From Pelagibius sp. (GTDB lineage: Bacteria > Pseudomonadota > Alphaproteobacteria > Kiloniellales > Kiloniellaceae), in assembly GCA_028280305.1 (NCBI GenBank), contig JANQMC010000034.1, positions 124,001-188,000 on the forward strand: DNA of 64,000 nt. The letters are read 5' to 3'. This document shows, piece after piece, positions 1 to 64,000 of the stretch (position 1 is the stretch's first letter; each line of letters starts with the position of its first letter). The notes beneath the pieces are model-generated. The model had not been told where the DNA came from and did not search any database. It saw only the letters and a program-made list of their open reading frames with translations. The translations under genes and the position numbers were made by a program.

Positions 1-428
1 ATGAGTTGTTTGGTGGTCTCGGCAACGACTTCCTCGACGGCGGTGCCGGCAACGACATCCTTTTCGGTGGTGAAGGCGATGACGTTCTCTTCGGTGGTGA
101 AGGCAGCGATCAGTTCGTCTTCACCGCTGCGGATACCAGCGATACCGACACGATCGGTGACTTCACGACCGGTGACGGCGGCGATGTGCTCAACCTCGTT
201 GATTTACTTGAGGCTGCGCCGGAAGAGGCGTCCGCAGAGGATCTGGATGCCTTCCTGGACTTTGCCTTTGACGGCACCGACACCACGATAACCGTCGATC
301 TCGACGGTGAAGGCGCCGGCGAAGATACGACGACGATTGTCCTGCAGGGTGTGGACCTGACCGCTCTCGGCAACAATGATGCCGAGATCATCCAGGCCCT
401 GATCGACAGCGGCAATCTGGCAGCCTGA
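1..428 (+). CDS. RTX (hemolysin-type calcium-binding) protein with type I secretion signal, 3' end only
   Basis: This is the C-terminal part of a gene that begins before the window; the reading frame is open from base 1 to the TGA at 426-428. The visible protein opens with glycine/aspartate nonapeptide repeats of the GGxGxDxLx type, which form Ca2+-binding parallel beta rolls in RTX proteins. It then runs into an acidic tail ending in a VDLTALG...AEIIQALIDSGNL-like stretch, which resembles the type I secretion C-terminal target domain (VC_A0849 subclass). The protein is therefore expected to leave the cell unfolded through an ABC/MFP/TolC exporter and fold in external calcium. No exporter genes are in view. 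The activity is unknown because the N-terminal effector region lies outside the window. Confidence 0.85.
   Translation, partial: ELFGGLGNDFLDGGAGNDILFGGEGDDVLFGGEGSDQFVFTAADTSDTDTIGDFTTGDGGDVLNLVDLLEAAPEEASAEDLDAFLDFAFDGTDTTITVDLDGEGAGEDTTTIVLQGVDLTALGNNDAEIIQALIDSGNLAA
63..104 (+). repeat. 27-bp tandem repeat encoding RTX nonapeptides
   Basis: The 15-mer starting at base 63 recurs exactly at base 90, a period of 27 bp or nine codons. It encodes two nearly identical FGGEGxDxx units. Such near-identical DNA within RTX genes is typical of repeat expansion by recombination. Confidence 0.7.
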
Positions 429-466
429 CCCAGCCCGTCGGGGGGGTGGGCCGGGTTCGCCAGGCG

Positions 467-500
467 ACGGGCGGCGGCGAAAGCTGCCGCCCGTTGTTGC
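467..500 (+). terminator. Rho-independent-like terminator after the RTX gene
   Basis: A perfect 9-bp GC-rich stem (467-475 pairs with 486-494, loop of 10) lies 39 bases after the RTX stop codon. It is followed by a T-rich but interrupted tract. The placement fits the end of the secreted-protein transcript. The weak T tract leaves some doubt about intrinsic termination. Confidence 0.6.
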
Positions 501-631
501 TTTCTGCTTATCGACGCTGTTTTTGATCCGATTTTCGCCTTTTTCGATTATCAAACTAAGTAAAACAATTATTGATTGTAGTTGTCGATGCTCCATCCGG
601 TGGCCGAATTTGACACAGCCTCGGCGAGTTT

Positions 632-678
632 ACCTTTACGTCATCTTATTGACGTAACCTTTACGATCTACACATAGT
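632..678 (+). promoter_or_regulatory. Probable fadD operon promoter with dyad operator and direct repeats
   Basis: Bases 636-643 and 650-657 form an 8-bp inverted repeat (TTACGTCA / TGACGTAA) around a 6-base spacer. A 9-base direct repeat (ACCTTTACG) starts at 632 and again at 657. A TTGACG hexamer at 649-654 could act as -35, with CATAGT at 673-678 as a weak -10 and an 18-base spacer; longer-than-usual spacers are typical of MerR-controlled promoters. The next gene cluster contains a MerR regulator, so this is the natural candidate for its operator. The rest of 501-768 is AT-richer than its surroundings and shows no convincing gene. Confidence 0.5.
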
Positions 679-789
679 CAAAGGTGTGGAGAGGCTGGTG
701 CCGGAGGCCCGCTGGGGCGCCGCCCGCCGGAAACGCAGATCCCTTTCACGTCGGCAGAGTGGTGGAACGTGGCTTTGGGAAACTCAGAA

Positions 790-2481
790 ATGCAGACGCA
801 GGCGCAGCCCTGGGATGAATCTTATCCGCCCGAGATCGAGTGGGGTGGTGATGTCCTGCAGGAGCCGCTCTACGAGGCCTTCGACCGCGCTGTCGCCGGC
901 TATGGCGACCGCCCCTGTCTCGATTTTCTTGGCAAGCGTTACAGCTATGCGGAGATCTCCGCGCTGGTTGATCGGGCCGCCCGCGGCTTTCAGGACCTGG
1001 GGGTAAAGAAAGGCTCGCGGGTCGCGCTCTTCCTGCCCAACACGCCCTACTATGTGGTGAGTTACTTTGCCCTGATGAAGCTGGGCGCCATCGTCGTCAA
1101 TGTGAATCCGCTCTACGCCGAAGAAGAGGTGCTCGGCCTGATCGAAGACTCCGGTGCCGAGATCGCGGTCACGCTGGATCTGAAGATTCTGCTGCCGAAG
1201 CTGGTCACCGCCTTTGAGCGCACGCCGCTGAAAAAGGTCGTGGTCTGCGCCATGACCGACATCCTGCGGTTTCCCAGTCGTCAGCTCTTTGCCATTGCCA
1301 AGCGGGGAGACCTGGCCAAGGCCCCGGCGGGCGATGGCTATCTGCGTTTTGCCGACTTGATCGATAACGACGGCGGCTTCGAGCCGGCCAGCGTCACCAC
1401 AGAGGACGTCGCGGTACTGCAGTACACCGGTGGCACGACCGGCGTTCCCAAGGGGGCGATGCTGACCCATGGCAACCTTTCGGCCAATGCCAGCCAACTC
1501 TGGACCTGGTTCATCGGTGCGGAGATGGGCAAGGAGCGGATGCTGGCGGTGCTGCCACTGTTCCATGTCTTTGCCATGACGGTGATCATGCACTTGGGAA
1601 TTCGTGGCGCCGCTGAGATCATTCTGCTGCCGCGTTTCGAGATCAAGATGCTGCTGAAGGCGATCGCCCGCACCAAGCCGACCTGTTTCCCTGGTGTGCC
1701 GACGCTCTACAACGCCATCATCAACACACCGAAGATCGAAAGCTACGACCTCTCCTGTATCCGTTATTGCCTCTCCGGCGGCGCGTCGCTGCCGCAGGAG
1801 GTGCGCGAAGGTTTCGAGGCGATTACCAGTGCCACCCTGCTGGAGGGTTACGGCCTCAGCGAAACCTCGCCCGTGGTGACCTGCAATCCCTTGTTCGGGA
1901 CTCAGAAAGACGGCTCGGTGGGCTTGCCGATGCCGGCGACGACCATCGAAATCCGCTCCCTCGACGATCCCGACAAGCTTATGCCCCAAGGCGAGGTTGG
2001 CGAGATCTGCGTCAGAGGCCCCCAGGTTATGGCCGGCTACTGGCAGCGCCCGGAAGAAACCGCCCAAACCTTGCGCAACGGCAGCGTCCATACCGGTGAT
2101 GTCGGCTATATGGATGCTGACGGCTACACTTTCCTGATCGATCGCTTAAAAGAAGTCATCATCTCCAGCGGCTATAACGTCTATCCGCGCCACATCGAAG
2201 AGGCCATCTATCGCCATCCCGCCGTCGCCGAGGTGACGGTGATCGGCGTGCCTGACGACTACCGCGGCGAAATTCCCAAGGCCTTTATCCGCTTGAAGGA
2301 CGGCGAAAGCCTGGAACTGGAGCCGCTGCAGGAGTTTCTGGAAGACAAGCTCTCGCCCATGGAGATGCCGCGTCAGATCGAGATCCGCGACGCCCTGCCG
2401 AAGACCATCATCGGCAAGCTCTCCAAGAAGGAACTGGTCGCCGAAGAGCGTGCGAAGCAGGCCGGGGACAAGCCCTCGTGA
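790..2481 (+). CDS. fadD: Long-chain fatty acid-CoA ligase (acyl-CoA synthetase)
   Basis: The product is an ATP-dependent acyl-CoA synthetase that activates free fatty acids by way of an acyl-adenylate before beta-oxidation. It is an ANL-superfamily protein of 563 residues if translation starts at ATG 790. An in-frame GTG at 769 would add seven residues, and neither start has a strong ribosome-binding site. The P-loop-like AMP motif YTGGTTGVPKG is near residue 212, and the hinge and C-terminal domain carry the TGDVGYMD, LIDRLKEVI and IGKLSKKEL motifs, the last with the expected catalytic Lys. It is the first gene of a beta-oxidation operon, and its stop codon overlaps the GTG start of the MerR gene. 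The chain-length preference cannot be read from the sequence. Confidence 0.93.
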   Translation: MQTQAQPWDESYPPEIEWGGDVLQEPLYEAFDRAVAGYGDRPCLDFLGKRYSYAEISALVDRAARGFQDLGVKKGSRVALFLPNTPYYVVSYFALMKLGAIVVNVNPLYAEEEVLGLIEDSGAEIAVTLDLKILLPKLVTAFERTPLKKVVVCAMTDILRFPSRQLFAIAKRGDLAKAPAGDGYLRFADLIDNDGGFEPASVTTEDVAVLQYTGGTTGVPKGAMLTHGNLSANASQLWTWFIGAEMGKERMLAVLPLFHVFAMTVIMHLGIRGAAEIILLPRFEIKMLLKAIARTKPTCFPGVPTLYNAIINTPKIESYDLSCIRYCLSGGASLPQEVREGFEAITSATLLEGYGLSETSPVVTCNPLFGTQKDGSVGLPMPATTIEIRSLDDPDKLMPQGEVGEICVRGPQVMAGYWQRPEETAQTLRNGSVHTGDVGYMDADGYTFLIDRLKEVIISSGYNVYPRHIEEAIYRHPAVAEVTVIGVPDDYRGEIPKAFIRLKDGESLELEPLQEFLEDKLSPMEMPRQIEIRDALPKTIIGKLSKKELVAEERAKQAGDKPS

Positions 2482-2876
2482 GCAAACTCTATTCGGTCAC
2501 CGAGCTGTCGACGGAGTTGAAGGTCACCCCGCGGGCTCTGCGCTTCTACGAGGACAAAGGCCTGATCGCGCCACAGCGCGCCGGCAAGACCCGGGTCTAC
2601 AGTCATCGCGACCGCGGCCGCATCATCCTCATCCTGCGCGGCAAGCGCCTGGGGTTTTCACTGAAGGAGATCGCCGAGTGGCTCGATCTCTACGACCAGG
2701 ACCCCGACCAGGTCGAACAGATGCGCCTGACCCTGGCGAAGACGCGAAAGCGCATCAAGTCCCTGGAGGCGCGGCACAGGGACCTGGAAGAAACCCTGCA
2801 AGAGCTGCGCGGCATCGAAACCGCCGTTGTCGATTTTCTGAAAACAAAGGGGGCCGACGCCGAGGCGGCCGAATAG
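2478..2876 (+). CDS. MerR-family transcriptional regulator of the beta-oxidation operon
   Basis: This 132-residue protein has an N-terminal MerR winged-helix domain (YSVTELSTELKVTPRALRFYE, LIAPQR, RVYSHRDRGR) and a C-terminal coiled-coil dimerisation helix rich in Leu, Arg and Glu. It lacks the metal-binding cysteines of metal-sensing MerR proteins, so it probably responds to an organic ligand such as an acyl-CoA. Its GTG start at 2478 overlaps the fadD stop (GTGA), which implies translational coupling. MerR proteins of the LiuR type are known to control branched-chain amino acid and fatty acid catabolism in proteobacteria. Assigning this one to that group is inference from context. The dyad upstream of fadD is its likely target. 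Confidence 0.88.
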   Translation: MSKLYSVTELSTELKVTPRALRFYEDKGLIAPQRAGKTRVYSHRDRGRIILILRGKRLGFSLKEIAEWLDLYDQDPDQVEQMRLTLAKTRKRIKSLEARHRDLEETLQELRGIETAVVDFLKTKGADAEAAE

Positions 2877-2919
2877 CCGCAGTGTCCCCAAGCCGACCCA
2901 AACGCCGAAAGGTCCGATC

Positions 2920-4059
2920 ATGCATAAGAACGTTGTCATCGCCGGATACGCCCGCTCCCCCTTTCACTTCGCCAACAAGGGTGACCTGGTGAAAGTCCGG
3001 CCCGATGAGATGGCGGCGCAGGTGGTGCGCGGCTTGCTCGGCAACACCGGTATCGACCCCAAGGATGTCGAAGATCTGATTGTGGGCTGCGCCTTTCCCG
3101 AGGGCGAGCAGGGCCTGAATGTCGCGCGTCTGATCGGTTTTCTCGCCGACCTGCCGATCTCGGTCGCCGGCACCACGGTGAACCGTTTCTGCGGTTCCTC
3201 CATGCAGTCCATCCACATGGCGGCGGGCAACATCCAGATGGACGCGGGCGAAGCCTTTATCTGTGCCGGGATCGAGTCCATGAGCCGGGTGCCTATGGCC
3301 GGCTTCAATCCGCTGCTGCATCCGGGTTTGGCCGAGCGCTTTCCGGCGGCTTACATCTCCATGGGCGAGACGGCGGAGAACGTCGCCCAGAAACACCAGA
3401 TCCCGCGCGCGCGCCAGGAAGAGTTTGCGGTATCCAGCCATCAGAAGGCTGCTGCTGCCCAGGCTGCCGGCAAGCTGAAAGACGAAATCGTCGCGATCCA
3501 GGCCAACGGCGCCTCGGTGGAGGCCGACGGCTGCATCCGTCCGGACACCTCGGCGGCGGCGCTGGCCGATTTGAAGCCGGCTTTCTCGACGGACGGCAGC
3601 GTTACGGCGGGCACCGCCTCGCCGCTGACCGACGGGGCCTCGGCCGTTCTGGTGACTTCCGAAGACTATGCCAAGGCCCACGGCCTGAAGCCGCTGGCGA
3701 AGCTTCGTTCCATCGCGGTTGCCGGCTGCGATCCCGACATCATGGGCATCGGCCCGGTGGCGGCCAGCCGCAAGGCGCTGGAACGGGCCGGAATATCGGC
3801 GGGCGACCTGGACATCATCGAGTTGAACGAGGCCTTCGCCTCCCAGGCGCTGGCCTGTGCCGACGAACTGGGGCTCGATCTGGACAAGGTGAACCTGGAC
3901 GGCGGCGCCATCGCCCTGGGGCACCCGTTGGGCGCCACCGGCGCAAGGATCACCGGCAAGGCTGCGCAGCTTCTGCAGCGCGAAGGCAAGCAACTGGCGC
4001 TTTCCACCCAGTGCATCGGCGGCGGACAGGGGATCGCCACGGTGCTGGAGGCCGCGTGA
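2920..4059 (+). CDS. fadA: Acetyl-CoA acyltransferase (3-ketoacyl-CoA thiolase)
   Basis: The product carries out the last step of beta-oxidation, CoA-dependent cleavage of 3-ketoacyl-CoA to acetyl-CoA and a shortened acyl-CoA. It has 379 residues, the usual thiolase length. The nucleophilic Cys is in NRFCGSSM at residue 91, the His of GHPLGATGAR is at 335, and the second catalytic Cys of CIGGGQG is at 365. The gene sits between the MerR gene and the multifunctional dehydrogenase/hydratase gene, and its TGA overlaps the next ATG (TGATG at 4057-4061). A biosynthetic acetoacetyl-CoA thiolase is the alternative, but the neighbours argue for a degradative role. Confidence 0.93.
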   Translation: MHKNVVIAGYARSPFHFANKGDLVKVRPDEMAAQVVRGLLGNTGIDPKDVEDLIVGCAFPEGEQGLNVARLIGFLADLPISVAGTTVNRFCGSSMQSIHMAAGNIQMDAGEAFICAGIESMSRVPMAGFNPLLHPGLAERFPAAYISMGETAENVAQKHQIPRARQEEFAVSSHQKAAAAQAAGKLKDEIVAIQANGASVEADGCIRPDTSAAALADLKPAFSTDGSVTAGTASPLTDGASAVLVTSEDYAKAHGLKPLAKLRSIAVAGCDPDIMGIGPVAASRKALERAGISAGDLDIIELNEAFASQALACADELGLDLDKVNLDGGAIALGHPLGATGARITGKAAQLLQREGKQLALSTQCIGGGQGIATVLEAA

Positions 4060-6389
4060 TGAGCATCGCCACTGCCGCCGTTATCGGCGCCGGCGTGATG
4101 GGGGCGGGGATTGCTGCCCATCTCGCCAACGCGGGGGTTTCGGTCCTGTTGTTGGATGTCGTGCCCAAGGAAGGCGACAACCGCAACGCTCTTGCCGAAG
4201 GGGCCATTGCCAGGATGTTGAAGGCCGATCCGGCGCCCTTCATGTCCAAACGTATGGCGAAGTTCGTCACCCCCGGCAACATTGAAGACGATCTCGACAA
4301 GCTGGGCGCGGTCGACTGGATTGTCGAAGCGGTGCTGGAAGACCCGGAAATCAAGCGATCGCTTTATGAGCGTCTGGAGGCGGTGCGCAAGGACGGCTCC
4401 ATCATCTCCTCCAACACCTCGACCCTGCCGCTGTCCCTGCTGACCAAGGATATGCCGGAACGCTTCTGCGCCGACTTCCTCATCACCCATTTCTTCAATC
4501 CGCCGCGTTACATGCCGCTATTGGAGCTGGTGACCGGGCCGAAGACCAAGCCCGAGGTCCTGGAAACGCTGTCTGCCTTTGCCGACCGTGTGCTGGGCAA
4601 GGGCATCGTGTTGTGTCATGACACGCCGGGTTTTGTCGCCAACCGCATCGGCACTTTCTGGCTGCAGTGCGCGGTCGTGGAAACGCTGGAGCGTGGGCTC
4701 ACCATCGAAGAGGCCGATGCCGTCATGGGCCGCCCCGTCGGTGTGCCCAAGACCGGCGTGTTTGCGCTGCTCGATCTGGTGGGGCTGGATCTGATGCCGA
4801 AGGTCGACGCCTCCCTGGCGGCGACCCTGGCGGACGACGATCCCTATCAGGCGTTGCGCCGGCCTTTCCCGCTCCTGGAAAAGATGATTGCCGAGGGTTA
4901 TACCGGGCGTAAGGGCAAGGGTGGCTTCTACCGCCTGAACAAGACCAATGGCGCGCGGGTAAAGGAAGCCGTCGACTTGACGACCGGCGACTACGCAGCG
5001 GCTGCCAAGCCGTCGCTGACCAGCGTTTCCGCCAGCCGCCGCGGCGGTCCCAAGGCCCTGGTCGCCCATGACGACAAGGGCGGTCAGTTCGCCTGGGCGG
5101 TGCTGTCTCAGACATTGGGTTATGCCGCCGCCCTGGTGCCGGAGATCGCCGACGACGTGCGCTCAGTCGATCGTGCCATGCGCCTGGGCTACAACTGGAA
5201 ATTCGGCCCCTTCGAACTGATCGACAAACTGGGCGCCGCCGACTTTGCCGAACGGCTGAAAGCCGAGGGCAAGGCCGTGCCGCCGCTGCTTGAAAAAGCT
5301 GCCGCCGCCGAAGGCTTCTACCGCGTGAAGGACGGCCGTCAGCAGGTGATGACCGTCGATGGCGACTATGCCGATGTCCAGCGCGGCGAGGGCGTGCTGC
5401 TGCTCTCCGACGTGAAGCTGCGCGGCGAACCTCTGGCCAAGAACGGCTCGGCCAGCCTTTGGGACATCGGTGACAGTGTGGTTTGCCTGGAGGTTCACAC
5501 CAAGCTCAACACCATGGACCCCGAAGTCTTCAAGATCATCGCCAAGGCTCTGGACATCGTCGGCAAGGATTACAAAGCGCTGGTGATCTACAACGAAGGC
5601 AGCCATTTCTCCGCCGGGGCCAACCTGGGCCTTGCCATGTTCGCCGCCAACGTCGGCGCCTGGCCGATGATTGAGGACATGGTGGCCCAGGGTCAGAAAA
5701 TTTACACCGCCCTGAAGCGCGCACCCTTTCCTGTGGTTGCCGCACCTTCCGGCCTGGCGCTGGGCGGCGGCTGCGAAATCCTGCTCGCCGCCAATGCGGT
5801 GCAGGCCCATGCGGAGAGCTATGTCGGGCTGGTGGAGGCCGGGGTCGGCGTGGTGCCCGCCTGGGGCGGCTGCAAGGAATTGCTGAGCCGTCTCGCCGCT
5901 GATCCGCGGCGGCCCAAAGGGCCCATGCCCGCCGTTGCCGCTGCTTTCGAGACCATCGGCATGGCCAAGGTGGCGAAATCCGCCTTCGAGGCCAAGGAGT
6001 TGGGCTTTCTGAGCGGCTCTGACCAGGTCACCTTTAACCGCGAACGCCTGCTGGCCGACGCCAAGGCCAAGGCGCTTTCGCTTGTCGAGGGTTATCAGCC
6101 GCCCGAACCCGTCGAGTTGTCCCTGCCGGGGCCGTCGGGCAAGGCATCGCTGGCCTTTGCCCTGCGCGATCTCTACGCCAAGGGCCTCGCCACCGAACAC
6201 GACATGGTCGTGGCCTCGGAACTGGCCGATGTGCTGACCGGTGGCGACGCCGCCGACCATACCGAGCCCTTGCCCGAGGAGACGGTGCTGAAGATGGAGC
6301 GCGAAGCCTTTATGCGGCTGGTCCGCACCCCGGGCACCCTGGCCCGCGTCGAACACACCCTGGAAACCGGCAAGCCGCTCCGCAATTAG
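4059..6389 (+). CDS. fadN: FadN-type 3-hydroxyacyl-CoA dehydrogenase / enoyl-CoA hydratase fusion
   Basis: This 776-residue bifunctional enzyme should hydrate 2-enoyl-CoA and oxidise L-3-hydroxyacyl-CoA with NAD+. The N-terminal half is the dehydrogenase: a Rossmann motif VIGAGVMGAG sits near residue 8 and the family signature (HFFNPP, GFVANRIG) follows. The C-terminal third is crotonase-like, with HFSAGANL and ALGGGCE supplying the oxyanion-hole regions. This order (dehydrogenase first, hydratase last) matches Bacillus FadN and is the reverse of Escherichia coli FadB/FadJ. The start at ATG 4059 overlaps the thiolase stop; an earlier in-frame start at 4011 would only add residues from inside the thiolase gene. 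It probably forms a trifunctional complex with the thiolase. Confidence 0.92.
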   Translation: MSIATAAVIGAGVMGAGIAAHLANAGVSVLLLDVVPKEGDNRNALAEGAIARMLKADPAPFMSKRMAKFVTPGNIEDDLDKLGAVDWIVEAVLEDPEIKRSLYERLEAVRKDGSIISSNTSTLPLSLLTKDMPERFCADFLITHFFNPPRYMPLLELVTGPKTKPEVLETLSAFADRVLGKGIVLCHDTPGFVANRIGTFWLQCAVVETLERGLTIEEADAVMGRPVGVPKTGVFALLDLVGLDLMPKVDASLAATLADDDPYQALRRPFPLLEKMIAEGYTGRKGKGGFYRLNKTNGARVKEAVDLTTGDYAAAAKPSLTSVSASRRGGPKALVAHDDKGGQFAWAVLSQTLGYAAALVPEIADDVRSVDRAMRLGYNWKFGPFELIDKLGAADFAERLKAEGKAVPPLLEKAAAAEGFYRVKDGRQQVMTVDGDYADVQRGEGVLLLSDVKLRGEPLAKNGSASLWDIGDSVVCLEVHTKLNTMDPEVFKIIAKALDIVGKDYKALVIYNEGSHFSAGANLGLAMFAANVGAWPMIEDMVAQGQKIYTALKRAPFPVVAAPSGLALGGGCEILLAANAVQAHAESYVGLVEAGVGVVPAWGGCKELLSRLAADPRRPKGPMPAVAAAFETIGMAKVAKSAFEAKELGFLSGSDQVTFNRERLLADAKAKALSLVEGYQPPEPVELSLPGPSGKASLAFALRDLYAKGLATEHDMVVASELADVLTGGDAADHTEPLPEETVLKMEREAFMRLVRTPGTLARVEHTLETGKPLRN

Positions 6390-6411
6390 GCGGCGCTGGA
6401 GGAACGACATC

Positions 6412-8199
6412 ATGGTTAGCTATTCCGCCCCCCTGGACGATATCCGCTTCGTGCTCTACGACCTGCTGGACTACGACGGTGCGGTCGCCAGTCTGCCCGG
6501 TTACGAGGAAGCCAGCCGCGATCTGGTCGACACGGTGATCGAGGAAGGCGCCAAGTTCTGCGAAAACGAACTGCTGCCGCTGAATCGCTCCGGCGATGAG
6601 GAAGGCTGCACCTTCGAGAACGGCGTGGTGCGCACGCCCAAGGGCTTCAAGGAACTCTACGAAGCCTTCTGCGAGGGCGGCTGGAACGGCCTGGCGCTCT
6701 CCCCCGATCATGGCGGTCAGGGCCTGCCCAAGACCCTGCAGTTCGTGCTGACAGAGCTGATCTGTTCGACCAACCTCAGCTTCGGCATGTATCCGGGTCT
6801 CACCCACGGCGCCTGCAATGCTCTGGAACTGCACGGCAGCGAGGCGCAGAAGACAACCTATCTGCCCAACATGATTCACGGCCGCTGGACCGGCACCATG
6901 TGCCTGACCGAACCGCACTGCGGCACCGATCTCGGCCTCATTCGCACCAAGGCCGATCCCAACGGCAACGGCAGCTACAAGATCACCGGTACCAAGATCT
7001 TCATCTCCGCCGGCGAACACGACATGAGCGAGAACATCGTTCATCTGGTGCTGGCAAAGCTGCCGGATGCGCCGGAAGGCTCCAAGGGTATCTCGCTCTT
7101 CATCGTGCCGAAGTTCCTGGTGAAGGACGACGGCTCTGTCGGCCCGCGCAACGGCGTTGCCTGCGGCTCCATCGAACACAAGATGGGCATCAAGGCCTCG
7201 TCGACCTGCGTGATGAATTTCGACGAAGCCGAGGGCTATCTGGTGGGTGAGCCCCACACCGGCATGGCCAAGATGTTCACCATGATGAATGTCGCGCGCT
7301 TGGATGTCGGCATGCAGGGCCTGGGCCTGGCAGAGACGGCCTATCAATCGGCGGCGGCCTACGCCAAGGAACGCCTTCAGGGCCGCTCCCTCGCCGGGCC
7401 GCAGCATCCCGACAAGGCAGCCGACCCGATTATCGTGCATCCCGATGTGCGCAAGAACCTGCTGACCATGAAGGCCTACAACGAAGGCTCGCGCGCTCTC
7501 GCTTTCTGGGTCGCCATGGCGGTGGACATTGCCGAGAAGCATCCGGATGAAAAGAAGCGCCAGGAGGCCGACGATCTCGTGGCCCTGATGACGCCGATCA
7601 TCAAGTCCTTCTTCACCGATCAGGGTTTCGAGAACACCAACCTCGGGGTCCAGGTCTTCGGCGGGCACGGCTACATTCGCGAATGGGGCATGGAACAGTT
7701 GGTGCGCGACGCCCGCATCGCCCAGATCTATGAGGGCGCCAACGGCATCCAGGCCCTCGACCTGGTGGGCCGCAAGCTGGGCCAGAACATGGGCCGCCTG
7801 CTGCGCCGTTTCTTCCACCCGGTGCAAGCCTTCATCGAGGACAACCAGAGCGACCCGCAGATGGCCGAATTCGTCGCGCCGTTGGCGAAGATTCTCAGCC
7901 GTCTGCAGCAGTCTACCCTCTGGATCGCCCAGCAGGGCCTGAAGGACCCGGAGGAGGCGGGAGCTGCCGCCACCGACTATCTAAACCTCTTCGCCCTGAC
8001 GGCACTGGCCTATATGTGGGCGCGCATGGTGAAGGTCAGTCTCGCCGCATCAAACGGCGAGATACCCGAGTTTCACGAGGCCAAGCTCGCCACTGCGCGC
8101 TTCTTCTTCCAGCGCCTCCTGCCCAAAAGCTCCGGCCTCTTCGCCGCCATCATGGCCGGCAAGGCGCCGCTGATGGAGATGAAGGAAGCGGCGTTCTAA
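6412..8199 (+). CDS. Acyl-CoA dehydrogenase, long (about 600-residue) class
   Basis: This FAD-dependent enzyme introduces the 2,3 double bond into acyl-CoA, the first oxidative step of beta-oxidation. It has 595 residues, longer than the 380-residue mitochondrial type. The extra C-terminal region resembles the additional domain of DmdC/FadE5-like dehydrogenases. The catalytic base is probably Glu 441 in YEGANGIQ. The active-site segment MCLTEPHCGTDLG and the FGGHGYIREWGMEQ motif are clear. A good ribosome-binding site (GGAGGAAC) precedes ATG 6412, which lies 22 bases after the fadN stop. It is the last gene of the fad operon. Substrate range is not decided by the sequence; a DmdC-like role on methylmercaptopropionyl-CoA is possible but less likely here. 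Confidence 0.92.
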   Translation: MVSYSAPLDDIRFVLYDLLDYDGAVASLPGYEEASRDLVDTVIEEGAKFCENELLPLNRSGDEEGCTFENGVVRTPKGFKELYEAFCEGGWNGLALSPDHGGQGLPKTLQFVLTELICSTNLSFGMYPGLTHGACNALELHGSEAQKTTYLPNMIHGRWTGTMCLTEPHCGTDLGLIRTKADPNGNGSYKITGTKIFISAGEHDMSENIVHLVLAKLPDAPEGSKGISLFIVPKFLVKDDGSVGPRNGVACGSIEHKMGIKASSTCVMNFDEAEGYLVGEPHTGMAKMFTMMNVARLDVGMQGLGLAETAYQSAAAYAKERLQGRSLAGPQHPDKAADPIIVHPDVRKNLLTMKAYNEGSRALAFWVAMAVDIAEKHPDEKKRQEADDLVALMTPIIKSFFTDQGFENTNLGVQVFGGHGYIREWGMEQLVRDARIAQIYEGANGIQALDLVGRKLGQNMGRLLRRFFHPVQAFIEDNQSDPQMAEFVAPLAKILSRLQQSTLWIAQQGLKDPEEAGAAATDYLNLFALTALAYMWARMVKVSLAASNGEIPEFHEAKLATARFFFQRLLPKSSGLFAAIMAGKAPLMEMKEAAF

Positions 8200-8287
8200 T
8201 CGCCGCGTCCCTGATTTGCCGATGGCAAGGCTTGATCCGGAACGCTAGTCTCCCAGCCTGCGAAGGTCAGATGTTTTCGGGGGACGC

Positions 8288-11149
8288 GTGGACGCGATTT
8301 CACAAACGGAACCGGTGGCTTTTCCGGCCTTTCACTTTGCCGGGACGTGGCGCGGTTACCAGGCGCGGGTGCTGGCGGAATTGCAGGGCCACCTGGATGA
8401 CGCGCGCCTGAACATCGTTGCGGCGCCGGGGGCGGGGAAGACGGTGTTGGGGCTGGAAGTTCTGCGCCGCCTCGGCCGCCCGGCCCTGGTGCTCTCGCCG
8501 ACTCGCGCGATCCGCGATCAATGGATTACCCGTCTGCATGAACTCTTCCAGCCCGAGGAAGGAGACTGGCCTACCGGCCTGGGCATCGACCTCGCCGCGC
8601 CCGGCTGGCTGACCTCGGCCACCTATCAGTCCCTGCATTCGTCCCTGCGCGGTCTTTTGGATCCCGATATGGCGGCGGAGGATGAAGGATCGGAAGAAGA
8701 GGAAGCCGGTAACGTCGACGACGATGACGATGAAGAAGAGCCAGATACCGACACCGCGAAAGATCCGGCTCGTCTGGCGGGCGAGGCCTTGCTCCAAACC
8801 CTGGAGCGTGCCGGGATCGAGACCCTGGTGCTCGACGAGGCCCATCACCTGCGCCGCGCCTGGTGGGAGAGTCTGCAGGAAGTCATCGGCCATTTGAAAG
8901 AGCGGCGGCCCGGCTTTCACATCGTCAGCCTTACCGCAACCCCGCCCTACGACGTCGAGCAGGAGGAATGGGACCGCTATGCTGAGGTCTGCGGGCCGAT
9001 CGACGCGGAAATCTCGATCCCCGAACTGGTGAAACAAGGCGATCTCTGTCCGCATCAGGATTTTCTCCACTTCAGCGTTGCCGAGGGGGAGGCCATCGAA
9101 AGCCTGGAAACCTTTGCCCGCGAAGTGGAGGCTTTGGCCCGGACCTGGGCGCGGGACGAGGAACTGCAGGCCTGGGTGAGGGAATTCACCTGGCTGCAGC
9201 AGCCTGCGGCCCACGAGCTCGACATTCTTCGCGCGCCGGATGCCTATCTGGGCGCGCTCTCGGTTGCCCGGCTGGCCGGTTTGAAAGTCACCGCCGAGGC
9301 TCTGGCGGTTCTCGACTTTGACCGGGAGGAGATTCCCGAACCCGCTTCCAATGTCCTCGAAAGCCTGTTCCAGAACCTGCTCGACAATCAGGCGCCTTTC
9401 GACTGCGGCCCGCTGGCCGAGCGGCTGCGCCGGGATCTTCAGGCGGTCGGTGCGCTGTGGCGCGGCAAAATCCGCTTTCATAAGAAAGAGAAACTGGCGC
9501 GGGCCCTGGCCGGCACCACCGGCAAGCTGGCTAGCATCGAGGACATTGCCCGGGCCGAGCTGGAGAGTCAGGGCGAGGCGCTGCGCCTGGTGGTGCTCAC
9601 CGACTTCGTACGTTCCGCTGCTCTGACGCGCCCGACCGGTCAATCGAGCAACGTCCTGGGCGCGGGCCCCATTCTTCGCCGCCTTGGGCAGGCGGGTCTG
9701 GCCCCCGCTCTGCGGCCTGCCCTGATGACCGGCAGTTGGGTCGTAATCCCCGACGAGGTCATACCGGCGCTGCGCAGCGAGGCCGCGAAGCTCGGCCTGC
9801 TGGAAGAGGACATGGCGATCAAGTCGTTGCCGCATCTGCCGGGCTGGTCGCGGATCTCGGTCACCAACAGCAAGGCGCCGCTGAGGCTGCGGGTCATCAC
9901 CCACCTTTTCGAAGAAGGGCATCTGCGCTGCCTCATCGGGACCGCGGCGCTGCTGGGCGAGGGCTGGGATGCGCCTTCGATCAACGCCCTTGTTCTGGCC
10001 ACCTCGGTGAAGTCCTTCATGCTGTCCAACCAGATGCGCGGCCGGGCGATCAGGATTTCCCGGCGCAACCCAGACAAGGTGGCGGCGATCTGGCATCTGG
10101 CCACGATCCTGCCGCCTTCGGCGACGCTTTCGCAAAACGAGGTCTCGGTCTGGGAGCGTTTGGGTCTCATCAAACGGGAAACCGAAGCCAGGGGCCGGCT
10201 GGACGTCAATCCTTCCTGGCTGGGCCGGGATGCCGTAACCGTTTTCCGGCGTTTCAAGGTTTTTGCCGGGGTGTCGCACAAGCCGCCTTATGTCATCGAA
10301 TCGGGTATTGACCGGCTCGGCATACAGACCCACCGCTGGACGGAGTCCTCTGCGGCAGCATGGAATCAAACCATGTTGGAAAGGGCGGCAGCCCGTGCTT
10401 CGGTCGGGGATGCCTGGAAGGCGGCCTTCGATTTCAAGGCGGAGGTCGAGAGGCCGGCGACCGGGGCCTCTGTGCCGCAAGTTAAGGGGCACAAGGCGGT
10501 GGTGCGCTTCGGGACGACGGCCCTGATGGCCGGCTTCATCGGTCTGATCATACAGGCGCTTCAGTTTTCCCTGAACTTCAGCAGCCTGGGGCTGCGCGCC
10601 GTGCTGGCCGTTGGCGGCGGAGGGCTGATCCTGGTGACGCTTCTTTCAAGCGGGGCCATTCTTCGGACTCTGCGGGCCGGATCGCCCGCGCGTTACATGG
10701 CCGAGATCGGCCGTTCGCTGCTCGATGGCCTGGCCGTTGCCGATGAACTGCATACGCCGCGGCACCAGGTCGATGTCTGGGTCGAGGATTCTGCGCCCCA
10801 GGCGATACGCTTTTGCCGGGTTACCGGCGGGGCCCACCACGATGAAGTGGTTTTCGCCGATGCCATGGTGACCTTCTTCGGGCCTATCGAGTCACCCAGA
10901 TATCTTCTGATCCGCCGTCACCGGCGCGGCTGGTTGAAGCAGATCGACTATCATGCCGTTCCCGACGCTATCGGTCATCACGAAGCGGCGCGGGCCATGC
11001 TGAAGCGCGCCTGGGAAAGGCGTATTGGCGCTTGCGAACTGGTCAACACGCGGACCCGCGACGGACGCAATCTGCTGCTGCGGGCACGCATCCTGTCTTA
11101 TTCCGCCGGGCTGCGGGGCGATGCGGAACGCAAGCTGCGTTGGGAATAG
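8288..11149 (+). CDS. Superfamily II DEAD/DEAH helicase with two C-terminal membrane helices
   Basis: This 953-residue protein starts at GTG 8288. SF2 motifs appear in order: WRGYQ near residue 21, Walker A APGAGKT at 46-52, LSPTR at 69, DEAH at 183-186, LTATPP at 215-220, GEGWDAPS at 557-564 and QMRGRAIR at 582-589. This predicts an ATP-dependent nucleic-acid helicase or translocase. A very acidic insert (about 130-153) lies between the early motifs and the DEAH box. After the helicase core come two hydrophobic segments at about 744-762 and 771-791, then a 160-residue soluble tail that I do not recognise. No methylase, nuclease or other defence gene is adjacent. Membrane attachment of an SF2 helicase is unusual. 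The function is unknown: DNA repair, RNA handling and phage defence are all open. Confidence 0.85.
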   Translation: MDAISQTEPVAFPAFHFAGTWRGYQARVLAELQGHLDDARLNIVAAPGAGKTVLGLEVLRRLGRPALVLSPTRAIRDQWITRLHELFQPEEGDWPTGLGIDLAAPGWLTSATYQSLHSSLRGLLDPDMAAEDEGSEEEEAGNVDDDDDEEEPDTDTAKDPARLAGEALLQTLERAGIETLVLDEAHHLRRAWWESLQEVIGHLKERRPGFHIVSLTATPPYDVEQEEWDRYAEVCGPIDAEISIPELVKQGDLCPHQDFLHFSVAEGEAIESLETFAREVEALARTWARDEELQAWVREFTWLQQPAAHELDILRAPDAYLGALSVARLAGLKVTAEALAVLDFDREEIPEPASNVLESLFQNLLDNQAPFDCGPLAERLRRDLQAVGALWRGKIRFHKKEKLARALAGTTGKLASIEDIARAELESQGEALRLVVLTDFVRSAALTRPTGQSSNVLGAGPILRRLGQAGLAPALRPALMTGSWVVIPDEVIPALRSEAAKLGLLEEDMAIKSLPHLPGWSRISVTNSKAPLRLRVITHLFEEGHLRCLIGTAALLGEGWDAPSINALVLATSVKSFMLSNQMRGRAIRISRRNPDKVAAIWHLATILPPSATLSQNEVSVWERLGLIKRETEARGRLDVNPSWLGRDAVTVFRRFKVFAGVSHKPPYVIESGIDRLGIQTHRWTESSAAAWNQTMLERAAARASVGDAWKAAFDFKAEVERPATGASVPQVKGHKAVVRFGTTALMAGFIGLIIQALQFSLNFSSLGLRAVLAVGGGGLILVTLLSSGAILRTLRAGSPARYMAEIGRSLLDGLAVADELHTPRHQVDVWVEDSAPQAIRFCRVTGGAHHDEVVFADAMVTFFGPIESPRYLLIRRHRRGWLKQIDYHAVPDAIGHHEAARAMLKRAWERRIGACELVNTRTRDGRNLLLRARILSYSAGLRGDAERKLRWE

Positions 11150-11153
11150 CGGG

Positions 11154-11627
11154 CTATCCGCGCTCGATGCGGAACTGAAAACAGTTGTTGTTCGCCGAAC
11201 GAACGTGAATGTAGGCGATCTTGGGGTCCGCGAAGATTTTCGCCGCGGCGGTTTCGATCTCCGTCGGCGCGACCACCTTGCCGGTGCCGTAAACGATCCG
11301 ATCGTTCGTGCCGTAGCCGCGGATCAGTATCCCTTCACGCGTCTTCAGATAGGCCGGGACGCCGGCAGACTCCGAATGGCGCTGGCAATCCCCGGCGTGA
11401 ATGAAGAGCGGGCCGACCTCGGCATAGGGCTGGGCGCCCGGGAAGGGGCGGTGGGCCAGAACCAGAAAGGGATCGCCCTCCGGCATATCCTCCAGGCAGT
11501 GGCGGCAGGGGTTGCCGCCGCCGTCGGAAACCTGGGGCTCCGGCGTTTGGCCGTTTGCATCCTTGCCGCCGTTGCGCAGGCTCTTCACGGTCTCGCTGTC
11601 CAACGCGACAAATCGCAGAGAAGTCAT
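11154..11627 (-). CDS. DUF1203 family protein
   Basis: This 157-residue soluble protein of unknown function resembles the DUF1203 family: about 155 residues, with a CRHCLEDMPEGDPFLVLAHRPF segment near the N-terminus and a RGYGTNDRIVYGTG segment in the C-terminal half. The CxxC and a conserved DC...H further on could bind a metal, but this is unproven in the family. The gene converges on the helicase gene with only 4 bases between stop codons, so the two are not co-transcribed. No signal peptide or membrane segment is visible. Confidence 0.75.
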   Translation of the reverse strand: MTSLRFVALDSETVKSLRNGGKDANGQTPEPQVSDGGGNPCRHCLEDMPEGDPFLVLAHRPFPGAQPYAEVGPLFIHAGDCQRHSESAGVPAYLKTREGILIRGYGTNDRIVYGTGKVVAPTEIETAAAKIFADPKIAYIHVRSANNNCFQFRIERG

Positions 11628-11751
11628 GGGTTCCTCCGGGTTTAGGCCGATTTCCGGAAGATGCGAGGCTTCGGCTCAGCGCTCTATCCGCTTCTTGTGC
11701 TCGCTGTCGGAAACTGCTCATTTGCTGGCGGCGAGGATCAGGAGTTCTGCA

Positions 11752-12540
11752 ATGACAGTCACGGCAAAAGATCTATCCGAGATATCCGCGCTGGTGGTCG
11801 GCGGGACCTCCGGCATCGGCTTCGCGGCGGCGGAGGCCCTGCTGAGGGCCGGGGTGCCGCGGCTGCGTGTGGTGGGGCGCAACCCTGAGCGGGCGGCGCT
11901 GGCCGTGGACGATCTGCGGCGCATCGACGAGGGGGCAGATGTCGGTGCTCTGGTTCTGGATTGCGGTGACGGGGCGGAGGCGGAGAAGATGGCCGAGGCG
12001 GCCGCCAGGGGCATGGAGGGCATCGACCTGCTGGTCTGCTCGCCCGGTGGCAACAACCTGCCGGAGCTGCTGTTCCGCCAGCCTATCGCCCAGTTGAACG
12101 ACACGCTGCTGCAGGACCTGGCGCCGACCTTGAACGCCTGTCGCGCTGTTTTGCCGGTGATGATGCAGGCTGGGGGTGGCTGTATGCTCACAGTCGCTTC
12201 CGATGCCGGCAAGGTGGCGACGCCAGGAGAAACCGTGATCGGTGCGGTGATGGCCGCTATTATCCAGTTCACCCGCGGCTTGGCGATCGAAGGCAAGCGC
12301 AACGGTGTTCGCGCCAATGTCATCACGCCGTCGTTGGTTGAGGGCACGGCCCTGACCGAGCGCTTGATGGCCGACGGCACCTTTTCCAAGAAACTTTTTG
12401 AGAAGGCGCGGCCGCTTGCCGGCCTTGGTCCGACCACGGCGCAGGATCTGGCCGAACTCATCGTCTTTCTGGCCAGCCCGGCGGCGGCGAAGATCACCGG
12501 TCAGGCGATTTCGGTGAACGGCGGCATCAGCGCAGCCTGA
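11752..12540 (+). CDS. SDR-family protein lacking the catalytic Tyr and Lys
   Basis: This 262-residue protein has the short-chain dehydrogenase/reductase Rossmann fold. The cofactor motif GGTSGIG is at 17-23, a conserved Asn is at 128, a Ser is at 150 in VASDAG, and a typical C-terminal ITGQAISVNGG motif is present. At the place where the family has YxxxK, the sequence reads IGAVM, so catalytic Tyr is Ile 163 and Lys is Met 167. The alignment is unambiguous because GE(T/A)V before it and AAIIxFT after it are retained. The protein may bind NAD(P) without normal oxidoreductase activity. ATG 11752 is preceded by a good CAGGAG ribosome-binding site. The reading frame stays open further upstream (to 11512) but without a better start. 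Confidence 0.85.
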   Translation: MTVTAKDLSEISALVVGGTSGIGFAAAEALLRAGVPRLRVVGRNPERAALAVDDLRRIDEGADVGALVLDCGDGAEAEKMAEAAARGMEGIDLLVCSPGGNNLPELLFRQPIAQLNDTLLQDLAPTLNACRAVLPVMMQAGGGCMLTVASDAGKVATPGETVIGAVMAAIIQFTRGLAIEGKRNGVRANVITPSLVEGTALTERLMADGTFSKKLFEKARPLAGLGPTTAQDLAELIVFLASPAAAKITGQAISVNGGISAA

Positions 12541-12738
12541 GCGGAACCAAACCCCTTCCTAGAGGCGGGTGTTTCCCACGAATCGAAGCGGTCATCGGGC
12601 TGCTTCACGGCGATGTGATGCCGTGGCGGCTGCAATCGTGGAATAGCCATGACTTGCGGCCCGTAGGTCAGAGGCGTCAGCGCCGGCCCGAAAGCCAGCT
12701 TGGCGTCTTTCTTTGACCGAGTGAAGGAATTCCAACTC

Positions 12739-13542
12739 ATGAACAGATTTGCAGTGTTCGGTGCCGCCGTGCTGGCCCTATTGTCTACGGCCAGCCTTGC
12801 CAAGGCTTCAGGCCTTTACGATCCGGAAGTTGCCCATGCGCCGAAGGACGGCGTCATCCGCGTCTTCGGCCCAGGCGGGCCGCATAGTGCCTTCATCAAA
12901 GCAGCCGCTGCATTTGAAGCAAAGACCGGCGTCAAGGTCGAGGTTGTCTTCGGCCCGGAAAGCAAGTGGACCAAGGATGCACAGGCCGGCGCGGATATGA
13001 TCTTCGGCAGTTCCGAACAGTCGATGACGGCGTTTCTGGAGACCTACCGCTTTGTCGACAGCCGCGATGTTGAACCGCTTTTCATTCGCCGCTCGGTCAT
13101 TGTCGTCCCCAAAGGAAACCCTAAGGCGATTGCCGGTTTCGACGATCTTTTGCAGCCGGGAATGCGGATTGTCGTGACAGAGGGAAAGGGTGTCTACAAC
13201 ACCTCTGGTACCGGCCTCTGGGAGGATATTGCTGGCCGCCTCGGCGCCCTTGAGGACGTCAGAGACCTGCGGGCCAACATCGTTGCCTTCGAAAAAGGCA
13301 GTGGCGCCAGCTTTCGCGCCTTCAAGTCGGGCAATGCCGATGCCTGGCTGACCTGGGTGCATTGGCCCCTCGATCACACTGAAGTTGCTGACTTTGTGGA
13401 GTTGGAGCCCGAGCGGCGGATTTATCGGGTGACCAATACGGTCGTCTCATCTGACGCGGACCCGGCAACAGAGGACTTCCTTGCCTTCCTGAAGGGTCCG
13501 GAAGCGGCTGCGCTCTTCGCGTCGGAGGGTTGGGTCCAATAA
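12739..13542 (+). CDS. acfC: AcfC-like extracellular solute-binding protein
   Basis: This 267-residue exported protein resembles Vibrio cholerae accessory colonization factor AcfC and the ModA/sulfate-binding fold. It has a signal peptide (about residues 1-23, ending ALA/KA-SG), then the GPGGPHSAFIKAA opening, the DMIFGSSEQS motif and the NTSGTGLWEDI motif typical of the AcfC group. ATG 12739 has an AAGGAA ribosome-binding site nine bases upstream. No permease or ATPase gene is next to it, so it is an orphan binding protein. A periplasmic role in ligand capture or chemosensing is inferred; the ligand, probably an oxyanion or small acid, is unknown. Confidence 0.82.
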   Translation: MNRFAVFGAAVLALLSTASLAKASGLYDPEVAHAPKDGVIRVFGPGGPHSAFIKAAAAFEAKTGVKVEVVFGPESKWTKDAQAGADMIFGSSEQSMTAFLETYRFVDSRDVEPLFIRRSVIVVPKGNPKAIAGFDDLLQPGMRIVVTEGKGVYNTSGTGLWEDIAGRLGALEDVRDLRANIVAFEKGSGASFRAFKSGNADAWLTWVHWPLDHTEVADFVELEPERRIYRVTNTVVSSDADPATEDFLAFLKGPEAAALFASEGWVQ

Positions 13543-13561
13543 TCCTATCCTATTCACAGCG

Positions 13562-13588
13562 GTCGCCGGGGCCATCGGCCCCGGCGAC
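13562..13588 (+). terminator. Strong GC hairpin after the acfC-like gene
   Basis: A perfect 12-bp stem (13562-13573 with 13577-13588) closes a 3-base loop 20 bases after the stop codon. No T run follows, so it would be either a factor-assisted terminator or an mRNA-stabilising hairpin. The next gene begins at 13714. Confidence 0.55.
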
Positions 13589-13713
13589 ATCGCGCCGATC
13601 CGGTCTCTAAAGTCACCGCGCCTGAAATAAAATCACCCGATGGCACGTACATAAGGGAAAGGCACCGCCGATCCCAAGCAAGCCTACGGGAAACTCGAGA
13701 GGACCGCCCGGGT

Positions 13714-14226
13714 ATGTTGAGGAACCGTTCCTTGTTGATCGCCGAGATTCCACATCTCAGGCGCTATGCACGCAGCTTGGCGCGCGACCCTGATGTTGCC
13801 GACGATCTGGTACAGGGCTGCCTGGAACGGGCCTTGTCGCGCTTCCATCTTTGGCAGCCGGAGCGCCGCCTGCGCCCCTGGCTGTTCACCATGCTGCACA
13901 ACCTCCACGTCGACAGCCTGAGGCACCGCGCCAGCGCGGCGGCGGGGGCGCTGCGTGAGCAGACCGCTAGCCGGCCCAGTCAGCATGCCAGTCAGGAGCA
14001 TCATCTGACCGCCCGGCGCGTGCTGGCGCAGATCGACCGTCTGCCGCCGGAGCAACGCGACGCGGTGCTGCTGGTCGGCGTCAACGAGCTCAGCTACGGC
14101 GAAGCGGCGGCGATTTTGGGCATTCCCCCGGGAACTCTGATGTCGCGACTGCACCGCGGCCGCGCGAAGCTGCGCGAGCACTTGGAAATGACGGAGGGCA
14201 CACCGGCGATCCGCCGGGTAAAGTGA
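13714..14226 (+). CDS. ECF-type RNA polymerase sigma factor
   Basis: This 170-residue protein has only sigma regions 2 and 4. Region 2 (about residues 8-75) contains DPDVADDLVQGCLERAL and RLRPWLFTMLHN. Region 4 (about 105-160) contains LPPEQRDAVLLVGVNELSYGEAAAILGIPPGTLMSRLHRGR, the DNA-binding helix-turn-helix. It therefore directs polymerase to a stress or envelope regulon. The stop codon overlaps the start of the anti-sigma gene (GTGATG at 14223-14228), an arrangement that keeps the pair stoichiometric. No phosphorelay (PhyR/NepR) genes are nearby, so this is not the EcfG general stress sigma factor as far as the window shows. Confidence 0.92.
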   Translation: MLRNRSLLIAEIPHLRRYARSLARDPDVADDLVQGCLERALSRFHLWQPERRLRPWLFTMLHNLHVDSLRHRASAAAGALREQTASRPSQHASQEHHLTARRVLAQIDRLPPEQRDAVLLVGVNELSYGEAAAILGIPPGTLMSRLHRGRAKLREHLEMTEGTPAIRRVK

Positions 14227-14996
14227 TGGACGCAATGAAAAACACGCGCGCTTTGATAACCACCGAAGACCTGCATGGCTACGTAGACGGCAAGCTGCCG
14301 CCAGAGCGCGCCGAGGAGGTTGAGGCCTATCTGCTGGAGCACCCGGACAAGGCCGCCGAGGTGGAAGACTATCGGCGCATCAACCGGGCGCTTGGCAGTG
14401 TTTTCGACACGGTACTCGACGAACCGATCCCGGCCGACCAGATCGCCGCAGTACGAGATGCCCGCCCGCGCTTTGCCGTACCTCTGGCTGCCGCGGCGGG
14501 GCTGTTGCTGGGTATCGGTCTTGCCTGGTTCGCCCAGGGGTTTGATGCTGCCGACGAGCTTGCTCTCGGCCAACTCGCCGAGCGGTCGGCGGCTGCCTAT
14601 GTGGTCTACGCGCCGGACGAACGCCATCCGGTAGAGGTCGCCGCGTCGGACTCCGAGCATCTTTCGGCCTGGCTTTCCAACCGCATGGGCATGACCTTTC
14701 AGATCCCTGGGTTGGGCAATCTCGGTTTCGAACTGGTCGGCGGCCGGCTGATGGTCGGCGACTCGGCGCCTGCCGCCCTTCTGATGTACGAAAACGGACA
14801 GGGCCGCCGCCTGGTCATTTATCTGCGCAATGACCTGCCGGAGGCCACCGCCGCTGAGCCGCGCTATGCCCGCGCTGGAAAGACAGGGGTCGTCATCTGG
14901 GCGAGGGGGGCCACCGGTTTCGGCCTCGCCGGCGCCTTTTCAGAAGAGGAGCTGTTACCGGTAGCACATCTTATACAAGCCCAACTCTCTTCCTGA
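14223..14996 (+). CDS. Membrane-bound anti-sigma factor
   Basis: This 257-residue protein follows the ECF sigma gene with overlapping start and stop. The cytoplasmic N-terminus (about 15-60) has the HGYVDGKLPPERAEEVEAYL helix pattern of anti-sigma domains. One transmembrane helix follows at about 84-104, then a 150-residue periplasmic domain. The zinc-binding cysteines of ZAS anti-sigma factors are absent, so binding to the sigma factor should not be redox-controlled through zinc. GTG 14223 and ATG 14226 are both possible starts. The inducing signal cannot be read from the sequence. Confidence 0.85.
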   Translation: MMDAMKNTRALITTEDLHGYVDGKLPPERAEEVEAYLLEHPDKAAEVEDYRRINRALGSVFDTVLDEPIPADQIAAVRDARPRFAVPLAAAAGLLLGIGLAWFAQGFDAADELALGQLAERSAAAYVVYAPDERHPVEVAASDSEHLSAWLSNRMGMTFQIPGLGNLGFELVGGRLMVGDSAPAALLMYENGQGRRLVIYLRNDLPEATAAEPRYARAGKTGVVIWARGATGFGLAGAFSEEELLPVAHLIQAQLSS

Positions 14997-15016
14997 CCCA
15001 ACCCGACTCGGATGGG

Positions 15017-15376
15017 TTAGAGCGCTGACAGCGTCACGTCTTCGCGGTTGTCGGCCAGCGGTCCTGTGGCGGGCGTTATCGTCTGGTTTTGCCGTCGAGA
15101 CTGGCTTGCACGGCGAAAGTCTCTGGGAGACTGGCCAAAGCGCTTCTTGAAGGCGCGGCTGAAATGGGTGCTGTCGTTGAACCCCCAGCCGTAACTGATT
15201 GTCGTGATGCTGGTCTTTGCAAGCTTCGGGTCTTCCAGGTCCTCGCGGCATCTTTCCAGGCGTCTTGTCCAGATCCAGCGCGACGGGCTGACGCCTTCGA
15301 TACTGAATAGCGACTGAAGGTATCGAGGTGAGATTTTTTGCGAAACACGGCGCTTTCTTTGCCCATGCCGACGTAC
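15017..15376 (-). pseudogene. Remnant of an AraC/XylS-family regulator (C-terminal HTH domain only)
   Basis: On the minus strand, 120 codons are open from an in-frame stop at 15377-15379 to the TAA at 15017-15019. The translation is a good AraC DNA-binding domain: VSQKISPRYLQSLF, then RRLERCREDLEDP, then ISYGWGFNDSTHFSRAFKKRFGQSPRDFR. No ATG, GTG or TTG lies between the upstream stop and the domain, and only about 120 bases separate it from the next gene on the other strand, so the sensing domain is gone. This is best read as a truncated, decaying gene. Long overlapping frames on both strands here are its shadows. Confidence 0.75.
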
Positions 15377-15500
15377 TTACTACTTTATTCGCGCGTAGAA
15401 AGACTGTCGGAATCGGAACAAGAAGATGATTCCATCGGAAGAAGCGAAGGGATCGAGGGAATAAACCTGTGGGTTCATCCGTAGGTCAGATGCCGCGAAT

Positions 15501-15959
15501 ATGAAACCGGAGTCTTCCTTGATGGTGAAATCTCATCTCTCGAGCTTTTTGGGGCTCGTCCTGCTCACGGGCTGTGCTGCCGGCCAGGCAGTTGCGGAGA
15601 CCGCCTCCGAGCGCGCTACCGCACACTTTCAGGCGATCGGACAGGGCCAACTCGATGTCGTTACCGCCGCCTACACCGATGCCAGCACATTTCAATGGAT
15701 CGGCGGGCCGCTGGACGGTGAGTACAAAGGCAAGTCAGCCATTGCCGAGGTCTGGCGGAAGTTCACCGCTGCCCAGGGCAAGCTGGAGGTAGCGGTCGCC
15801 AACGTTACCGAGAATGGCAATCCTAAGGGTTCTACGGTGACAGCAGACGTCATGTTCAAGGGAAAGAAGACCATTCCCGTGCGTTATGTGCTGACCTACC
15901 GCGGCGCCGACTTGGTCACGGAGATCTGGCAGATTGATCCGAAGCTGGCACAGTACTGA
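15501..15959 (+). CDS. Small lipoprotein with an NTF2/SnoaL-like domain
   Basis: This 152-residue protein begins with a lipoprotein signal (LVLLTGC lipobox, Cys at about residue 25), so it should be anchored in the envelope. The rest matches the NTF2/SnoaL-like fold in pattern: ASERATAHFQAIGQGQLDVVTAAYTDASTFQWIGGPLDGEYKG, then KSAIAEVWRKF. Such domains serve as ligand-binding or isomerase scaffolds, and no function can be assigned. ATG 15501 or the in-frame ATG 15522 (MVKSHL) could be the start. Its 3' end overlaps the convergent EamA transporter gene by 44 bases. Confidence 0.75.
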   Translation: MKPESSLMVKSHLSSFLGLVLLTGCAAGQAVAETASERATAHFQAIGQGQLDVVTAAYTDASTFQWIGGPLDGEYKGKSAIAEVWRKFTAAQGKLEVAVANVTENGNPKGSTVTADVMFKGKKTIPVRYVLTYRGADLVTEIWQIDPKLAQY

Positions 15960-16848
15960 GCTTGCCCCTGTTATTGCCTTCTGGGTGTTGGTGCCGGTTC
16001 GCCAGCGCCACGCCGAGAAGGCAGAGGCCGAAACCGATCCAGCCCGCTGGACTGAGGGCCTCGCCGAACATCGCCCAGGCCCAGATCATGGTGACGGGGG
16101 GCGTCAGGTAGATGAGGCTGGAGACCCGCGTCGCCGTGGTGCGTTTCAGGCAGAGCCAGTAGAGGCCGTAGCCGCCCAGAGTCGAAAAGACGATGAACCA
16201 AGCCACGGCGAAGAGGAAATCACGATCCAGCGGCGGGACGAAGCTACCTTCCGACAGCGTCAGGATCAGAAAAACCGGCGTTGCGACAAGGCAGTGGATG
16301 GCGAGAGCGGGCAGAGGGGCGGTTGAGTCGCCTGGAGTCTTGGCATAGAGCGTCGCCCCGACCAGACTGGCCATGCCCAAGAGGCAGAGACCGTAGGCCC
16401 AGACGGGCGCGTCGCCGCTGCTGCCGCCGACCGCCAAGGCGACACCGGCGAAGCCGAGCAGCAGGCCGAACCATTGACGCCGCCCCACCAACTCCCCGAG
16501 CAGCGGGCCGGCCAGTGCCGCGGTGGCCATGGGTTGCAGCGCCCCGATGAGAGCGGCCAGACCGGCGGGTACGCCCAGTTCGATACCCTTTAACCCGGCG
16601 GCCAGATAGACCGTCATGCCAAAGAACCCGATGATCGCCTGCCGGCATAACTGGGTAGCGCTCAGGCCTTTGCGCAGAGCCTGGACAAAAAAGGGGGCGA
16701 GCAGCAGGCTGGCGATCAGAAAGCGCCAGAAAAGAACCAGAAAGACTCCCGGCGTGTCGGCTGAGAGCTTGCCGCCGATGAAGCCGGAACTCCAGGCGAC
16801 CACCATCGCGGCTTCCAGCAGCAACGTGACCAGAAGCGCACGGTTCAT
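15916..16848 (-). CDS. EamA/DMT-family exporter
   Basis: This 310-residue inner-membrane protein has about ten hydrophobic helices arranged as two EamA repeats (WSSGFIGGKLSADTPGVFLVLFWRF in the first, LGGYGLYWLCLKRTTATRVSSLIYLTPPVTMIWAW in the second). DMT-family proteins export amino acids, drugs or other metabolites; the substrate here is unknown. ATG 16848 overlaps the stop codon of the upstream TetR gene (ATGA), so both are made from one transcript and the regulator probably controls the exporter through the palindrome at 17443. The open frame reaches 16950, but that extension lies inside the TetR gene. Confidence 0.88.
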   Translation of the reverse strand: MNRALLVTLLLEAAMVVAWSSGFIGGKLSADTPGVFLVLFWRFLIASLLLAPFFVQALRKGLSATQLCRQAIIGFFGMTVYLAAGLKGIELGVPAGLAALIGALQPMATAALAGPLLGELVGRRQWFGLLLGFAGVALAVGGSSGDAPVWAYGLCLLGMASLVGATLYAKTPGDSTAPLPALAIHCLVATPVFLILTLSEGSFVPPLDRDFLFAVAWFIVFSTLGGYGLYWLCLKRTTATRVSSLIYLTPPVTMIWAWAMFGEALSPAGWIGFGLCLLGVALANRHQHPEGNNRGKLSTVPASDQSARSP

Positions 16849-17432
16849 GTGCGGTGCTGCGTCGTCGGTATTGGCGATTCCTGGTTCAATAGATCTTCCG
16901 CAGCATCGCGCGCTTGCTTGATGGCAGCCCGGTTGCCGAGAAAGCCGCAAGTCGCTACTGCGCCTTCAAGCAGAAGAAAGACTCTGGGTGCCAGCCTGCG
17001 CGCGGCGGCGGTGTCCCAACCGCCTTCGCGCAGGTGTTTGCGGCAAAACGCCAAGTAGTCTTTCTTGTGCTTTTGGACACGTGCGCGGATCGCCGGTTCC
17101 TCGGGGTGCTCCGATGCCGCCCGCAGAAAAAGGCAGCCATTCTCGTTGCCAGGCTTCTGTTCGGCCCAACTCAACATGCCGTCAAACAGACTGAGAACCC
17201 GGTCCGGGCCCTTCTTACCCGCTGCGACTTCGTCAAGCCTGGCGAAGAAAGCGGCTTCTCTGTAGTCGAGCACGGCGACAACAAGATCAGCTTTTCCATT
17301 GAAATGACGATAGAGCGTTCCCAGAGCGACGCCGGCGTCTGCAACCACGCGGTCGATGCCGGTGGCGGCAAATCCCTCGGTATAGAAAAGCCGGTCTGCG
17401 GTCGCGACCAGCGTATCGCGCTTGCTGCTCAT
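16845..17432 (-). CDS. TetR/AcrR-family repressor
   Basis: This 195-residue regulator has an N-terminal TetR helix-turn-helix (TLVATADRLFYTEGFAATGIDRVVADAGVALGTLYRHFNGKADLV, about residues 7-52) and a variable C-terminal ligand pocket with several Cys and Arg residues (GCLFLRAASEHPEE). It is transcribed with the EamA exporter gene, which starts within its stop codon. A perfect 16-bp palindrome lies 11 bases upstream of its start, the expected position for autorepression. The likely circuit is ligand-induced expression of the exporter. Confidence 0.92.
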   Translation of the reverse strand: MSSKRDTLVATADRLFYTEGFAATGIDRVVADAGVALGTLYRHFNGKADLVVAVLDYREAAFFARLDEVAAGKKGPDRVLSLFDGMLSWAEQKPGNENGCLFLRAASEHPEEPAIRARVQKHKKDYLAFCRKHLREGGWDTAAARRLAPRVFLLLEGAVATCGFLGNRAAIKQARDAAEDLLNQESPIPTTQHRT

Positions 17433-17442
17433 GTCTTGTGAT

Positions 17443-17458
17443 TAGAACGGCCGTTCTA
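17443..17458. promoter_or_regulatory. Perfect 16-bp palindrome, probable TetR operator
   Basis: The sequence TAGAACGGCCGTTCTA is a perfect inverted repeat located between the 3' end of the LysR gene and the start of the TetR gene. TAGAAC-N4-GTTCTA is a common operator form for TetR-family repressors, and its location next to the regulator's start fits autoregulation of the tetR-eamA operon. Confidence 0.7.
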
Positions 17459-17478
17459 GTTTTGTCAAGAGAAGCAGA

Positions 17479-18387
17479 TCAGGATGCTGCCTGGGCGTTC
17501 TGTGCTTCGTCTTCCAGCCAGGCACAGAAGGCTTTCACCTTGGGCCGCTCGAAGGCGCCCGGCGGGGCAGCCAGAAAGTAGGCAGGCTCACTCGGTACCC
17601 GCAGATCGAAGGGTTCCACCAGGCGGCCGGCAGCCAGGTCATCGGCGACGAGAACCCTCTGGCCCAGCGCCACGCCCTGACCTTCGATCGCCGCCTGCAT
17701 CATCAGGCCGGCATCGCTGAACTGAGGGCCGCGGCGCTGGGCAAGCTGCTCCAGCCCGGCGGCCTGCAACCATTTGATCCAGTCGGGGAACATCAGCCTC
17801 AGCATGGTGTGGTGCTGCAGATCCTCGGGCTTGCGCAACGGCCGGGGGCTGCGCAACAGGGCCGGGCTGCAGACCGGGAACAGCTCCGTCGTCATCAGGA
17901 GCCGCGCCGCCGCGCCGGACCAGTTGCCGCTGCCGAAGCGTATGGCCAGATCGATGTCGTCCTCGCCAAAGCTGGTCAGGCTGTTGGCGGTGGAAAGGCG
18001 GACGTCGAGGTCGGGTTGCTCGGCCTGGAACCGGGCCAGCCGGTGCACCAGCCACTTGGCCGCGAAGGACGGTGTGGTGGCGACGGTCAGCCGGCCGCCC
18101 CGGTCGGCATAGCGGGCTTGTTGGGTCGCTGTGGCGATCTGGTCCAGGGCCGGGCCCAGCGCCTGGGCGTAGTCTTTTCCCGCCGCGGTCGGAACGACCC
18201 CTCTGGCCTGGCGCAGGAAGAGCTTCACACCGAGGCGCTCCTCCAGGTGCCGGACCTGTTGGCTGACGGCCGCCGGTGTAATCGCCAGTTCCGTCGCCGC
18301 CTTGGTGAAGCTGCCGTTGCGGGCGGCGGCTTCAAAAGCGCGCATGGCGATCAGGGGCGGCAGGTCGCGGGCCAAGGCAAGTTCCAA
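17479..18387 (-). CDS. LysR-family transcriptional regulator, GcvA-like
   Basis: This 302-residue protein has an N-terminal winged helix (LIAMRAFEAAARNGSFTKAATELAITPAAVSQQVRHLEERLGVKLF) with the GcvA-type wording, and a periplasmic-binding-protein-like effector domain. The start at 18387 follows a TAAGTTAAACTTA palindrome (18392-18404). The next gene in its direction is the TetR gene, but the operator palindrome between them suggests separate control. The target genes are unknown; no glycine-cleavage genes are nearby. Confidence 0.9.
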   Translation of the reverse strand: MELALARDLPPLIAMRAFEAAARNGSFTKAATELAITPAAVSQQVRHLEERLGVKLFLRQARGVVPTAAGKDYAQALGPALDQIATATQQARYADRGGRLTVATTPSFAAKWLVHRLARFQAEQPDLDVRLSTANSLTSFGEDDIDLAIRFGSGNWSGAAARLLMTTELFPVCSPALLRSPRPLRKPEDLQHHTMLRLMFPDWIKWLQAAGLEQLAQRRGPQFSDAGLMMQAAIEGQGVALGQRVLVADDLAAGRLVEPFDLRVPSEPAYFLAAPPGAFERPKVKAFCAWLEDEAQNAQAAS

Positions 18388-18699
18388 AAGATAAGTTAAA
18401 CTTAGTCTCAGCTTAGTTCTTTTCGTTTGTCAAGCGTCGGGCGCGAGACCATCTTCCGACCACACTCCCCAAGTGAGTGGCTGTCCTCCCTCCCATCCAG
18501 GATGGCTGCGTTCTGTGGACCCGCGTGATGGAAAGCACCGCCCTTCGCTTGTCGTCACGCGGGTTCCCAGGTTTCAACCAGGCGTAAAATCGCGCGCCTC
18601 TGCGTTGTCAGACGCTAAGCTGTGCTATAGGAAAGGCAGGGACACTTCGTCCTCGCCGCCGCCCTGAAAAGAACATCCCTGACGCAACAGGAGATCGCC
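18388..18699. promoter_or_regulatory. Intergenic region between the divergent LysR and aldo/keto reductase genes
   Basis: This 312-base gap has no convincing gene. Next to the LysR start is a 13-bp palindrome, TAAGTTAAACTTA (18392-18404), followed by two CTTAG repeats six bases apart; this is a plausible LysR autoregulatory site. The middle part is featureless. The aldo/keto reductase ATG at 18700 is preceded by AGGAGATCGCC, a good ribosome-binding site. Confidence 0.45.
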
Positions 18700-19743
18700 A
18701 TGTCCGAATTCTCGCCTTTCCTTGCCCGCGCGGAACGCTACGACAGCATGACCTACAATCGCTGTGGCCGCAGTGGGCTGCACCTGCCGGCGATTTCCCT
18801 GGGATTGTGGCACAACTTCGGTGGCGACCGGCCCTATGAGAACGGCCGCGCCATATGCCGCCGCGCCTTTGATCTTGGCATCACCCATTTCGATCTGGCT
18901 AACAACTACGGCCCGCCGCCGGGCTCCGCCGAGTCCAATTTCGGGCGCATGTTGAAGGCTGATTTTGCGCCTTACCGCGACGAACTGGTGATCTCCTCAA
19001 AGGCCGGCTACGACATGTGGCCGGGCCCTTATGGCATCTGGGGCAGCCGCAAGTATCTGATGGCCAGTCTCGATCAGAGCCTGCAGCGCATGGGCCTCGA
19101 CTACGTCGATATCTTCTACTCGCACCGGGTCGATCCCGAGACACCTCTGGAAGAAACCATGGGTGCGCTCGACGCCATGGTCCGCCAGGGCAAGGCGCTC
19201 TATGTCGGCATCTCTTCTTACGGGCCGGAGAAGACGCGCGAGGCCGCGCGTATCTTGCGTGAACTGGGAACCCCCTGCCTGATCCATCAGCCGAGCTATT
19301 CCATGCTGAACCGTTGGGTCGAAGACGACGGCCTGCTGCCGGTTCTGGAGGAAGAGGGGATCGGCTGTATCGCCTTTTCGCCGCTGGCCCAGGGCATGCT
19401 GAGCAGCAAGTACCTGAAGGAGGTGCCGGTGGACAGCCGCGCCGCGGCGGACAAGTCGCTGAATCCGAAGCTCATCTCCAAGGAGAATCTGGAGAAGATC
19501 AAGGGTTTGAACGAGATCGCCCAGCGGCGCGGTCAGAGCCTGGCGCAGATGGCCCTGGCCTGGGTGCTGCGTGATCCGCGGATCACCTCCGCCCTGATCG
19601 GCGCCAGCAGGGTCGAACAGGTCGAGGATTGTGTGGCGGCGCTCGACAACCAGACCTTTACCGAGGCCGAGCTGGCTGAGATCGACGGTTTGGCGACCGA
19701 AAGCGGCATCAACCTCTGGGCGGCTTCCAGCGCCCATGGATAG
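18700..19743 (+). CDS. Aldo/keto reductase, YghZ (L-glyceraldehyde 3-phosphate reductase)-like
   Basis: This 347-residue NADPH-dependent reductase belongs to the AKR14 / voltage-gated potassium channel beta-subunit-like group. The catalytic tetrad is visible: Asp in HFDLANNYG with its Tyr, Lys in ISSKAGYDMWPGPYG, and His in IFYSHRVD. The GYDMWPGPYG and SRKYLMASLDQSLQRMGLDYVDI wording is characteristic of Escherichia coli YghZ. Such enzymes reduce methylglyoxal and L-glyceraldehyde 3-phosphate. A good ribosome-binding site precedes ATG 18700. It is not close in sequence to the second aldo/keto reductase at 22224. Confidence 0.88.
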   Translation: MSEFSPFLARAERYDSMTYNRCGRSGLHLPAISLGLWHNFGGDRPYENGRAICRRAFDLGITHFDLANNYGPPPGSAESNFGRMLKADFAPYRDELVISSKAGYDMWPGPYGIWGSRKYLMASLDQSLQRMGLDYVDIFYSHRVDPETPLEETMGALDAMVRQGKALYVGISSYGPEKTREAARILRELGTPCLIHQPSYSMLNRWVEDDGLLPVLEEEGIGCIAFSPLAQGMLSSKYLKEVPVDSRAAADKSLNPKLISKENLEKIKGLNEIAQRRGQSLAQMALAWVLRDPRITSALIGASRVEQVEDCVAALDNQTFTEAELAEIDGLATESGINLWAASSAHG

Positions 19744-19922
19744 AAAGCAAGCTGCTTCCGAATATCCAGGGTTTGTGCCAAAAGCCCGCTGTCAAGGCGC
19801 GCAGCGATAGGCGACACCCGGCGACAGGCTGTGCTATGCTAAGCCCCTGTATCGCGCTGGGTGTTGGCGCGTAAGCTTGCGCGGTTGGGGTCCTGCGCAG
19901 GGCAGGAAGGGATGGGATCAGC

Positions 19923-20468
19923 GTGATATCGTCGATCGAGAGCGCGGCGCTGAAGGCTTTGCTCTCCCATTATCTGGAAACACTCGGCGCCAAGCGTTTG
20001 CCGTCGCGCCAGGACATCGATGCGCTGAAGCTGGGCAGCGCCCTGCCCGTCATCTGGATAAGCGAATACGAACCCGCCGCCGGAACTTTTCGCTACCGCC
20101 TCGCCGGCGAAGAGGTGAACGATGCCTTCGGCCAGTCGGTCAACGGACGTCTGCTGTCTGAGATTGTCTCGGCGGATCGCTTCGACTCGGTGAACGCGGC
20201 CTTCCGCCGTGTGATCGAAGAGGAAGCGGCAATGTTGGCTGTCGGCCCGGTTTACCGCTGCACCGACCGTGTCGCTTTGGGTGAGCGCCTGGCCTTGCCG
20301 CTGTCCAGCGATGGAGAAACGGCGGATGGACTGATCGGTGCGACGGTCCGCAAAACCCTGGTTGATCTCGATATCGCCGTGATGCAGGAACAGAAGCTCG
20401 TTTACGTTCCCGTGAATAGCCTGGCGGAACCGACGAAGCGCGAAGCCGCCGGCCGCCTGCGCGGGTGA
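19923..20468 (+). CDS. PAS_5-type PAS domain protein
   Basis: This 181-residue soluble protein consists of little more than an atypical PAS domain of the alphaproteobacterial PAS_5 kind: PVIWISEYEPAAGTFRYRLAGEEVNDAFGQSVNGRLLSEIV, then LALPLSSDG near the end. No output domain is attached, so it may act as a stand-alone sensor or partner. The stop codon overlaps the GTG start of the following hydrolase gene, suggesting co-translation. A related protein is encoded at 51874. The ligand is unknown. Confidence 0.75.
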   Translation: MISSIESAALKALLSHYLETLGAKRLPSRQDIDALKLGSALPVIWISEYEPAAGTFRYRLAGEEVNDAFGQSVNGRLLSEIVSADRFDSVNAAFRRVIEEEAAMLAVGPVYRCTDRVALGERLALPLSSDGETADGLIGATVRKTLVDLDIAVMQEQKLVYVPVNSLAEPTKREAAGRLRG

Positions 20469-21658
20469 CTTGCCGGGCTGCGATGACCACGCCCTGCTGG
20501 ATGCACGGTGTATCGGGCAAACAATCAACAGTTCGCTCTGAACTGCCCTTGTTGCGTCTCTGTCTTGTTGTTCTTCTCTTCATCTCCTTGGGGGGCTGTT
20601 CACCGCTGCGGGTTATCGAGTCGGTTGACCTGCTCACTGACATCGCTGCGGGTGAAGTGCCGCCCGGCATCGAGCGGCAGGCCGTCACCTTTAAGGTTGA
20701 GGACCGCGAAGGGGCCGGTGACCTTTATCGGAGCATGAGTGAGACGCCGCGGGCCGGCCTCGTCGTCCTGCCGGGCGCGAGCCCGCAGGGCCGTGACGAC
20801 CCCAGGGTTGTCGCCTTTGCCGCTGCATTGGCCGATGCCGAGTTCGCGGTTCTGGTACCGGAGATCGAGAACCTGCGCCGGCTGACGATTTCCTCCGACG
20901 ACACCCGGGTCATCGCCGACGCTCTGGTTTATCTTGACCGGCAACAGGGCGGCGACCGGCCGCTCGGCGCCGTCGCGATTTCCTACGCGGTCGGACCGAC
21001 GGCACTGGCGACGCACCAGCCGGAATTGCGGGACCGGGTCGATCTTCTCGTCGGTATCGGCGGTTACTACGACAGCGCGGCGGTGGCGACGTTTTTCACC
21101 ACCGGCTATTTCGAAGATCCCGAGACCGGGTCATTGCGTTACCTGGAACCCAACAGCTACGGCAAGTGGGTTTTCGTGCGGGCCAACGCCGAACGCCTGC
21201 GCGAACCCCGTGACCAATGGCTGCTCTCCGCCATGGCCGACCGCCGGCTTGCCGACCCGTCAGCGCCTCTGGAGGATCTTGAAGGCCGCCTGGGACCGGA
21301 CGGCAAGGCAGTTTCTGACTTTCTGAACAACCGCGATCCGGCGCGGGCGGCGGCACTGATCGCCGCCTTGCCGCCCGGCGTGCGCGCAGAGATGGAGGCC
21401 CTGGATCTTTCTGCGCAGGACCTGAGCGGACCCGGCCCGCTGCTGGTGCTGGTTCATGGCCGCGACGACGCCATCGTGCCTTACAGCGAAAGCCTGGCTC
21501 TCGCCGCGGCGGTAACAGAGCCAGGCGATGCGCCGCGCGCCCGGGTTCATCTGCTGGACGGTCTCGACCACGCGGACCTTGAGTCCGTCTCGCTGGGGGA
21601 CGCCTTTACCTTGGTTCAGGCGATCTACGATGTACTCTTGGTACGTGACAGCGGATAG
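20465..21658 (+). CDS. Lipoprotein with an alpha/beta-hydrolase fold
   Basis: This protein has 397 residues from GTG 20465; a start closer to the signal peptide is possible. A lipoprotein signal (LFISLGGCSP, Cys near residue 45) places it in the envelope. The body is an alpha/beta hydrolase: a strand and nucleophile-elbow region AVAISYAVG, Asp in VHGRDDAIVPYSES and His in LLDGLDHADLE near the C-terminus. The elbow reads A-I-S-Y-A rather than the usual G-x-S-x-G. Esterase or peptidase activity is plausible but the substrate is unknown. The gene overlaps the PAS gene upstream, which ties their expression. Confidence 0.72.
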   Translation: MTCRAAMTTPCWMHGVSGKQSTVRSELPLLRLCLVVLLFISLGGCSPLRVIESVDLLTDIAAGEVPPGIERQAVTFKVEDREGAGDLYRSMSETPRAGLVVLPGASPQGRDDPRVVAFAAALADAEFAVLVPEIENLRRLTISSDDTRVIADALVYLDRQQGGDRPLGAVAISYAVGPTALATHQPELRDRVDLLVGIGGYYDSAAVATFFTTGYFEDPETGSLRYLEPNSYGKWVFVRANAERLREPRDQWLLSAMADRRLADPSAPLEDLEGRLGPDGKAVSDFLNNRDPARAAALIAALPPGVRAEMEALDLSAQDLSGPGPLLVLVHGRDDAIVPYSESLALAAAVTEPGDAPRARVHLLDGLDHADLESVSLGDAFTLVQAIYDVLLVRDSG

Positions 21659-21678
21659 ACCAACCCAAGGAAAATGCA

Positions 21679-22185
21679 ATGTTGATCATGCCCGGCTACG
21701 TGATGGAGATGGCGGCGCACAACACCTGGCAGAACGGCGTGGTCTTCGGCCTTGTCGATCCGCTTGACGATAGGGAACGCCGCCGCGAGCGCGGCATGTT
21801 CTTCGGCTCCATCCACCATACCCTGGATCATATCGCGGCCATCGACCGCTGGATTCTGGAGGTGCTGGACGGTGCGGAGCCGTGGCGCTTCGACATGAAG
21901 GAGATCATCCACGCCGGCTGGGAAGAACTGAAAGCCGAGCGCCAGCGCCTTGATGAGCGTATCCGGAAGCTGGGCGATCGCGTCGACCAGGCTTGGCTCG
22001 ATGCGGTGATCGAATTCGACAGCTCGGTTTTCGGGCGCATCAGGAAGATTCCCCGCGGGCTCTATGTGACCCAGATGTTCAGCCACCAGACCCATCACCG
22101 CAGCCAGGTGTTCTCGGAGCTTTGGCGCATGGGCATCGACTATGGCGGCACCGACATCCCCTTCAGGCCGGACAGTCCTTATTAG
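21679..22185 (+). CDS. DinB-family protein
   Basis: This 168-residue four-helix protein of the DinB/YfiT superfamily has the three-His metal site pattern: His 47 and His 51 in HHTLDH, and the cluster SHQTHH at 136-140. Members are metal-dependent thiol transferases (bacillithiol, mycothiol or glutathione) or damage-induced proteins of unknown role. It lies 20 bases after the lipoprotein hydrolase gene on the same strand. The precise substrate thiol cannot be inferred. Confidence 0.85.
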   Translation: MLIMPGYVMEMAAHNTWQNGVVFGLVDPLDDRERRRERGMFFGSIHHTLDHIAAIDRWILEVLDGAEPWRFDMKEIIHAGWEELKAERQRLDERIRKLGDRVDQAWLDAVIEFDSSVFGRIRKIPRGLYVTQMFSHQTHHRSQVFSELWRMGIDYGGTDIPFRPDSPY

Positions 22186-22223
22186 GGTTCACAAAGGCAA
22201 TTCAAACACCCGGTCGAGTGTCG

Positions 22224-23231
22224 TTACCATCCCGGCCGGCCTGTAATCGGATAGCGCGGGTCGTTGTAGCCCGGCGTCGAGGGGTGGCCCGGCGGGACCA
22301 GGCTGTTGAGCAGCGCCTCGTCTTCGGCGTCGAAGGTCTTGTCGAGGGCGGCGACATAACCCTCCCAATGCTCCATGGTGCGTGGGCCGGCCAGGATCGA
22401 GGTGACGATGGGATTGGCCAGCACCCAATTGACGGCGAAGTCACCGGGGGTCATGCCCTTGGCCTCCGCGTGCTCCTTGATCTTCTGGGCGATGACCAGG
22501 GACTCCTCGCGAAACTCGGTTTCCATCATGCGCACGTCCTTGCGGGCGGCGCGGGTGCCTTCCGCTGGCGCCGCGCCGGGGGCGTACTTGCCGGTCAGCA
22601 CGCCGCGTGCCAGTGGGCTGTAGGGTACCACCCCCAGGCCGTAGTACTCGCAGGTCGGCAGGATCTCCACCTCCGGCACCCGGGTCATGGCGTTATAGTA
22701 GGGTTGGCAGACGACCGGCCGGTCGATGCCCGCAAGCTCCGCCAGGCGCACGAGTTCGCAGATCCGCCAGGCGCGGAAGTTGGAGACGCCCCAATAAATT
22801 GCCTTGCCGGCGCCGAGCACGTCGGCCACCGCAGAAATCGTTTCTTCCAGCGGCGTGGTGTAGTCGTCGAGATGCAGATACCAGATGTCGACATAGTCGG
22901 TGTCCAGCCGGTCGAGGCTTTCCTCGATGGCCTGCAGCAGCCACTTGCGCCCCAGACCGGCACCGTTGGGCTGGTCGCCCTTCATCGGATTGCCGGCCTT
23001 GGTGGCCAGCACCCAGGAATCACGGTCCTTGGCGATGGCTCGGCCGACGATTTTCTCCGACTCGCCGGCGGCGTACTGGTCGGCGGTGTCGATGAAGTTC
23101 ACGCCCCGGTCGCGGGCATGGTCGATGATGCGTTTGGCCTCGGCTTCTTCGGTCTGGTCGCCGAACATCATGGTGCCCAGACAGATGGGGGAGACGGTCA
23201 GGCCGGAGCGGCCGAGTTTGCGCATATCCAT
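22224..23231 (-). CDS. Aldo/keto reductase
   Basis: This 335-residue NADPH-dependent aldo/keto reductase has Asp and Tyr in NFIDTADQYAAGESE, Lys in VLATKAGNP and His in IWYLHLDDYTTPLEE, giving the complete catalytic tetrad. The C-terminal nucleotide-binding stretch (TSILAGPRTMEHWEGYVAAL) is intact. The gene converges on the DinB gene. Natural substrates are not predictable; carbonyl detoxification or sugar-derived aldehydes are usual for this group. Confidence 0.9.
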   Translation of the reverse strand: MDMRKLGRSGLTVSPICLGTMMFGDQTEEAEAKRIIDHARDRGVNFIDTADQYAAGESEKIVGRAIAKDRDSWVLATKAGNPMKGDQPNGAGLGRKWLLQAIEESLDRLDTDYVDIWYLHLDDYTTPLEETISAVADVLGAGKAIYWGVSNFRAWRICELVRLAELAGIDRPVVCQPYYNAMTRVPEVEILPTCEYYGLGVVPYSPLARGVLTGKYAPGAAPAEGTRAARKDVRMMETEFREESLVIAQKIKEHAEAKGMTPGDFAVNWVLANPIVTSILAGPRTMEHWEGYVAALDKTFDAEDEALLNSLVPPGHPSTPGYNDPRYPITGRPGW

Positions 23232-23443
23232 GGGGATCCTCGCTGCGGGAGCTTATTCGTGGACGGATTTAGGGCTGAAGTGACGCCGCGAGTGTAGTCC
23301 GATACCGGCCGTTCGGGCAACCTTCCGTCACATCTGTTGCATGACTGAAACAGCTTGGGTCTTGGACTGCCGCGGGGGCGCGTGCTAAGCCAATAGGCAA
23401 CTTCAGAAACGTCTTGAATATGCGGAACGGGAGCGAGATCGTC

Positions 23444-24403
23444 ATGCGTGTCGGACAGCTTTTTTCATCCTTCGCCGTTGCAGCACTGATCGCCGGCGCG
23501 GCCCAGGCGGCCGACGTCACCGTGGCCACCACCGCCATCGTCGAACATCCGGCCTTGGATGCGGCGCGCGACGGGGTGCGTGACGAACTGGCTGCCGGCG
23601 GTTATGTGGAAGGCCAGAACCTGCGCTTCCTCTATGAGAGCGCCCAGGGCAACCCGGCCACCGCTGCGCAGATCGCCCGCAAGTTCGTCGGCGAGTCGCC
23701 CGATGTCATCGTGCCGATCTCCACTCCCTCGGCGCAGGCCGTCGCTTCGGCGACCCAGGACATTCCGATCGTCTTTTCGGCGGTGACCGACCCGGTCGGT
23801 GCCAAGCTGGTCGGCGATCCGATGAAGCCGGGCGGTAATGTGACCGGCATGTCCGATCTCTCGCCGATCGGCAAACACCTCGATCTCATCAAGCAAATCA
23901 CGCCGGAGGCCAAGACCCTCGGCGTGATGTTCAATCCCGGTGAGGCCAACTCGCTCAGCCTGCTGGAACTGGTGAAGCAGGAGGCGCCAGGGCGCGGCCT
24001 TACCGTGGTCGAGGGACCGGCTACTAAGACCTCCGAGGTGCTGGGGGCGGCGCAGAGTCTGGTCGGCAAGGCGGACGTCATCTATGTACCGACCGACAAC
24101 ACCATCATTTCGGCCTTCGAGGCCGTGGTGAAAGTCGGCATCGACAACAGGCTACCGGTTTATGCCGGCGATACGGACTCGGTCGCGCGCGGCGCCATTG
24201 CCGCCCTCGGCTTCAACTACTACGACGTCGGCCGCCAGACCGGGAAGATGGTCCTGCGCATCCTGAAGGGCGAGGCGCCCGGCGACATCGCGGTTGAGGG
24301 TGTCGACATCACCGAGCTTTATGTGAATCCCGGCATGGCGGAGAAGATGGGCGTCACCATTCCAGACGCGCTGATCCAACAAGCCAAAGAGGTCGTGCGC
24401 TAA
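23444..24403 (+). CDS. ABC transporter substrate-binding protein (TrpX-like, PF04392 type)
   Basis: This 319-residue periplasmic binding protein starts at ATG 23444, where a GGAGCGAG ribosome-binding site and a clean signal peptide (cleavage after AAQA, near residue 22) agree; the open frame from 23414 is longer without either. The fold resembles LacI-type binding proteins: TVATTAIVEHPALDAARDGV, then PIVFSAVTDPVGAKLV and VYAGDTDSVARGAIAALGFNYYDVG. Homologues bind aromatic amino acids or other small molecules. It is the first gene of an intact importer operon with the permease and ATPase that follow. Confidence 0.88.
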   Translation: MRVGQLFSSFAVAALIAGAAQAADVTVATTAIVEHPALDAARDGVRDELAAGGYVEGQNLRFLYESAQGNPATAAQIARKFVGESPDVIVPISTPSAQAVASATQDIPIVFSAVTDPVGAKLVGDPMKPGGNVTGMSDLSPIGKHLDLIKQITPEAKTLGVMFNPGEANSLSLLELVKQEAPGRGLTVVEGPATKTSEVLGAAQSLVGKADVIYVPTDNTIISAFEAVVKVGIDNRLPVYAGDTDSVARGAIAALGFNYYDVGRQTGKMVLRILKGEAPGDIAVEGVDITELYVNPGMAEKMGVTIPDALIQQAKEVVR

Positions 24404-24462
24404 GACCATCTGAACGAAAGACGCCCAAGGACCGTGCCGCCGCAAACGGGCCTGCAAAGCTT

Positions 24463-25365
24463 ATGAACCTCGTTTCCTTCCTCGGGGCGATCGAAATCGG
24501 CCTTGTCTATGCGCTGGTCGCCCTGGGGATCTATTTCTCCTTCCGCATCCTGAACTTTCCGGATCTGACGGTGGACGGCAGCTTTCCCCTGGGCGCTGCC
24601 GTCGCTGCGGCCCTCATCGTCTCCGGCGTCGATCCGTACCTGGCGACGCTTTTTGCGGTCGTCGCCGGGGCGCTTGCCGGTCTGGTGACGGCGGTTCTGA
24701 ATTTGCGCTTCGGCATCCTTCATCTGCTTGCCTCGATCCTCACCATGATCGCGCTCTATTCGATCAACCTGCGCATCATGGGGCGGCCCAACATTGCGCT
24801 GATCACCGAGCCGACGGTACTGACTCCTTTCGAGGGGCTCGGGCTCTCGGGTCTCTATCTGAAGCCGCTGGTTGGCCTTGTCGTGGTGCTCGTGGTTGCC
24901 GGGCTGGCCGCCTGGTTCCTGACCACCAACTATGGGCTCGGCATGCGCGCCACCGGCGCCAACCCCCGTATGGCCCGGGCGCAGGGTATCGCCACGGCGA
25001 AGGTGACCGCCGTCGGTATGGCGCTCTCCAATGCGATGGTGGCGCTCGGCGGCGCGCTCTTTGCGCAGATGAACGGTTTCGCCGACGTGACCATCGGCAC
25101 CGGCACCATCGTCGTCGGCCTGGCGGCCGTGATCGCTGGAGAAGCGATCTTTCGCGCGCGAGGCGTGGTGATCGCGGTGGTCGCCTGCGTCGTCGGCTCC
25201 ATCCTCTACCGCATGGCGATTGCTCTGGCCCTCAACGCCGATGCCTTGGGACTGAAGGCCGCCGACCTGAACCTTGTGACCGCCATCCTGGTGGCGCTGG
25301 CGCTGATCCTGCCGGGTGCGCGCAATCCCTTCAAAAGCCTGTTCAGGCGGGGAGGCGACGCATGA
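24463..25365 (+). CDS. ABC transporter permease (TrpY-like)
   Basis: This 300-residue inner-membrane protein has about eight hydrophobic helices and belongs to the branched-chain amino acid/ribose-type permease family (BPD_transp_2). Family wording such as FPDLTVDGSFPLGAAVAA, GLGMRATGANPRMARAQGI and VIAGEAIF is clear. It forms the channel for the substrate delivered by the product of the preceding gene, probably as a homodimer. Its 3' end overlaps the ATPase gene by four bases (ATGA). Confidence 0.9.
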   Translation: MNLVSFLGAIEIGLVYALVALGIYFSFRILNFPDLTVDGSFPLGAAVAAALIVSGVDPYLATLFAVVAGALAGLVTAVLNLRFGILHLLASILTMIALYSINLRIMGRPNIALITEPTVLTPFEGLGLSGLYLKPLVGLVVVLVVAGLAAWFLTTNYGLGMRATGANPRMARAQGIATAKVTAVGMALSNAMVALGGALFAQMNGFADVTIGTGTIVVGLAAVIAGEAIFRARGVVIAVVACVVGSILYRMAIALALNADALGLKAADLNLVTAILVALALILPGARNPFKSLFRRGGDA

Positions 25366-26156
25366 TCCGGGTCGAGGATCTGCGGGTTACCTTCAGCGCC
25401 GGCACGGTCATGGAAACCCGTGCCCTGCAAGGCCTCTCCGCCGAGGTCGGCGCGGGCGAGTTCGTGACCGTCATCGGCTCCAATGGTGCCGGCAAGTCGA
25501 CCCTGCTGAATTGCCTGACCGGTGATGTCGCGCCGACCGCCGGGCGCATCGTCATCGATGGTACCGATGTGAGCCGCTGGCCGGCGCCGCGCCGCGCCGC
25601 TTTGGTGGCCCGCGTTTTCCAGGACCCCCTGGCCGGCACCTGCGAGGGCCTGACCATCGAAGAAAACCTCGCCCTCGCCGCCGCAAGAGGCACCCGCCGC
25701 GGCTTGGACAAAGCCCTGACGGCCGCCCGCCGTGACGAGTTTCGCGGCAAGATTTCCCGCCTCGGACTCAATCTGGAAAACCGTCTCGGCGACCGCATGG
25801 GCCTGCTGTCCGGCGGCCAGCGCCAGGCGGTCAGTCTGGTGATGGCGACCCTGCGGCCGACCAAGATCCTGTTGCTCGACGAACACACCGCCGCGCTGGA
25901 CCCGCGCATGCAGGCCTTCGTCCTCGATCTCACCCGCGAGCTGGTAGAAGCCGAAAAACTCACCACCCTGATGGTCACCCACTCGATGCGTCAGGCGCTC
26001 TCCCTCGGCACCCGCAGCTTCATGCTGCATGAGGGCAAGGTGGTGCTGGATGTGGCGGGTGAGGAAAGATCCCGTCTTGAGGTCGGCGATCTCATGGCCC
26101 TCTTCGCCAAGGTGCGTGGCGAAGAATTGGACAGCGATTCCCTGTTGCTGAGCTAG
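25362..26156 (+). CDS. ABC transporter ATP-binding protein (TrpZ-like)
   Basis: This 264-residue ATPase has Walker A GSNGAGKST near residue 43, signature LSGGQRQ, Walker B KILLLDEHTAALDP with the catalytic Glu, and the H-loop His in MVTHSMRQAL. It powers the import system encoded by the two preceding genes. The start codon overlaps the permease stop. No regulatory domain follows the ATPase core. Confidence 0.93.
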   Translation: MIRVEDLRVTFSAGTVMETRALQGLSAEVGAGEFVTVIGSNGAGKSTLLNCLTGDVAPTAGRIVIDGTDVSRWPAPRRAALVARVFQDPLAGTCEGLTIEENLALAAARGTRRGLDKALTAARRDEFRGKISRLGLNLENRLGDRMGLLSGGQRQAVSLVMATLRPTKILLLDEHTAALDPRMQAFVLDLTRELVEAEKLTTLMVTHSMRQALSLGTRSFMLHEGKVVLDVAGEERSRLEVGDLMALFAKVRGEELDSDSLLLS

Positions 26157-26171
26157 CGATCGACGACCATG

Positions 26172-26193
26172 TAATTATACAATTGTATAATTA
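26172..26193. promoter_or_regulatory. 22-bp perfect AT-rich palindrome, operator and promoter of the toxin-antitoxin pair
   Basis: Bases 26172-26193 form a perfect inverted repeat made almost entirely of A and T, with a central CAATTG. It contains a consensus -10 box TATAAT at 26186-26191, so binding here would block transcription. It stands out in GC-rich surroundings. AbrB/MazE-type antitoxins autoregulate by binding such palindromes, and the antitoxin starts 50 bases downstream. Confidence 0.75.
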
Positions 26194-26242
26194 TATGGTG
26201 TATCTTGCAGCTGTTCCCTGGGTCAGCGAAGGAGCCGGATCG

Positions 26243-26467
26243 ATGTCCGAACCCGTGAAAATCCGCAAGATCGGAAACTCTCTTGGCGTGACGCTCTCAG
26301 AGCACGTGCGGGCAATGGGTCTCAAGGAGGGGGATAGCCTCTACGTCGTGCAAACTCGCGACGGTATCGAACTCACACCCTATGACCCCGACTTTGCAGA
26401 GGCTTTGGAAGCCGCCGGCGATTTTGTCCGGAGGTACCCCAATGCCATGAAGAAGCTGGCTGAGTAA
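26243..26467 (+). CDS. AbrB/MazE-family antitoxin
   Basis: This 74-residue protein has an N-terminal SpoVT-AbrB swapped-hairpin DNA-binding domain (VKIRKIGNSLGVTLSEHVRAMGLKEGDSLYVV) and a short C-terminal tail that should wrap the toxin. ATG 26243 is preceded by GGAG; the open frame from 26183 begins inside the operator and is not a likely start. Its last codon overlaps the toxin start (TAATG). It should neutralise Doc and repress the operon through the palindrome at 26172. Confidence 0.88.
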   Translation: MSEPVKIRKIGNSLGVTLSEHVRAMGLKEGDSLYVVQTRDGIELTPYDPDFAEALEAAGDFVRRYPNAMKKLAE

Positions 26468-26862
26468 TGAACCGCCGTTGGTTGACCCTCGCCATGGTGA
26501 TGGCCTTTCACCGTGAGTCCATTGCCCGCTTCGGCGGTAGCGACGGGGTGCGCGATCAGGGCCTGCTGGAAAGCGCGCTGGCCCGCCGGCGGAACCGGGC
26601 CAGTTACGAGGATGAAGTCTCTCCCTTCGCGCTGGCGGCCGACTACTGCTTCGGCATCATCCGCAACCACCCTTTTGTCGATGGCAACAAACGCAGCGGT
26701 ATTCTGGCTGGTGCCGTTTTCCTCAGTCTGAACGGTTATGACTTTGAGCCGGAAGAGACAGCGGTTGTTCAAGTCATTCTCGATCTGGCGGCCGGCAATG
26801 TCGATGAAGAGTTCCTGGCCCGGTGGTTTGAGGACTCTTCGAAGCCGAAAATCGAAGGTTGA
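26467..26862 (+). CDS. doc: Death-on-curing (Doc) family toxin
   Basis: This 131-residue Fic-fold protein carries the Doc active-site motif HPFVDGNKR at residues 68-76, which fits the consensus HxFx(D/N)(A/G)NKR. Phage P1 Doc phosphorylates elongation factor EF-Tu and stops translation, and the same role is likely here. Downstream hydrophobic helices (LAGAVFLSLNGYDF) are typical of the family. It is translationally coupled to an AbrB-type antitoxin rather than the Phd antitoxin of P1. All key residues are present, so the module looks functional. Confidence 0.92.
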   Translation: MNRRWLTLAMVMAFHRESIARFGGSDGVRDQGLLESALARRRNRASYEDEVSPFALAADYCFGIIRNHPFVDGNKRSGILAGAVFLSLNGYDFEPEETAVVQVILDLAAGNVDEEFLARWFEDSSKPKIEG

Positions 26863-26876
26863 AGGCAGAACAGCTA

Positions 26877-27833
26877 CTAGCGCGCTTTGGCTACGGCGAG
26901 GTATCCGGCGCCGCCGCAGATCATCACGGCGCCGAGCACGGCGGCCAGACTGGGCCACTCATCGAAAAAGAAGATACCGAGAAGCGCTGCGAAGACCACG
27001 CCGCTGTACTTGATCGGCACCAGTTCGCTGGCGGCGGCCAGGCGAAAGCCGCGGATGTTGCAGTACTGGCCGATGATCGCGACCGGGCCCATGGCGAGCA
27101 GGATCGCGATGTCGCCTGCCGGTAACTGATCCCACCAGGAGGCGGTAAGGAACAGCAGCAACAGGCTGGCGCTGCCATTGACCAAAGTGAGGGTGCGCTG
27201 GGTTGTGTCGTTCACCGCAGTGAAGCGCAGCAGCACCACCTCGGCCCCCCAGGCGAAGGCCTGGACGAGGGCGGCGGCGGCGCCCAGCGAAATCCAACCG
27301 GCAGCGCCGATATCGGGTTCGGCCACGACGATGGCGCCGGTCAGGCAGATGATCCCGGCCGTCGCGTCTGCGATGGTCAGTCGCTCTTTCAGGAAAAGCG
27401 CCGAAAGGATGACGGCGAAGACCCCATTGGTCATGGCGATGGCCTGGGCGTTGGCCAGGGGGATATGCGTCACCGCATAGGTACCGAAACAGACGCTCGC
27501 AATACCAAAGCAGGCCCGCAGGCCATGCAACAGATTAAGGCGTCGGCGCCGGGGGCCGATCAATTCCGGTAATGCACCGCGGGCGCCGTGGGCCTGCAGG
27601 AAGAACGGCAGGATGATCATGAAGCCCGCGAGATAGCGCAGGAAGGCGACCTGAGGCGGCGTCACCGCCGCGGAGGTCAGCTTCGGCAGCATGAACATAA
27701 AAGCGAAGAGAAAGGCCCCCAGGGTCACCCAGGTCATGGCCTTTGCAAGATCGCGCGACAAAGGGCGCTTTCCTCCGTTTTTTGAGCGGTTGGGCAGGGG
27801 ATGTCCAGGCCGGAACGTCTGCGTGGGCGGCAT
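26877..27833 (-). CDS. EamA/DMT-family transporter
   Basis: This 318-residue membrane protein has about ten hydrophobic helices in two EamA repeats (WVTLGAFLFAFMFMLPKL early, YSGVVFAALLGIFFFDEWPSLAAVLGAVMI late). It probably exports a small metabolite. An internal ATG at 27737 would remove a charged, proline-rich 32-residue leader, so the true start is uncertain. The gene diverges from a LysR gene across about 90 bases that contain an inverted repeat, making it the likely target of that regulator. It is not an obvious paralogue of the EamA protein at 15916. Confidence 0.85.
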   Translation of the reverse strand: MPPTQTFRPGHPLPNRSKNGGKRPLSRDLAKAMTWVTLGAFLFAFMFMLPKLTSAAVTPPQVAFLRYLAGFMIILPFFLQAHGARGALPELIGPRRRRLNLLHGLRACFGIASVCFGTYAVTHIPLANAQAIAMTNGVFAVILSALFLKERLTIADATAGIICLTGAIVVAEPDIGAAGWISLGAAAALVQAFAWGAEVVLLRFTAVNDTTQRTLTLVNGSASLLLLFLTASWWDQLPAGDIAILLAMGPVAIIGQYCNIRGFRLAAASELVPIKYSGVVFAALLGIFFFDEWPSLAAVLGAVMICGGAGYLAVAKAR

Positions 27834-27879
27834 TGTGGGTTATATCGCTGATGCATGGAACATAGATTTATTGTATATC

Positions 27880-27901
27880 TGCCATGCTCTCATGAATGGC
27901 A
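27880..27901. promoter_or_regulatory. Inverted repeat between divergent EamA and LysR genes
   Basis: TGCCAT (27880-27885) and ATGGCA (27896-27901) are inverted across 10 bases, giving a LysR-like interrupted dyad. The surroundings (27855-27880) are AT-rich and hold plausible promoter elements. It lies 23-44 bases upstream of the LysR start, the usual place for autoregulation and divergent activation. Confidence 0.5.
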
Positions 27902-27923
27902 TGTGAAGACCGGAGGAACGGCG

Positions 27924-28850
27924 ATGAAACACAGTGCCCTGGCGGAAATGAACTGGGACGACCTGCGGGTGCTCAATGCCGCTGCCGACAGCATGAGCCT
28001 CTCGGCGGCCGCGCGGCAGCTAGGGATCAGCCAGCCAAAAGCCAGCCGTCGCCTGCGGGCGCTGGAAGACATGCTGGGTGCGCGCCTCTTCGAGCGGCTG
28101 CCCAGCGGCTTGGCGCCGACCCCGGCGGGCCGGCAGATGATCCCGCTGGTGGCGGAGATGGCCAAGGCGGCGGATGCGGTTGCCCGTCTGCGTCCGGCAC
28201 TGCCGGAGAATGCCAGCGGCACGGTGCGGATTTCGGCCATGGAGACGGTGTCGCGCTACCTCAGCCGCCGGATGGATCGGCTGTTCGCGGCGGCGCCCGG
28301 GGTCGAGATCGAACTTCTGCCGGCTCATGCGGACGTGAATCTCTGGCGCCGCGAAGCCGATCTGCAGATCCGCGAATGCCTGCCGGAGGGGGCCAGCCTG
28401 ATCGTCACCCGCCTGGGCGATGTCGGCTACGCGGTCTATGGCGCGCGCGAACTGATTGCGCGTCAGCCGGCCGCCCGCAGCGAGGCGCGCTATGACGCCT
28501 GCGACTGGATTGGCTTCAGCGAAGATCGCTTGTTCTTTCCGATGCAGAAAAAGTGGCTGGACAGCCGCCTTTCACGCCCGCCGCGCCTGCGCAGCACCGA
28601 CATGGATGTGGTGCTGGAGGCTCTGGCCGAGGGGGCCGGTCTGGCTGTCGTGCCCTGTTGCCTGGCCGACAGCGATCCGCGCCTGGAACGCCTGACCCCG
28701 CCGATCGATGGCCTCGGCAAACGTCAGCACCTCCTGAGCCATCGCGACATGCTGCGCGAGCCAGCGGTCCGCGCGATTGCCGATGCCTTGAAAGCACTCT
28801 TTGCGGCCGAGCGGCGCTTTTTGAGCGGAGAAGATCTGACGGCTGCGTGA
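27924..28850 (+). CDS. LysR-family transcriptional regulator
   Basis: This 308-residue regulator has an N-terminal helix-turn-helix (MNWDDLRVLNAAADSMSLSAAARQLGISQPKASRRLRALEDMLG) and an effector-binding domain. ATG 27924 follows a GGAGG ribosome-binding site at the correct distance; an upstream in-frame ATG at 27855 lies within the promoter region. The gene is divergent from the EamA exporter gene, and regulation of that exporter is the simplest inference. Confidence 0.9.
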   Translation: MKHSALAEMNWDDLRVLNAAADSMSLSAAARQLGISQPKASRRLRALEDMLGARLFERLPSGLAPTPAGRQMIPLVAEMAKAADAVARLRPALPENASGTVRISAMETVSRYLSRRMDRLFAAAPGVEIELLPAHADVNLWRREADLQIRECLPEGASLIVTRLGDVGYAVYGARELIARQPAARSEARYDACDWIGFSEDRLFFPMQKKWLDSRLSRPPRLRSTDMDVVLEALAEGAGLAVVPCCLADSDPRLERLTPPIDGLGKRQHLLSHRDMLREPAVRAIADALKALFAAERRFLSGEDLTAA

Positions 28851-28873
28851 CCGCGCAGCTTGGCTGCCTGTTT

Positions 28874-29497
28874 CTAAGACCGCCGCAAAGAGAGGGTGAG
28901 CAAACCTGCGCCGACCAGAAGGGCGCCGCCTGCTCGATTGAGCAGGCGGCGCCAGTCGGCGCGGGACAGGCGCTTGCGCAGGACCTCGGCCGTCAAGGCA
29001 TAACCCGTGTTGATCGGCAGAACGAGCAGCAGGAAGGTCGCCCCCAATACGGCCATCTGCGGCGCGACAGCTTCGCCGGTGTTGAGGAACTGCGGAAAGA
29101 AGGCGGAGAAGAAAATGATGCCTTTCGGGTTCAGCAACGTGACCAGAAAGGCTTCCCGCAGCATACGCCGCTTCGTCGATGCCATAACGCCGGATGCCAG
29201 ACCGGAATCCGCAACCGGCGCACGCCACTGACGGATACCGAGATAAATCAGATAGGCCGCCCCGATCCACTTCATCACCAGGAAAGCTTCTGCAGAAGCT
29301 GCCAGCACGGCACCCAGACCGGCGAAGGAAAGCGCCATGCTGGTTGCGATCCCCGGCAGAACTCCGAAGACTGTTGCCAGCCCGGCGCGCTTGCCCTGCT
29401 GCAGGGTGTAGGCGACGACCAGCAGATTGGTGGGGCCGGGGATGGCGATCAGAAGCGCCGCGGCCAGAGTGAAAGCGAGCCAGAGATCAAAGGACAT
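28874..29497 (-). CDS. LysE/RhtB-family amino acid exporter
   Basis: This 207-residue membrane protein has the family's six-helix pattern and signature stretches IPGPTNLLVVAYTLQQGKRAG near the N-terminus and LVTLLNPKGIIFFSAFFPQF in the middle. Members export lysine, threonine, homoserine lactone or leucine. The gene converges on the LysR gene. No dedicated regulator is adjacent in its own direction. Confidence 0.9.
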   Translation of the reverse strand: MSFDLWLAFTLAAALLIAIPGPTNLLVVAYTLQQGKRAGLATVFGVLPGIATSMALSFAGLGAVLAASAEAFLVMKWIGAAYLIYLGIRQWRAPVADSGLASGVMASTKRRMLREAFLVTLLNPKGIIFFSAFFPQFLNTGEAVAPQMAVLGATFLLLVLPINTGYALTAEVLRKRLSRADWRRLLNRAGGALLVGAGLLTLSLRRS

Positions 29498-29554
29498 GGG
29501 CAGCGGTCCAACGCCGGGACGGAAAGGGACGATGCCGCAGTCTAGCGCCCTGGG

Positions 29555-29791
29555 TCAGTCGTTGTCTTTCTTCTTCGCCATCTCGCCGCGCAGTCGGTCC
29601 TGGAACTTGCCGCCGTCCTGACGGGTCGCCAGAAACTGGCGCACGGCCTCGCCGGCGGATTCACGATCATAAGGTTCCCAGCCATCGACCTTGGTCAGAA
29701 AATGATCGAGGACGCGCTGATCGATCCGCCCGCGCAGGGCGCTCAATTGTCGCAGCAGATCACCGCGAAGATCTTTCGAAGAACCGCTCAT
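29555..29791 (-). CDS. Small hypothetical protein
   Basis: This 78-residue soluble, charged and mostly helical protein (DLRGDLLRQLSALRGRIDQRVLDHFLTKVDGWEPYD, then a lysine-rich end) is not one I recognise. It lies 57 bases upstream of the LysE-type gene on the same strand. Codon use is normal for the region, which supports a real gene, but the ribosome-binding site is weak. Confidence 0.5.
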   Translation of the reverse strand: MSGSSKDLRGDLLRQLSALRGRIDQRVLDHFLTKVDGWEPYDRESAGEAVRQFLATRQDGGKFQDRLRGEMAKKKDND

Positions 29792-30103
29792 TCGGATCGC
29801 TTGCCGGGTTCAAAAACCGCGAGGCGCTCTGCCTCATTTTTGTCATTCTACAAGGCGAGGCGGCAATCTTTCGTTAACGCCCCCGGATCGCCTATAAGCT
29901 AGGGTTTGTCCGGCTTGTCGGCTTGATCGCACTGGGTCACAATGGTAGAAGATGCGCCCGTCTCGATCAAAGACAGCGCGATTTCAATCGGTTAGATCCG
30001 GCTTCCGACAGTCTTGAGCCGGGTCCGCGCCGCCTGATTGGAATTCGCTTTGTGGGACTGCCTTTGAGGTTGGGAACCAGGAAGAACGAGAGCGTTAACC
30101 GGT
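29792..30103. other. Intergenic region before the coiled-coil membrane protein gene
   Basis: This 312-base gap shows no convincing gene. A TATAAG box at 29893-29898 could be a -10 element for the rightward genes, but no good -35 lies at the right distance. The last 50 bases hold a GAGAG purine stretch upstream of ATG 30104. I see no repeats or strong hairpins. Confidence 0.35.
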
Positions 30104-30832
30104 ATGTCTTTGGGCTTGCATGAAAATCGCCAGCGCCGCCGTCGGCGGTTCTGGTGGGGCGTGACCAAGTGGTCTCTGGCTTTGGCTGCGATTGTCGCTG
30201 CCGGAGCCTATTCCTATCGCATCGGCGCCCAGCTTGCCGCCCGTGACGTGACCAAGGCGGAACAGCGGATCGCGGAGTTGAGCGAAGAAGTGTCGGGGCT
30301 GGAACGCCAGTCTGCCGCCTTGGCAGCGGAACTCGCAAAGTCCAAGGAATCCATCACTGCCTGGCAGGCCCGCTACGAAAAAGAGGTGCCGACCGGCTTC
30401 GTGCGCGAACTGATGAGCATGGTTCAGCAAAAGCTCAGGGCCGGCGCCGATGAAGAGCGCCTGGCGTTCCTGATCTCGGCGGCGGAGAAACCGCGGACCT
30501 GCGACGATCAACCGGAGACCAAACGCTTTATCGTCACCACCTCGCTGCAAAAAGGCGCCAACGATGCGGTCAGTTTCGCCGACCGCAGCATCACGGTGAC
30601 CGGCAACGGAACAGCGGCACGCGATGCAAACGGCAACATCGAAGCCTGGTTCGACCCCAATCAGCCGATATCGGTTTCCTTTACGGCTTTGGGGGGCAAG
30701 TCGGTGACGGCGGAAGGAAGCTTGCCGTTGCATCATTCGGTGGTTGTCGGCAGCAACGAGTACCGCTTCACGGTTCTGCCGGGCGCACGCGGATTCCTGA
30801 GCGTTACGGCGGATCGCTGCGACTATCCCTGA
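30104..30832 (+). CDS. Membrane-anchored coiled-coil protein of unknown function
   Basis: This 242-residue protein has an arginine-rich cytoplasmic N-terminus, one transmembrane helix at about residues 20-41, a coiled coil at about 49-95, and a C-terminal periplasmic domain that is probably all-beta (FIVTTSLQKG, ITVTGNGTAARDANGN, VSFTALGGKSV). Two Cys residues could form a disulfide. I do not recognise the family. It ends 103 bases before the preferred start of the MscS-type channel gene on the same strand, so the two are probably co-transcribed, and a role at the membrane under osmotic or mechanical stress is a guess from that. Confidence 0.7.
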   Translation: MSLGLHENRQRRRRRFWWGVTKWSLALAAIVAAGAYSYRIGAQLAARDVTKAEQRIAELSEEVSGLERQSAALAAELAKSKESITAWQARYEKEVPTGFVRELMSMVQQKLRAGADEERLAFLISAAEKPRTCDDQPETKRFIVTTSLQKGANDAVSFADRSITVTGNGTAARDANGNIEAWFDPNQPISVSFTALGGKSVTAEGSLPLHHSVVVGSNEYRFTVLPGARGFLSVTADRCDYP

Positions 30833-30935
30833 CGGCCTGTATTTGACGCGCCTCCTCCGCCGCGCCCCGCTTCCAACAGCAGCCCGCGCCGTGCTAGCGT
30901 TCGCGGACCGGCCTCTGCCGGATGAGGTGACGACG

Positions 30936-33434
30936 TTGCGCTTTCCGGCCGCTTTCGCAGTTCTGTTCTTCTTCTCGGTTTGTCTGGGCCTGGGCGTACC
31001 GACGGCGGCCTTTGCCCAGACCACGACCAAGGCCGACACGTCGTCGGTGCTTGTCGATCAGTGGACCCGAACGCTCGATCTCATAGAGCAGGAACTGCGC
31101 CGTGCGGATACCACCGCAGAGAGCGCCCGCAGATTTCTCGACCTGACCGCACGGGTCCGTCGTGAAGCCACTGAGATCAGGAACCTGGCACAGGAAAAAG
31201 TCGATGGTATAGAGCGGCGCCTGGAGGTTCTCGGACCGGCCCCCGAGGGCGAGGAACTGGCCGAAGCCGAGGAAGTCGCGAGCCAGCGCCAAGCCCTTGA
31301 TGAGGAGCTGAAGGGGCTCAAAGCCCGCGTCGCGCAGGCGAATCTGGCCATTGTACGCGCCGACGAGCTGGACCGTCTGATCGGCTCCCTTTCTCAGAAG
31401 AAGCGCTTCGACGCCCTGTTCCAGGTTTATCCTTTCCCTTGGGCGCCGGACACATGGGTTCGTGGTGTTCCCGAATTCGTGGTGGTCATTCAGAAGATCG
31501 GCCGCTCGCCGGTGGTCTGGTGGCTGAGTCTGGAAAAACAAGAGCGCCAGAACGCGGTTCCCGCTCGCATTGCATTCATCCTCGGTCTGGCTCTGGTTAT
31601 CGGTTGGTTGCTGCGGCGCTGGCTGCTCAAACGCTATGACCGCGATCCCGCTCTTTCAGATCCGAGCTACGGCCGCCGGCTGATCGCCGCCATCGCCAAT
31701 GCGGTGGCACGCGGGATTATACCGGCGCTGGTTTTCGGCGGTCTGCTCTATCTCGCACTCTCCGGCAGGTCGTCGGACCACAGCCTGTTCTGGGCGCTGG
31801 TGCCGTTGTTTTTCGCGGTGATGGTGTTCTTCTCTCTGGCCTGGGCCTTGCCCTATGCAGTGCTTTCGCCGGACATGCCGCAGTGGCGCCTGCTGTCGGT
31901 TTCGCCGGACAATGCCCGCATACTGGGCCGCCGGTTTACGCTGCTGGCCGCCCTTCTCGCCGTCGGGATTTTCATGACCGAGGCGCACAGCCAGATCGGC
32001 GTGACGGACATCTACTTCTCGATGGCGACCATTGCGCTGAATACCCTGCCGGCGCTGGTGCTCATTGATACGGCCCGTCGCAGTCGCTGGCTCATGGCCG
32101 CGGAAAAGGCTGATGAAGAAGGGGCGCCGGCCCCCGAACCCAAGATGTTCATTCAATCAGGGTTCTGGCGCCTGGTGCGCCGCCTGGTGATGGCGCTGGC
32201 GGTGGCCAGCATTCTGGTGTCGCTGATCGGTTATGTGGACTTCGGTGACTTTCTGTTGACGAATTTGGTTCTCTCTGCGATCAGCCTGGGCGGTGTCGTC
32301 ATTCTGCGCGGCCTGGGGCGGGAGCTCATCGGTATCTCGCTGCGCTCCGGGTTCATGCGTGACAATCTGGAGATCCGCCATGTTGCCCGCAGACGGATCA
32401 AATTCTGGCTGCGCACCCTGCTGGACGCGGCCTTCGCCGTCGCCGGCGCATTCCTGATTGCCGCCATATGGCTGTCGCCCTTTGGTGAGTTTTGGGGCGA
32501 GGCGCGCCGGTTGCTCACCGGCTTTACCATCGGCGGCGTGACCATCGCCTTCACCGATGTGCTGGCGGCCATCATCGTCTTCGCCGTGATCCTGCTCGTC
32601 ACCCGGCTCAGCCAACGTTTTTTGCGGACCAAGGTGCTGCCGGAAACCGGATTTGATTCCGGTGTTCAGCACTCCCTTTCCGCCGGCTTTGGCTACGTCG
32701 GTATCATCCTCGCCGCAGTCTTCGGTATTTCCGCGCTGGGTATCGATCTTTCAAACATTGCGCTTATCGCCGGTGCGCTCTCCGTGGGTATCGGGTTTGG
32801 CCTGCAGACCATCGTCAGCAACTTCGTCTCCGGCATCATCCTTCTGATCGAGCGTCCGATCAAAGTGGGGGATTGGGTGATCGTGGGAGCGAACGAAGGC
32901 TTCGTAAAACAGATAACCGTGCGTTCCACAGAGCTGCAGACCTTCCAGAGGGCGTCGGTCATCATTCCGAATTCGGACTTCATCTCGACGGCTGTGGTCA
33001 ACTGGACCCACAAAGATCACTACGGCCGCATCGAAGTAGCGGTCGGCGTCGCCTACGGGTCCGATGTCGAGAAGGTGAGGGAGATCCTGCTCGGCTGCGC
33101 AGGGCGTCACGAGAGGGTGCTCACGTCACCTGAACCTTTTGTCGTGTTCATGGATTTCGGCGCAAGCAGTCTGGATTTCGAACTGCGCTGCTTCACCAAC
33201 GAAGTCAGCTATCGCATTATCATCGCCAGCGACCTGCGCTTTGAGATCGATCGTTTGTTCCGCGAAGCCGGGATCGAGATTCCCTTCCCGCAGCGGGTCG
33301 TGCATTTCGCCGACCCCTCGCCCAACGAATCCACGCCCAACGAATCTAGGCCCGACGAATCCCGGGCCGGCGGGTCTTCGCCCTCGCCTGATCCGAACAA
33401 GCCGAAGCCCCCTTTGCCACCCCCCGGCGGCTGA
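30936..33434 (+). CDS. Large MscS-family mechanosensitive channel with N-terminal DUF3772-like domain
   Basis: The product is an 832-residue inner-membrane channel that should open under membrane tension. TTG 30936 is the best start: a GAGGTGA ribosome-binding site sits five bases upstream and it leaves an ordinary signal peptide (cleavage after AAFA, near residue 28). The frame is open from 30843. The periplasmic N-terminal region is coiled-coil rich and DUF3772-like, several helices follow, and the pore-lining helix with GISALGIDLSNIALIAGALSVGIGFGLQ leads into the beta domain IERPIKVGDWVIVG at about 638. The C-terminus carries 5-residue repeats. The layout resembles MscK and other large MscS proteins. 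Confidence 0.9.
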   Translation: MRFPAAFAVLFFFSVCLGLGVPTAAFAQTTTKADTSSVLVDQWTRTLDLIEQELRRADTTAESARRFLDLTARVRREATEIRNLAQEKVDGIERRLEVLGPAPEGEELAEAEEVASQRQALDEELKGLKARVAQANLAIVRADELDRLIGSLSQKKRFDALFQVYPFPWAPDTWVRGVPEFVVVIQKIGRSPVVWWLSLEKQERQNAVPARIAFILGLALVIGWLLRRWLLKRYDRDPALSDPSYGRRLIAAIANAVARGIIPALVFGGLLYLALSGRSSDHSLFWALVPLFFAVMVFFSLAWALPYAVLSPDMPQWRLLSVSPDNARILGRRFTLLAALLAVGIFMTEAHSQIGVTDIYFSMATIALNTLPALVLIDTARRSRWLMAAEKADEEGAPAPEPKMFIQSGFWRLVRRLVMALAVASILVSLIGYVDFGDFLLTNLVLSAISLGGVVILRGLGRELIGISLRSGFMRDNLEIRHVARRRIKFWLRTLLDAAFAVAGAFLIAAIWLSPFGEFWGEARRLLTGFTIGGVTIAFTDVLAAIIVFAVILLVTRLSQRFLRTKVLPETGFDSGVQHSLSAGFGYVGIILAAVFGISALGIDLSNIALIAGALSVGIGFGLQTIVSNFVSGIILLIERPIKVGDWVIVGANEGFVKQITVRSTELQTFQRASVIIPNSDFISTAVVNWTHKDHYGRIEVAVGVAYGSDVEKVREILLGCAGRHERVLTSPEPFVVFMDFGASSLDFELRCFTNEVSYRIIIASDLRFEIDRLFREAGIEIPFPQRVVHFADPSPNESTPNESRPDESRAGGSSPSPDPNKPKPPLPPPGG
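33321..33365 (+). repeat. Three 15-bp tandem repeats at the MscS C-terminus
   Basis: Three units begin at 33321, 33336 and 33351, each related to CCCAACGAATC plus four variable bases, and encode PNEST, PNESR and PDESR. A degenerate fourth unit follows. The repeated tail is disordered and lies after the conserved channel domain. Confidence 0.75.
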
Positions 33435-33548
33435 GATCGGTCGGTAGACATTTCCCGGGGTCGCACTATCCTCTCAACAGGGGCGGTTGCGTCAATTGCA
33501 GCCTGGTCGGAACGGTCGCTGTTGGCGACCCTTTGCCGAGGATCGGCA

Positions 33549-35207
33549 ATGGATGAAAACCAAGGGAATTCGCTGCTTGTACGGCTGAGACGCCGGCTTT
33601 CAGAGGGGGCGATAAGCCGGCGTTCCTTCTTGCGCGCGGCGACCTTGTTGGGCGTTGCGGCGCCGCTTGCTCACGACATGGCAGGTCTCTCCGGTGGCGA
33701 AGCCGCTGCCACGACAACCTCCGGTAAAGGTCCTGCAGGTGGACGGCTAAGCTTCGGCATGCGGATCCAGCCGATTGATTCCCCCCATGCCCTGAGCTGG
33801 CTGCAACCCGCCAATCTGGTCCAACAGGTTTGTCAGCCCTTGACCTGGACCGGCTTCGACAACGTGACCCGTCCCCATCTGTTGTCATCCTGGCGCGCCT
33901 CGCCGGACCTGCGCTCCTGGGATCTGTTCCTGCGCCAGGATGTCAACTGGCACAATGGCCGGCGCTTCACTGCCGACGATGTGATCTGGAATTTGCGCCA
34001 TCTGCTCGATCCCGCCACCGGATCTTCGACGCTGGGCCTGATGCAGTCTTATCTGCTGCAGGATAACCCGGCCTTGGTTTCCGATGGACCGGCTTTATGG
34101 GATGCCTCGGCCATTGAAAAGATCGATGACTTCCATGTCAGGCTTAATCTGAAGCGCCCGCAGGTCGCCGTACCGGAGCACCTTTTTCACTACACCAATG
34201 TGATGCTGGATCCGGAAGACGCCGGCCGCTTCGGCGTTGGGGCCAACGGCACCGGCCCATTTACGCTGCGGGAGTTTGCGGTCGGCGAAGGCGCCTTGTT
34301 GAGCGCGGTCGAGAAGGCGGACGGCAGCCGCGCGTGCATTGACGAACTTGCCTTTGTCGATCTCGGCGATGACCCGGCGGCGGCGACCGCGGCTCTCCTT
34401 TCCGGGCAGGTCGACGGTCTGGACCGCTGCGACTATTCGGTGGCCGAGAGTCTTGCGGCACACTCGGATTTCACCGTGCATCGCACAGCCACCTCGGCAA
34501 CCGCCATGCTGCAGATGAAGGTGAACCAGGCGCCCTTCGATGATGTCCGCGTGCGCCGGGCCATGCGTCTGGCGATTGATACGGCGGCGGTGACCGAGCT
34601 GGCCCTGCGGGGTTTCGGTTCACCGGCGGAACATCATCTCGTCTCTCCGGCGCACCCCGATTATGCCGCCCTGCCGGCTTTTGAGCCCGATCCCGATCAG
34701 GCCCGCCGCCTCTTGGCTGAAGCCGGCTATCCCAACGGTATCGATATAGAGATCACCTGCAAGAACTGGCCGGGCTGGGAGCTTGCTGCCGTGCAGGCCA
34801 TGGTCGAGCAATACCGCGAAGCGGACATCCGCGCGACCATCGACTTGATGCCGGCGGCCCGCTTCTGGGAGGTCTGGAACGAGGCGCCGCTGGCCTTCGT
34901 GGAGTGGGCGCCCCGGCCCTTGGGCTTCATGCTCCCAGGGCTCACGCTGCGCTCCAACGTGCCCTGGAACAGCACCGGCTTTTCCGATGCCGAGGTGGAT
35001 ACGCTGATTCTGGAGGCGGAGGCGATGTTGGATGTAGAGCGGCGGCGGGAGGTTCTACGCCGTCTCGAACAGCGTATTCAGGATATTGGTCCTATGGTCC
35101 AACCGTCCTGGCTCTCCGTGGTGACGGTGGTCTCCAAGAAGGTTAAGGGCTTCCGCCTGCACCCCACCACCCTGCTTTCTGCCGCCGACTATTCGGTCGT
35201 TAGTTAG
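33549..35207 (+). CDS. Tat-exported ABC peptide/nickel-type substrate-binding protein (SBP_bac_5)
   Basis: This 552-residue protein starts at ATG 33549. The N-terminus carries a twin-arginine signal (SRRSFLRA, arginines 24-25) followed by a hydrophobic stretch, so it is exported folded. The mature part is a DppA/OppA-type binding protein: TRPHLLSSWRASPDLRSWDLFLRQDVNWHNGRRFTADDVIWNL and later VRRAMRLAIDTAAV. Ligands of the family include peptides, nickel and sugars. No permease or ATPase genes are adjacent. The rhodanese gene follows on the same strand after 132 bases. Confidence 0.88.
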   Translation: MDENQGNSLLVRLRRRLSEGAISRRSFLRAATLLGVAAPLAHDMAGLSGGEAAATTTSGKGPAGGRLSFGMRIQPIDSPHALSWLQPANLVQQVCQPLTWTGFDNVTRPHLLSSWRASPDLRSWDLFLRQDVNWHNGRRFTADDVIWNLRHLLDPATGSSTLGLMQSYLLQDNPALVSDGPALWDASAIEKIDDFHVRLNLKRPQVAVPEHLFHYTNVMLDPEDAGRFGVGANGTGPFTLREFAVGEGALLSAVEKADGSRACIDELAFVDLGDDPAAATAALLSGQVDGLDRCDYSVAESLAAHSDFTVHRTATSATAMLQMKVNQAPFDDVRVRRAMRLAIDTAAVTELALRGFGSPAEHHLVSPAHPDYAALPAFEPDPDQARRLLAEAGYPNGIDIEITCKNWPGWELAAVQAMVEQYREADIRATIDLMPAARFWEVWNEAPLAFVEWAPRPLGFMLPGLTLRSNVPWNSTGFSDAEVDTLILEAEAMLDVERRREVLRRLEQRIQDIGPMVQPSWLSVVTVVSKKVKGFRLHPTTLLSAADYSVVS

Positions 35208-35339
35208 CAAAACACCAGAAAGGCTGTTGCGTCTGCCGCCGGGACGCCTAAACTCCGCTGCCCCGAAAGGGCCCGCAGGTGCTGCCGTGAGAGGAGGCTT
35301 TGCCTGTCGTGCCTATGATGCTGACTTGGGAGAGGCGAA

Positions 35340-35762
35340 ATGCAAGAAGGCTATGCTGGTGATCTGAGCCCTGCCGAGGCTTGGTCCTTGTTGAAGGAAG
35401 ACCCGAAGGCGGTTCTGGTCGACGTGCGTACGATGCCGGAGTGGAACTTCGTGGGTCTGCCGCGGCTCGACGGTCTGAGCAAGGAGACGATCTGCGTTTC
35501 CTGGCAGGTTTTCCCGGGCATGGACATGAATGCCGATTTCGCTGGAGAAGTCGCTGCCCGTGGCGTCGCCAAGGACCAGCCGGTGTTGCTGATCTGCCGC
35601 TCCGGTGCGCGGTCGCGCTCCGCCGCCATGGCGCTCACCGCTGCGGGCTTCGGGCCCTGTTACAATGTGGCTGAGGGTTTTGAGGGGGATCGGAACGGCG
35701 ATCTCCATCGTGGTTCCGTCGGGGGCTGGAAGGTCGCCGGCCTGCCCTGGGCCCAGGGCTAG
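35340..35762 (+). CDS. Rhodanese-like sulfurtransferase
   Basis: This 140-residue single-domain rhodanese has the active-site loop CRSGARS (Cys near residue 87) and the usual LVDVRTMPEWNFVGLP opening. It transfers sulfane sulfur to thiol acceptors. It stands 38 bases before metZ, whose enzyme needs sulfide, so a supply role is plausible. ATG 35340 follows GGGAGAGGCGAA, a good ribosome-binding site. The 132-base leader upstream contains a hairpin with a GAAA loop (35258-35278). Confidence 0.88.
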   Translation: MQEGYAGDLSPAEAWSLLKEDPKAVLVDVRTMPEWNFVGLPRLDGLSKETICVSWQVFPGMDMNADFAGEVAARGVAKDQPVLLICRSGARSRSAAMALTAAGFGPCYNVAEGFEGDRNGDLHRGSVGGWKVAGLPWAQG

Positions 35763-35800
35763 AACGAGACGATAGCCGCGCCGACTGCAAGAACAGGAAG

Positions 35801-37000
35801 ATGAAAGTGCCCAAGGATTCAAACACGACGCGGCGCTGGCGCCCGCAAACCGAACTGGTGCGCGGCGGTCAGTCCCGCAGTGGCTTCGATGAAACCAGTG
35901 AAGCGCTCTACCTGACCTCCGGCTATGTCTATGCCTCCGCCGAAGAGGCCGAGGCCGCCTTTAAGGGCGACAAGGATCGTTTCGTCTATTCCCGCTATGC
36001 CAATCCGACGGTGTCGATGTTCGAGGAGCGGCTGCGCCTGCTCGAAGGCGCGGAAGCCTGCCGCGCCACCGCCAGCGGCATGAGCGCCGTCTTCGCCGCC
36101 CTGCTCTGCCAGTTGAAGGCGGGCGACCGGGTGGTCGCCTCCCGCGCGCTGTTCGGCTCCTGCCACTACATCGTTGCCGAGATGTTGCCGCGCTACGGCA
36201 TCGAAACCCAGTTGGTCGACGGCACCGATCTGGATGCCTGGGAAGCGGCGTTGAAGCCGGGAGCCAATTGCGTATTTCTGGAGACTCCTTCCAATCCGAC
36301 CCTGGAGATCATCGACCTGAAAGCGGTGAGTGATCTGGCCCACGCCGCCGGCGCCACCGTGGTGGTCGATAACGTCTTTGCCACGCCGATGCTGCAGCGG
36401 CCGCTCGACTTCGGCGCCGACGTGGTGGTCTATTCTGCCACCAAGCACATTGACGGCCAGGGCCGCACCCTGGGCGGGGCGATCCTGTCCAGCCAGGCCT
36501 TCATCACCGATCATCTGCAGATGCTCTACCGCCACACCGGCCCTTCCATGAGCCCCTTCAATGCCTGGGTCATGCTGAAGGGCCTGGAGACGCTGGATCT
36601 GCGGGTCGAGCGCCACTGCGCCAATGCGCTGGCAGTGGCGCAGTTCCTGGAACAACAGTCCGGCGTCACCCGGGTGCTCTATCCCGGTCTCGACAGCCAT
36701 CCCCAGGCAGCCCTGGCCAAGACCCAGATGAAGGGCGGCAGCAGTCTGGTGGCCTTCGAGGTCGAGGGCGGCAAGGCCCGGGCTTTCCGCCTGTTGAACG
36801 CCCTGGAGGTGATCGACATCTCCAATAATCTGGGCGATTCCAAAAGCCTCGTCACCCATCCGGCGACCACGACCCACCAGCGCCTCTCGATCGAGGAACG
36901 TGCCGAACTGGGTATCGGCGATGGTCTGCTGCGGCTCTCGGTCGGCCTGGAAGATCCTGCCGACCTGATCGAGGATCTGGACTTGGCACTGAAGGCCTGA
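35801..37000 (+). CDS. metZ: O-succinylhomoserine sulfhydrylase
   Basis: This 399-residue PLP enzyme of the Cys/Met metabolism family makes homocysteine from O-succinylhomoserine and sulfide. The PLP Lys is in VVYSATKHIDGQGRTLGG, with RYANPTVSMFEERLRLLEGAE near the N-terminus and SLVTHPATTTHQRLS near the C-terminus. The DGQGR wording after the PLP Lys is typical of MetZ rather than cystathionine gamma-synthase. The gene starts 38 bases after the rhodanese gene and converges on the DapA-family gene. The first residues could start at either of two nearby codons, and 35801 has a GGAAG ribosome-binding site. Confidence 0.9.
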   Translation: MKVPKDSNTTRRWRPQTELVRGGQSRSGFDETSEALYLTSGYVYASAEEAEAAFKGDKDRFVYSRYANPTVSMFEERLRLLEGAEACRATASGMSAVFAALLCQLKAGDRVVASRALFGSCHYIVAEMLPRYGIETQLVDGTDLDAWEAALKPGANCVFLETPSNPTLEIIDLKAVSDLAHAAGATVVVDNVFATPMLQRPLDFGADVVVYSATKHIDGQGRTLGGAILSSQAFITDHLQMLYRHTGPSMSPFNAWVMLKGLETLDLRVERHCANALAVAQFLEQQSGVTRVLYPGLDSHPQAALAKTQMKGGSSLVAFEVEGGKARAFRLLNALEVIDISNNLGDSKSLVTHPATTTHQRLSIEERAELGIGDGLLRLSVGLEDPADLIEDLDLALKA

Positions 37001-37010
37001 AGACTCCGGT

Positions 37011-37922
37011 CTAGGCTGTTTTCGCCAGGGCGCGCTTTTCGATTGTCCGGTCGATCCGCTGTGCCAGGGCTTCGCTGATGCCGGTCATCGGCAAGCGCAG
37101 TTCCGGGCTGTCGATCAGACCCATACGCCAGAGCCAGTGTTTTACCGGCGCCGGGCTCGGTTCGGCAAAGAGCAACTCCGGTAAATGCGAAAGCCCGTAC
37201 CAGTCCGAGAGCGCGGCGGCCTGATTGCCGGCGCGCAGCTTGTTGCGAACATCGGCGAAGGCACGGGCTTCGATATGCGCGGACATGGTGATGCCGCCGT
37301 CGGCCCCCTGGGCCAGGGCGGTGTAGAAGAGGGCGTCCTCGCCGGTCAGGACCGCGAAGTCTTTCGGCCGGCGGCGCAGCAGGTCGAAGGACTGGGCGGG
37401 ATTGGCCGAGCAGTCCTTGAGCCCGACGATGTTGGAACATGCGGCCAAACGCAGCATGGCCGCGTTCTCCAGATTTACCCCCGTGCGATAGGGAATGTTG
37501 TAGATGAGGATCGGCCGTGCCGTCGCCCCGGCTAAGGCGGTAAAGTGCTGGAGCAGGCCTTCCTGACTCGGCCTGATGTAGGAGGGGCAGGCGATTAGGT
37601 AGCCGTCGAGGGGCCAGCCGTCCGTGCGCTGCAGCATTTGGGCGACTTTGCGGGTAGCATTGCCGGAGAGCCCGAGATAAACAGGCAGGCTCTTGCTCCT
37701 GTCACCAAGTTCTTCCGCGGTGATCGAAACGAGACGCTCCGTCTCCGATTCATCCAGGGCCAGGCCCTCCCCGGATGTCGCAGCCAGGATCAGGCCGTCG
37801 ATGGGCTCGGCCGCGTAGTGTCGCAGCAGTCGGCGCAGGGAAACCTCATCCAAGGCGCCGTCATTAAAGGGGGTTATCAGCGGCAGCCAGAGACCGCTCA
37901 GTCTCGCCGGATTGTTGTCCAT
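37011..37922 (-). CDS. DapA/N-acetylneuraminate lyase-family aldolase
   Basis: This 303-residue Schiff-base aldolase starts at 37922, where a GGAGAG ribosome-binding site lies nine bases upstream; the open frame continues to 38009 through a terminator hairpin. The Schiff-base Lys is in IVGLKDCSAN, the Tyr is in ILIYNIPYRTG, and a GEGLALDESE stretch lies near the N-terminus. It may be 4-hydroxy-tetrahydrodipicolinate synthase or a related sugar-acid aldolase; the position between metZ and unrelated genes does not decide. A leader terminator (37956-37987) suggests regulation by attenuation. Confidence 0.85.
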   Translation of the reverse strand: MDNNPARLSGLWLPLITPFNDGALDEVSLRRLLRHYAAEPIDGLILAATSGEGLALDESETERLVSITAEELGDRSKSLPVYLGLSGNATRKVAQMLQRTDGWPLDGYLIACPSYIRPSQEGLLQHFTALAGATARPILIYNIPYRTGVNLENAAMLRLAACSNIVGLKDCSANPAQSFDLLRRRPKDFAVLTGEDALFYTALAQGADGGITMSAHIEARAFADVRNKLRAGNQAAALSDWYGLSHLPELLFAEPSPAPVKHWLWRMGLIDSPELRLPMTGISEALAQRIDRTIEKRALAKTA

Positions 37923-37955
37923 GTTGTTTCTCTCCTTGCGGGCCGGAGACGGGAG

Positions 37956-37987
37956 CAACAAAAAACCCCGTCGAAACCGGCGGGGTT
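37956..37987 (-). terminator. Intrinsic terminator in the leader of the DapA-family gene
   Basis: Read on the minus strand, AACCCCG (37987-37981) pairs with CGGGGTT (37970-37964) across a 10-base loop and is followed by a run of six T. It stands about 40 bases before the start codon and after a 25-codon open frame (38013-38090). This is the geometry of an attenuator. Confidence 0.65.
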
Positions 37988-38172
37988 CAATCGGGTCGTT
38001 ATGGTCCACTTCCTAGAGCGCGCAACGAATCCCGGTCCCCGGTGAGGAGGACTTTTTCAGTTTGGCAGCGCTGCGGAAGACTTGGCTCATGGGCGGGTTA
38101 TTGCAGTTCTTGCGCGCAGCTGTCAAGGCGGCCACATCTTGCGGCTTCCCGGATTGCCCGGATGAAACGCCA

Positions 38173-38206
38173 GGGATTGATTCCATCAAACCCGGATCTG
38201 CTCTAG
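38173..38206. repeat. Dispersed intergenic palindromic repeat, copy 1 (half element)
   Basis: The segment holds a near-perfect hairpin (GGGATTGAT, three bases, ATCAAACCC) followed by CGGATCTGCTCTAG. The same wording, sometimes reverse complemented, occurs at 43061, 51749 and 63728. The right end is CTAG. It lies upstream of the gene at 38245. Confidence 0.7.
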
Positions 38207-38244
38207 GCTCGCGAACGGATTTCATCGTCGGGGTACGGTAAGAT

Positions 38245-39015
38245 ATGAGAATGACGCTCGATGCGGATCGCATCATTGCGACGGTGGATACACTGGCTCA
38301 GCGGATCGGTGAGCGCTTTCCAGAATCGGGACTGCGCCGGGTGGCCGAGGACTTCACGCAGGTGGCGCGCGAGATGCGCGGCGACGCCCTGGCGCTGGGG
38401 CGGCCCAACTGGCGCCTCCGCCTGATCACTCTTGGGATTCTGGCGGCAGGCCTTGCTCTTTTCGCGATGGTTTTCAAAGAGCTTCATTTCAGCTCCCCGG
38501 TAACCGAGGCCACCACCTTGGTGCAGATCATCGAGCCGGCGGCCAACATTGCCATTATTGTTGCGCTTGGTATCGCCTTCATCGTCAGTCTGGAATCACG
38601 CTGGAAAAGAAAGCGGGCCCTGGTCTCGCTGCATTCGCTGCGCTCGATGATCCATGTGATCGACATGCATCAGCTGACCAAGAACCCCAGCGTGCTGCTG
38701 GATACCATAGAGCCGACCGCGAGCTCCCCCAAGCGCGTGATGGGCCGCCAGGAAATCGAACGCTATCTCGACTACTGTTCGGAGATGCTGTCGCTCTCCG
38801 GCAAGATCGCCGCCCTCTATACCCAGAGTGTCCAGGACTCCGTGGTCATCGATACGGTGAACGAGTTGGAGGAACTCTCCACCAACCTTTCCCGCAAGAT
38901 CTGGCAGAAAATCATGATCCTCGATCTGTCGCTGCAGGAGAGCATCACGGCAGAGGCGCGACAGTCGCCTTCGGCGGACAAAAAACCGGGCATCGATCCG
39001 GCATCGCCCGACTGA
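38245..39015 (+). CDS. Membrane protein of unknown function
   Basis: This 256-residue protein has a soluble N-terminal helix region, two transmembrane helices at about residues 59-77 and 98-116, and a cytoplasmic C-terminal half of about 130 residues that is strongly helical (LHSLRSMIHVIDMHQLTKNPSVLLDT, then YLDYCSEMLSLSGKIAALYTQSVQDS). I do not recognise a named family. The pattern is conserved-looking rather than random. It converges on the MetE-like gene. ATG 38245 or the in-frame ATG at 38251 could be the start. Confidence 0.75.
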   Translation: MRMTLDADRIIATVDTLAQRIGERFPESGLRRVAEDFTQVAREMRGDALALGRPNWRLRLITLGILAAGLALFAMVFKELHFSSPVTEATTLVQIIEPAANIAIIVALGIAFIVSLESRWKRKRALVSLHSLRSMIHVIDMHQLTKNPSVLLDTIEPTASSPKRVMGRQEIERYLDYCSEMLSLSGKIAALYTQSVQDSVVIDTVNELEELSTNLSRKIWQKIMILDLSLQESITAEARQSPSADKKPGIDPASPD

Positions 39016-39035
39016 TGAGCCCGTTGTCTGCGGCG

Positions 39036-40085
39036 TCAGACTCCCTTCGCCGCTTCGCTCAGTACCCGCAGCTTCTTCATGGCGAGGTCCCGCCCCAGAT
39101 GGCCGAGGCCGCAATCCGGGCCGGCGATCAGGCGTTCGGCGGGGAGGTGCTGCAGGGCTGCCTGCAGGCGTTCGCGCACTTCCGCCACGCTCTCCACCCG
39201 GCTGCGGGCGATGGCGATGACTCCGAAGATGACAGCGGTGTCTTTGAAGCGGTCGAGCAGGCCGAGGTCGTTGTGGCGGTGCGCGTCCTCGATGGAGACC
39301 ACATCAACGCGCGAGGCATCCACGGCCTCGGCCAGTGCCAGATAGGCGTTGGGGTCGGCTTTGGCGTAGTCTTCCTGATCCAGGTAGTTGGGGTAGCCGC
39401 AGCACATGTGCATCACCTTGATAACGCCTTCCGGTACGTCCTGCCAGCAACGGTCGATGTTGGCCATGCCGTAGTCCAGCGCCGCTTCGGGCTTGCGCGC
39501 GAAGAGCGGTTCGTCGATCTGGATAACCTTGCAACCGGCCTCGGCTAGGGCCAGCACCTCGGCGTTCAGCGCCGCGGCCAGGTCATGCCCCAGAGTCTTT
39601 GGGTCGCCATAGTGCTCGTCCGCGGTGGTATCGGCGATGGTCATCGGGCCGGGCAGGGTGATTTTCACCGGCTTGTCGGTGAAGCCCTGGGCAACCTTCC
39701 AGTCATGCGGCAGGAAGGGCGCGCGCGCCCGGATCGCACCGCGGATGGTCGGCAAATCGGTTTCGTAAGCGCCGCCGCGCAGCACGCGATGGGTCAGGTT
39801 TTCAAAGTCGAAGCCGTCGAGGTGGCGGCAATGGTAGTGGACATAGTTTTCCCGCCTGACCTCGCCGTCGGTGGGGATATCGATGCCGCAGGAAACCTGG
39901 TCCTCGATCACCTGGCGCGTGCCTTCAGCGAAAATCGCCTCGGCCTCCGAACCCAGACGCTCCAGGGCGGCTGTATAGCCGGTGGTGGCGACGGAACTGT
40001 CCATGGCGCCGGGGTCGAACCAGTCCGGCACGGCAACGCTCTCCGGTTTCGGATAGGCCCCGATGGTGGTGGTCAGCAGCGGCAT
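39036..40085 (-). CDS. Short MetE-like (cobalamin-independent methionine synthase C-terminal domain) protein
   Basis: This 349-residue protein corresponds to the catalytic C-terminal barrel of MetE, without the N-terminal half of the 750-residue enzyme. Zinc ligands are visible: His and Cys in VMHMCCGYP, Glu in VVSIEDAHR and Cys in IAGPDCGLG. Short core-MetE proteins can methylate homocysteine from a methyl-cobamide donor, and other members act on different thiols. The gene is divergent from the alcohol-dehydrogenase-like gene at 40243. Whether homocysteine is the substrate is inference. Confidence 0.82.
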   Translation of the reverse strand: MPLLTTTIGAYPKPESVAVPDWFDPGAMDSSVATTGYTAALERLGSEAEAIFAEGTRQVIEDQVSCGIDIPTDGEVRRENYVHYHCRHLDGFDFENLTHRVLRGGAYETDLPTIRGAIRARAPFLPHDWKVAQGFTDKPVKITLPGPMTIADTTADEHYGDPKTLGHDLAAALNAEVLALAEAGCKVIQIDEPLFARKPEAALDYGMANIDRCWQDVPEGVIKVMHMCCGYPNYLDQEDYAKADPNAYLALAEAVDASRVDVVSIEDAHRHNDLGLLDRFKDTAVIFGVIAIARSRVESVAEVRERLQAALQHLPAERLIAGPDCGLGHLGRDLAMKKLRVLSEAAKGV

Positions 40086-40242
40086 CTTCGGACTCCCCCA
40101 AAACGAGTTCTGGGCCGACGCTAGCAGAGGGGGGTGTTATCGCCAATCGCCATGCGTTGACAGTGGCTCTCATCTGTCGCCCTTCATCCAGCCGACTTGG
40201 CGCCCTATGATCGCCGTCAACAAAACAGAGGGAGTGGATGAC

Positions 40243-41247
40243 ATGCGGGCCTGGCAGATTCAAACGCCCACCGGTATTGACGGATTGAAGATGGCGGAGT
40301 TGCGCCCGATCGAGCCGGGCCCCGGCGAGGTGCGCGTGCGAAACCGCGCCAGTTCCATAAACTATCGCGATCTCAGTGTGGTCAGCGACCCAGCGGCCCG
40401 CGGCATCGCCCTGCCGCGCATTCCCAATTCTGATGGCGCTGGCGAGGTGCTGGCGGTGGGCGCCGGGGTCACCGAGTTTGCGCCCGGCGACCGGGTGGCC
40501 GGCTGCTTCTTCCAGGACTGGGGCGACGGCGCCTGCACGCCGGAGGCCATGGCCTCGGCATTGGGTGGCGCGCTCGATGGCATGCTGGCGGAGGAAGTAA
40601 CCCTCAGCGCGGGCGGGTTGGTGAAGATCCCCGGTCACCTGAGCTACGCGGAGGCGGCGACCCTGCCTTGCGCGGCCTTGACGGCCTGGCGCGCACTGGT
40701 CGACGTTGGTCGGGTGAAGGCCGGTGACAGGGTGCTCTTGCTCGGCACCGGCGGTGTCTCGATCTTCGCCTTGCAGTTCGCCGGCCTAATGGGGGCCAGG
40801 GTGATCATCACCTCCTCCAGCGATGAGAAGCTGGCGCGCGCGAAGAGTCTGGGCGCCTGGCAGACGGTGAACTATCGTCGCAACCCGGACTGGGAAGAGG
40901 CGGTTCTTGAGCTGACCGAGGGGCGGGGGGTCGACTTGACGGTGGAGGTCGGCGGTGCCGGCACCTTGGAGAAGTCGATCGCGGCCACCCGGATCGCCGG
41001 AACCATCGGCCTCATCGGCGTGCTCAGCGGCGGCACCATCAATCCACGGCCGATCATGGCCAAGTCGATCACCCTGCAGGGCATCTATGTCGGCTCGCGG
41101 CGGCTGTTCCAGGATATGAACCGGGCCGTTGCAGCATCCGAACTGCGCCCGGTCATCGACCGGACATTTGCTTTCGAGGAAGCCCCCGAGGCCTACCGTG
41201 CCATGCAGGCCGCCGGCCATTTCGGCAAACTGGTGATCGAGGTCTGA
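40243..41247 (+). CDS. Quinone-oxidoreductase-like MDR oxidoreductase
   Basis: This 334-residue medium-chain dehydrogenase/reductase starts at ATG 40243 behind a GAGGGAG ribosome-binding site. The cofactor motif LLLGTGGVSIFALQFA is typical. In the catalytic domain, SINYRDL replaces the zinc-binding Cys region, so it is a zinc-independent, NADPH-dependent reductase of the quinone oxidoreductase kind rather than a true alcohol dehydrogenase. It converges on hpnM. The substrate is unknown. Confidence 0.85.
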   Translation: MRAWQIQTPTGIDGLKMAELRPIEPGPGEVRVRNRASSINYRDLSVVSDPAARGIALPRIPNSDGAGEVLAVGAGVTEFAPGDRVAGCFFQDWGDGACTPEAMASALGGALDGMLAEEVTLSAGGLVKIPGHLSYAEAATLPCAALTAWRALVDVGRVKAGDRVLLLGTGGVSIFALQFAGLMGARVIITSSSDEKLARAKSLGAWQTVNYRRNPDWEEAVLELTEGRGVDLTVEVGGAGTLEKSIAATRIAGTIGLIGVLSGGTINPRPIMAKSITLQGIYVGSRRLFQDMNRAVAASELRPVIDRTFAFEEAPEAYRAMQAAGHFGKLVIEV

Positions 41248-41258
41248 GCGGGAGCGGA

Positions 41259-41882
41259 TCAGGGCGCGGCGTAGCCTGCGGTCTTGTCTTTCAGGGCGGC
41301 GATCAGGGCGTCGATGCCCTGGTTCTTCACGATACCGCTGTATTCGGAGCGGCGGGTGGCCAGTTCGCTGTACTTGGCGTCGAGCAGGATATCGACCAAC
41401 TGCCAGCTTTCGCCGCCCTTGCCGGGCCGGGCAAGATAGTTGATCGGCACGGCTTCACCGTCGCTTTTCACGATCTGGTTGCGGATCAACACGGCGCCGC
41501 GCCGCGCCGGCTGCTCGCCCAGGATTTCGAAGCGTTCGCCGGAGAAGCCGTCGAAACGGTCGGCAAAGACGGCGACACTGAAATCCGTAAAGGCCTCGGT
41601 AAAGGCTTCCTGCTGCGGCGGCTTCAGGTCGCGCCAGTGGCGGCCCAGGGTAATGCGGGCCATGGTTGCGAAGTCGAAAACGTCCTCAAGCTGCGGCGCC
41701 AGACGCTCGACCCGGCCCTCGTACCCCAGGGCCTCGGCATTCTGCATCACGTCGAGCAACGCGGTGTTCAGGCGCTCAACCGGCGCGGTGGCGCTTTCCT
41801 GCGCCGTCGCCGGTCCGGCGGCGAACAAAAGAGCGAGGGCCAGAGCGGGGAGGCTGGGCAGTCTCACAAAGGGTTCCTTCAT
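41259..41882 (-). CDS. hpnM: HpnM, MlaC/Ttg2D-like hopanoid-associated protein
   Basis: This 207-residue exported protein has a signal peptide (cleavage after ATA near residue 22) and the MlaC fold that carries phospholipids in the periplasm (DFATMARITLGRHWRDLKPPQQEAFTEAFTDFSVAVFADRFD). Members next to hpn genes are called HpnM. It is divergent from hpnA with about 110 bases between the start codons. The start at 41882 leaves the best signal peptide; the open frame reaches 42110 without other support. A role in moving hopanoids or phospholipids to the outer membrane is inferred. Confidence 0.82.
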   Translation of the reverse strand: MKEPFVRLPSLPALALALLFAAGPATAQESATAPVERLNTALLDVMQNAEALGYEGRVERLAPQLEDVFDFATMARITLGRHWRDLKPPQQEAFTEAFTDFSVAVFADRFDGFSGERFEILGEQPARRGAVLIRNQIVKSDGEAVPINYLARPGKGGESWQLVDILLDAKYSELATRRSEYSGIVKNQGIDALIAALKDKTAGYAAP

Positions 41883-41994
41883 CTCGTTGTTATCAGATGT
41901 ACGGATGAATGGCGGGGGTGCAAGGGCTTTTCTATTCCATTCTATCTGTGTCTGCGACTTGCCGTACCGGGCTGCCGCGGGCAAGCTGCCGGCC

Positions 41995-42987
41995 ATGACG
42001 ACATTGGTTACAGGCGGCACGGGCTTCGTCGGCTCTGCGGTGGTGCGGGCGCTGATCGCCAGGGGCGAGCGGCCGCGCTGTCTGGTGCGGCCCGGCAGCG
42101 ACCGGCGCAACCTTAACGATCTCGCCGTCGATCTGGTCGAGGGCGACCTGACCGATGCCGATTCCCTCGCGGCGGCCCTGCAGGATTGCTCTGCGTTGTT
42201 TCACGTCGCCGCCGACTACCGCATCTGGGTCCGGGATCCGGCGGCAATGGACCGCGCCAACGTACAGGGTACCCGCCAGCTCATGGCCGCCGCCCTGGCA
42301 CAGGGGGTCGAGCGGGTGGTCTATACCTCTTCCGTTGCGGTGCTCGGCAAGGCGCCGGGCGGGACGCCGGCGGACGAGGAAACCCCGGTCGCCCTGGACG
42401 ATATGATCGGCGTCTACAAACGCTCCAAGTTCCTGGCCGAGGAAGAGGTTCGCCGGATGCAGCGGGAGGCGGGGCTGCCGGTCGTCATCGTTAATCCCTC
42501 CACCCCCATCGGCCCGCGTGACGTGAAGCCGACTCCCACCGGGCGCCTGGTGGTGGAGGCGGCGACGGGTCGCGTGCCCGCCTTCGTCGATACCGGCCTT
42601 AATGTTGTCCATGTCGACGATGTCGCCGCCGGACACCTGCTTGCCTATGACAAGGGTGTGATCGGGGAGCGCTACCTGCTGGGCGGCGAAAACCTGAAGT
42701 TGGCGGAAATCCTGTCACAAGTGGCGGCTTTGCGGGGGCGCCGCCCGCCGAAGATCCGCCTGCCGCGCCGGCCCCTCTTTCCCCTGGCCTATGGGGCCGA
42801 GGTCTGGGCCCGCGTCAGCGGCGGAAAGGAGCCGCTGCTCACGGTGGACGGGCTGAAAATGGCGGCCAAGCCGATGTATTTCCGCCATGACAAGGCCGCG
42901 GGGGCGCTCGGCTATCAGCCCCGCCCGGCCGGCGAGGCGATCCGCGATGCCGTCGCCTGGTTCGAAAGGGAAGGATATCTGGGCTAG
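41995..42987 (+). CDS. hpnA: HpnA, hopanoid-associated NAD-dependent sugar epimerase
   Basis: This 330-residue extended SDR has TLVTGGTGFVGSAVV at the N-terminus and the catalytic YKRSK motif. Wording such as VVIVNPSTPIGPRDVKPTPTGRLVV is characteristic of HpnA. It is proposed to modify the sugar head group of composite hopanoids. ATG 41995 is used here; upstream codons in the frame belong to the divergent hpnM region. hpnH follows on the same strand after a repeat-filled gap of 345 bases. Confidence 0.88.
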   Translation: MTTLVTGGTGFVGSAVVRALIARGERPRCLVRPGSDRRNLNDLAVDLVEGDLTDADSLAAALQDCSALFHVAADYRIWVRDPAAMDRANVQGTRQLMAAALAQGVERVVYTSSVAVLGKAPGGTPADEETPVALDDMIGVYKRSKFLAEEEVRRMQREAGLPVVIVNPSTPIGPRDVKPTPTGRLVVEAATGRVPAFVDTGLNVVHVDDVAAGHLLAYDKGVIGERYLLGGENLKLAEILSQVAALRGRRPPKIRLPRRPLFPLAYGAEVWARVSGGKEPLLTVDGLKMAAKPMYFRHDKAAGALGYQPRPAGEAIRDAVAWFEREGYLG

Positions 42988-43060
42988 GGTCCTTCGAGAC
43001 GGTGCTGGCGCACCTCCTCAGGGCGAGGGAGAAGTGAGACCTCATGGAGAGGAGCCGCCC
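42986..43060. repeat. CCTTCGAGACG-type intergenic repeat, left part
   Basis: Directly after the hpnA stop codon lies wording such as GGTCCTTCGAGACGG, then CTCCTCAGGGCGAGGG and CCTCATGGAGAGGAGCCGCC. I know this kind of palindromic repeat from many alphaproteobacterial genomes. Its expected partner half (GGCGTCTCGAACCATG) appears after 43200, as if the element had been split. Confidence 0.6.
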
Positions 43061-43125
43061 CTAGAACAGATGCGGGTTTGATGGAATCGCGTTAGCGATC
43101 CATCCAACCCGGTGAATCTGCTCTA
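43061..43125. repeat. Dispersed CTAG-flanked palindromic repeat, copy 2
   Basis: This 65-base imperfect palindrome opens with CTAGAACAGATGCGGG and closes with GGTGAATCTGCTCTA. The arms TTTGATGGAATC and GATCCATCCAA pair. It shares its wording with copies at 38173, 51749 and 63728. Confidence 0.75.
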
Positions 43126-43138
43126 ACTATTTGATGTC

Positions 43139-43198
43139 GATCGGATTCACATGTTTTGGAGCAACCACGAAGTGGTTCCGTCAAAACATGATCCGATC
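43139..43198. repeat. 60-base multi-armed palindrome between hpnA and hpnH
   Basis: Three nested inverted repeats share one centre: GATCGGAT with ATCCGATC (43139-43146 and 43191-43198), CATGTTTTG with CAAAACATG (43150-43158 and 43182-43190), and AACCAC with GTGGTT (43163-43168 and 43172-43177) around GAA. As RNA it would form a long hairpin. It ends in TCTAG, mirroring the CTAGA that opens the preceding repeat. Confidence 0.75.
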
Positions 43199-43200
43199 TA

Positions 43201-43222
43201 GGCGGCGTCTCGAACCATGCAG
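43201..43222. repeat. CCTTCGAGACG-type repeat, probable right part
   Basis: GGCGGCGTCTCGAACCATGC has the wording of the right half of the repeat that begins at 42986. It lies directly after the two palindromes, which suggests they entered the older element. Confidence 0.45.
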
Positions 43223-43332
43223 CCCCATTTTCGCTCTATAACCCCACGGTGTTTGGGGTGGTGTTGCGGCGCAAAATCGCTAGACTGGCGCCGTTCGGTT
43301 CCCGCTTTTCTGACCTTTTTTGGAGTCTCGCC

Positions 43333-44484
43333 TTGGCGGTTCCCCTGATACAGCAGCTGCGCGTCGGCGCTTACATCATGAAGCAGCGCCTGAAGGGCAA
43401 CGAGCGCTATCCGCTGGTGCTGATGCTGGAGCCTCTGTTCCGCTGCAATCTGGCCTGTCCGGGCTGCGGCAAGATCGACTATCCGGACGAGATTCTGAAC
43501 CGCCGGCTGAGCGTCGAGGATTGCATCGAGGCGGTCGAGGAAAGCGGTGTGCCCATCGTCTCGATCCCCGGGGGTGAGCCGCTGATCCATAAGGAGATGG
43601 ATCAGATCGTCGCCGAACTGGTGAAGCGCAAGCGCTTCGTCTACCTCTGCACCAACGCGCTGCTGCTGGAAAAGAAGCTCGATCTCTTCAAGCCCAGCAA
43701 GTACCTCACCTTCTCCATCCATCTGGATGGCCTGGAGGAGGAACACGACCGGGCGGTCGATCAGAAGGGCGTCTTCAAGCGCGCGGTGAAGGCTATCGAG
43801 GCGGCACGCGACCGCGGCCACCGGGTGAACGTGAACTGCACCCTCTTCAACAACGCCAAGCCGGCAGAAGTCTCGGAGTTCCTCGACTTCGCCCGCGATC
43901 TGGGCGTCGAGGGTGTCACCATTTCGCCGGGCTATGCCTATGAGCGGGCGCCGGATCAGGAGCACTTCCTCAACCGGCGCCAGACCAAGGAACTGTTCCG
44001 CGACGTCTTCCGCCGCGGTAAAGACCGCAAGTGGCGCTTCTCCCAGTCCAGCCTGTTCCTGGATTTCCTGGCCGGCAACCAGAGTTACCACTGCACGCCC
44101 TGGAGCAACCCGACCCGCAACGTCTTCGGCTGGCAGCGGCCCTGCTATCTGCTGAACGAAGGCTATGCGCCCAGCTTCAAGGCCCTGATGGAAGAAACTG
44201 ACTGGGACGGCTATGGCACCGGCAATTACGAGAAGTGCGCCAACTGCATGGTCCATTGCGGATTCGAAGGCACGGCAGTCGCCGACACGGTGAAGCACCC
44301 CCTGAAGGCGCTGAAGGTGGCGCTGAAGGGCCCCGCCACCGAAGGCGAGATGGCGCCGGAGATCGATCTCTCCAATCAGCGTCCCGCTGTCTATACCTTC
44401 GAGGAATTCGTCGCCGAAGCTTCGGCGCAGAAGCCGGAAACGGCGGCCAAAGAAGGTAGTTCCTCAACCGCCGCGGCGGAATAG
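43333..44484 (+). CDS. hpnH: HpnH, radical SAM adenosyl-hopene transferase
   Basis: This 383-residue radical SAM enzyme links the 5'-deoxyadenosyl group to diploptene to make adenosylhopane. The cluster motif is CNLACPGC with cysteines 38, 42 and 45. The start is TTG 43333: a GGAG ribosome-binding site lies seven bases upstream, and the resulting N-terminus (AVPLIQQLRVGAYI) matches HpnH proteins, while the open frame back to 43249 runs into repeat DNA. It is transcribed toward hpnG, and their last 21 bases overlap tail to tail. Confidence 0.93.
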   Translation: MAVPLIQQLRVGAYIMKQRLKGNERYPLVLMLEPLFRCNLACPGCGKIDYPDEILNRRLSVEDCIEAVEESGVPIVSIPGGEPLIHKEMDQIVAELVKRKRFVYLCTNALLLEKKLDLFKPSKYLTFSIHLDGLEEEHDRAVDQKGVFKRAVKAIEAARDRGHRVNVNCTLFNNAKPAEVSEFLDFARDLGVEGVTISPGYAYERAPDQEHFLNRRQTKELFRDVFRRGKDRKWRFSQSSLFLDFLAGNQSYHCTPWSNPTRNVFGWQRPCYLLNEGYAPSFKALMEETDWDGYGTGNYEKCANCMVHCGFEGTAVADTVKHPLKALKVALKGPATEGEMAPEIDLSNQRPAVYTFEEFVAEASAQKPETAAKEGSSSTAAAE

Positions 44485-45174
44485 CGCTTCCGACTTTCTC
44501 ATCGCTTCGCCAAGTCTTGCCAGGGCCAGGGTGCTGCGCCGGGACAGGCGAAACGCCGCCGGCAGTTGCCAGGGTTGCGCTGCGAGCGCGCCCATGGCTC
44601 TTAAGACTGCCGTTTCGCCGTTGGCCTTGACCGCGTCGGTCACGAAAGCCGGCAAGGGCGTATCTGCGGTATCGGCGATGGCGCGCAGCGCCAGGAAGGG
44701 GACGCCGTGGCGCGCGGCGACGGCGGCGACGGCATGGCTCTCCATATCGACCGCCAGACAGCCGCTGGCGCCAAAGGCTGCGGCCTTCTGATCGGTCGTG
44801 AGCAAGGTTTCCGTTGAACCGAGGATCATGCCCTGGCGGACTGTGGCAGCCTGGCCGGGTAGACTTCCGGCAACGGCCACTCGCCAGGTCTCGTCAACGG
44901 CGTAATGCTGTCCCTCGGGCGCGCGCACGCTGTGGGCCAGGATGAGATCACCGCTTGCCAATGCCGGGTCGAGTGCGCCGGCGATACCGAAGCTGATCAG
45001 CGCGGTTGCGCCTTCGGCCAGCAACAACTCTGCCCGTTCTTCGGCACGTGTGCTGTCGGCGCCGGCGCAGTAAACGCGTACGCCCTCAGGTAAGCCTCGA
45101 TGGTCGGCGATCAAACGGGACTCTGCGGCCAGGCCGGTGACAACACCAACAGAGTTGGGCCGGTTGCCGCTCAC
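44464..45174 (-). CDS. hpnG: HpnG, adenosylhopane nucleosidase/phosphorylase
   Basis: This 236-residue protein of the purine nucleoside phosphorylase/MTAN family releases adenine from adenosylhopane, leaving ribosylhopane. Family wording includes ALISFGIAGALDPALASGDLI and LAVDMESHAVAAVAARHGVPFLALRAI; the VDMES motif positions the catalytic and ribose-binding residues. GTG 45174 lies 30 bases after the shc stop codon, so both are co-transcribed. It acts after HpnH, although the two genes are on opposite strands. Confidence 0.9.
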   Translation of the reverse strand: MSGNRPNSVGVVTGLAAESRLIADHRGLPEGVRVYCAGADSTRAEERAELLLAEGATALISFGIAGALDPALASGDLILAHSVRAPEGQHYAVDETWRVAVAGSLPGQAATVRQGMILGSTETLLTTDQKAAAFGASGCLAVDMESHAVAAVAARHGVPFLALRAIADTADTPLPAFVTDAVKANGETAVLRAMGALAAQPWQLPAAFRLSRRSTLALARLGEAMRKSEALFRRGG

Positions 45175-45204
45175 CTGCCGCTCGACACTACATGCCGCCC
45201 GGCA

Positions 45205-47190
45205 TCACATGCCGAAGGCGACGCGCCGCTCGTTCGCACGCATGAGGTTGCGGTAGCGGGCGAGGGCCATGAGCGGGAAGTAGGCGCTGTAGCCGTGGTA
45301 ATGCAGATAAAAGACCCGCGGGAAGCCGGTGCCGGTCCAGTGGGTGTCGAGCCAGCGCTTCTCGTCGTGCGGGCAGTTCTGCAGAAAGGCGATGCCGCGG
45401 CGCACCGCATCGCTGTCGACCTCGCCGGCGGCCATCAGGCCGAGCAAAGCCCAGGCGGTCTGGGCGGCAGTGGAGGCCTTGGCCTCGTAGCGCCGCGCGG
45501 CCCAATAGGTGGCGCAGTCCTCGCCCCAGCCGCCGTCTTCGCGCTGGCGGCTTTCCAGCCAGGCCACCGCCCGGCGGACCGGCGTCGAGGAAAGATCTTC
45601 GCCGCAGGCATTGAGTGCTGAGAGCACCGACCAGGTGCCGTAGACATAGTTGACGCCCCAGCGGCCGTACCAGGAGCCGTCGGCCTCCTGCTCGCGCAGC
45701 AGATAGTCGAGACCGCGGCGCACGACGGTGTTGTCGCGGCCGTAGCCCAGTTGCGCCAGCATCGACAGGCAGCGTGCCGAGACGTCGGCCGTCGGCGGGT
45801 CCAGCAGGGCGCCATGGTCGGCGAAGGGAATGTGATTCAGATAGTCGAAAGCGTTGTCCGCATCGAAGGAGCCCCAGCCGCCGTTCTTGCTCTGCATGGC
45901 GATGATCCAGTCGGCGGCGCGGCTGACGGCGCCTTCAGAGGCTTCCGATTTGGCACGGTCCATGGCCATCACCACCACGGCGGTGTCGTCGACATCCGGG
46001 TAATGGGCGTTCTGATACTGGAAGGGCCAGCCGCCGGTCGGGGCGTTGGGGCGCCGCCAGGCCCAATCGCCCCGCACCTCCTTGATTTCCCGCTCCAGCA
46101 GCCAATTAAAGGCCCGGTCGAAGCTGTCGCTGTCACCGGGTTCGCCCGCTTCCAGCATTGCATGAGCGGCCAGGCAGGTATCCCAGATCGGCGAAAGGCA
46201 GGGCTGACAGGTGACGCGCTCGCCGTTGCGGGCGATCAGCAGGCGGTCGATGGCTTCCCGCGTCATGCGGTAGTTGGGCTCGTCCCAGTCGTATCCCAGG
46301 GCGTGAAAGGCCATGGCGGCGTTGGCCATGGCCGGGAAGATTCCACCGAGGCCGTCTTCGCCGTTGAGGCGTTCTTTCACGAAGTCGATGGCGGCGTTGA
46401 TCGCCTTGCGGCGCTGGGCGCGGGGCCGTAGCGGATCGCTGAGGCGCAGCACCCGGTCGATGCCCGCGAAGATCGCCCCCAGCGGGCTGCCGGTGGCGTT
46501 CATCGGATACTGGGCGCGCTCGGGCGGCTGAACGAAGAGTTCGCCGATGGAGACCTTCAGCGGATTGACCGCCTTGGGCTTCAGATCCATCAGGATCAGC
46601 AGCGGCGCAATGACCGTACGCGACCAATAGGAAACCTTGGAGAGGTGGAAAGGGAACCAGCGCGGCAACAGCATGATTTCCACCGGCATTTCCGGCACCG
46701 CACGCCAGGGCACTTCGCCGAAGAGGGCGAGCGCGATCCGCGTGAAGACGTTGCTCTGCGCCGCACCGCCCTGGGCCAGGATCGCCGCCCGCGCCTTGGC
46801 CATGTGCGGGGCATCGGGGTCGTCACCGGCCAGCTTCAGGGCGAAATAGGCTTTCACGCTGGCGCTGAGGTCCATGTCGCCGGCGTGGAACAGCGGCCAG
46901 CCGCCATCGTGCCCTTGAATGGCCCGGAGGTGGTTGGCGATCTTCGGCTCGACGTCCCGGTAAGCGGCGGACTCGATGGAGCCGAGGAAGTGCTGCAGGA
47001 AGATGTATTCGGCCGGAATGGTCGCATCGGCCTCCAGCTCGTAAAGCCAGTGGCCGTCGGGGCGTTGCTGCGCCAGCAACGCCTGGGACATCTCGTCGAC
47101 CAGTTGGTCCACGGCCTGCAGGTCCGGCAACTCGGCTTCCGCCGGGCGTGCCAGAGCACGCTCGTCTCTGATCGCGTTGCTTCTTGTCAT
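45205..47190 (-). CDS. shc: Squalene-hopene cyclase
   Basis: This 661-residue membrane-associated cyclase converts squalene to hopene and diplopterol in one cascade. The catalytic acid motif is DVDDTAVV (first Asp at 399 from this start). Several QW repeats are visible, including QRPDGHWLYELE, AMQSKNGGWGSFD, QEADGSWYGRWGVNYVYGTW and QREDGGWGED. The start is uncertain: an in-frame ATG at 47253 would add 21 residues and neither has a strong ribosome-binding site. The gene is upstream of hpnG and downstream of hpnE. Confidence 0.95.
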   Translation of the reverse strand: MTRSNAIRDERALARPAEAELPDLQAVDQLVDEMSQALLAQQRPDGHWLYELEADATIPAEYIFLQHFLGSIESAAYRDVEPKIANHLRAIQGHDGGWPLFHAGDMDLSASVKAYFALKLAGDDPDAPHMAKARAAILAQGGAAQSNVFTRIALALFGEVPWRAVPEMPVEIMLLPRWFPFHLSKVSYWSRTVIAPLLILMDLKPKAVNPLKVSIGELFVQPPERAQYPMNATGSPLGAIFAGIDRVLRLSDPLRPRAQRRKAINAAIDFVKERLNGEDGLGGIFPAMANAAMAFHALGYDWDEPNYRMTREAIDRLLIARNGERVTCQPCLSPIWDTCLAAHAMLEAGEPGDSDSFDRAFNWLLEREIKEVRGDWAWRRPNAPTGGWPFQYQNAHYPDVDDTAVVVMAMDRAKSEASEGAVSRAADWIIAMQSKNGGWGSFDADNAFDYLNHIPFADHGALLDPPTADVSARCLSMLAQLGYGRDNTVVRRGLDYLLREQEADGSWYGRWGVNYVYGTWSVLSALNACGEDLSSTPVRRAVAWLESRQREDGGWGEDCATYWAARRYEAKASTAAQTAWALLGLMAAGEVDSDAVRRGIAFLQNCPHDEKRWLDTHWTGTGFPRVFYLHYHGYSAYFPLMALARYRNLMRANERRVAFGM

Positions 47191-47356
47191 ATCGATTTTC
47201 TGTGCTTTCGCCCGGAAAGGAGCAAAGGAATAACCCCGCCAATGCCATAACAATCGGAAAGCGCGGCCGCCCGCCCGAAGCCGCGAATCGCCGGTTCAAT
47301 CGCTGCGATTGTGAAGAAGCCGCCGGTTGCTTGCAAGCCCCCGCAATCGGGCAATT

Positions 47357-48652
47357 TCATGGCAAAGTCAGTGCCTTGGCGGCTGCTTCCCCGGACCTGA
47401 TTGCCGATTCTATGGTCGCCGGCAGACCGGTATCGGTCCAGTCGCCCGCCAGCAGAAGATTACCCCAGGCGCTCTGCGGGCCCGGGCGCCGGTGCAGGGC
47501 CGCCGGTGTTTGGGCAAAGGTCGCGCGTTTCTCGTTGATCACCCGGATTGGCGGCTGTTCTGCGGGGTCGAGGCGCAGCGCCTTGGCGGTATCGGCCCAG
47601 AGGCGGGCGGCGATCGCATCGTTCGGACTCTCGGCTAGCCTGCTGGCCGCGCTCACCGTCAGGCTGACCACATCGCCGCGCAGGAAGAGCCAGTCGGCCG
47701 TGCCGCCGACGAGACCGAGGAAGGGCACCTCGGGCAGAGCCTCGTCTGCGTTGCCGAAGGGCCAGGCCGGGGCCTGGTTCAGGCGGATATGGGCATTGAC
47801 GATGGCGTGACTGTCCAGCGGAACGTCGACGCCCGGCAGCAGGGTCTGGATCGCCTGCGGCGGCAGCGCCAGGATCACCCGGTCGTTGTGGCCCAGAGCG
47901 ATTGTCTCCTGGGCAAAATCCAAAGCCGCAACCCGCCCGTCCGTGAGGTCCAGCCTGCGCAGGCGCTGGCCGAGACGAAGGCCGGCGCCCCTGTGCTGCA
48001 GAAACCTCAGAGCCGGATCGACAAGGGCCGGCCCCAGGCCTTCGCGGGCGACGAGCGGGCGGCAGGCAGCCTCGCCCTTCGCAAAGGTCTCCGTCAGGAC
48101 GCGCCGCAACAGATAGGCCGAGGCCTCTTCCGGCGGTGTGTTGAGGGCCGCGACCACCAGGGGTTCCCAGAAGGTCCGCCAAAGGGGATTCTCCCTGTCC
48201 AGGCAGTCCGTCACCCTGTCGTTTTTGCCGGCGAAGCCGAGGCGCAGGCCCTTCAGGTAATCGAGGGTGCCGGTTCCCGGGATGCGCTGTTTTGGATCGA
48301 AGATCCACCAGGGAAATCGCCCGCGGCTCGGCCGCAGGTGCCAGCTCCGGCTGCTGGTCAGGTCCAGGAAAGGATAACTCGCGCGTGCGGGCTCGGTCAG
48401 CACCGGCCCGGCATCGATTAGCTTTAGATAATCCAACACGGCCGTGTTGGCGGTCATCATCAGGTGATTGCCGTTGTCGATCAGCCGGTCGAGCTTCGCG
48501 TCGTGAAAGGACCGGCAACGCCCGCCGGCATTCGCGGTGGCCTCATAGATTGTGACCGGATGGCCCCGCTCAGCCAGACGCACGGCAGCCGAGAGCCCAG
48601 CGAGACCGGCGCCGACGATGTGGACCCGCGGCCGGCTGGTGGTTCCCGTCAT
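47357..48652 (-). CDS. hpnE: HpnE, hydroxysqualene dehydroxylase
   Basis: This 431-residue FAD-dependent amine-oxidase-fold enzyme has the dinucleotide-binding motif VHIVGAGLAGLSAAVRL near the N-terminus and YEATANAGGRCRSF after it. In the HpnCDE route it reduces hydroxysqualene to squalene. The start at 48652 is four bases after the hpnD stop codon; the open frame runs on to 48838, inside hpnD, and is not used. It supplies the squalene for Shc. Confidence 0.92.
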   Translation of the reverse strand: MTGTTSRPRVHIVGAGLAGLSAAVRLAERGHPVTIYEATANAGGRCRSFHDAKLDRLIDNGNHLMMTANTAVLDYLKLIDAGPVLTEPARASYPFLDLTSSRSWHLRPSRGRFPWWIFDPKQRIPGTGTLDYLKGLRLGFAGKNDRVTDCLDRENPLWRTFWEPLVVAALNTPPEEASAYLLRRVLTETFAKGEAACRPLVAREGLGPALVDPALRFLQHRGAGLRLGQRLRRLDLTDGRVAALDFAQETIALGHNDRVILALPPQAIQTLLPGVDVPLDSHAIVNAHIRLNQAPAWPFGNADEALPEVPFLGLVGGTADWLFLRGDVVSLTVSAASRLAESPNDAIAARLWADTAKALRLDPAEQPPIRVINEKRATFAQTPAALHRRPGPQSAWGNLLLAGDWTDTGLPATIESAIRSGEAAAKALTLP

Positions 48653-48656
48653 CGGA

Positions 48657-49520
48657 TCAGAATCCGTTTCTGAGCGCGATCCAGAGCTTTTCCGCTTTGG
48701 GCAGACGTACCCGGATATTGATGTCGGCCCAACCCTCTTTCTGCAGGCGGGTGAGCAGGCGTTGATAGACCGCCAGCATGATGCGGGCAGGGCGCATCGG
48801 CCCACGCCGGCAGGAAGCCATAAGACGCCGCGCTTCATTGAAACGCTCCTCGGCCATGGCGGCGAGATCGAAGCAGACCGCCGGCAGGCGTGGATCGCTG
48901 GCGACGGTGACCGGATCGCGGCTGTCTATGCCATGCCGCAGCAGCAGGTCGCGGGGCAGGTAGAGCCGGCCGCGTTCGGCATCCTCGCCGATGTCGCGCA
49001 GGATGTTGGTGAACTGCAGCGCGTCGCCCTCGGCGAGGGCCAGATCCCGGGCCTGCGGTTCCTCGGCGCCAAAGGCGTGCACCGAAAGAACGCCGACCGC
49101 CCCGGCGACACGGCGGCAGTAGAGCCGGAAGGTCTCCATATCCGGGGCGCGGATGTCCTCGCGCGCATCCATTTCCATGCCGTCGATCACGGCATGAAAC
49201 TCTTCCTTCGGAAGCCGGTAGTCCTTCACCGGCCGCAACAAAGCCCGGGCGATAGGCGTTTCAGGACAGCCGTCGTAGAGGCGCTCGATTTCCGCGCGCC
49301 AGCTCGCGAGATCCCGCTGCTTGTCAGGCGCCGCGCCACCATCGTCTGCGATGTCGTCGACGGCGCGGCAGAAAGCATAGATCGCATACATGGCATCGCG
49401 CCGCGGTTTCGGCAGCAGGCGCATGCCCCAGAGAAAGGAAGAGCCCGAAGCCGTCGCAATGGCGCGCACCTGCTGAACGGCTTCGTCGGCGTCGCTGCTC
49501 TCTTGCCGGAGGGCGGTCAC
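48657..49520 (-). CDS. hpnD: HpnD, presqualene diphosphate synthase
   Basis: This 287-residue member of the squalene/phytoene synthase family has the first Asp-rich motif in AFCRAVDDIADD and the second in FTNILRDIGEDAERGRLYLP. It joins two farnesyl diphosphates into presqualene diphosphate. GTG 49520 overlaps the hpnC stop (GTGA); a longer open frame to 49859 lies within hpnC and is a shadow. The conserved SSFLWGMRLLPKPRRDAMYAIYAF opening supports the start. Confidence 0.93.
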   Translation of the reverse strand: MTALRQESSDADEAVQQVRAIATASGSSFLWGMRLLPKPRRDAMYAIYAFCRAVDDIADDGGAAPDKQRDLASWRAEIERLYDGCPETPIARALLRPVKDYRLPKEEFHAVIDGMEMDAREDIRAPDMETFRLYCRRVAGAVGVLSVHAFGAEEPQARDLALAEGDALQFTNILRDIGEDAERGRLYLPRDLLLRHGIDSRDPVTVASDPRLPAVCFDLAAMAEERFNEARRLMASCRRGPMRPARIMLAVYQRLLTRLQKEGWADINIRVRLPKAEKLWIALRNGF

Positions 49521-50401
49521 TTGATCCGGCCTGTGGTTTGGGGTTTGCCGAACAGACGCTGTATCTGGACGCCGAAGATCCCGCCAAGTCCGGCAAGTGC
49601 AAAGTCCGTCTTGCCGAGGGCAACCCGCTGGGCGAGCGGATCGCCCTCTCTCAGGTGCCGGGTGAGGCGCGTTGCCAGTTTTACGATCACAGCCGATTCC
49701 ATCGCCAGGCGGGAGGATCGAAGCTGGCCGGGCAAAAGCCGGGCTTCGGTCAACAGGCCGTCGACCCGGTCGAGGCAGAGATCGAGCACCCGCCGCAGTC
49801 CGGGCGGGCTGGCTTCGGCATCGAGCACCGTTACATCGAGCCCTTCGGTCTCCAGCCAATCGAGCGGCAGGTAGACCCGATCGAGGGCGTGGTAGTCGTC
49901 CTGACAGTCCTGCAGATGGTTGAGGATCTGCAAGGCCGTGCAGAGTGCATCGGAGGCGGCATAGCCGCTGGGGTCCTCACCATGAAGGTCGAGCAGGAAC
50001 TGCCCGACCGGATTGGCCGAGAGGCGGCAATAGCCCAACAATTCTTCCCAGTTCCGGTAGCGCAGCTTGACCGCGTCCTGTTTGAAGGCGGCAACGAGAT
50101 CGCTGCCGCGTGCAGTGGATATGCCATTTTCGGCGAGGCAGAGCCGCAGGGCTGTGGCCTTTTCCAGACCGGGTCCGTCACTCTCCGCAGATCCGAGCGC
50201 CGCGTCGAAACGGCTGAGGCGGTCGATCTTATCCTGCGGGGCGAGTTCAGGATTATCGGCAATATCGTCAATGGCCCGGGCAAAAGCGTAGTAAACGGCG
50301 ACCTGGGGTCGCAGTTCCGCCGGCAGCAGCCAGGAGCCGACGGGAAAGTTCTCGTCGCCCGCGCCTTTGCCGGAAGGTGTTTCGACGCTTGCCAGCGCCA
50401 T
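49517..50401 (-). CDS. hpnC: HpnC, hydroxysqualene synthase
   Basis: This 294-residue squalene/phytoene synthase-like enzyme converts presqualene diphosphate to hydroxysqualene. Asp-rich motifs are in AFARAIDDIADN and in a modified second site (LQILNHLQDCQDDYHALDRVYLP), the wording typical of HpnC. ATG 50401 fits the GENFPVGSWLLP-type opening of the family (here GDENFPVGSWLLPAE). It overlaps hpnD by four bases. The gap of 100 bases to hpnB upstream has no clear terminator. Confidence 0.93.
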   Translation of the reverse strand: MALASVETPSGKGAGDENFPVGSWLLPAELRPQVAVYYAFARAIDDIADNPELAPQDKIDRLSRFDAALGSAESDGPGLEKATALRLCLAENGISTARGSDLVAAFKQDAVKLRYRNWEELLGYCRLSANPVGQFLLDLHGEDPSGYAASDALCTALQILNHLQDCQDDYHALDRVYLPLDWLETEGLDVTVLDAEASPPGLRRVLDLCLDRVDGLLTEARLLPGQLRSSRLAMESAVIVKLATRLTRHLREGDPLAQRVALGKTDFALAGLGGIFGVQIQRLFGKPQTTGRIK

Positions 50402-50501
50402 CCATGATCTCTTTCTGCGGTACCGGGACCGCTCATTCTGCTGTTGTCTTAAGGAAAGATCCAACCCTTGTCGCAGCGCGAACTCGGACTGACTTACGTA
50501 A

Positions 50502-51710
50502 TCAACCCGAATTTTGGTTTCGCGCCTGAATTCGCCCTTTCCAGTTGCCGCCCGCGCCCTGCCAATGTCGGCGGGCGGAATCGACGGTCATGGCGCTGTA
50601 TAAAGCAGCGGCGAGCGGCAGCAAAGCCGCAAGCCAGGGTGATTGGCCATACAATCGCAGGACCGGCAGCAGTGATACCGTCATGGCGGTCCAGACGAGC
50701 CCCCCCAGAACTGCCGCTTCGGTGTTCAGGTGCCAGGGATAGCTCAGCAGGGCAAGCGGCGGCGCGAGATAGGTCAGGACCATACCGATCAGGGTGCCGA
50801 GCAGTACGGCCGGGCTGTTCGCCAGTTGTGTGTAGGCGGTGCGGGCCACCATGGTCCAGATGCTGCCGAGCCCGGCATAGGGCCGGATGGAGCGCGCCCG
50901 CTCGGCCAGGCCCAGCCAGATGCCGCCGCTGTTTGCCTGCCGATCTTCCTTGACCTTCGCCGCAAGGCTGCAGTCGTCAATCAGCGCGTCGCTCAGCGCT
51001 GCCAGTCCGCCAATCCGTATCAGGGCTTCCTGCCTGATCAGGACACAGCCGCCGGCCGCCGCCGCCGTTCGTCTGTTCGGGTCGTTGACCCAGGCAAAGG
51101 GGTAAAGCTTCTGAAAGAAGTAGATGAAAGGGGGAATCAGCAACCGCTCCCAGAACCCTTCGCATCGCAAGGCCACCATGAGGGAAACGAGATCGCGCCG
51201 CTCGTTTTCCGCCTTGGCCACCAGCCGGGTCAGGGCATCCGGCGGCTGGCTGATGTCGGCATCGCTGAACCAGACATAGCTGCTCCGGCCGTCGATTCTG
51301 CGCAGGCCCTGTTCCAAGGCCCAGAGTTTGCCGGTCCAGCCCTCCGGCAGGGCCGGGGCCTGCAACACCGAAAGGCGCCCGCCCTGCGGACTCTGTGCCG
51401 CCGTCTTTCGGGCAAGGTCTGCAGTGCCGTCGCGGCTGTGGTCGTCGACCAGAAAGACTGAGAAGTCGCCCGCGTAGTTCTGTTCGAGGAGCGAGGAGAG
51501 CGCTTCTTCGATCACGTCCGCCTCGTCGCGTGCCGGAACGATTGCGGTGACCGCCGGCCAGTTTGCCGGTGCTGGCGGATTGCCGAGCCGTTCGGCGCAA
51601 CGCCAGAACCCGCCGCGGAACAGCAGCAGATAAACCCAGATAGCTGCTGAAAGGAGAACGATCCAAAAGACTGGTGTTGGCAAAGCGGGCGGCTTCCCGA
51701 ACTGGGCCAT
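50502..51710 (-). CDS. hpnB: HpnB, hopanoid-associated glycosyltransferase
   Basis: This 402-residue family 2 glycosyltransferase has an N-terminal transmembrane helix (about 13-31), a GT-A domain with AIVPARDEADVIEEALSSLL and VWFSDADIS as the DxD-like motif, and three or four hydrophobic helices in the last third. It is the first gene of the leftward hpnBCDE-shc-hpnG series. HpnB-type proteins are thought to glycosylate hopanoids or a related lipid; direct proof is limited. Confidence 0.9.
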   Translation of the reverse strand: MAQFGKPPALPTPVFWIVLLSAAIWVYLLLFRGGFWRCAERLGNPPAPANWPAVTAIVPARDEADVIEEALSSLLEQNYAGDFSVFLVDDHSRDGTADLARKTAAQSPQGGRLSVLQAPALPEGWTGKLWALEQGLRRIDGRSSYVWFSDADISQPPDALTRLVAKAENERRDLVSLMVALRCEGFWERLLIPPFIYFFQKLYPFAWVNDPNRRTAAAAGGCVLIRQEALIRIGGLAALSDALIDDCSLAAKVKEDRQANSGGIWLGLAERARSIRPYAGLGSIWTMVARTAYTQLANSPAVLLGTLIGMVLTYLAPPLALLSYPWHLNTEAAVLGGLVWTAMTVSLLPVLRLYGQSPWLAALLPLAAALYSAMTVDSARRHWQGAGGNWKGRIQARNQNSG

Positions 51711-51748
51711 CTGAAACTGCGAGACGGCGAATCAGTGAAACCCACAGA

Positions 51749-51851
51749 CTAGAGCAGATCCGGGATTGATGGAATCGTCCCAGAAAATCGACCCGGAAAA
51801 ATCAACCCGGAAACCCGACGGAGAGCGATCCAAACAAACCGGTGAATCTGC
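51749..51851. repeat. Dispersed CTAG-flanked palindromic repeat, copy 3 (longest)
   Basis: The left arm, CTAGAGCAGATCCGGGATTGATGGAATC (51749-51776), and the right arm, GATCCAAACAAACCGGTGAATCTGC (51827-51851), are imperfectly inverted around about 50 bases that copy 2 lacks. The copy lies between hpnB and the PAS protein gene, upstream of both promoters or at the end of the latter. Confidence 0.75.
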
Positions 51852-51873
51852 GGTCGGGACTTGAACTTGAGTA

Positions 51874-52389
51874 TCAGACCGCGTCGCTTTGCGGTGGACT
51901 GAACTGATTCTGCGCGCGAAGAACAGTGCTGCGGTCATTCGGGTCGCTGGGCAGATAGAGCATGGCGGAAAGGACCATGTTCACCGACTTCTGATTATCG
52001 CTGAGTGGCAGCATCAAGCGCTTCGCGCGCAGCTTCTGCGATGGATCGCGCCCGAAGGTGCTCTCCGAGTAGATCGGGCCGAAGTCGTCCAGCAGCTTGC
52101 GATAGAGATCCAGAACGTAGTCCAGATAGCTGCCGTGCATCAAATCGTCGAGGTAGCAGTTGGTCAGCGAGCAGCCGAAGCGTTCTTCCACCTGGGTGCC
52201 GGCAAGGCGGTAGCGAAACCTTTCCCCACCGCCGATGACCTCGGTCAGCGTAAGGTGAGGCAGAAGCTGCGGGATGTCGATGGGATCAATGTCGGATCGG
52301 GCTGCTGCACGGCGACCGTCGCACTTGGTCAGCCAGTATTGATAAAGCTCGCCGAGCACCGGCTCGCCGAGTTGCGCTGCGAACTGCAT
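51874..52389 (-). CDS. PAS_5-type PAS domain protein
   Basis: This 171-residue soluble protein shares a layout with the protein at 19923: a short helical N-terminus, then GERFRYRLAGTQVEERFG, then RLMLPLSDN near the C-terminus. These are PAS_5 signatures common in Rhodospirillales. No output domain is attached. It precedes hpnB in the leftward direction, separated by a palindromic repeat, so it is probably not in the hpn operon. Confidence 0.75.
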   Translation of the reverse strand: MQFAAQLGEPVLGELYQYWLTKCDGRRAAARSDIDPIDIPQLLPHLTLTEVIGGGERFRYRLAGTQVEERFGCSLTNCYLDDLMHGSYLDYVLDLYRKLLDDFGPIYSESTFGRDPSQKLRAKRLMLPLSDNQKSVNMVLSAMLYLPSDPNDRSTVLRAQNQFSPPQSDAV

Positions 52390-52516
52390 ATGATTTCGTC
52401 TCCCAGCCCAGTGGCGACTCGCAGTTGCCCCTGAGCCCCATCATCCCAGAATTGCGACCTCTGCGGGAGTTTTTTTACACCATTCCCCCTGCAAGAAGTA
52501 AATATAGCTGGAACGA

Positions 52517-53146
52517 TTACAAGAGTCTCGACAGTTTGCTGTGGCGCTCCAGAAAAAGACGCTTCGCCTTGCCCGCGGGCCAGGGGGTCAAGGTGATGGA
52601 CTCGAAGCGTTTGTGCTGGCCGAAAAGGCGGCGGCCCTCACTGACGGAGAAGCCCGCGAGCTGGGTTGCTTCCAGATAGGCGGCCGTGCAGTCAGCTTTT
52701 TTGATCAGTTTGGTCAGGGCGGCGGGCTCCCGGCCGGGAAGGCCGAAGCGAATCCGGATCGCGGTCATCAGCCGCTTCTCCAAGGCTTTGTAGTCGAGCC
52801 CGACCGCGGCCTTGAAGGGGGTAATGAGATCGCCGATCACATATTCCGGTGCGTCATGGAGGAGCACTGCCATGCGTTCACCGGGGCCCGATGCGGGCCG
52901 AAGCTGCCCGGCGATCTGTTCGACGAGAAGACTGTGCTGAGCCACTGAGAAAGCCGATGCGCCGCTGGTCTGTCCGTTCCAACGGGCCACCCTTGCGAGG
53001 CCGTGGGCGATATCCTCGATCTCGATGTCGAGCGGTGAGGGGTCGAGCAGGTCCAGCCGCCGTCCCGAAAGCATGCGTTGCCAAGCCCGCGCTTCGTTCC
53101 CTGTGCCCACTTCGGCCCTTTCGTTGCCGCTCAAGGTCGAAAACAA
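52517..53146 (-). CDS. HD-domain hydrolase, YfbR-like
   Basis: This 209-residue HD-superfamily metal-dependent phosphohydrolase has metal ligands visible as His 71 (SVAQHS), His-Asp 97-98 in LLHDAPEYV with Glu 101, and Asp in KKADCTAAYLEATQL. The closest named relatives are YfbR 5'-nucleotidases, which dephosphorylate deoxynucleoside monophosphates. The gene lies 84 bases downstream of the chemoreceptor gene on the same strand. Confidence 0.85.
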   Translation of the reverse strand: MFSTLSGNERAEVGTGNEARAWQRMLSGRRLDLLDPSPLDIEIEDIAHGLARVARWNGQTSGASAFSVAQHSLLVEQIAGQLRPASGPGERMAVLLHDAPEYVIGDLITPFKAAVGLDYKALEKRLMTAIRIRFGLPGREPAALTKLIKKADCTAAYLEATQLAGFSVSEGRRLFGQHKRFESITLTPWPAGKAKRLFLERHSKLSRLL

Positions 53147-53230
53147 GGCATAGGCGGCAGATGCCGCCAGCGCAAGCCGCCAAATGCGACGCTGCCCTTG
53201 TGGGCGGAGGGTGGAACCTCTGCGCCGTAA

Positions 53231-54754
53231 TCAGGCGTGCTTGCTGCGCAGACCGTCCAGCAGGTTGGAGAGGCTTTCATCCAGCTCCTGGGTGTTCTGC
53301 GCGACGATACCGGAGGCATCGACCACCTTGTGCACAGATCGGCTGGCGGTTTCCGTATTCTGGCGGACCAGGGCCATGGCTTCGTTCATCTGTCGGCTGC
53401 CGTCCGCGGCCTCTTGGATATTGCGGGAGATATCGCGCGTCGTCGCGTCCTGTTCCTCGACGGCCCCGGCGATCTTTGTGGCGTGTTCGTTCAACTGATT
53501 GATGACGTCGCGGATCTCCTTGATGGCGTCGACGGTGATTCGCGTGGAGCCCTGCACTTTTTCGATACGCCCGGTGATGTCTTCGGTTGCACGGGCGGTC
53601 TGCGTGGCCAGCGATTTTACTTCGTTGGCGACGACCGCGAAGCCCTTGCCCATTTCGCCCGCGCGTGCCGCTTCGATCGTTGCGTTGAGCGCCAGCAGGT
53701 TGGTCTGCTCGGCGATTTCGGCGATCAGTCCCACCACCTCGGAGATGCCGGACACCGCCTCGGCCAGGTCCCCGACCTGACCGGAGGTCGAATCGGCCTT
53801 GCCTTCCGCTTGCGCGGCGATATCAGCCGTTTCGCGCACCCGGGCCGTGATCTCGCTGACCGAGGAAGAGAGTTCACCGACGGCACCGGCGATTGCATCG
53901 ACCTTTTCGGTGGTGCTGTCCGCCGTATCGGCCACCTGAACAGCGGTGCCCTGGGTCTTCTCGGCGCGCTCCAGCATGGCTTTGGTCTCCCCCTGCATGT
54001 CGTCGAGGGAGGAGCGGATCTGAGTGACGGCGCCTTTGACGCCGGTTTCGAATTTGTCGGCAAGAGACAGCAGCAGTTCCTGCCGCTCCCTGGCCGCTTT
54101 GCCCTGTAACTCCTGCTGCTCCCGACTCAGCTTCTCGGTTTCGGCGACGGCGGTTTCGGCCTTCGCCACGGCGGCCGCGGCGCTGTCGAAGAGGCTGACC
54201 AGCTTGTGGCTGAGCAGAACCAGGACCACCACCTCCAGAACCACGACGACCGCATGCAGAACCACCCGGGCGAAGTTCGCACCGTCAGGGAAGACCGCCC
54301 AGGGCATGAGGAAGTTCAGGGCGATGTGATGCACGGCCGTGACAGCAGCCGCCACCAGGATGGTCCGCCAGTCGCAAAAGGCGACAAGCATCGCCAGGGC
54401 AGCGAAGTAGATCATATGGAAGTCGATCTGCCAGGGCCCGGCCGCCGCGAGCACCATCAAGGAAACCTGCACCACGGTTGCGACGGCGATGACATAGCGC
54501 GTCAGGGCGGCATCGCCGCCGGCAACTCTCCAGATGGCGAAGGAACAACAAGCGACAAGCAAAGCCGCGACGGTCGGCGTCAGCCAGGCATTGCCCGTCA
54601 GCAGAGCCGTTGCCGCCACCGCAGGCACCACGGCAAAGAGCAGCAGGCTGGACCACTTGCTGGCGGTGCGGCGTAACGCGGTGATTCCTTCTGTCTTTTC
54701 GTTTTCCTCGATGACAGCGGGAAGATCTCCCACCTTTCTTGTCGCCTGAAGCAT
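53231..54754 (-). CDS. Methyl-accepting chemotaxis protein with a multi-helix membrane sensor
   Basis: This 507-residue receptor has a helical membrane region instead of a periplasmic loop domain: about six helices over residues 30-175, with HH in AAVTAVHHIALNFLMPWAVF and little outside the membrane. A coiled coil and the MCP signalling domain follow, with its tip EQTNLLALNATIEAARAGEMGKGFAVVANEVK. It should sense a membrane-accessible or internal signal and control CheA. ATG 54754 has an AAGG ribosome-binding site. A small exported protein gene precedes it by 10 bases, suggesting a two-part sensor. Confidence 0.9.
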   Translation of the reverse strand: MLQATRKVGDLPAVIEENEKTEGITALRRTASKWSSLLLFAVVPAVAATALLTGNAWLTPTVAALLVACCSFAIWRVAGGDAALTRYVIAVATVVQVSLMVLAAAGPWQIDFHMIYFAALAMLVAFCDWRTILVAAAVTAVHHIALNFLMPWAVFPDGANFARVVLHAVVVVLEVVVLVLLSHKLVSLFDSAAAAVAKAETAVAETEKLSREQQELQGKAARERQELLLSLADKFETGVKGAVTQIRSSLDDMQGETKAMLERAEKTQGTAVQVADTADSTTEKVDAIAGAVGELSSSVSEITARVRETADIAAQAEGKADSTSGQVGDLAEAVSGISEVVGLIAEIAEQTNLLALNATIEAARAGEMGKGFAVVANEVKSLATQTARATEDITGRIEKVQGSTRITVDAIKEIRDVINQLNEHATKIAGAVEEQDATTRDISRNIQEAADGSRQMNEAMALVRQNTETASRSVHKVVDASGIVAQNTQELDESLSNLLDGLRSKHA

Positions 54755-54764
54755 GTTTCGAACC

Positions 54765-55148
54765 TTATGTGTTGATGTCTGTCTTGCCGATAAGCAGGCA
54801 GCCGGCCGCGGTCTGCGGATCGGCCACCAGCCAGGCGCCGGCTTCGCGAAGCCGCTTGGCAAAACCGCTGATGTCGCTGTGCACGATCAGCACCGTGTCC
54901 CAGCTTCCTGTACGGATCACCAGGCCGTCGGCCTCGGTGACGGCGGCCATGGCTTCCTCTTTCCCGGTTCCGGGCGGAAAGACGGCCGCCACTGTGCCTT
55001 GTGCATCGCCGGGAAGATCGGCAACCGCAAGCAACGGCGCCATGCTGAACAGCAGCAGGAACGCGACGACAAGGCCGGTCGTGAAACGGCTGGTTCGAAC
55101 AGACGCGTTCGCTGCGGCACGCGGACATGATCTGTTTTGACTGGTCAT
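54765..55148 (-). CDS. Small exported protein encoded with the chemoreceptor
   Basis: This 127-residue protein has an N-terminal hydrophobic segment at about residues 23-42 ending in ALAVA-DL (likely signal peptide or anchor). An 85-residue periplasmic part with alternating strands and helices follows (GTVAAVFPPGTGKEEAMAAVTEADGLVIRTGSWDTVLIVHSD). The mature part is compact and contains the repeated theme of a valine-rich strand followed by an alanine-rich helix. I do not recognise the family. It ends 10 bases before the chemoreceptor start, so a ligand-presenting partner is inferred. Confidence 0.7.
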   Translation of the reverse strand: MTSQNRSCPRAAANASVRTSRFTTGLVVAFLLLFSMAPLLAVADLPGDAQGTVAAVFPPGTGKEEAMAAVTEADGLVIRTGSWDTVLIVHSDISGFAKRLREAGAWLVADPQTAAGCLLIGKTDINT

Positions 55149-55376
55149 CGGCTTTCGATCTCTGGTCGCCGGCGATTAAGCCAAAAAAGCCTTTAGGCCT
55201 TGTTAAACCAGAATGCGTAGCTAGTTGTTTTGATTAAGTAATTTGATTGTTTGCCGACGACCGATGACCTGGGGTCGGCTAACGGGCGGTTGCTCTGCTG
55301 TTTTGAGTGAGTGGATTTTCATGGTGTTGCTTCGCAATGCAAAGCGTGTTGAATGGCAAGGTTGATTTCAAACGCA

Positions 55377-56921
55377 ATGGGCCAGTCGATGATACCGAAT
55401 GTTCTTTTCATCACCGCCGATCAGTGGCGCGGCGACTGCCTCGGCGCGGCCGGACATCCGGCTCTGCGGACGCCGGCAATCGACCGGCTGGCGGCCCAAG
55501 GCGTTTTCTTTGCCCGGCACTATGCCCAGGCGGCGCCCTGTTCGCCCGGACGGGCATCGCTCTACACCGGCCTCTACCAGATGAACCACCGCGTCCTGCG
55601 CAATGGAACGCCGCTGGATGCGCGGCACGACAATGTGGCGCTGGCGCTGCGGCGTCAGGGTTACGAACCGACGCTGTTCGGCTACACAGACCAGGCTGTC
55701 GATCCGCGTACCACGACGCCGGACGATCCCCGGCTTCGCACCTATGAGGGCGTGCTGCCCGGGTTCGCCGCCAAGATCCAGATGACGGAAGAAAACGGCC
55801 CCTGGTTCGACTGGATGGCTGCGCGGGGACATCGTCTGCCGGAAGATCCCTGGGCGCTGTTCTGGCCGCCGGAGGGGCGGCCGAAGCTGCCGTCAACCGC
55901 CCCCCCGCGCTTCAGTCAGGACGAAACCGATACTGCCTTTCTGACCGACGCCTTCATCGATTGGCTTTCGGAGCAGCGCAAGGGTGCGCCCTGGTGCGCG
56001 CACCTCTCCTTTCTGCATCCGCATCCGCCCTTTGTGGTGCCGCCGCCCTTCAATACGCTCTACGACCCCGCCGACGGTCCGGCCTTCCGGCGGGCAGCGG
56101 ACGTGGCGGTTGAGGCTGCGCAGCATCCTTATCTCGCCTATTGGCTGGACCAGGCCAAGACCGCCAGTTTCTGTTTTCTGGAGGATGGCGATGGCCTCGT
56201 AGCCGACTGGCCGGAAGAGGCTTTTCGCACCGTCCGCGCCACTTACTGGGGCATGATCTCCGAGGTGGATCGCCAGATCGGCCGGTTGACGGCGGCGCTT
56301 GAGGCCACCGGCGCCTGGGACGATACGGTCATCGTCCTCACCTCGGATCACGGCGAGATGATGGGAGACCACTGGACTCTCGGGAAGTTCGGCTATTTCG
56401 ATCAGGCCTATCATATCCCGCTTATCGTACGCGACCCGCGCCACCCGCAGGGGTTTGGGGCCCGCGTCACGGACTTCACCGAGGCGGTCGATGTCATGCC
56501 GACGCTGGTCGAGGCGACGGGCGCGTGCCGGGAAGGGCCGGCCGACGGCCATTCGCTGATGCCCTTCCTGCGCGGGGAACCGGTGCCCGGCTGGCGCAAG
56601 GAGGCGCACTGGGAATTCGACTTCCGCGACGTGGCCGGCGGCGGTGCCCAGGCGGCGCTGGGGTTGGATCTCGACGACTGTTCGCTCGCGGTCATCAGGG
56701 ATGCGCGTTTCAAATATGTCCACTTTGCCGGTTTGCCGTCGCTGCTTTTCGACCTGCAGAAAGATCCCGGCGAACTTCACAACCTTGCCGAAGATGCGGG
56801 TTACCAGGGTCAGCGTCTTGCGATGGCCGAGAAGCTTCTGGCCTGGCGCAGCCGCTATCTTGACCGGCGCCTGACCGGCATCGCGCTGACGGCGGACGGC
56901 CCGCTGGATGCCCGTGCCTAA
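55377..56921 (+). CDS. Sulfatase-family hydrolase, phosphonate monoester hydrolase-like
   Basis: This 514-residue alkaline-phosphatase-superfamily enzyme has the formylglycine motif CSPGR at residues 55-59; the Cys must be oxidised by a maturase. The opening NVLFITADQWRGD and the LYQMNHRVLRNGTPLDARH stretch after the motif resemble rhizobial phosphonate monoester hydrolase more than classical arylsulfatases. Metal ligands include Asp 15 and the SDHGEMMGDH stretch. Starts at 55353, 55377 and 55389 are all possible. It converges on the Gfo/Idh/MocA gene with a 4-base overlap. Confidence 0.85.
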   Translation: MGQSMIPNVLFITADQWRGDCLGAAGHPALRTPAIDRLAAQGVFFARHYAQAAPCSPGRASLYTGLYQMNHRVLRNGTPLDARHDNVALALRRQGYEPTLFGYTDQAVDPRTTTPDDPRLRTYEGVLPGFAAKIQMTEENGPWFDWMAARGHRLPEDPWALFWPPEGRPKLPSTAPPRFSQDETDTAFLTDAFIDWLSEQRKGAPWCAHLSFLHPHPPFVVPPPFNTLYDPADGPAFRRAADVAVEAAQHPYLAYWLDQAKTASFCFLEDGDGLVADWPEEAFRTVRATYWGMISEVDRQIGRLTAALEATGAWDDTVIVLTSDHGEMMGDHWTLGKFGYFDQAYHIPLIVRDPRHPQGFGARVTDFTEAVDVMPTLVEATGACREGPADGHSLMPFLRGEPVPGWRKEAHWEFDFRDVAGGGAQAALGLDLDDCSLAVIRDARFKYVHFAGLPSLLFDLQKDPGELHNLAEDAGYQGQRLAMAEKLLAWRSRYLDRRLTGIALTADGPLDARA

Positions 56922-57919
56922 CTGAGAGACTCCCAGGCGCCCGACTTTTCTGAACGGAACAAGGCGTCGATGATCCGCATGTTCTGGACTGCATCGGCGA
57001 TTCCGTAGGGCAGGGGGGCTTGATCCAGCACCACTGCGGCAAAAGCGTCGGCCTGTTCGGCATACTGATCGGCGGCGGCGATTTCCTGTATCTGGACGGA
57101 CTCGCCGCGCAGATTGCCGCCGTTGTCGCGGAAAACCCGGGTCGCCTCCCCCTGCGGGGCATTGAAGGGTATCTCGATCTCCAGGCGTCCCTCGGTACCG
57201 ATGACCTGGACGCGCTGATAGGGGATGACCTGGGTGGAGACGGTAAAGTCGACCCGGCCCTTGCCGCCGAAGTCCAGAATACCGGTGGTCAGGCTGTCGA
57301 CCCCGAAGTCCGGATCCCGTTCGATCAGGCCAAAGACCCGCTGCGGTTCGGCTTCCAACAGAAACCGTCCGGCGACGATGGGATAGCAGCCAATGTCGAG
57401 CAGCGCGCCGCCGCCGGTTTCCGGCACGTTGCGGATGTTCGCCGGGTCGCGGTTGAAGTAGGAGAAGAAGGACTGGATCGCCCGCACATCGCCCAGACGG
57501 CCCTCGCGGATCTGCGCGCGCGCCCAGAGCCACTGCGGATGGAAGCGCACCATGAAAGCTTCCATCACCGGAACCCTGTCCTCGACGGCCAAGAGCCGTT
57601 CCGCATCGGCCTGATTCATGCCGATGGGTTTTTCGCAAAGCACCGGCTTGCCTTCGGCAACAGCCTGCAGGGTCAGCGGGACGTGGAGGTTGTTGGGCAG
57701 GGGGTTGTAGATGGCATCGACATCGGGATCGGCCAGCAGGTCCTCGTAGCTGCCATAGGCCTTCTCGATACCGAGCTCGTCCGCCACCGCCCGTGCGCGG
57801 TCAAGGTCGCGTGAGGCAATGGCCATCACCCGGCCCCGTTTAGAGCGCTGGATGCCGGGGATGACCTTCTCCAGGCCGATCTTCGCAGTGCTCAGGACAC
57901 CCCACCTCAGCTCACCCAT
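56918..57919 (-). CDS. Gfo/Idh/MocA-family oxidoreductase
   Basis: This 333-residue NAD(P)-dependent dehydrogenase has an N-terminal Rossmann domain (WGVLSTAKIGLEKVIPGI) and the family's CEKPIGMNQADAERL Lys-Pro motif. A C-terminal alpha/beta domain (VRFHPQWLWARAQIREGRLGDVRAI) follows. Members oxidise sugars, inositols or sugar acids. It is 32 bases downstream of the 3-hydroxyisobutyrate dehydrogenase-like gene, in the same operon, behind an AGAGGGCG ribosome-binding site. Confidence 0.9.
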   Translation of the reverse strand: MGELRWGVLSTAKIGLEKVIPGIQRSKRGRVMAIASRDLDRARAVADELGIEKAYGSYEDLLADPDVDAIYNPLPNNLHVPLTLQAVAEGKPVLCEKPIGMNQADAERLLAVEDRVPVMEAFMVRFHPQWLWARAQIREGRLGDVRAIQSFFSYFNRDPANIRNVPETGGGALLDIGCYPIVAGRFLLEAEPQRVFGLIERDPDFGVDSLTTGILDFGGKGRVDFTVSTQVIPYQRVQVIGTEGRLEIEIPFNAPQGEATRVFRDNGGNLRGESVQIQEIAAADQYAEQADAFAAVVLDQAPLPYGIADAVQNMRIIDALFRSEKSGAWESLS

Positions 57920-57951
57920 CGTTCAACGCCCTCTTTTGTCGTCTATCCCGA

Positions 57952-58899
57952 TCAGGTCCGGGCCGCGGCGTCGTCGGTTTCGCCGCCCATGCCGGCCAGC
58001 AGGGGCGGGAAGCCGGGTGCCCGCAGTGCGTCGCCCAGTTGATCCTCCAGAATTTTCACCGCTTGGGTAGACCAGGCGTCTTCGCCATAAGCTTCCTGCG
58101 CCTGCTCGAAGTAGTTTTTGACCAGCTCGGCCAAAGCCAGTGGCGTTTCGGTTTCCTGTCCCAGTTTCATCGCCAGGCGCATGTCCTTCAGGGCCAGCGC
58201 CATGGTGAAGGCACAGTTATAGGAACCGTTCAGGACAAGCTGGCCTTCGGTTTCGTGGGCAAAGGAATTGCCGGAGGAAACACGGATGCCGTGAAAGGCC
58301 TTCGCCAGGTCAACGCCTGAACGCTTGGCCAGCATCATGGCCTCGCCACTGGCCCAGAGATGGACGAAGGCCAGCATGTTGGTGATTACCTTGACGACGG
58401 AAGCCGCGCCGATCGGCCCCATGTGCTCGATGGCGCCGCCCATGACGCCGAGCAGATCACGATAGCGTTCGAAGACCGCTTCGTCGCCGCCGACCAGGAT
58501 CGAGATTTCGCCGGTCCAGGCACGATTGGCGCCGCCGGTGATCGGCGCCTCCAGCACGTCGATGCCGCGTGCCCCGGCCTCCTCGGCGAAGCGCCGCATA
58601 TCCGCCTCGTCGGTGGTGCTCATTTCAATCCACAGGCTGCCCGGCCCGAGGGCCGAGAGCAGCCCGGTTTCACCCGGCACCACCGCGGCGACGGCTGCGG
58701 GATTGGGCAGCGAGGTCACGGCCACCTCGGCCCCCTCCGCCGCCGCACGGCTCGACGCCGCCAGCCTGGCGCCGGCGTCGATCAGGGGGGCTGCGCGTTC
58801 GGGATCAAGGTCGAAAACCGTCATCTGATGTCCGGCTTTCAGGAGATTGCGGGCCAGGGGTAAACCGACGTTGCCCAGGCCGATAAAGGCGATCTGCAT
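57952..58899 (-). CDS. 3-hydroxyisobutyrate dehydrogenase-family oxidoreductase
   Basis: This 315-residue NAD(P)-dependent beta-hydroxyacid dehydrogenase has an N-terminal motif IAFIGLGNVGLPLARNLLKAG and substrate motif EAPITGGANRAWTG. The catalytic Lys sits in GAASVVKVITNML, and all expected residues are present. Substrates of the family include 3-hydroxyisobutyrate, tartronate semialdehyde and sugar-derived acids. It is the first gene of a two-gene leftward operon and diverges from the enolase-superfamily gene. Confidence 0.9.
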   Translation of the reverse strand: MQIAFIGLGNVGLPLARNLLKAGHQMTVFDLDPERAAPLIDAGARLAASSRAAAEGAEVAVTSLPNPAAVAAVVPGETGLLSALGPGSLWIEMSTTDEADMRRFAEEAGARGIDVLEAPITGGANRAWTGEISILVGGDEAVFERYRDLLGVMGGAIEHMGPIGAASVVKVITNMLAFVHLWASGEAMMLAKRSGVDLAKAFHGIRVSSGNSFAHETEGQLVLNGSYNCAFTMALALKDMRLAMKLGQETETPLALAELVKNYFEQAQEAYGEDAWSTQAVKILEDQLGDALRAPGFPPLLAGMGGETDDAAART

Positions 58900-59114
58900 G
58901 GCGCTCTCACGTTCCAGAGTCTTTTCCAGAAGGCAGAAGAGACCGAACCTCTCAAGCTGTCCAGTGCTATTGCAAGTTGAGCCGAAAGACTTCGATGCCG
59001 CCTTTCCCGGCTTGACGGGCCCATCACCAAAGCCGCGTAATCATGCATCACTCCGCCGAGGCCTGCGATTCGCCGGTCCGGGTGAGGCGGAGGGTCGCAA
59101 AGGGGGACTTGCAG

Positions 59115-60299
59115 GTGAAGATCAGCGCCTTTGAGGTATTTATTGTCGGCACGCCGCCGCCGCATTTCGGCGGGCGCTACTGGGTCTTCGTCAAGCTGAC
59201 CACCGACGGCGGCGTGACGGGGATCGGTGAGATCTACTCCGTTCCTTTTCATCCCCGCACCGTTGAGAAAATGGTTGCCGATGTTTGCGAGCGCATGGTG
59301 CTCGGCACCGACCCCTTTGGGATCGAGGCCCTGTGGCGCCGGGTCTACAGCAGCGGGTACAGCCAGCGTCCCGATCCATCGCTGCTTGGGGTGCTGAGCG
59401 GCATCGAGATGGCCTGCTGGGACATCATCGGCAAGGAGCTGGACCGGCCGGTCTATGATCTCTTGGGCGGCAAGGTGCACGAGCGCCTGCGCAGCTATAC
59501 CTATCTTTACCCCAAGCCGGGCGAGGAGGAGCGCGTCTACAGCGACCCCGACCTGGCGGCGGAGCGGGCGAGCGAATACCTGGCCCAGGGCTTCACGGCG
59601 GTAAAGTTCGATCCCGCCGGTCCTTACAGCGCTTTCGATCCGCGCCAGCTGTCCCTGGAGGCGCTGGAGCGTTGCGAGGTTTTCATGAAGCGGCTGCGCG
59701 AGGCGGTGGGCACGTCCTGCGATCTGCTGTTCGGCACCCACGGACAGATGACCCCGGCGGGCGCCATCCGCCTGGCGCGGCGCCTGGAGCCCTACGATCC
59801 CCTGTGGTTCGAGGAACCGACCCCGCCGGAGGTTCCGGCGGCGATGGGGCAGGTGGCCCGTGCAACCACCATTCCGGTGGCCAGTGGTGAGCGGCTGACC
59901 ACGAAGTATGAGTTCTCCGCGCTCCTGCGGTCAGAGGCGGCGGCCATTCTGCAGATGAACCTGGGGCGGGTTGGCGGCCTTCTGGAGGCCAAGAAGATTG
60001 CCGGCATGGCCGAGACCTTCTATGCCCAGATCGCGCCGCATCTCTACTGCGGGCCGGTGGTCGGCGCGGCCAACATCCAGATCAGCACCTGCAGCCCCAA
60101 CTTTCTGATCCTCGAATCCATCCAGACCTGGGGCGGTTTCCACAGCGAGATCCTGCAACGCCCGATCCGTTGGGAGGAGGGCTATGTGATCCCGCCGAGC
60201 GAACCGGGTTTGGGTGTCGAGTTGAACGAGGCAGTGGCCAGGGCTAACCCCTATAATGGCACGGCGCTGCATCTGGAGATGCGCGAAAAGCCAGTGTAA
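59115..60299 (+). CDS. Mandelate racemase/muconate lactonizing enzyme-family protein
   Basis: This 394-residue enolase-superfamily protein starts at GTG 59115 behind a GGGGG ribosome-binding site; the open frame from 59043 has none. Two metal-ligand regions are visible, EEP (233-235) and SGE (Glu 259), and a His in IAPHLYCGPV may be the acid/base. The first ligand position, Asp in many relatives, aligns with Gly 207 of LLFGTHGQMT, with His 209 next to it. Sugar-acid dehydration is the usual activity. It lies opposite a pair of NAD(P)-dependent dehydrogenases that could act on the same compound. Confidence 0.85.
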   Translation: MKISAFEVFIVGTPPPHFGGRYWVFVKLTTDGGVTGIGEIYSVPFHPRTVEKMVADVCERMVLGTDPFGIEALWRRVYSSGYSQRPDPSLLGVLSGIEMACWDIIGKELDRPVYDLLGGKVHERLRSYTYLYPKPGEEERVYSDPDLAAERASEYLAQGFTAVKFDPAGPYSAFDPRQLSLEALERCEVFMKRLREAVGTSCDLLFGTHGQMTPAGAIRLARRLEPYDPLWFEEPTPPEVPAAMGQVARATTIPVASGERLTTKYEFSALLRSEAAAILQMNLGRVGGLLEAKKIAGMAETFYAQIAPHLYCGPVVGAANIQISTCSPNFLILESIQTWGGFHSEILQRPIRWEEGYVIPPSEPGLGVELNEAVARANPYNGTALHLEMREKPV

Positions 60300-60328
60300 G
60301 CGATATCGATTGCCGGTACCTTCTGAGG

Positions 60329-60359
60329 CTCGGCTCGGGGAGCCGGTTTTGAGTTTTTG
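60329..60359 (+). terminator. Rho-independent terminator after the enolase-superfamily gene
   Basis: CGGCTC (60331-60336) pairs with GAGCCG (60340-60345) around GGG, followed by GTTTT and a second run of five T. It lies about 30 bases after the stop codon and before the next gene on the same strand. Confidence 0.7.
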
Positions 60360-60386
60360 CACCACCACGGATCTCAGGCGCAGTTC

Positions 60387-61985
60387 ATGTTGCTAAGTTT
60401 CTGCGGCGCTGCCGGCACGGTGACCGGCTCCTGCTACTGGCTGCGGACAGAACACTGCCAGTTTCTGGTCGACTGCGGGATGTTTCAGGGTTCCAAAACC
60501 TTGAAGGCCTTGAACTACGGGGCCTTTCCCTTCGATCCTGCCGAGATCGACTTCGTCCTGCTGACCCACGCCCATATCGACCATTCCGGCCTCATCCCCA
60601 AGCTGGTGAAGCAAGGCTTCAAGGGGCCCATCTTTGCTACCGAGGGATCCTTCGGCCTGCTCAGCTATATGCTGCCCGACAGTGCCTACATCCAGGAATC
60701 CGAAGTCGAACGGCTTAACCGCCGCAATGCCCAGCGCGGGCGTGCGACCGTCAAGCCGATGTACGACGGACGTGACGTGGAGGCCGCGTTGGAGGCTTTC
60801 TCGATCGTTGGTTACGAAACCTGGCGCGAGGTCGGTGAGGGCGTGCGCGCAAGGTTCTGGAATGCCGGCCACATTCTAGGCGCGGCGTCGATCGAGATCG
60901 AAGTCGCCACCGGGCAGCCCAGTCCACGCGTCTGCCGACTGCTCTTTTCGGGCGATATCGGGCCGGAGCACAAGCTGTTTCATCCCGATCCCGAGGCGCC
61001 GGAGAACTTCGACTACGTCTGTTGCGAGGCGACTTACGGAGGGCGCAAGAGAACCGATGCTACAGCGGAACAGCGCCGCGAGATCCTGGCGCGGGAGGTC
61101 AACGCGGCGCTGGAACGCGGCGGCAACCTCCTGATTCCCGCCTTTGCCGTCGAACGCACCCAGGAACTGCTGCTCGATCTTTCGGTCCTCTTCGACAGCG
61201 GCGTGCTGCCGAAAGTACCGGTGTTCCTCGACTCGCCGCTGGCGATCAAGGCGACCAAGGTGTTCCTGAAGAATGCGGCCTATCTGGAAGACACCGACAA
61301 TGTGCCGGATCTCTTTCGGCGCCCGAACATTCGCTTCACTGAATCCGTCGAGGAAAGCAAGATGATCGCCCGCTTTTCCGGCGGCGCCATCATCATTGCC
61401 GGCAGCGGTATGTGTGATGCGGGGCGCATCCGCCATCACCTGAAACAGAATCTCTGGCGCCATGACGCCACTGTCATGCTGGTCGGCTATCAGGCGCCGG
61501 GCACGCTGGGCGCCTTGCTGTCCCGCGGTGTTTCCACCGTGAAAATCCAAGGCGAGGATCTGCGCGTGAAGGCGGCGATCCGCCAGATCGACGTATACTC
61601 CGGCCATGCCGATGGGGATCAATTACTGGACTGGCTGAATGCCCGCCTGCCGGTGAAGGGGGCGATTTTTCTGACCCATGGCGAGGAGGCCGGCCTGGCG
61701 GCGCTGCGCGACGGCCTGGAGGCGGCCGGGGTGCCGTCGGAACGGATCATCATTCCCCAGCTTGACGACGTCGTCGATCTGTTGGCCGGAGAGAGCCGGG
61801 TGCGGTTCCGCCCGGTGCCGCACCGGCTGCCGGCCGAATCTCTGCGCGGTCTGGATTGGCACAACGATCTGGCCGCCTTCTCGATCAATCTGCGCGATAA
61901 GCTGGACGAAGCGGCCGACGACAAGGCGCGCCGCGTAATCCTGCGCCGCGTCGTCCGCGCGTTGGAAGGAAAGCGCAAATCCTGA
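60387..61985 (+). CDS. MBL-fold/beta-CASP ribonuclease
   Basis: This 532-residue metallo-beta-lactamase-fold nuclease has the metal motif HAHIDHSGLIPKL (HxHxDH), a second His in NAGHILGAASIEI and Asp in FSGDIGPEHKL. The beta-CASP and RNA-specific motifs follow (IPAFAVERTQELLLDL, SPLAIKATKVFL, GSGMCDAGRIRHHLK, YSGHADGDQLLDWL). Relatives are RNA-processing endo/exonucleases of the CPSF/YSH1 type. ATG 60387 fits the LLSFCGAAGTVTGSCY opening. A C-terminal extension of about 70 residues is helical and basic. Confidence 0.92.
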   Translation: MLLSFCGAAGTVTGSCYWLRTEHCQFLVDCGMFQGSKTLKALNYGAFPFDPAEIDFVLLTHAHIDHSGLIPKLVKQGFKGPIFATEGSFGLLSYMLPDSAYIQESEVERLNRRNAQRGRATVKPMYDGRDVEAALEAFSIVGYETWREVGEGVRARFWNAGHILGAASIEIEVATGQPSPRVCRLLFSGDIGPEHKLFHPDPEAPENFDYVCCEATYGGRKRTDATAEQRREILAREVNAALERGGNLLIPAFAVERTQELLLDLSVLFDSGVLPKVPVFLDSPLAIKATKVFLKNAAYLEDTDNVPDLFRRPNIRFTESVEESKMIARFSGGAIIIAGSGMCDAGRIRHHLKQNLWRHDATVMLVGYQAPGTLGALLSRGVSTVKIQGEDLRVKAAIRQIDVYSGHADGDQLLDWLNARLPVKGAIFLTHGEEAGLAALRDGLEAAGVPSERIIIPQLDDVVDLLAGESRVRFRPVPHRLPAESLRGLDWHNDLAAFSINLRDKLDEAADDKARRVILRRVVRALEGKRKS

Positions 61986-62082
61986 TCCATCGCCCCCAAA
62001 GGTTGAACGCGGGAGACAGTCGGGCATAGACTTCCGGGGTAAACGCCACCAAACAAGATCAAGGCGCAAGGAGCGTGATGCG

Positions 62083-63681
62083 ATGAATGCAATCGATCTC
62101 AAAAAGATGGCCATGTCCGCCCTCGCGTTTGCCGTAGTTCTTGGCGTCTTGGTATTCTTGAGTCCCGCAGCCCAGGCAAAGGAATTCCGCTGGGCCGCGA
62201 CCACCGATCCGCAGACCCTGGACCCCCACGCGGTCAACTCGGCGCCGGTGCTCGGGTTTCTGAACAATGTCTATGAGGGGCTGCTGCGCCGCGACCGTGA
62301 CATGAAGATCGAGGGCGCGCTGGCCGAGCGCTGGGAACCGCTCGGCGAAGACGGATGGCGCTTTCATCTGCGCCGTGGCGTCACCTTTCACGATGGCTCG
62401 GCTTTCACGGCCGAGGACGTCCTGTTCTCCTACCAGCGCGCCAGCGCCGAGGAGGCCGACGTTCGCTCCTGGTTTGCGCCGGTCAGCGAGGTGAAGCTGG
62501 TGGACGACTTCACCATTGACTTCATGACCAAGGCGCCCAATCCGATTTTTCCGGACTCCATCGCCAACTTCATGATCATGGACAAGGATTGGTCGGAGGC
62601 AAACGGCACCGCGCGGACCTCGACGCAGAGCGAGGGTTTTGCCACCCTGAACGCCAACGGCACCGGTGCCTTCAAGGTCGTCGAACGCTCGCCCGGTGTG
62701 CGCACGGTGCTGGAGCCTTTCGCAGGGTGGTGGGGAGAGGTCGAACACAACGTCACCCGTGCCGTCTTCACGCCGGTCACCCAGCAGGCAACGGCGGTGG
62801 CGGCGCTGATCTCCGGCGAAGTCGATTTCATCAATCCGGTGCCCTTGCAGGACGTTCCCCGGCTGGAAGGCGCTGCCGGGGTAAAAATCCTGCAGGGAGT
62901 CGAAGCGCGCGTCATTATGCTGGGCTTTGCCCATCAGGCTGCGGCGCTGAAGTTTTCCGATGAAACCAGCGACGCCAATCCCTTCCGTGATCCGCGGGTG
63001 CGCAAGGCGGTTTATCAGGCGATCGACGTCGATACGCTGATCAAGAAGGTGATGCGCGGCAATGCCGCGGCCGCCAGCCTGCTGGTGAGCCCGGCAATGC
63101 GTGGCTACAGCCCGGACCTCTCGGCCCGCTACCCCTTTGACCGGGAAGCCAGCAAGGCCCTGCTGGCGGAGGCGGGCTATCCCGAAGGTTTCAGCTTTGG
63201 CCTCTCCTGTCCCAACGACCGCTACATCAATGACGCCAGCATCTGCACCGCCATCGTCGGCATGCTGGCGAAGGTGGGGGTCACTGCAAAGCTGAACGCC
63301 ATGCCGGTACGGCAGTACTGGCCGGAGTTGCGGGCCGACCAGTTCGACATGTATCTGCTCGGCTGGTCGCCCGGCACCTTCGATGCCGAACATCCGGTCC
63401 GCTTCCTGCTGGCGACGCCGGATGCGGAGAAAAAGCTGGGAAGCTGGAACTTCGGCGGCTTCTCCGACGCCAGGGTCGACGCGTTGCTGCCGAAGATCCA
63501 GCGAGAGATCGATCCCGCCGCCCGCCAGGCGATGCTGGACGAGGTACATAGTTTGTTGCAGGAGGACGTGGCCTATGTGCCGCTCTACGTCCAGCCGCTG
63601 GTCTGGGGCATGAAGCAGAACGTCGAGGTGACCCAGCGCGCCGACAACTTCTTCATCCTGCGCTGGGTCCGTGTGAACTGA
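62083..63681 (+). CDS. ABC peptide-type substrate-binding protein (SBP_bac_5)
   Basis: This 532-residue periplasmic protein has a Sec signal peptide (cleavage after AQA, residue 32) and the DppA/OppA fold: DPQTLDPHAVNSAPVLGFLNNVYEGLLRRD, LAERWEPLGEDGWRFHLRRGVTFHDGSAFTAEDV. ATG 62083 follows AAGGAG. It differs from the Tat-exported paralogue at 33549 in its signal type. No permease follows within the window, so transport partners are elsewhere or it is a stand-alone sensor protein. Confidence 0.9.
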   Translation: MNAIDLKKMAMSALAFAVVLGVLVFLSPAAQAKEFRWAATTDPQTLDPHAVNSAPVLGFLNNVYEGLLRRDRDMKIEGALAERWEPLGEDGWRFHLRRGVTFHDGSAFTAEDVLFSYQRASAEEADVRSWFAPVSEVKLVDDFTIDFMTKAPNPIFPDSIANFMIMDKDWSEANGTARTSTQSEGFATLNANGTGAFKVVERSPGVRTVLEPFAGWWGEVEHNVTRAVFTPVTQQATAVAALISGEVDFINPVPLQDVPRLEGAAGVKILQGVEARVIMLGFAHQAAALKFSDETSDANPFRDPRVRKAVYQAIDVDTLIKKVMRGNAAAASLLVSPAMRGYSPDLSARYPFDREASKALLAEAGYPEGFSFGLSCPNDRYINDASICTAIVGMLAKVGVTAKLNAMPVRQYWPELRADQFDMYLLGWSPGTFDAEHPVRFLLATPDAEKKLGSWNFGGFSDARVDALLPKIQREIDPAARQAMLDEVHSLLQEDVAYVPLYVQPLVWGMKQNVEVTQRADNFFILRWVRVN

Positions 63682-63727
63682 GCCGGAGTCCCGCCGGACA
63701 GCGGCAGTCCGTTCCTTTTCGAATGGA

Positions 63728-63790
63728 TTGAGCTGATTTACCGGGATTGATGGATCGAGAAGAGATCGATCAATCCCGGATCTGTGCTAA
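63728..63790. repeat. Dispersed palindromic repeat, copy 4
   Basis: CCGGGATTGAT (63741-63751) and ATCAATCCCGG (63769-63779) are perfectly inverted; the outer ends TTGAGCTGATTTA and ATCTGTGCTAA are diverged versions of the arms seen in the other copies. It lies between convergent genes and could also work as a terminator hairpin. Confidence 0.7.
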
Positions 63791-64000
63791 GAAGCGTCGT
63801 TGAGCAGTTGGGCGATTTCGTCTTTCAGGGCCAGCCGTTCCTTCTTCAGGATTTCGCTGCGCTGGTCCGACGCAGCCTCGACCTCCGCCTCGATGCGGTG
63901 AATCTCGCGGTTGACCTTGTGGTATTCCTCGGCCAAGCGGGCGAAGTGTGCCGACTCGGTCTTCAGCCGGTGGATGGTACCGGTTGCTTCGGGGAACTCC
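63787..64000 (-). CDS. YdcH/DUF465-like small protein, 3' part
   Basis: The frame is open leftward from the end of the window to the stop codon at 63787-63789, giving 71 residues. The product is an almost entirely helical, charged protein (RLKTESAHFARLAEEYHKVNREIHRIEAEVEA, then KKERLALKDEIAQLLNDAS) with the length and LK(K/D)xxLxLKDEI ending typical of DUF465/YdcH proteins. These are small cytoplasmic proteins of unknown function. The start codon lies outside the window. Confidence 0.75.
   Translation of the reverse strand, partial: EFPEATGTIHRLKTESAHFARLAEEYHKVNREIHRIEAEVEAASDQRSEILKKERLALKDEIAQLLNDAS

Follow-up and report, generated by a model that had tools for sequence, protein, structure and literature searches.

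What does a helicase do that seems to carry its own membrane anchor and stands alone in the genome? This question is raised by an open reading frame in the window (the whole stretch of 64,000 nt of Pelagibius sp. DNA that was analysed), for which the initial annotation had listed an SF2 helicase with an acidic insert, two membrane helices and an unrecognised C-terminal domain, and had proposed an action at the membrane, possibly as a single-gene defence or DNA-uptake factor. SF2 helicases are much studied, yet we did not find a description of this family, which combines a hairpin with its own C-terminal domain and has members as far apart as streptococci and Asgard archaea. Should it serve in defence, a one-gene system would place a motor for nucleic acids at the membrane, the entry point of phage DNA and plasmids; otherwise it would be a membrane-tethered motor for DNA or RNA that still calls for an explanation.

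The helicase core and its relatives

The gene (positions 8288–11149, plus strand) is complete, starts with GTG and encodes a protein of 953 aa. Since the same start and the same length recur in four further genomes of the genus, at 61–68% identity, we consider the ORF to be real, and its motifs are found in relatives. A whole-genome paralogue search revealed a single copy of the helicase gene.

Pfam matched the ORF to ResIII (E = 4.6e-12) and DEAD (E = 8.6e-10). Motif I (Walker A, APGAGKT, residues 46–52, positions 8423–8443), motif II (DEAHH, residues 183–187, positions 8834–8848), the LTATPP motif (residues 215–220) and motif VI (QMRGRAIR, residues 582–589, positions 10031–10054) showed little or no variation across 67 relatives, which together with the Pfam matches bears out the earlier claim of a complete set of SF2 helicase motifs. 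An AlphaFold2 model built from 67 sequences (mean pLDDT 85.4, pTM 0.86) comprises two RecA domains, an insert (residues 268–431), two helices (residues 733–763 and 766–796) and an alpha/beta domain. RecA1 spans residues 12 to 260 approximately (positions 8321–9067), as seen from the Pfam ResIII match (residues 21–220), the model and the alignment to XPB, Hef and RadD. RecA2 with its extension was delimited by motifs, model and structural alignment (residues 432–720, positions 9581–10447).

In structural comparisons of the full protein with the PDB, XPB in TFIIH was the best match (Z 18.8, rmsd 4.7, 387 aligned residues), and high values were also reached with Hef (Z 17.3, rmsd 6.2, 400 aligned) and RadD (Z 16.2, rmsd 5.0, 320 aligned). 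Foldseek gave Dicer-2 in the first row (E = 7.9e-12) and Hef among the top rows, and the best sequence-profile match was Rad25 (E = 4.4e-16). The protein thus has an XPB-like core fold, and its core is an SF2 helicase of the XPB/Rad25-RadD type. It scored below the NCBIfam cut-offs for the XPB/Rad25 equivalog NF045503 (20.7 bits, cut-off 610) and the RadD equivalog NF053632 (26 bits, cut-off 720), and PADLOC-DB 2.0.0 gave no convincing profile for it (best E = 1.3e-4, covering helicase motifs only). The family therefore resembles known SF2 translocases and lies outside the XPB and RadD equivalogs and every PADLOC system.

XPB/Rad25 (Ssl2) and archaeal XPB-Bax1, which share the SF2 core and gave the best profile match and the highest structural Z, differ from the helicase described here, which adds a helical insert of about 160 residues, the membrane hairpin and its own C-terminal domain; moreover, no Bax1 or TFIIH partner was seen beside it. 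RadD (YejH) likewise shares the core, whereas our protein has the hairpin and another C-terminal domain. The ResIII Pfam domain is common to type I HsdR and type III Res, but in the protein studied here no nuclease domain was recognised, and it comes without a dedicated methylase or specificity partner. Hna, an anti-phage SF2 helicase-nuclease, is similar in uniting an SF2 helicase and a C-terminal accessory domain in one protein, and this domain is a PD-(D/E)XK nuclease (PMC13381803). Our helicase appears to differ from Hna by the added hairpin and by a C-terminal domain in which neither an invariant acidic/lysine set nor a match to a nuclease was seen.

In a set of 58 genomes from related taxa, only the genus of the window had the gene, in five of eight genomes and at 61–68% identity. 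A plasmid search retrieved a full-length relative from Paenibacillus, annotated merely as "DEAD/DEAH box helicase family protein", and shorter relatives from Rhodobacterales. Nine sequences could be aligned over the entire architecture, and a genome scan with this alignment yielded at least 80 loci; the matches listed include Bacillota, Bacteroidota, Alpha- and Gammaproteobacteria, Verrucomicrobiota, Actinomycetota, Melainabacteria, Thorarchaeota and others, so that this taxonomic range is a lower bound. Full-length relatives are present in bacteria and Asgard archaea. A distant sister group, still matched by the C-terminal profile, occurs in Planctomycetota, Chloroflexota and Thermoplasmatota. 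In the loci fetched for relatives, genes were called as simple ORFs. The family was not found described in Pfam, NCBIfam, PADLOC or the open-licence literature, where searches for a membrane or transmembrane helicase family gave nothing of relevance, and the homologues fell into no well-described family of the libraries searched. The helicase belongs to a widespread bacterial and archaeal family that is undescribed in these libraries.

At class level, hits were obtained in 141 of 289 cases, mostly generic motif matches; only three were full-length members, the one in the window included.

Neither the single protein nor the alignment, used as query against IMG/VR, retrieved a family member; the hits were just helicases that share short motif stretches. 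Two records named "Bacteriophage sp." (MT836806 and MT838455) encode full relatives. We did not count them as phage genes, because the gene tree places them with chromosomal copies of gut Bacillota and because they are marked UNVERIFIED.

Genomic context and a tentative role in defence

In carriers from the genus of the window, the gene is flanked by fadE on one side and a DUF1203 gene on the other. In the window these are an acyl-CoA dehydrogenase gene (fadE-like by Pfam, positions 6412–8199, plus strand) and, on the other side, the gene for the DUF1203 protein (PF06718, positions 11154–11627, minus strand). We regard both as markers of the insertion site, as supported by synteny, and the fadE-like gene not as a partner. 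In genomes G003 and G004 fadE and DUF1203 are directly adjacent, which implies that the helicase gene was inserted or cleanly lost at one site. In G007 a 128 bp copy of the 3′ end of fadE lies just beyond the helicase gene, and after this copy come about 2.8 kb of additional DNA.

When 1169 neighbouring ORFs were clustered, the recurrence seen was for the most part lineage-specific synteny, most prominently of hemB and other heme genes in Flavobacteriia, where the recurrence of hemB and hemF reflects shared synteny. Other recurrent clusters were large common families (transporters, sensor kinases) at scattered distances, and the close neighbours that were scanned individually encode unrelated regulators, transporters, metabolic enzymes and a tRNA synthetase. 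No partner gene recurring across lineages was found among the clustered neighbours, in agreement with the earlier view of a stand-alone gene. A defence-system partner was also looked for with PADLOC among the 150 nearest neighbours, which gave few and mixed matches and no coherent system.

A different picture was obtained for streptococci of the mitis group. Here the helicase gene lies at one edge of a hot spot, beside a gene that we take to encode a DedA-type protein, and the stretch to the presumed metE is a variable cassette (both names come from our reading of the sequences, without a family search). The cargo recognised by PADLOC consists of type I HsdR, HsdM and HsdS, a PDC-S05 protein, AbiH, SIR2 and HerA. 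Of 16 helicase-free sites, 13 hold the same cargo classes, and the other three hold transporter-like genes. The same type of cargo occurs with and without the helicase (L219 versus L264; L063, L216 and L220 versus L255 and L263), and sometimes the very same genes are involved (L219 versus L264; L063 versus L255 and L263). The helicase thus acts like a cargo item in its own right. The DedA-MetE site belongs to a known type of hot spot for anti-phage defence. A location together with defence genes, for which the earlier annotation had proposed to look, was seen in mitis-group streptococci, with no recurrent link in the other lineages; competence genes were not recurrent.

The presence of the gene is patchy: it was detected in 21 of 98 Streptococcus species, one copy being broken (G426), and in 19 of 149 species of Flavobacteriaceae. 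The gene tree mostly follows the phyla, with 16 label changes compared to a minimum of 10 and a mean of 36.9 after shuffling. This and the patchy presence suit an accessory gene of long standing that is often lost and occasionally transferred. In the genus of the window the helicase diverges faster than its neighbours (59–67% identity versus 83–95% for FadE), the helical insert and the hairpin being the fastest parts. For the closest pair, a dN of 0.023 and a dS of 0.247 indicate purifying selection.

The family, its architecture, the conservation of the hairpin, the isolation and patchiness of the gene and its streptococcal hot-spot location were all computed. The reading that we favour, tentatively, is a membrane-tethered stand-alone SF2 translocase that most likely serves single-gene anti-invader defence, including a form in which sensor and effector are united. 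As judged from the sequences, the family would comprise membrane-tethered, stand-alone nucleic-acid translocases or sensors, with defence against invaders as the likeliest role. We prefer a role in defence mainly for the location in the streptococcal hot spot, which rests on one genus. The suggestion of a single-gene defence factor thus gains from this one lineage and from patchy gain and loss at fixed sites; it loses from the housekeeping neighbours and the few, mixed PADLOC matches elsewhere. Further points speak against it: the gene tree mostly follows the phyla, with less mobility than many defence genes show, neither a nuclease nor any other effector domain was recognised, no relatives were found in IMG/VR, and the PADLOC matches to the protein itself were weak and confined to helicase motifs. 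In addition, relatives from Rhodobacterales do without the hairpin, so that it is not strictly needed.

Somewhat less probable, and still to be taken seriously, is an accessory repair or remodelling translocase of housekeeping type, similar to RadD or XPB and tethered for work on membrane-attached chromosome regions, replication forks or transcripts, for which the hot spot would be incidental. The closest resemblances of the core are to XPB, Hef and RadD, all with functions in DNA repair, and the largely phylum-wise tree, the stable locus beside hemB in Flavobacteriia and the purifying selection between two close relatives are in line with such a function. Also in its favour, a gene of the UDG superfamily adjoins the helicase gene in one Weeksellaceae locus. 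This explanation is weakened by the absence of the gene from most species, even in carrier genera and families, and by a divergence much faster than that of neighbouring housekeeping genes. Moreover, we know of no repair helicases that carry membrane hairpins.

Acidic loop, helical insert and C-terminal domain

The acidic insert noted earlier is present as an Asp/Glu-rich loop (residues 124–156, positions 8657–8755), with 18 D/E within 30 residues from residue 124. The model is disordered here, with a pLDDT below 50 at residues 131–149. In the 67 relatives the loop has a median length of 10 residues (range 3–47) and reaches at least 30% D/E in 44, compared to 12% D/E overall. With length and content so variable, it does not qualify as a characteristic feature of the family.

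A second insert, absent from the initial annotation, is helical and comprises roughly 160 residues between RecA1 and RecA2 (residues 268–431, positions 9089–9580). In the AlphaFold2 model it follows a strand at residues 256–264 and precedes the RecA2 strand at residues 434–437, which is the topological place of Hel2i. The insert would therefore occupy the Hel2i position of the Hef, FANCM, RIG-I and Dicer helicases. It is the least conserved soluble part within the genus (45–51% identity versus 73–83% for RecA1). With Hef/FANCM, Dicer and RIG-I-like helicases the protein would share this insert position, while the C-terminal domains differ, and to our knowledge none of these helicases has a membrane hairpin.

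The C-terminal alpha/beta domain (residues 799–953, positions 10682–11146) was delimited by alignment and by a separate model. Modelled alone, 156 residues gave a confident fold (pLDDT 91.7, pTM 0.86). Y872 and P892 are invariant, and R871, T921, R922, G926, R927 and R934 nearly so. As most of the conserved residues are Arg, Gly, Tyr and Pro, they appear to resemble a binding site rather than a catalytic site. A Pfam search with 49 C-terminal domains gave no family match and no nuclease family, a comparison with PDB sequences gave no match, and Foldseek against the PDB returned nothing significant (best E = 1.5). For a PD-(D/E)XK nuclease, the alignment had no invariant D/E-K set and there was no convincing fold match. 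The domain is thus as unrecognised as had been stated, and on the basis of its model it is possibly a new fold.

The best VIA-align result, Ohr/OsmC-like, was not convincing, with Z 6.0 (rmsd 3.1, 70 aligned residues). This resemblance may reflect just a common arrangement; a known fold that was not among the matches listed may still apply.

In 296 Bacteroidota genomes the C-terminal profile matched 11 places, 10 of them in ORFs of 876–931 aa, the size of full members, and the eleventh in a remnant of 52 residues. Here the domain is almost always fused to a helicase of the family, and it is kept even in the most divergent matches.

By analogy to RIG-I, defence might take the form of abortive infection, with the helicase core as sensor and the hairpin as an effector that opens the membrane; we consider this form unlikely. 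It would agree with the helical insert at the putative Hel2i position, with Dicer-2 and Hef in the top Foldseek rows and with a two-helix membrane module placed between soluble domains. However, the C-terminal domain gave no match to the RIG-I CTD, and the hairpin-less members from Rhodobacterales would be left without an effector. The broader idea of a widespread one-gene prokaryotic immune helicase that senses invader nucleic acid at the membrane, in which a motor of the Hel1-Hel2i-Hel2 type, as in RIG-I, Dicer or Hef, is combined with a hairpin as effector or anchor and a possibly new C-terminal fold in bacteria and Asgard archaea, has a better chance and is still doubtful.

The predicted membrane hairpin

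The two hydrophobic segments of the initial annotation (residues 744–791) correspond to slightly longer, consecutive helices in the model, helix 1 at residues 733–763 (positions 10484–10576) and helix 2 at residues 766–796 (positions 10583–10675). In the protein from the window, their Kyte-Doolittle means over 19 residues are 1.86 and 1.91. At this place 57 of 67 full-length relatives have two hydrophobic segments and nine have one, and in 59 of 67 no other 19-residue window of the protein is as hydrophobic as the one located here. The median hydrophobicity of the hairpin window is 2.30 (values up to 3.3), compared to 1.55 for the best window elsewhere. These values argue against a chance effect. 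The hydrophobic character is kept with little conservation of the sequence, as expected for lipid-facing helices. By hydropathy and modelling, both of them computational approaches, the family has conserved segments of transmembrane type, and a two-helix hairpin seems to anchor the protein in the cell membrane. Conservation of the predicted hairpin in bacteria and archaea supports the proposed action at the membrane.

It is very unlikely that the hairpin instead packs within a soluble oligomer, which would make the protein an ordinary soluble SF2 helicase. A pLDDT of only about 58–84 for the hairpin and the relatives with weak segments (L022, L030) or none (L009) would fit such packing; the extreme hydrophobicity in a lipid-facing pattern and the two long consecutive helices of the model speak against it, and the structure and topology predictions did not bury the segments in a soluble domain.

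The flanks of the hairpin are net basic in the 67 relatives (484 K/R versus 353 D/E before it, 140 versus 61 after it). According to the positive-inside rule, basic flanks mark the cytoplasmic side, which suggests that both ends of the hairpin are cytoplasmic. Returning to defence, we infer the membrane topology, the substrate, the role itself and every mechanistic step as follows. The hairpin would keep an ATP-driven SF2 motor on the cytoplasmic side of the membrane, and its topology would place helicase core and C-terminal domain alike in the cytoplasm. The protein would work alone, its gene being an accessory one that is acquired in some lineages and lost in others. It may engage invading phage or plasmid DNA, or transcripts thereof, near the membrane and use ATP to translocate on or remodel this nucleic acid. 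Establishment of the invader could then be blocked directly, or a harmful membrane response could be triggered via the hairpin. The fast-diverging helical insert may help in recognition, and the Arg-rich C-terminal domain may bind nucleic acid or a ligand.

For the other function proposed earlier, a ComFA-like competence helicase that draws incoming single-stranded DNA through the membrane, we see hardly any likelihood: the motor is predicted to be membrane-tethered and the carriers include mitis-group streptococci, which are naturally competent, but competence genes are absent from the recurrent neighbour families, some four fifths of the Streptococcus species lack the gene in spite of the wide occurrence of competence genes in this genus, none of the six cysteines forms a CxxC pair, so that the zinc-finger pairs of ComFA are lacking, and fad genes and DUF1203 take the place of a com-operon context.

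In the nine-sequence alignment, the relatives from Rhodobacterales are shorter. They lack both the acidic loop and the hairpin, which is therefore not absolutely required, and they have kept the C-terminal domain.

Conserved site of the helicase gene in the genus

The gene for a DUF1203 protein (11154-11627 of the window, minus strand) adjoins the helicase site. Of the eight genomes of the genus, seven have it at this position: five that carry the helicase and two that do not. In the eighth genome the contig ends. In one genome of the genus (G007), the helicase gene is immediately followed by a second copy of the fadE 3′ end (L176:10825-10950; 128 bp, 92% identical), then by about 2.8 kb of additional DNA and the DUF1203 gene. 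This copy looks like an insertion or recombination scar at the helicase site.

Relatives on plasmids, in distant lineages and in phage records

Relatives on plasmids of Tritonibacter (L009) and Rhodovulum (L008) retain the helicase core and the C-terminal domain, but neither the acidic loop nor the membrane hairpin is present in them. The Rhodovulum copy is divided between reading frames. The C-terminal domain is also common to a distant sister group (L080, L082, L085, L087, L088, L089, L091) from Planctomycetota, Chloroflexota, Thermoplasmatota and Acetivibrio, some members of which lack the hydrophobic hairpin. Full-length relatives are encoded in two records deposited as "Bacteriophage sp." (L010, MT836806.1; L011, MT838455.1). 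They group with chromosomal copies from gut Bacillota, and the records are probably bacterial scaffolds.

Streptococcal hot spot and a disrupted helicase copy

In Streptococcus, the region from a DedA-type gene to metE is a variable defence hot spot (L063, L213-L216, L218-L221, L252-L267), with cassettes that include type I restriction, AbiH, SIR2-HerA and a KAP-like ATPase, among others. Two large uncharacterised proteins encoded there, of 802 aa (L214:5-2410) and 637 aa (L219:4447-6357), had no match in PADLOC, a database of defence-system profiles, and are candidates for undescribed defence genes. A streptococcal helicase copy (G426:C9:100159-102797) is split into two pieces with internal stops, and thus the helicase gene has decayed in some strains.
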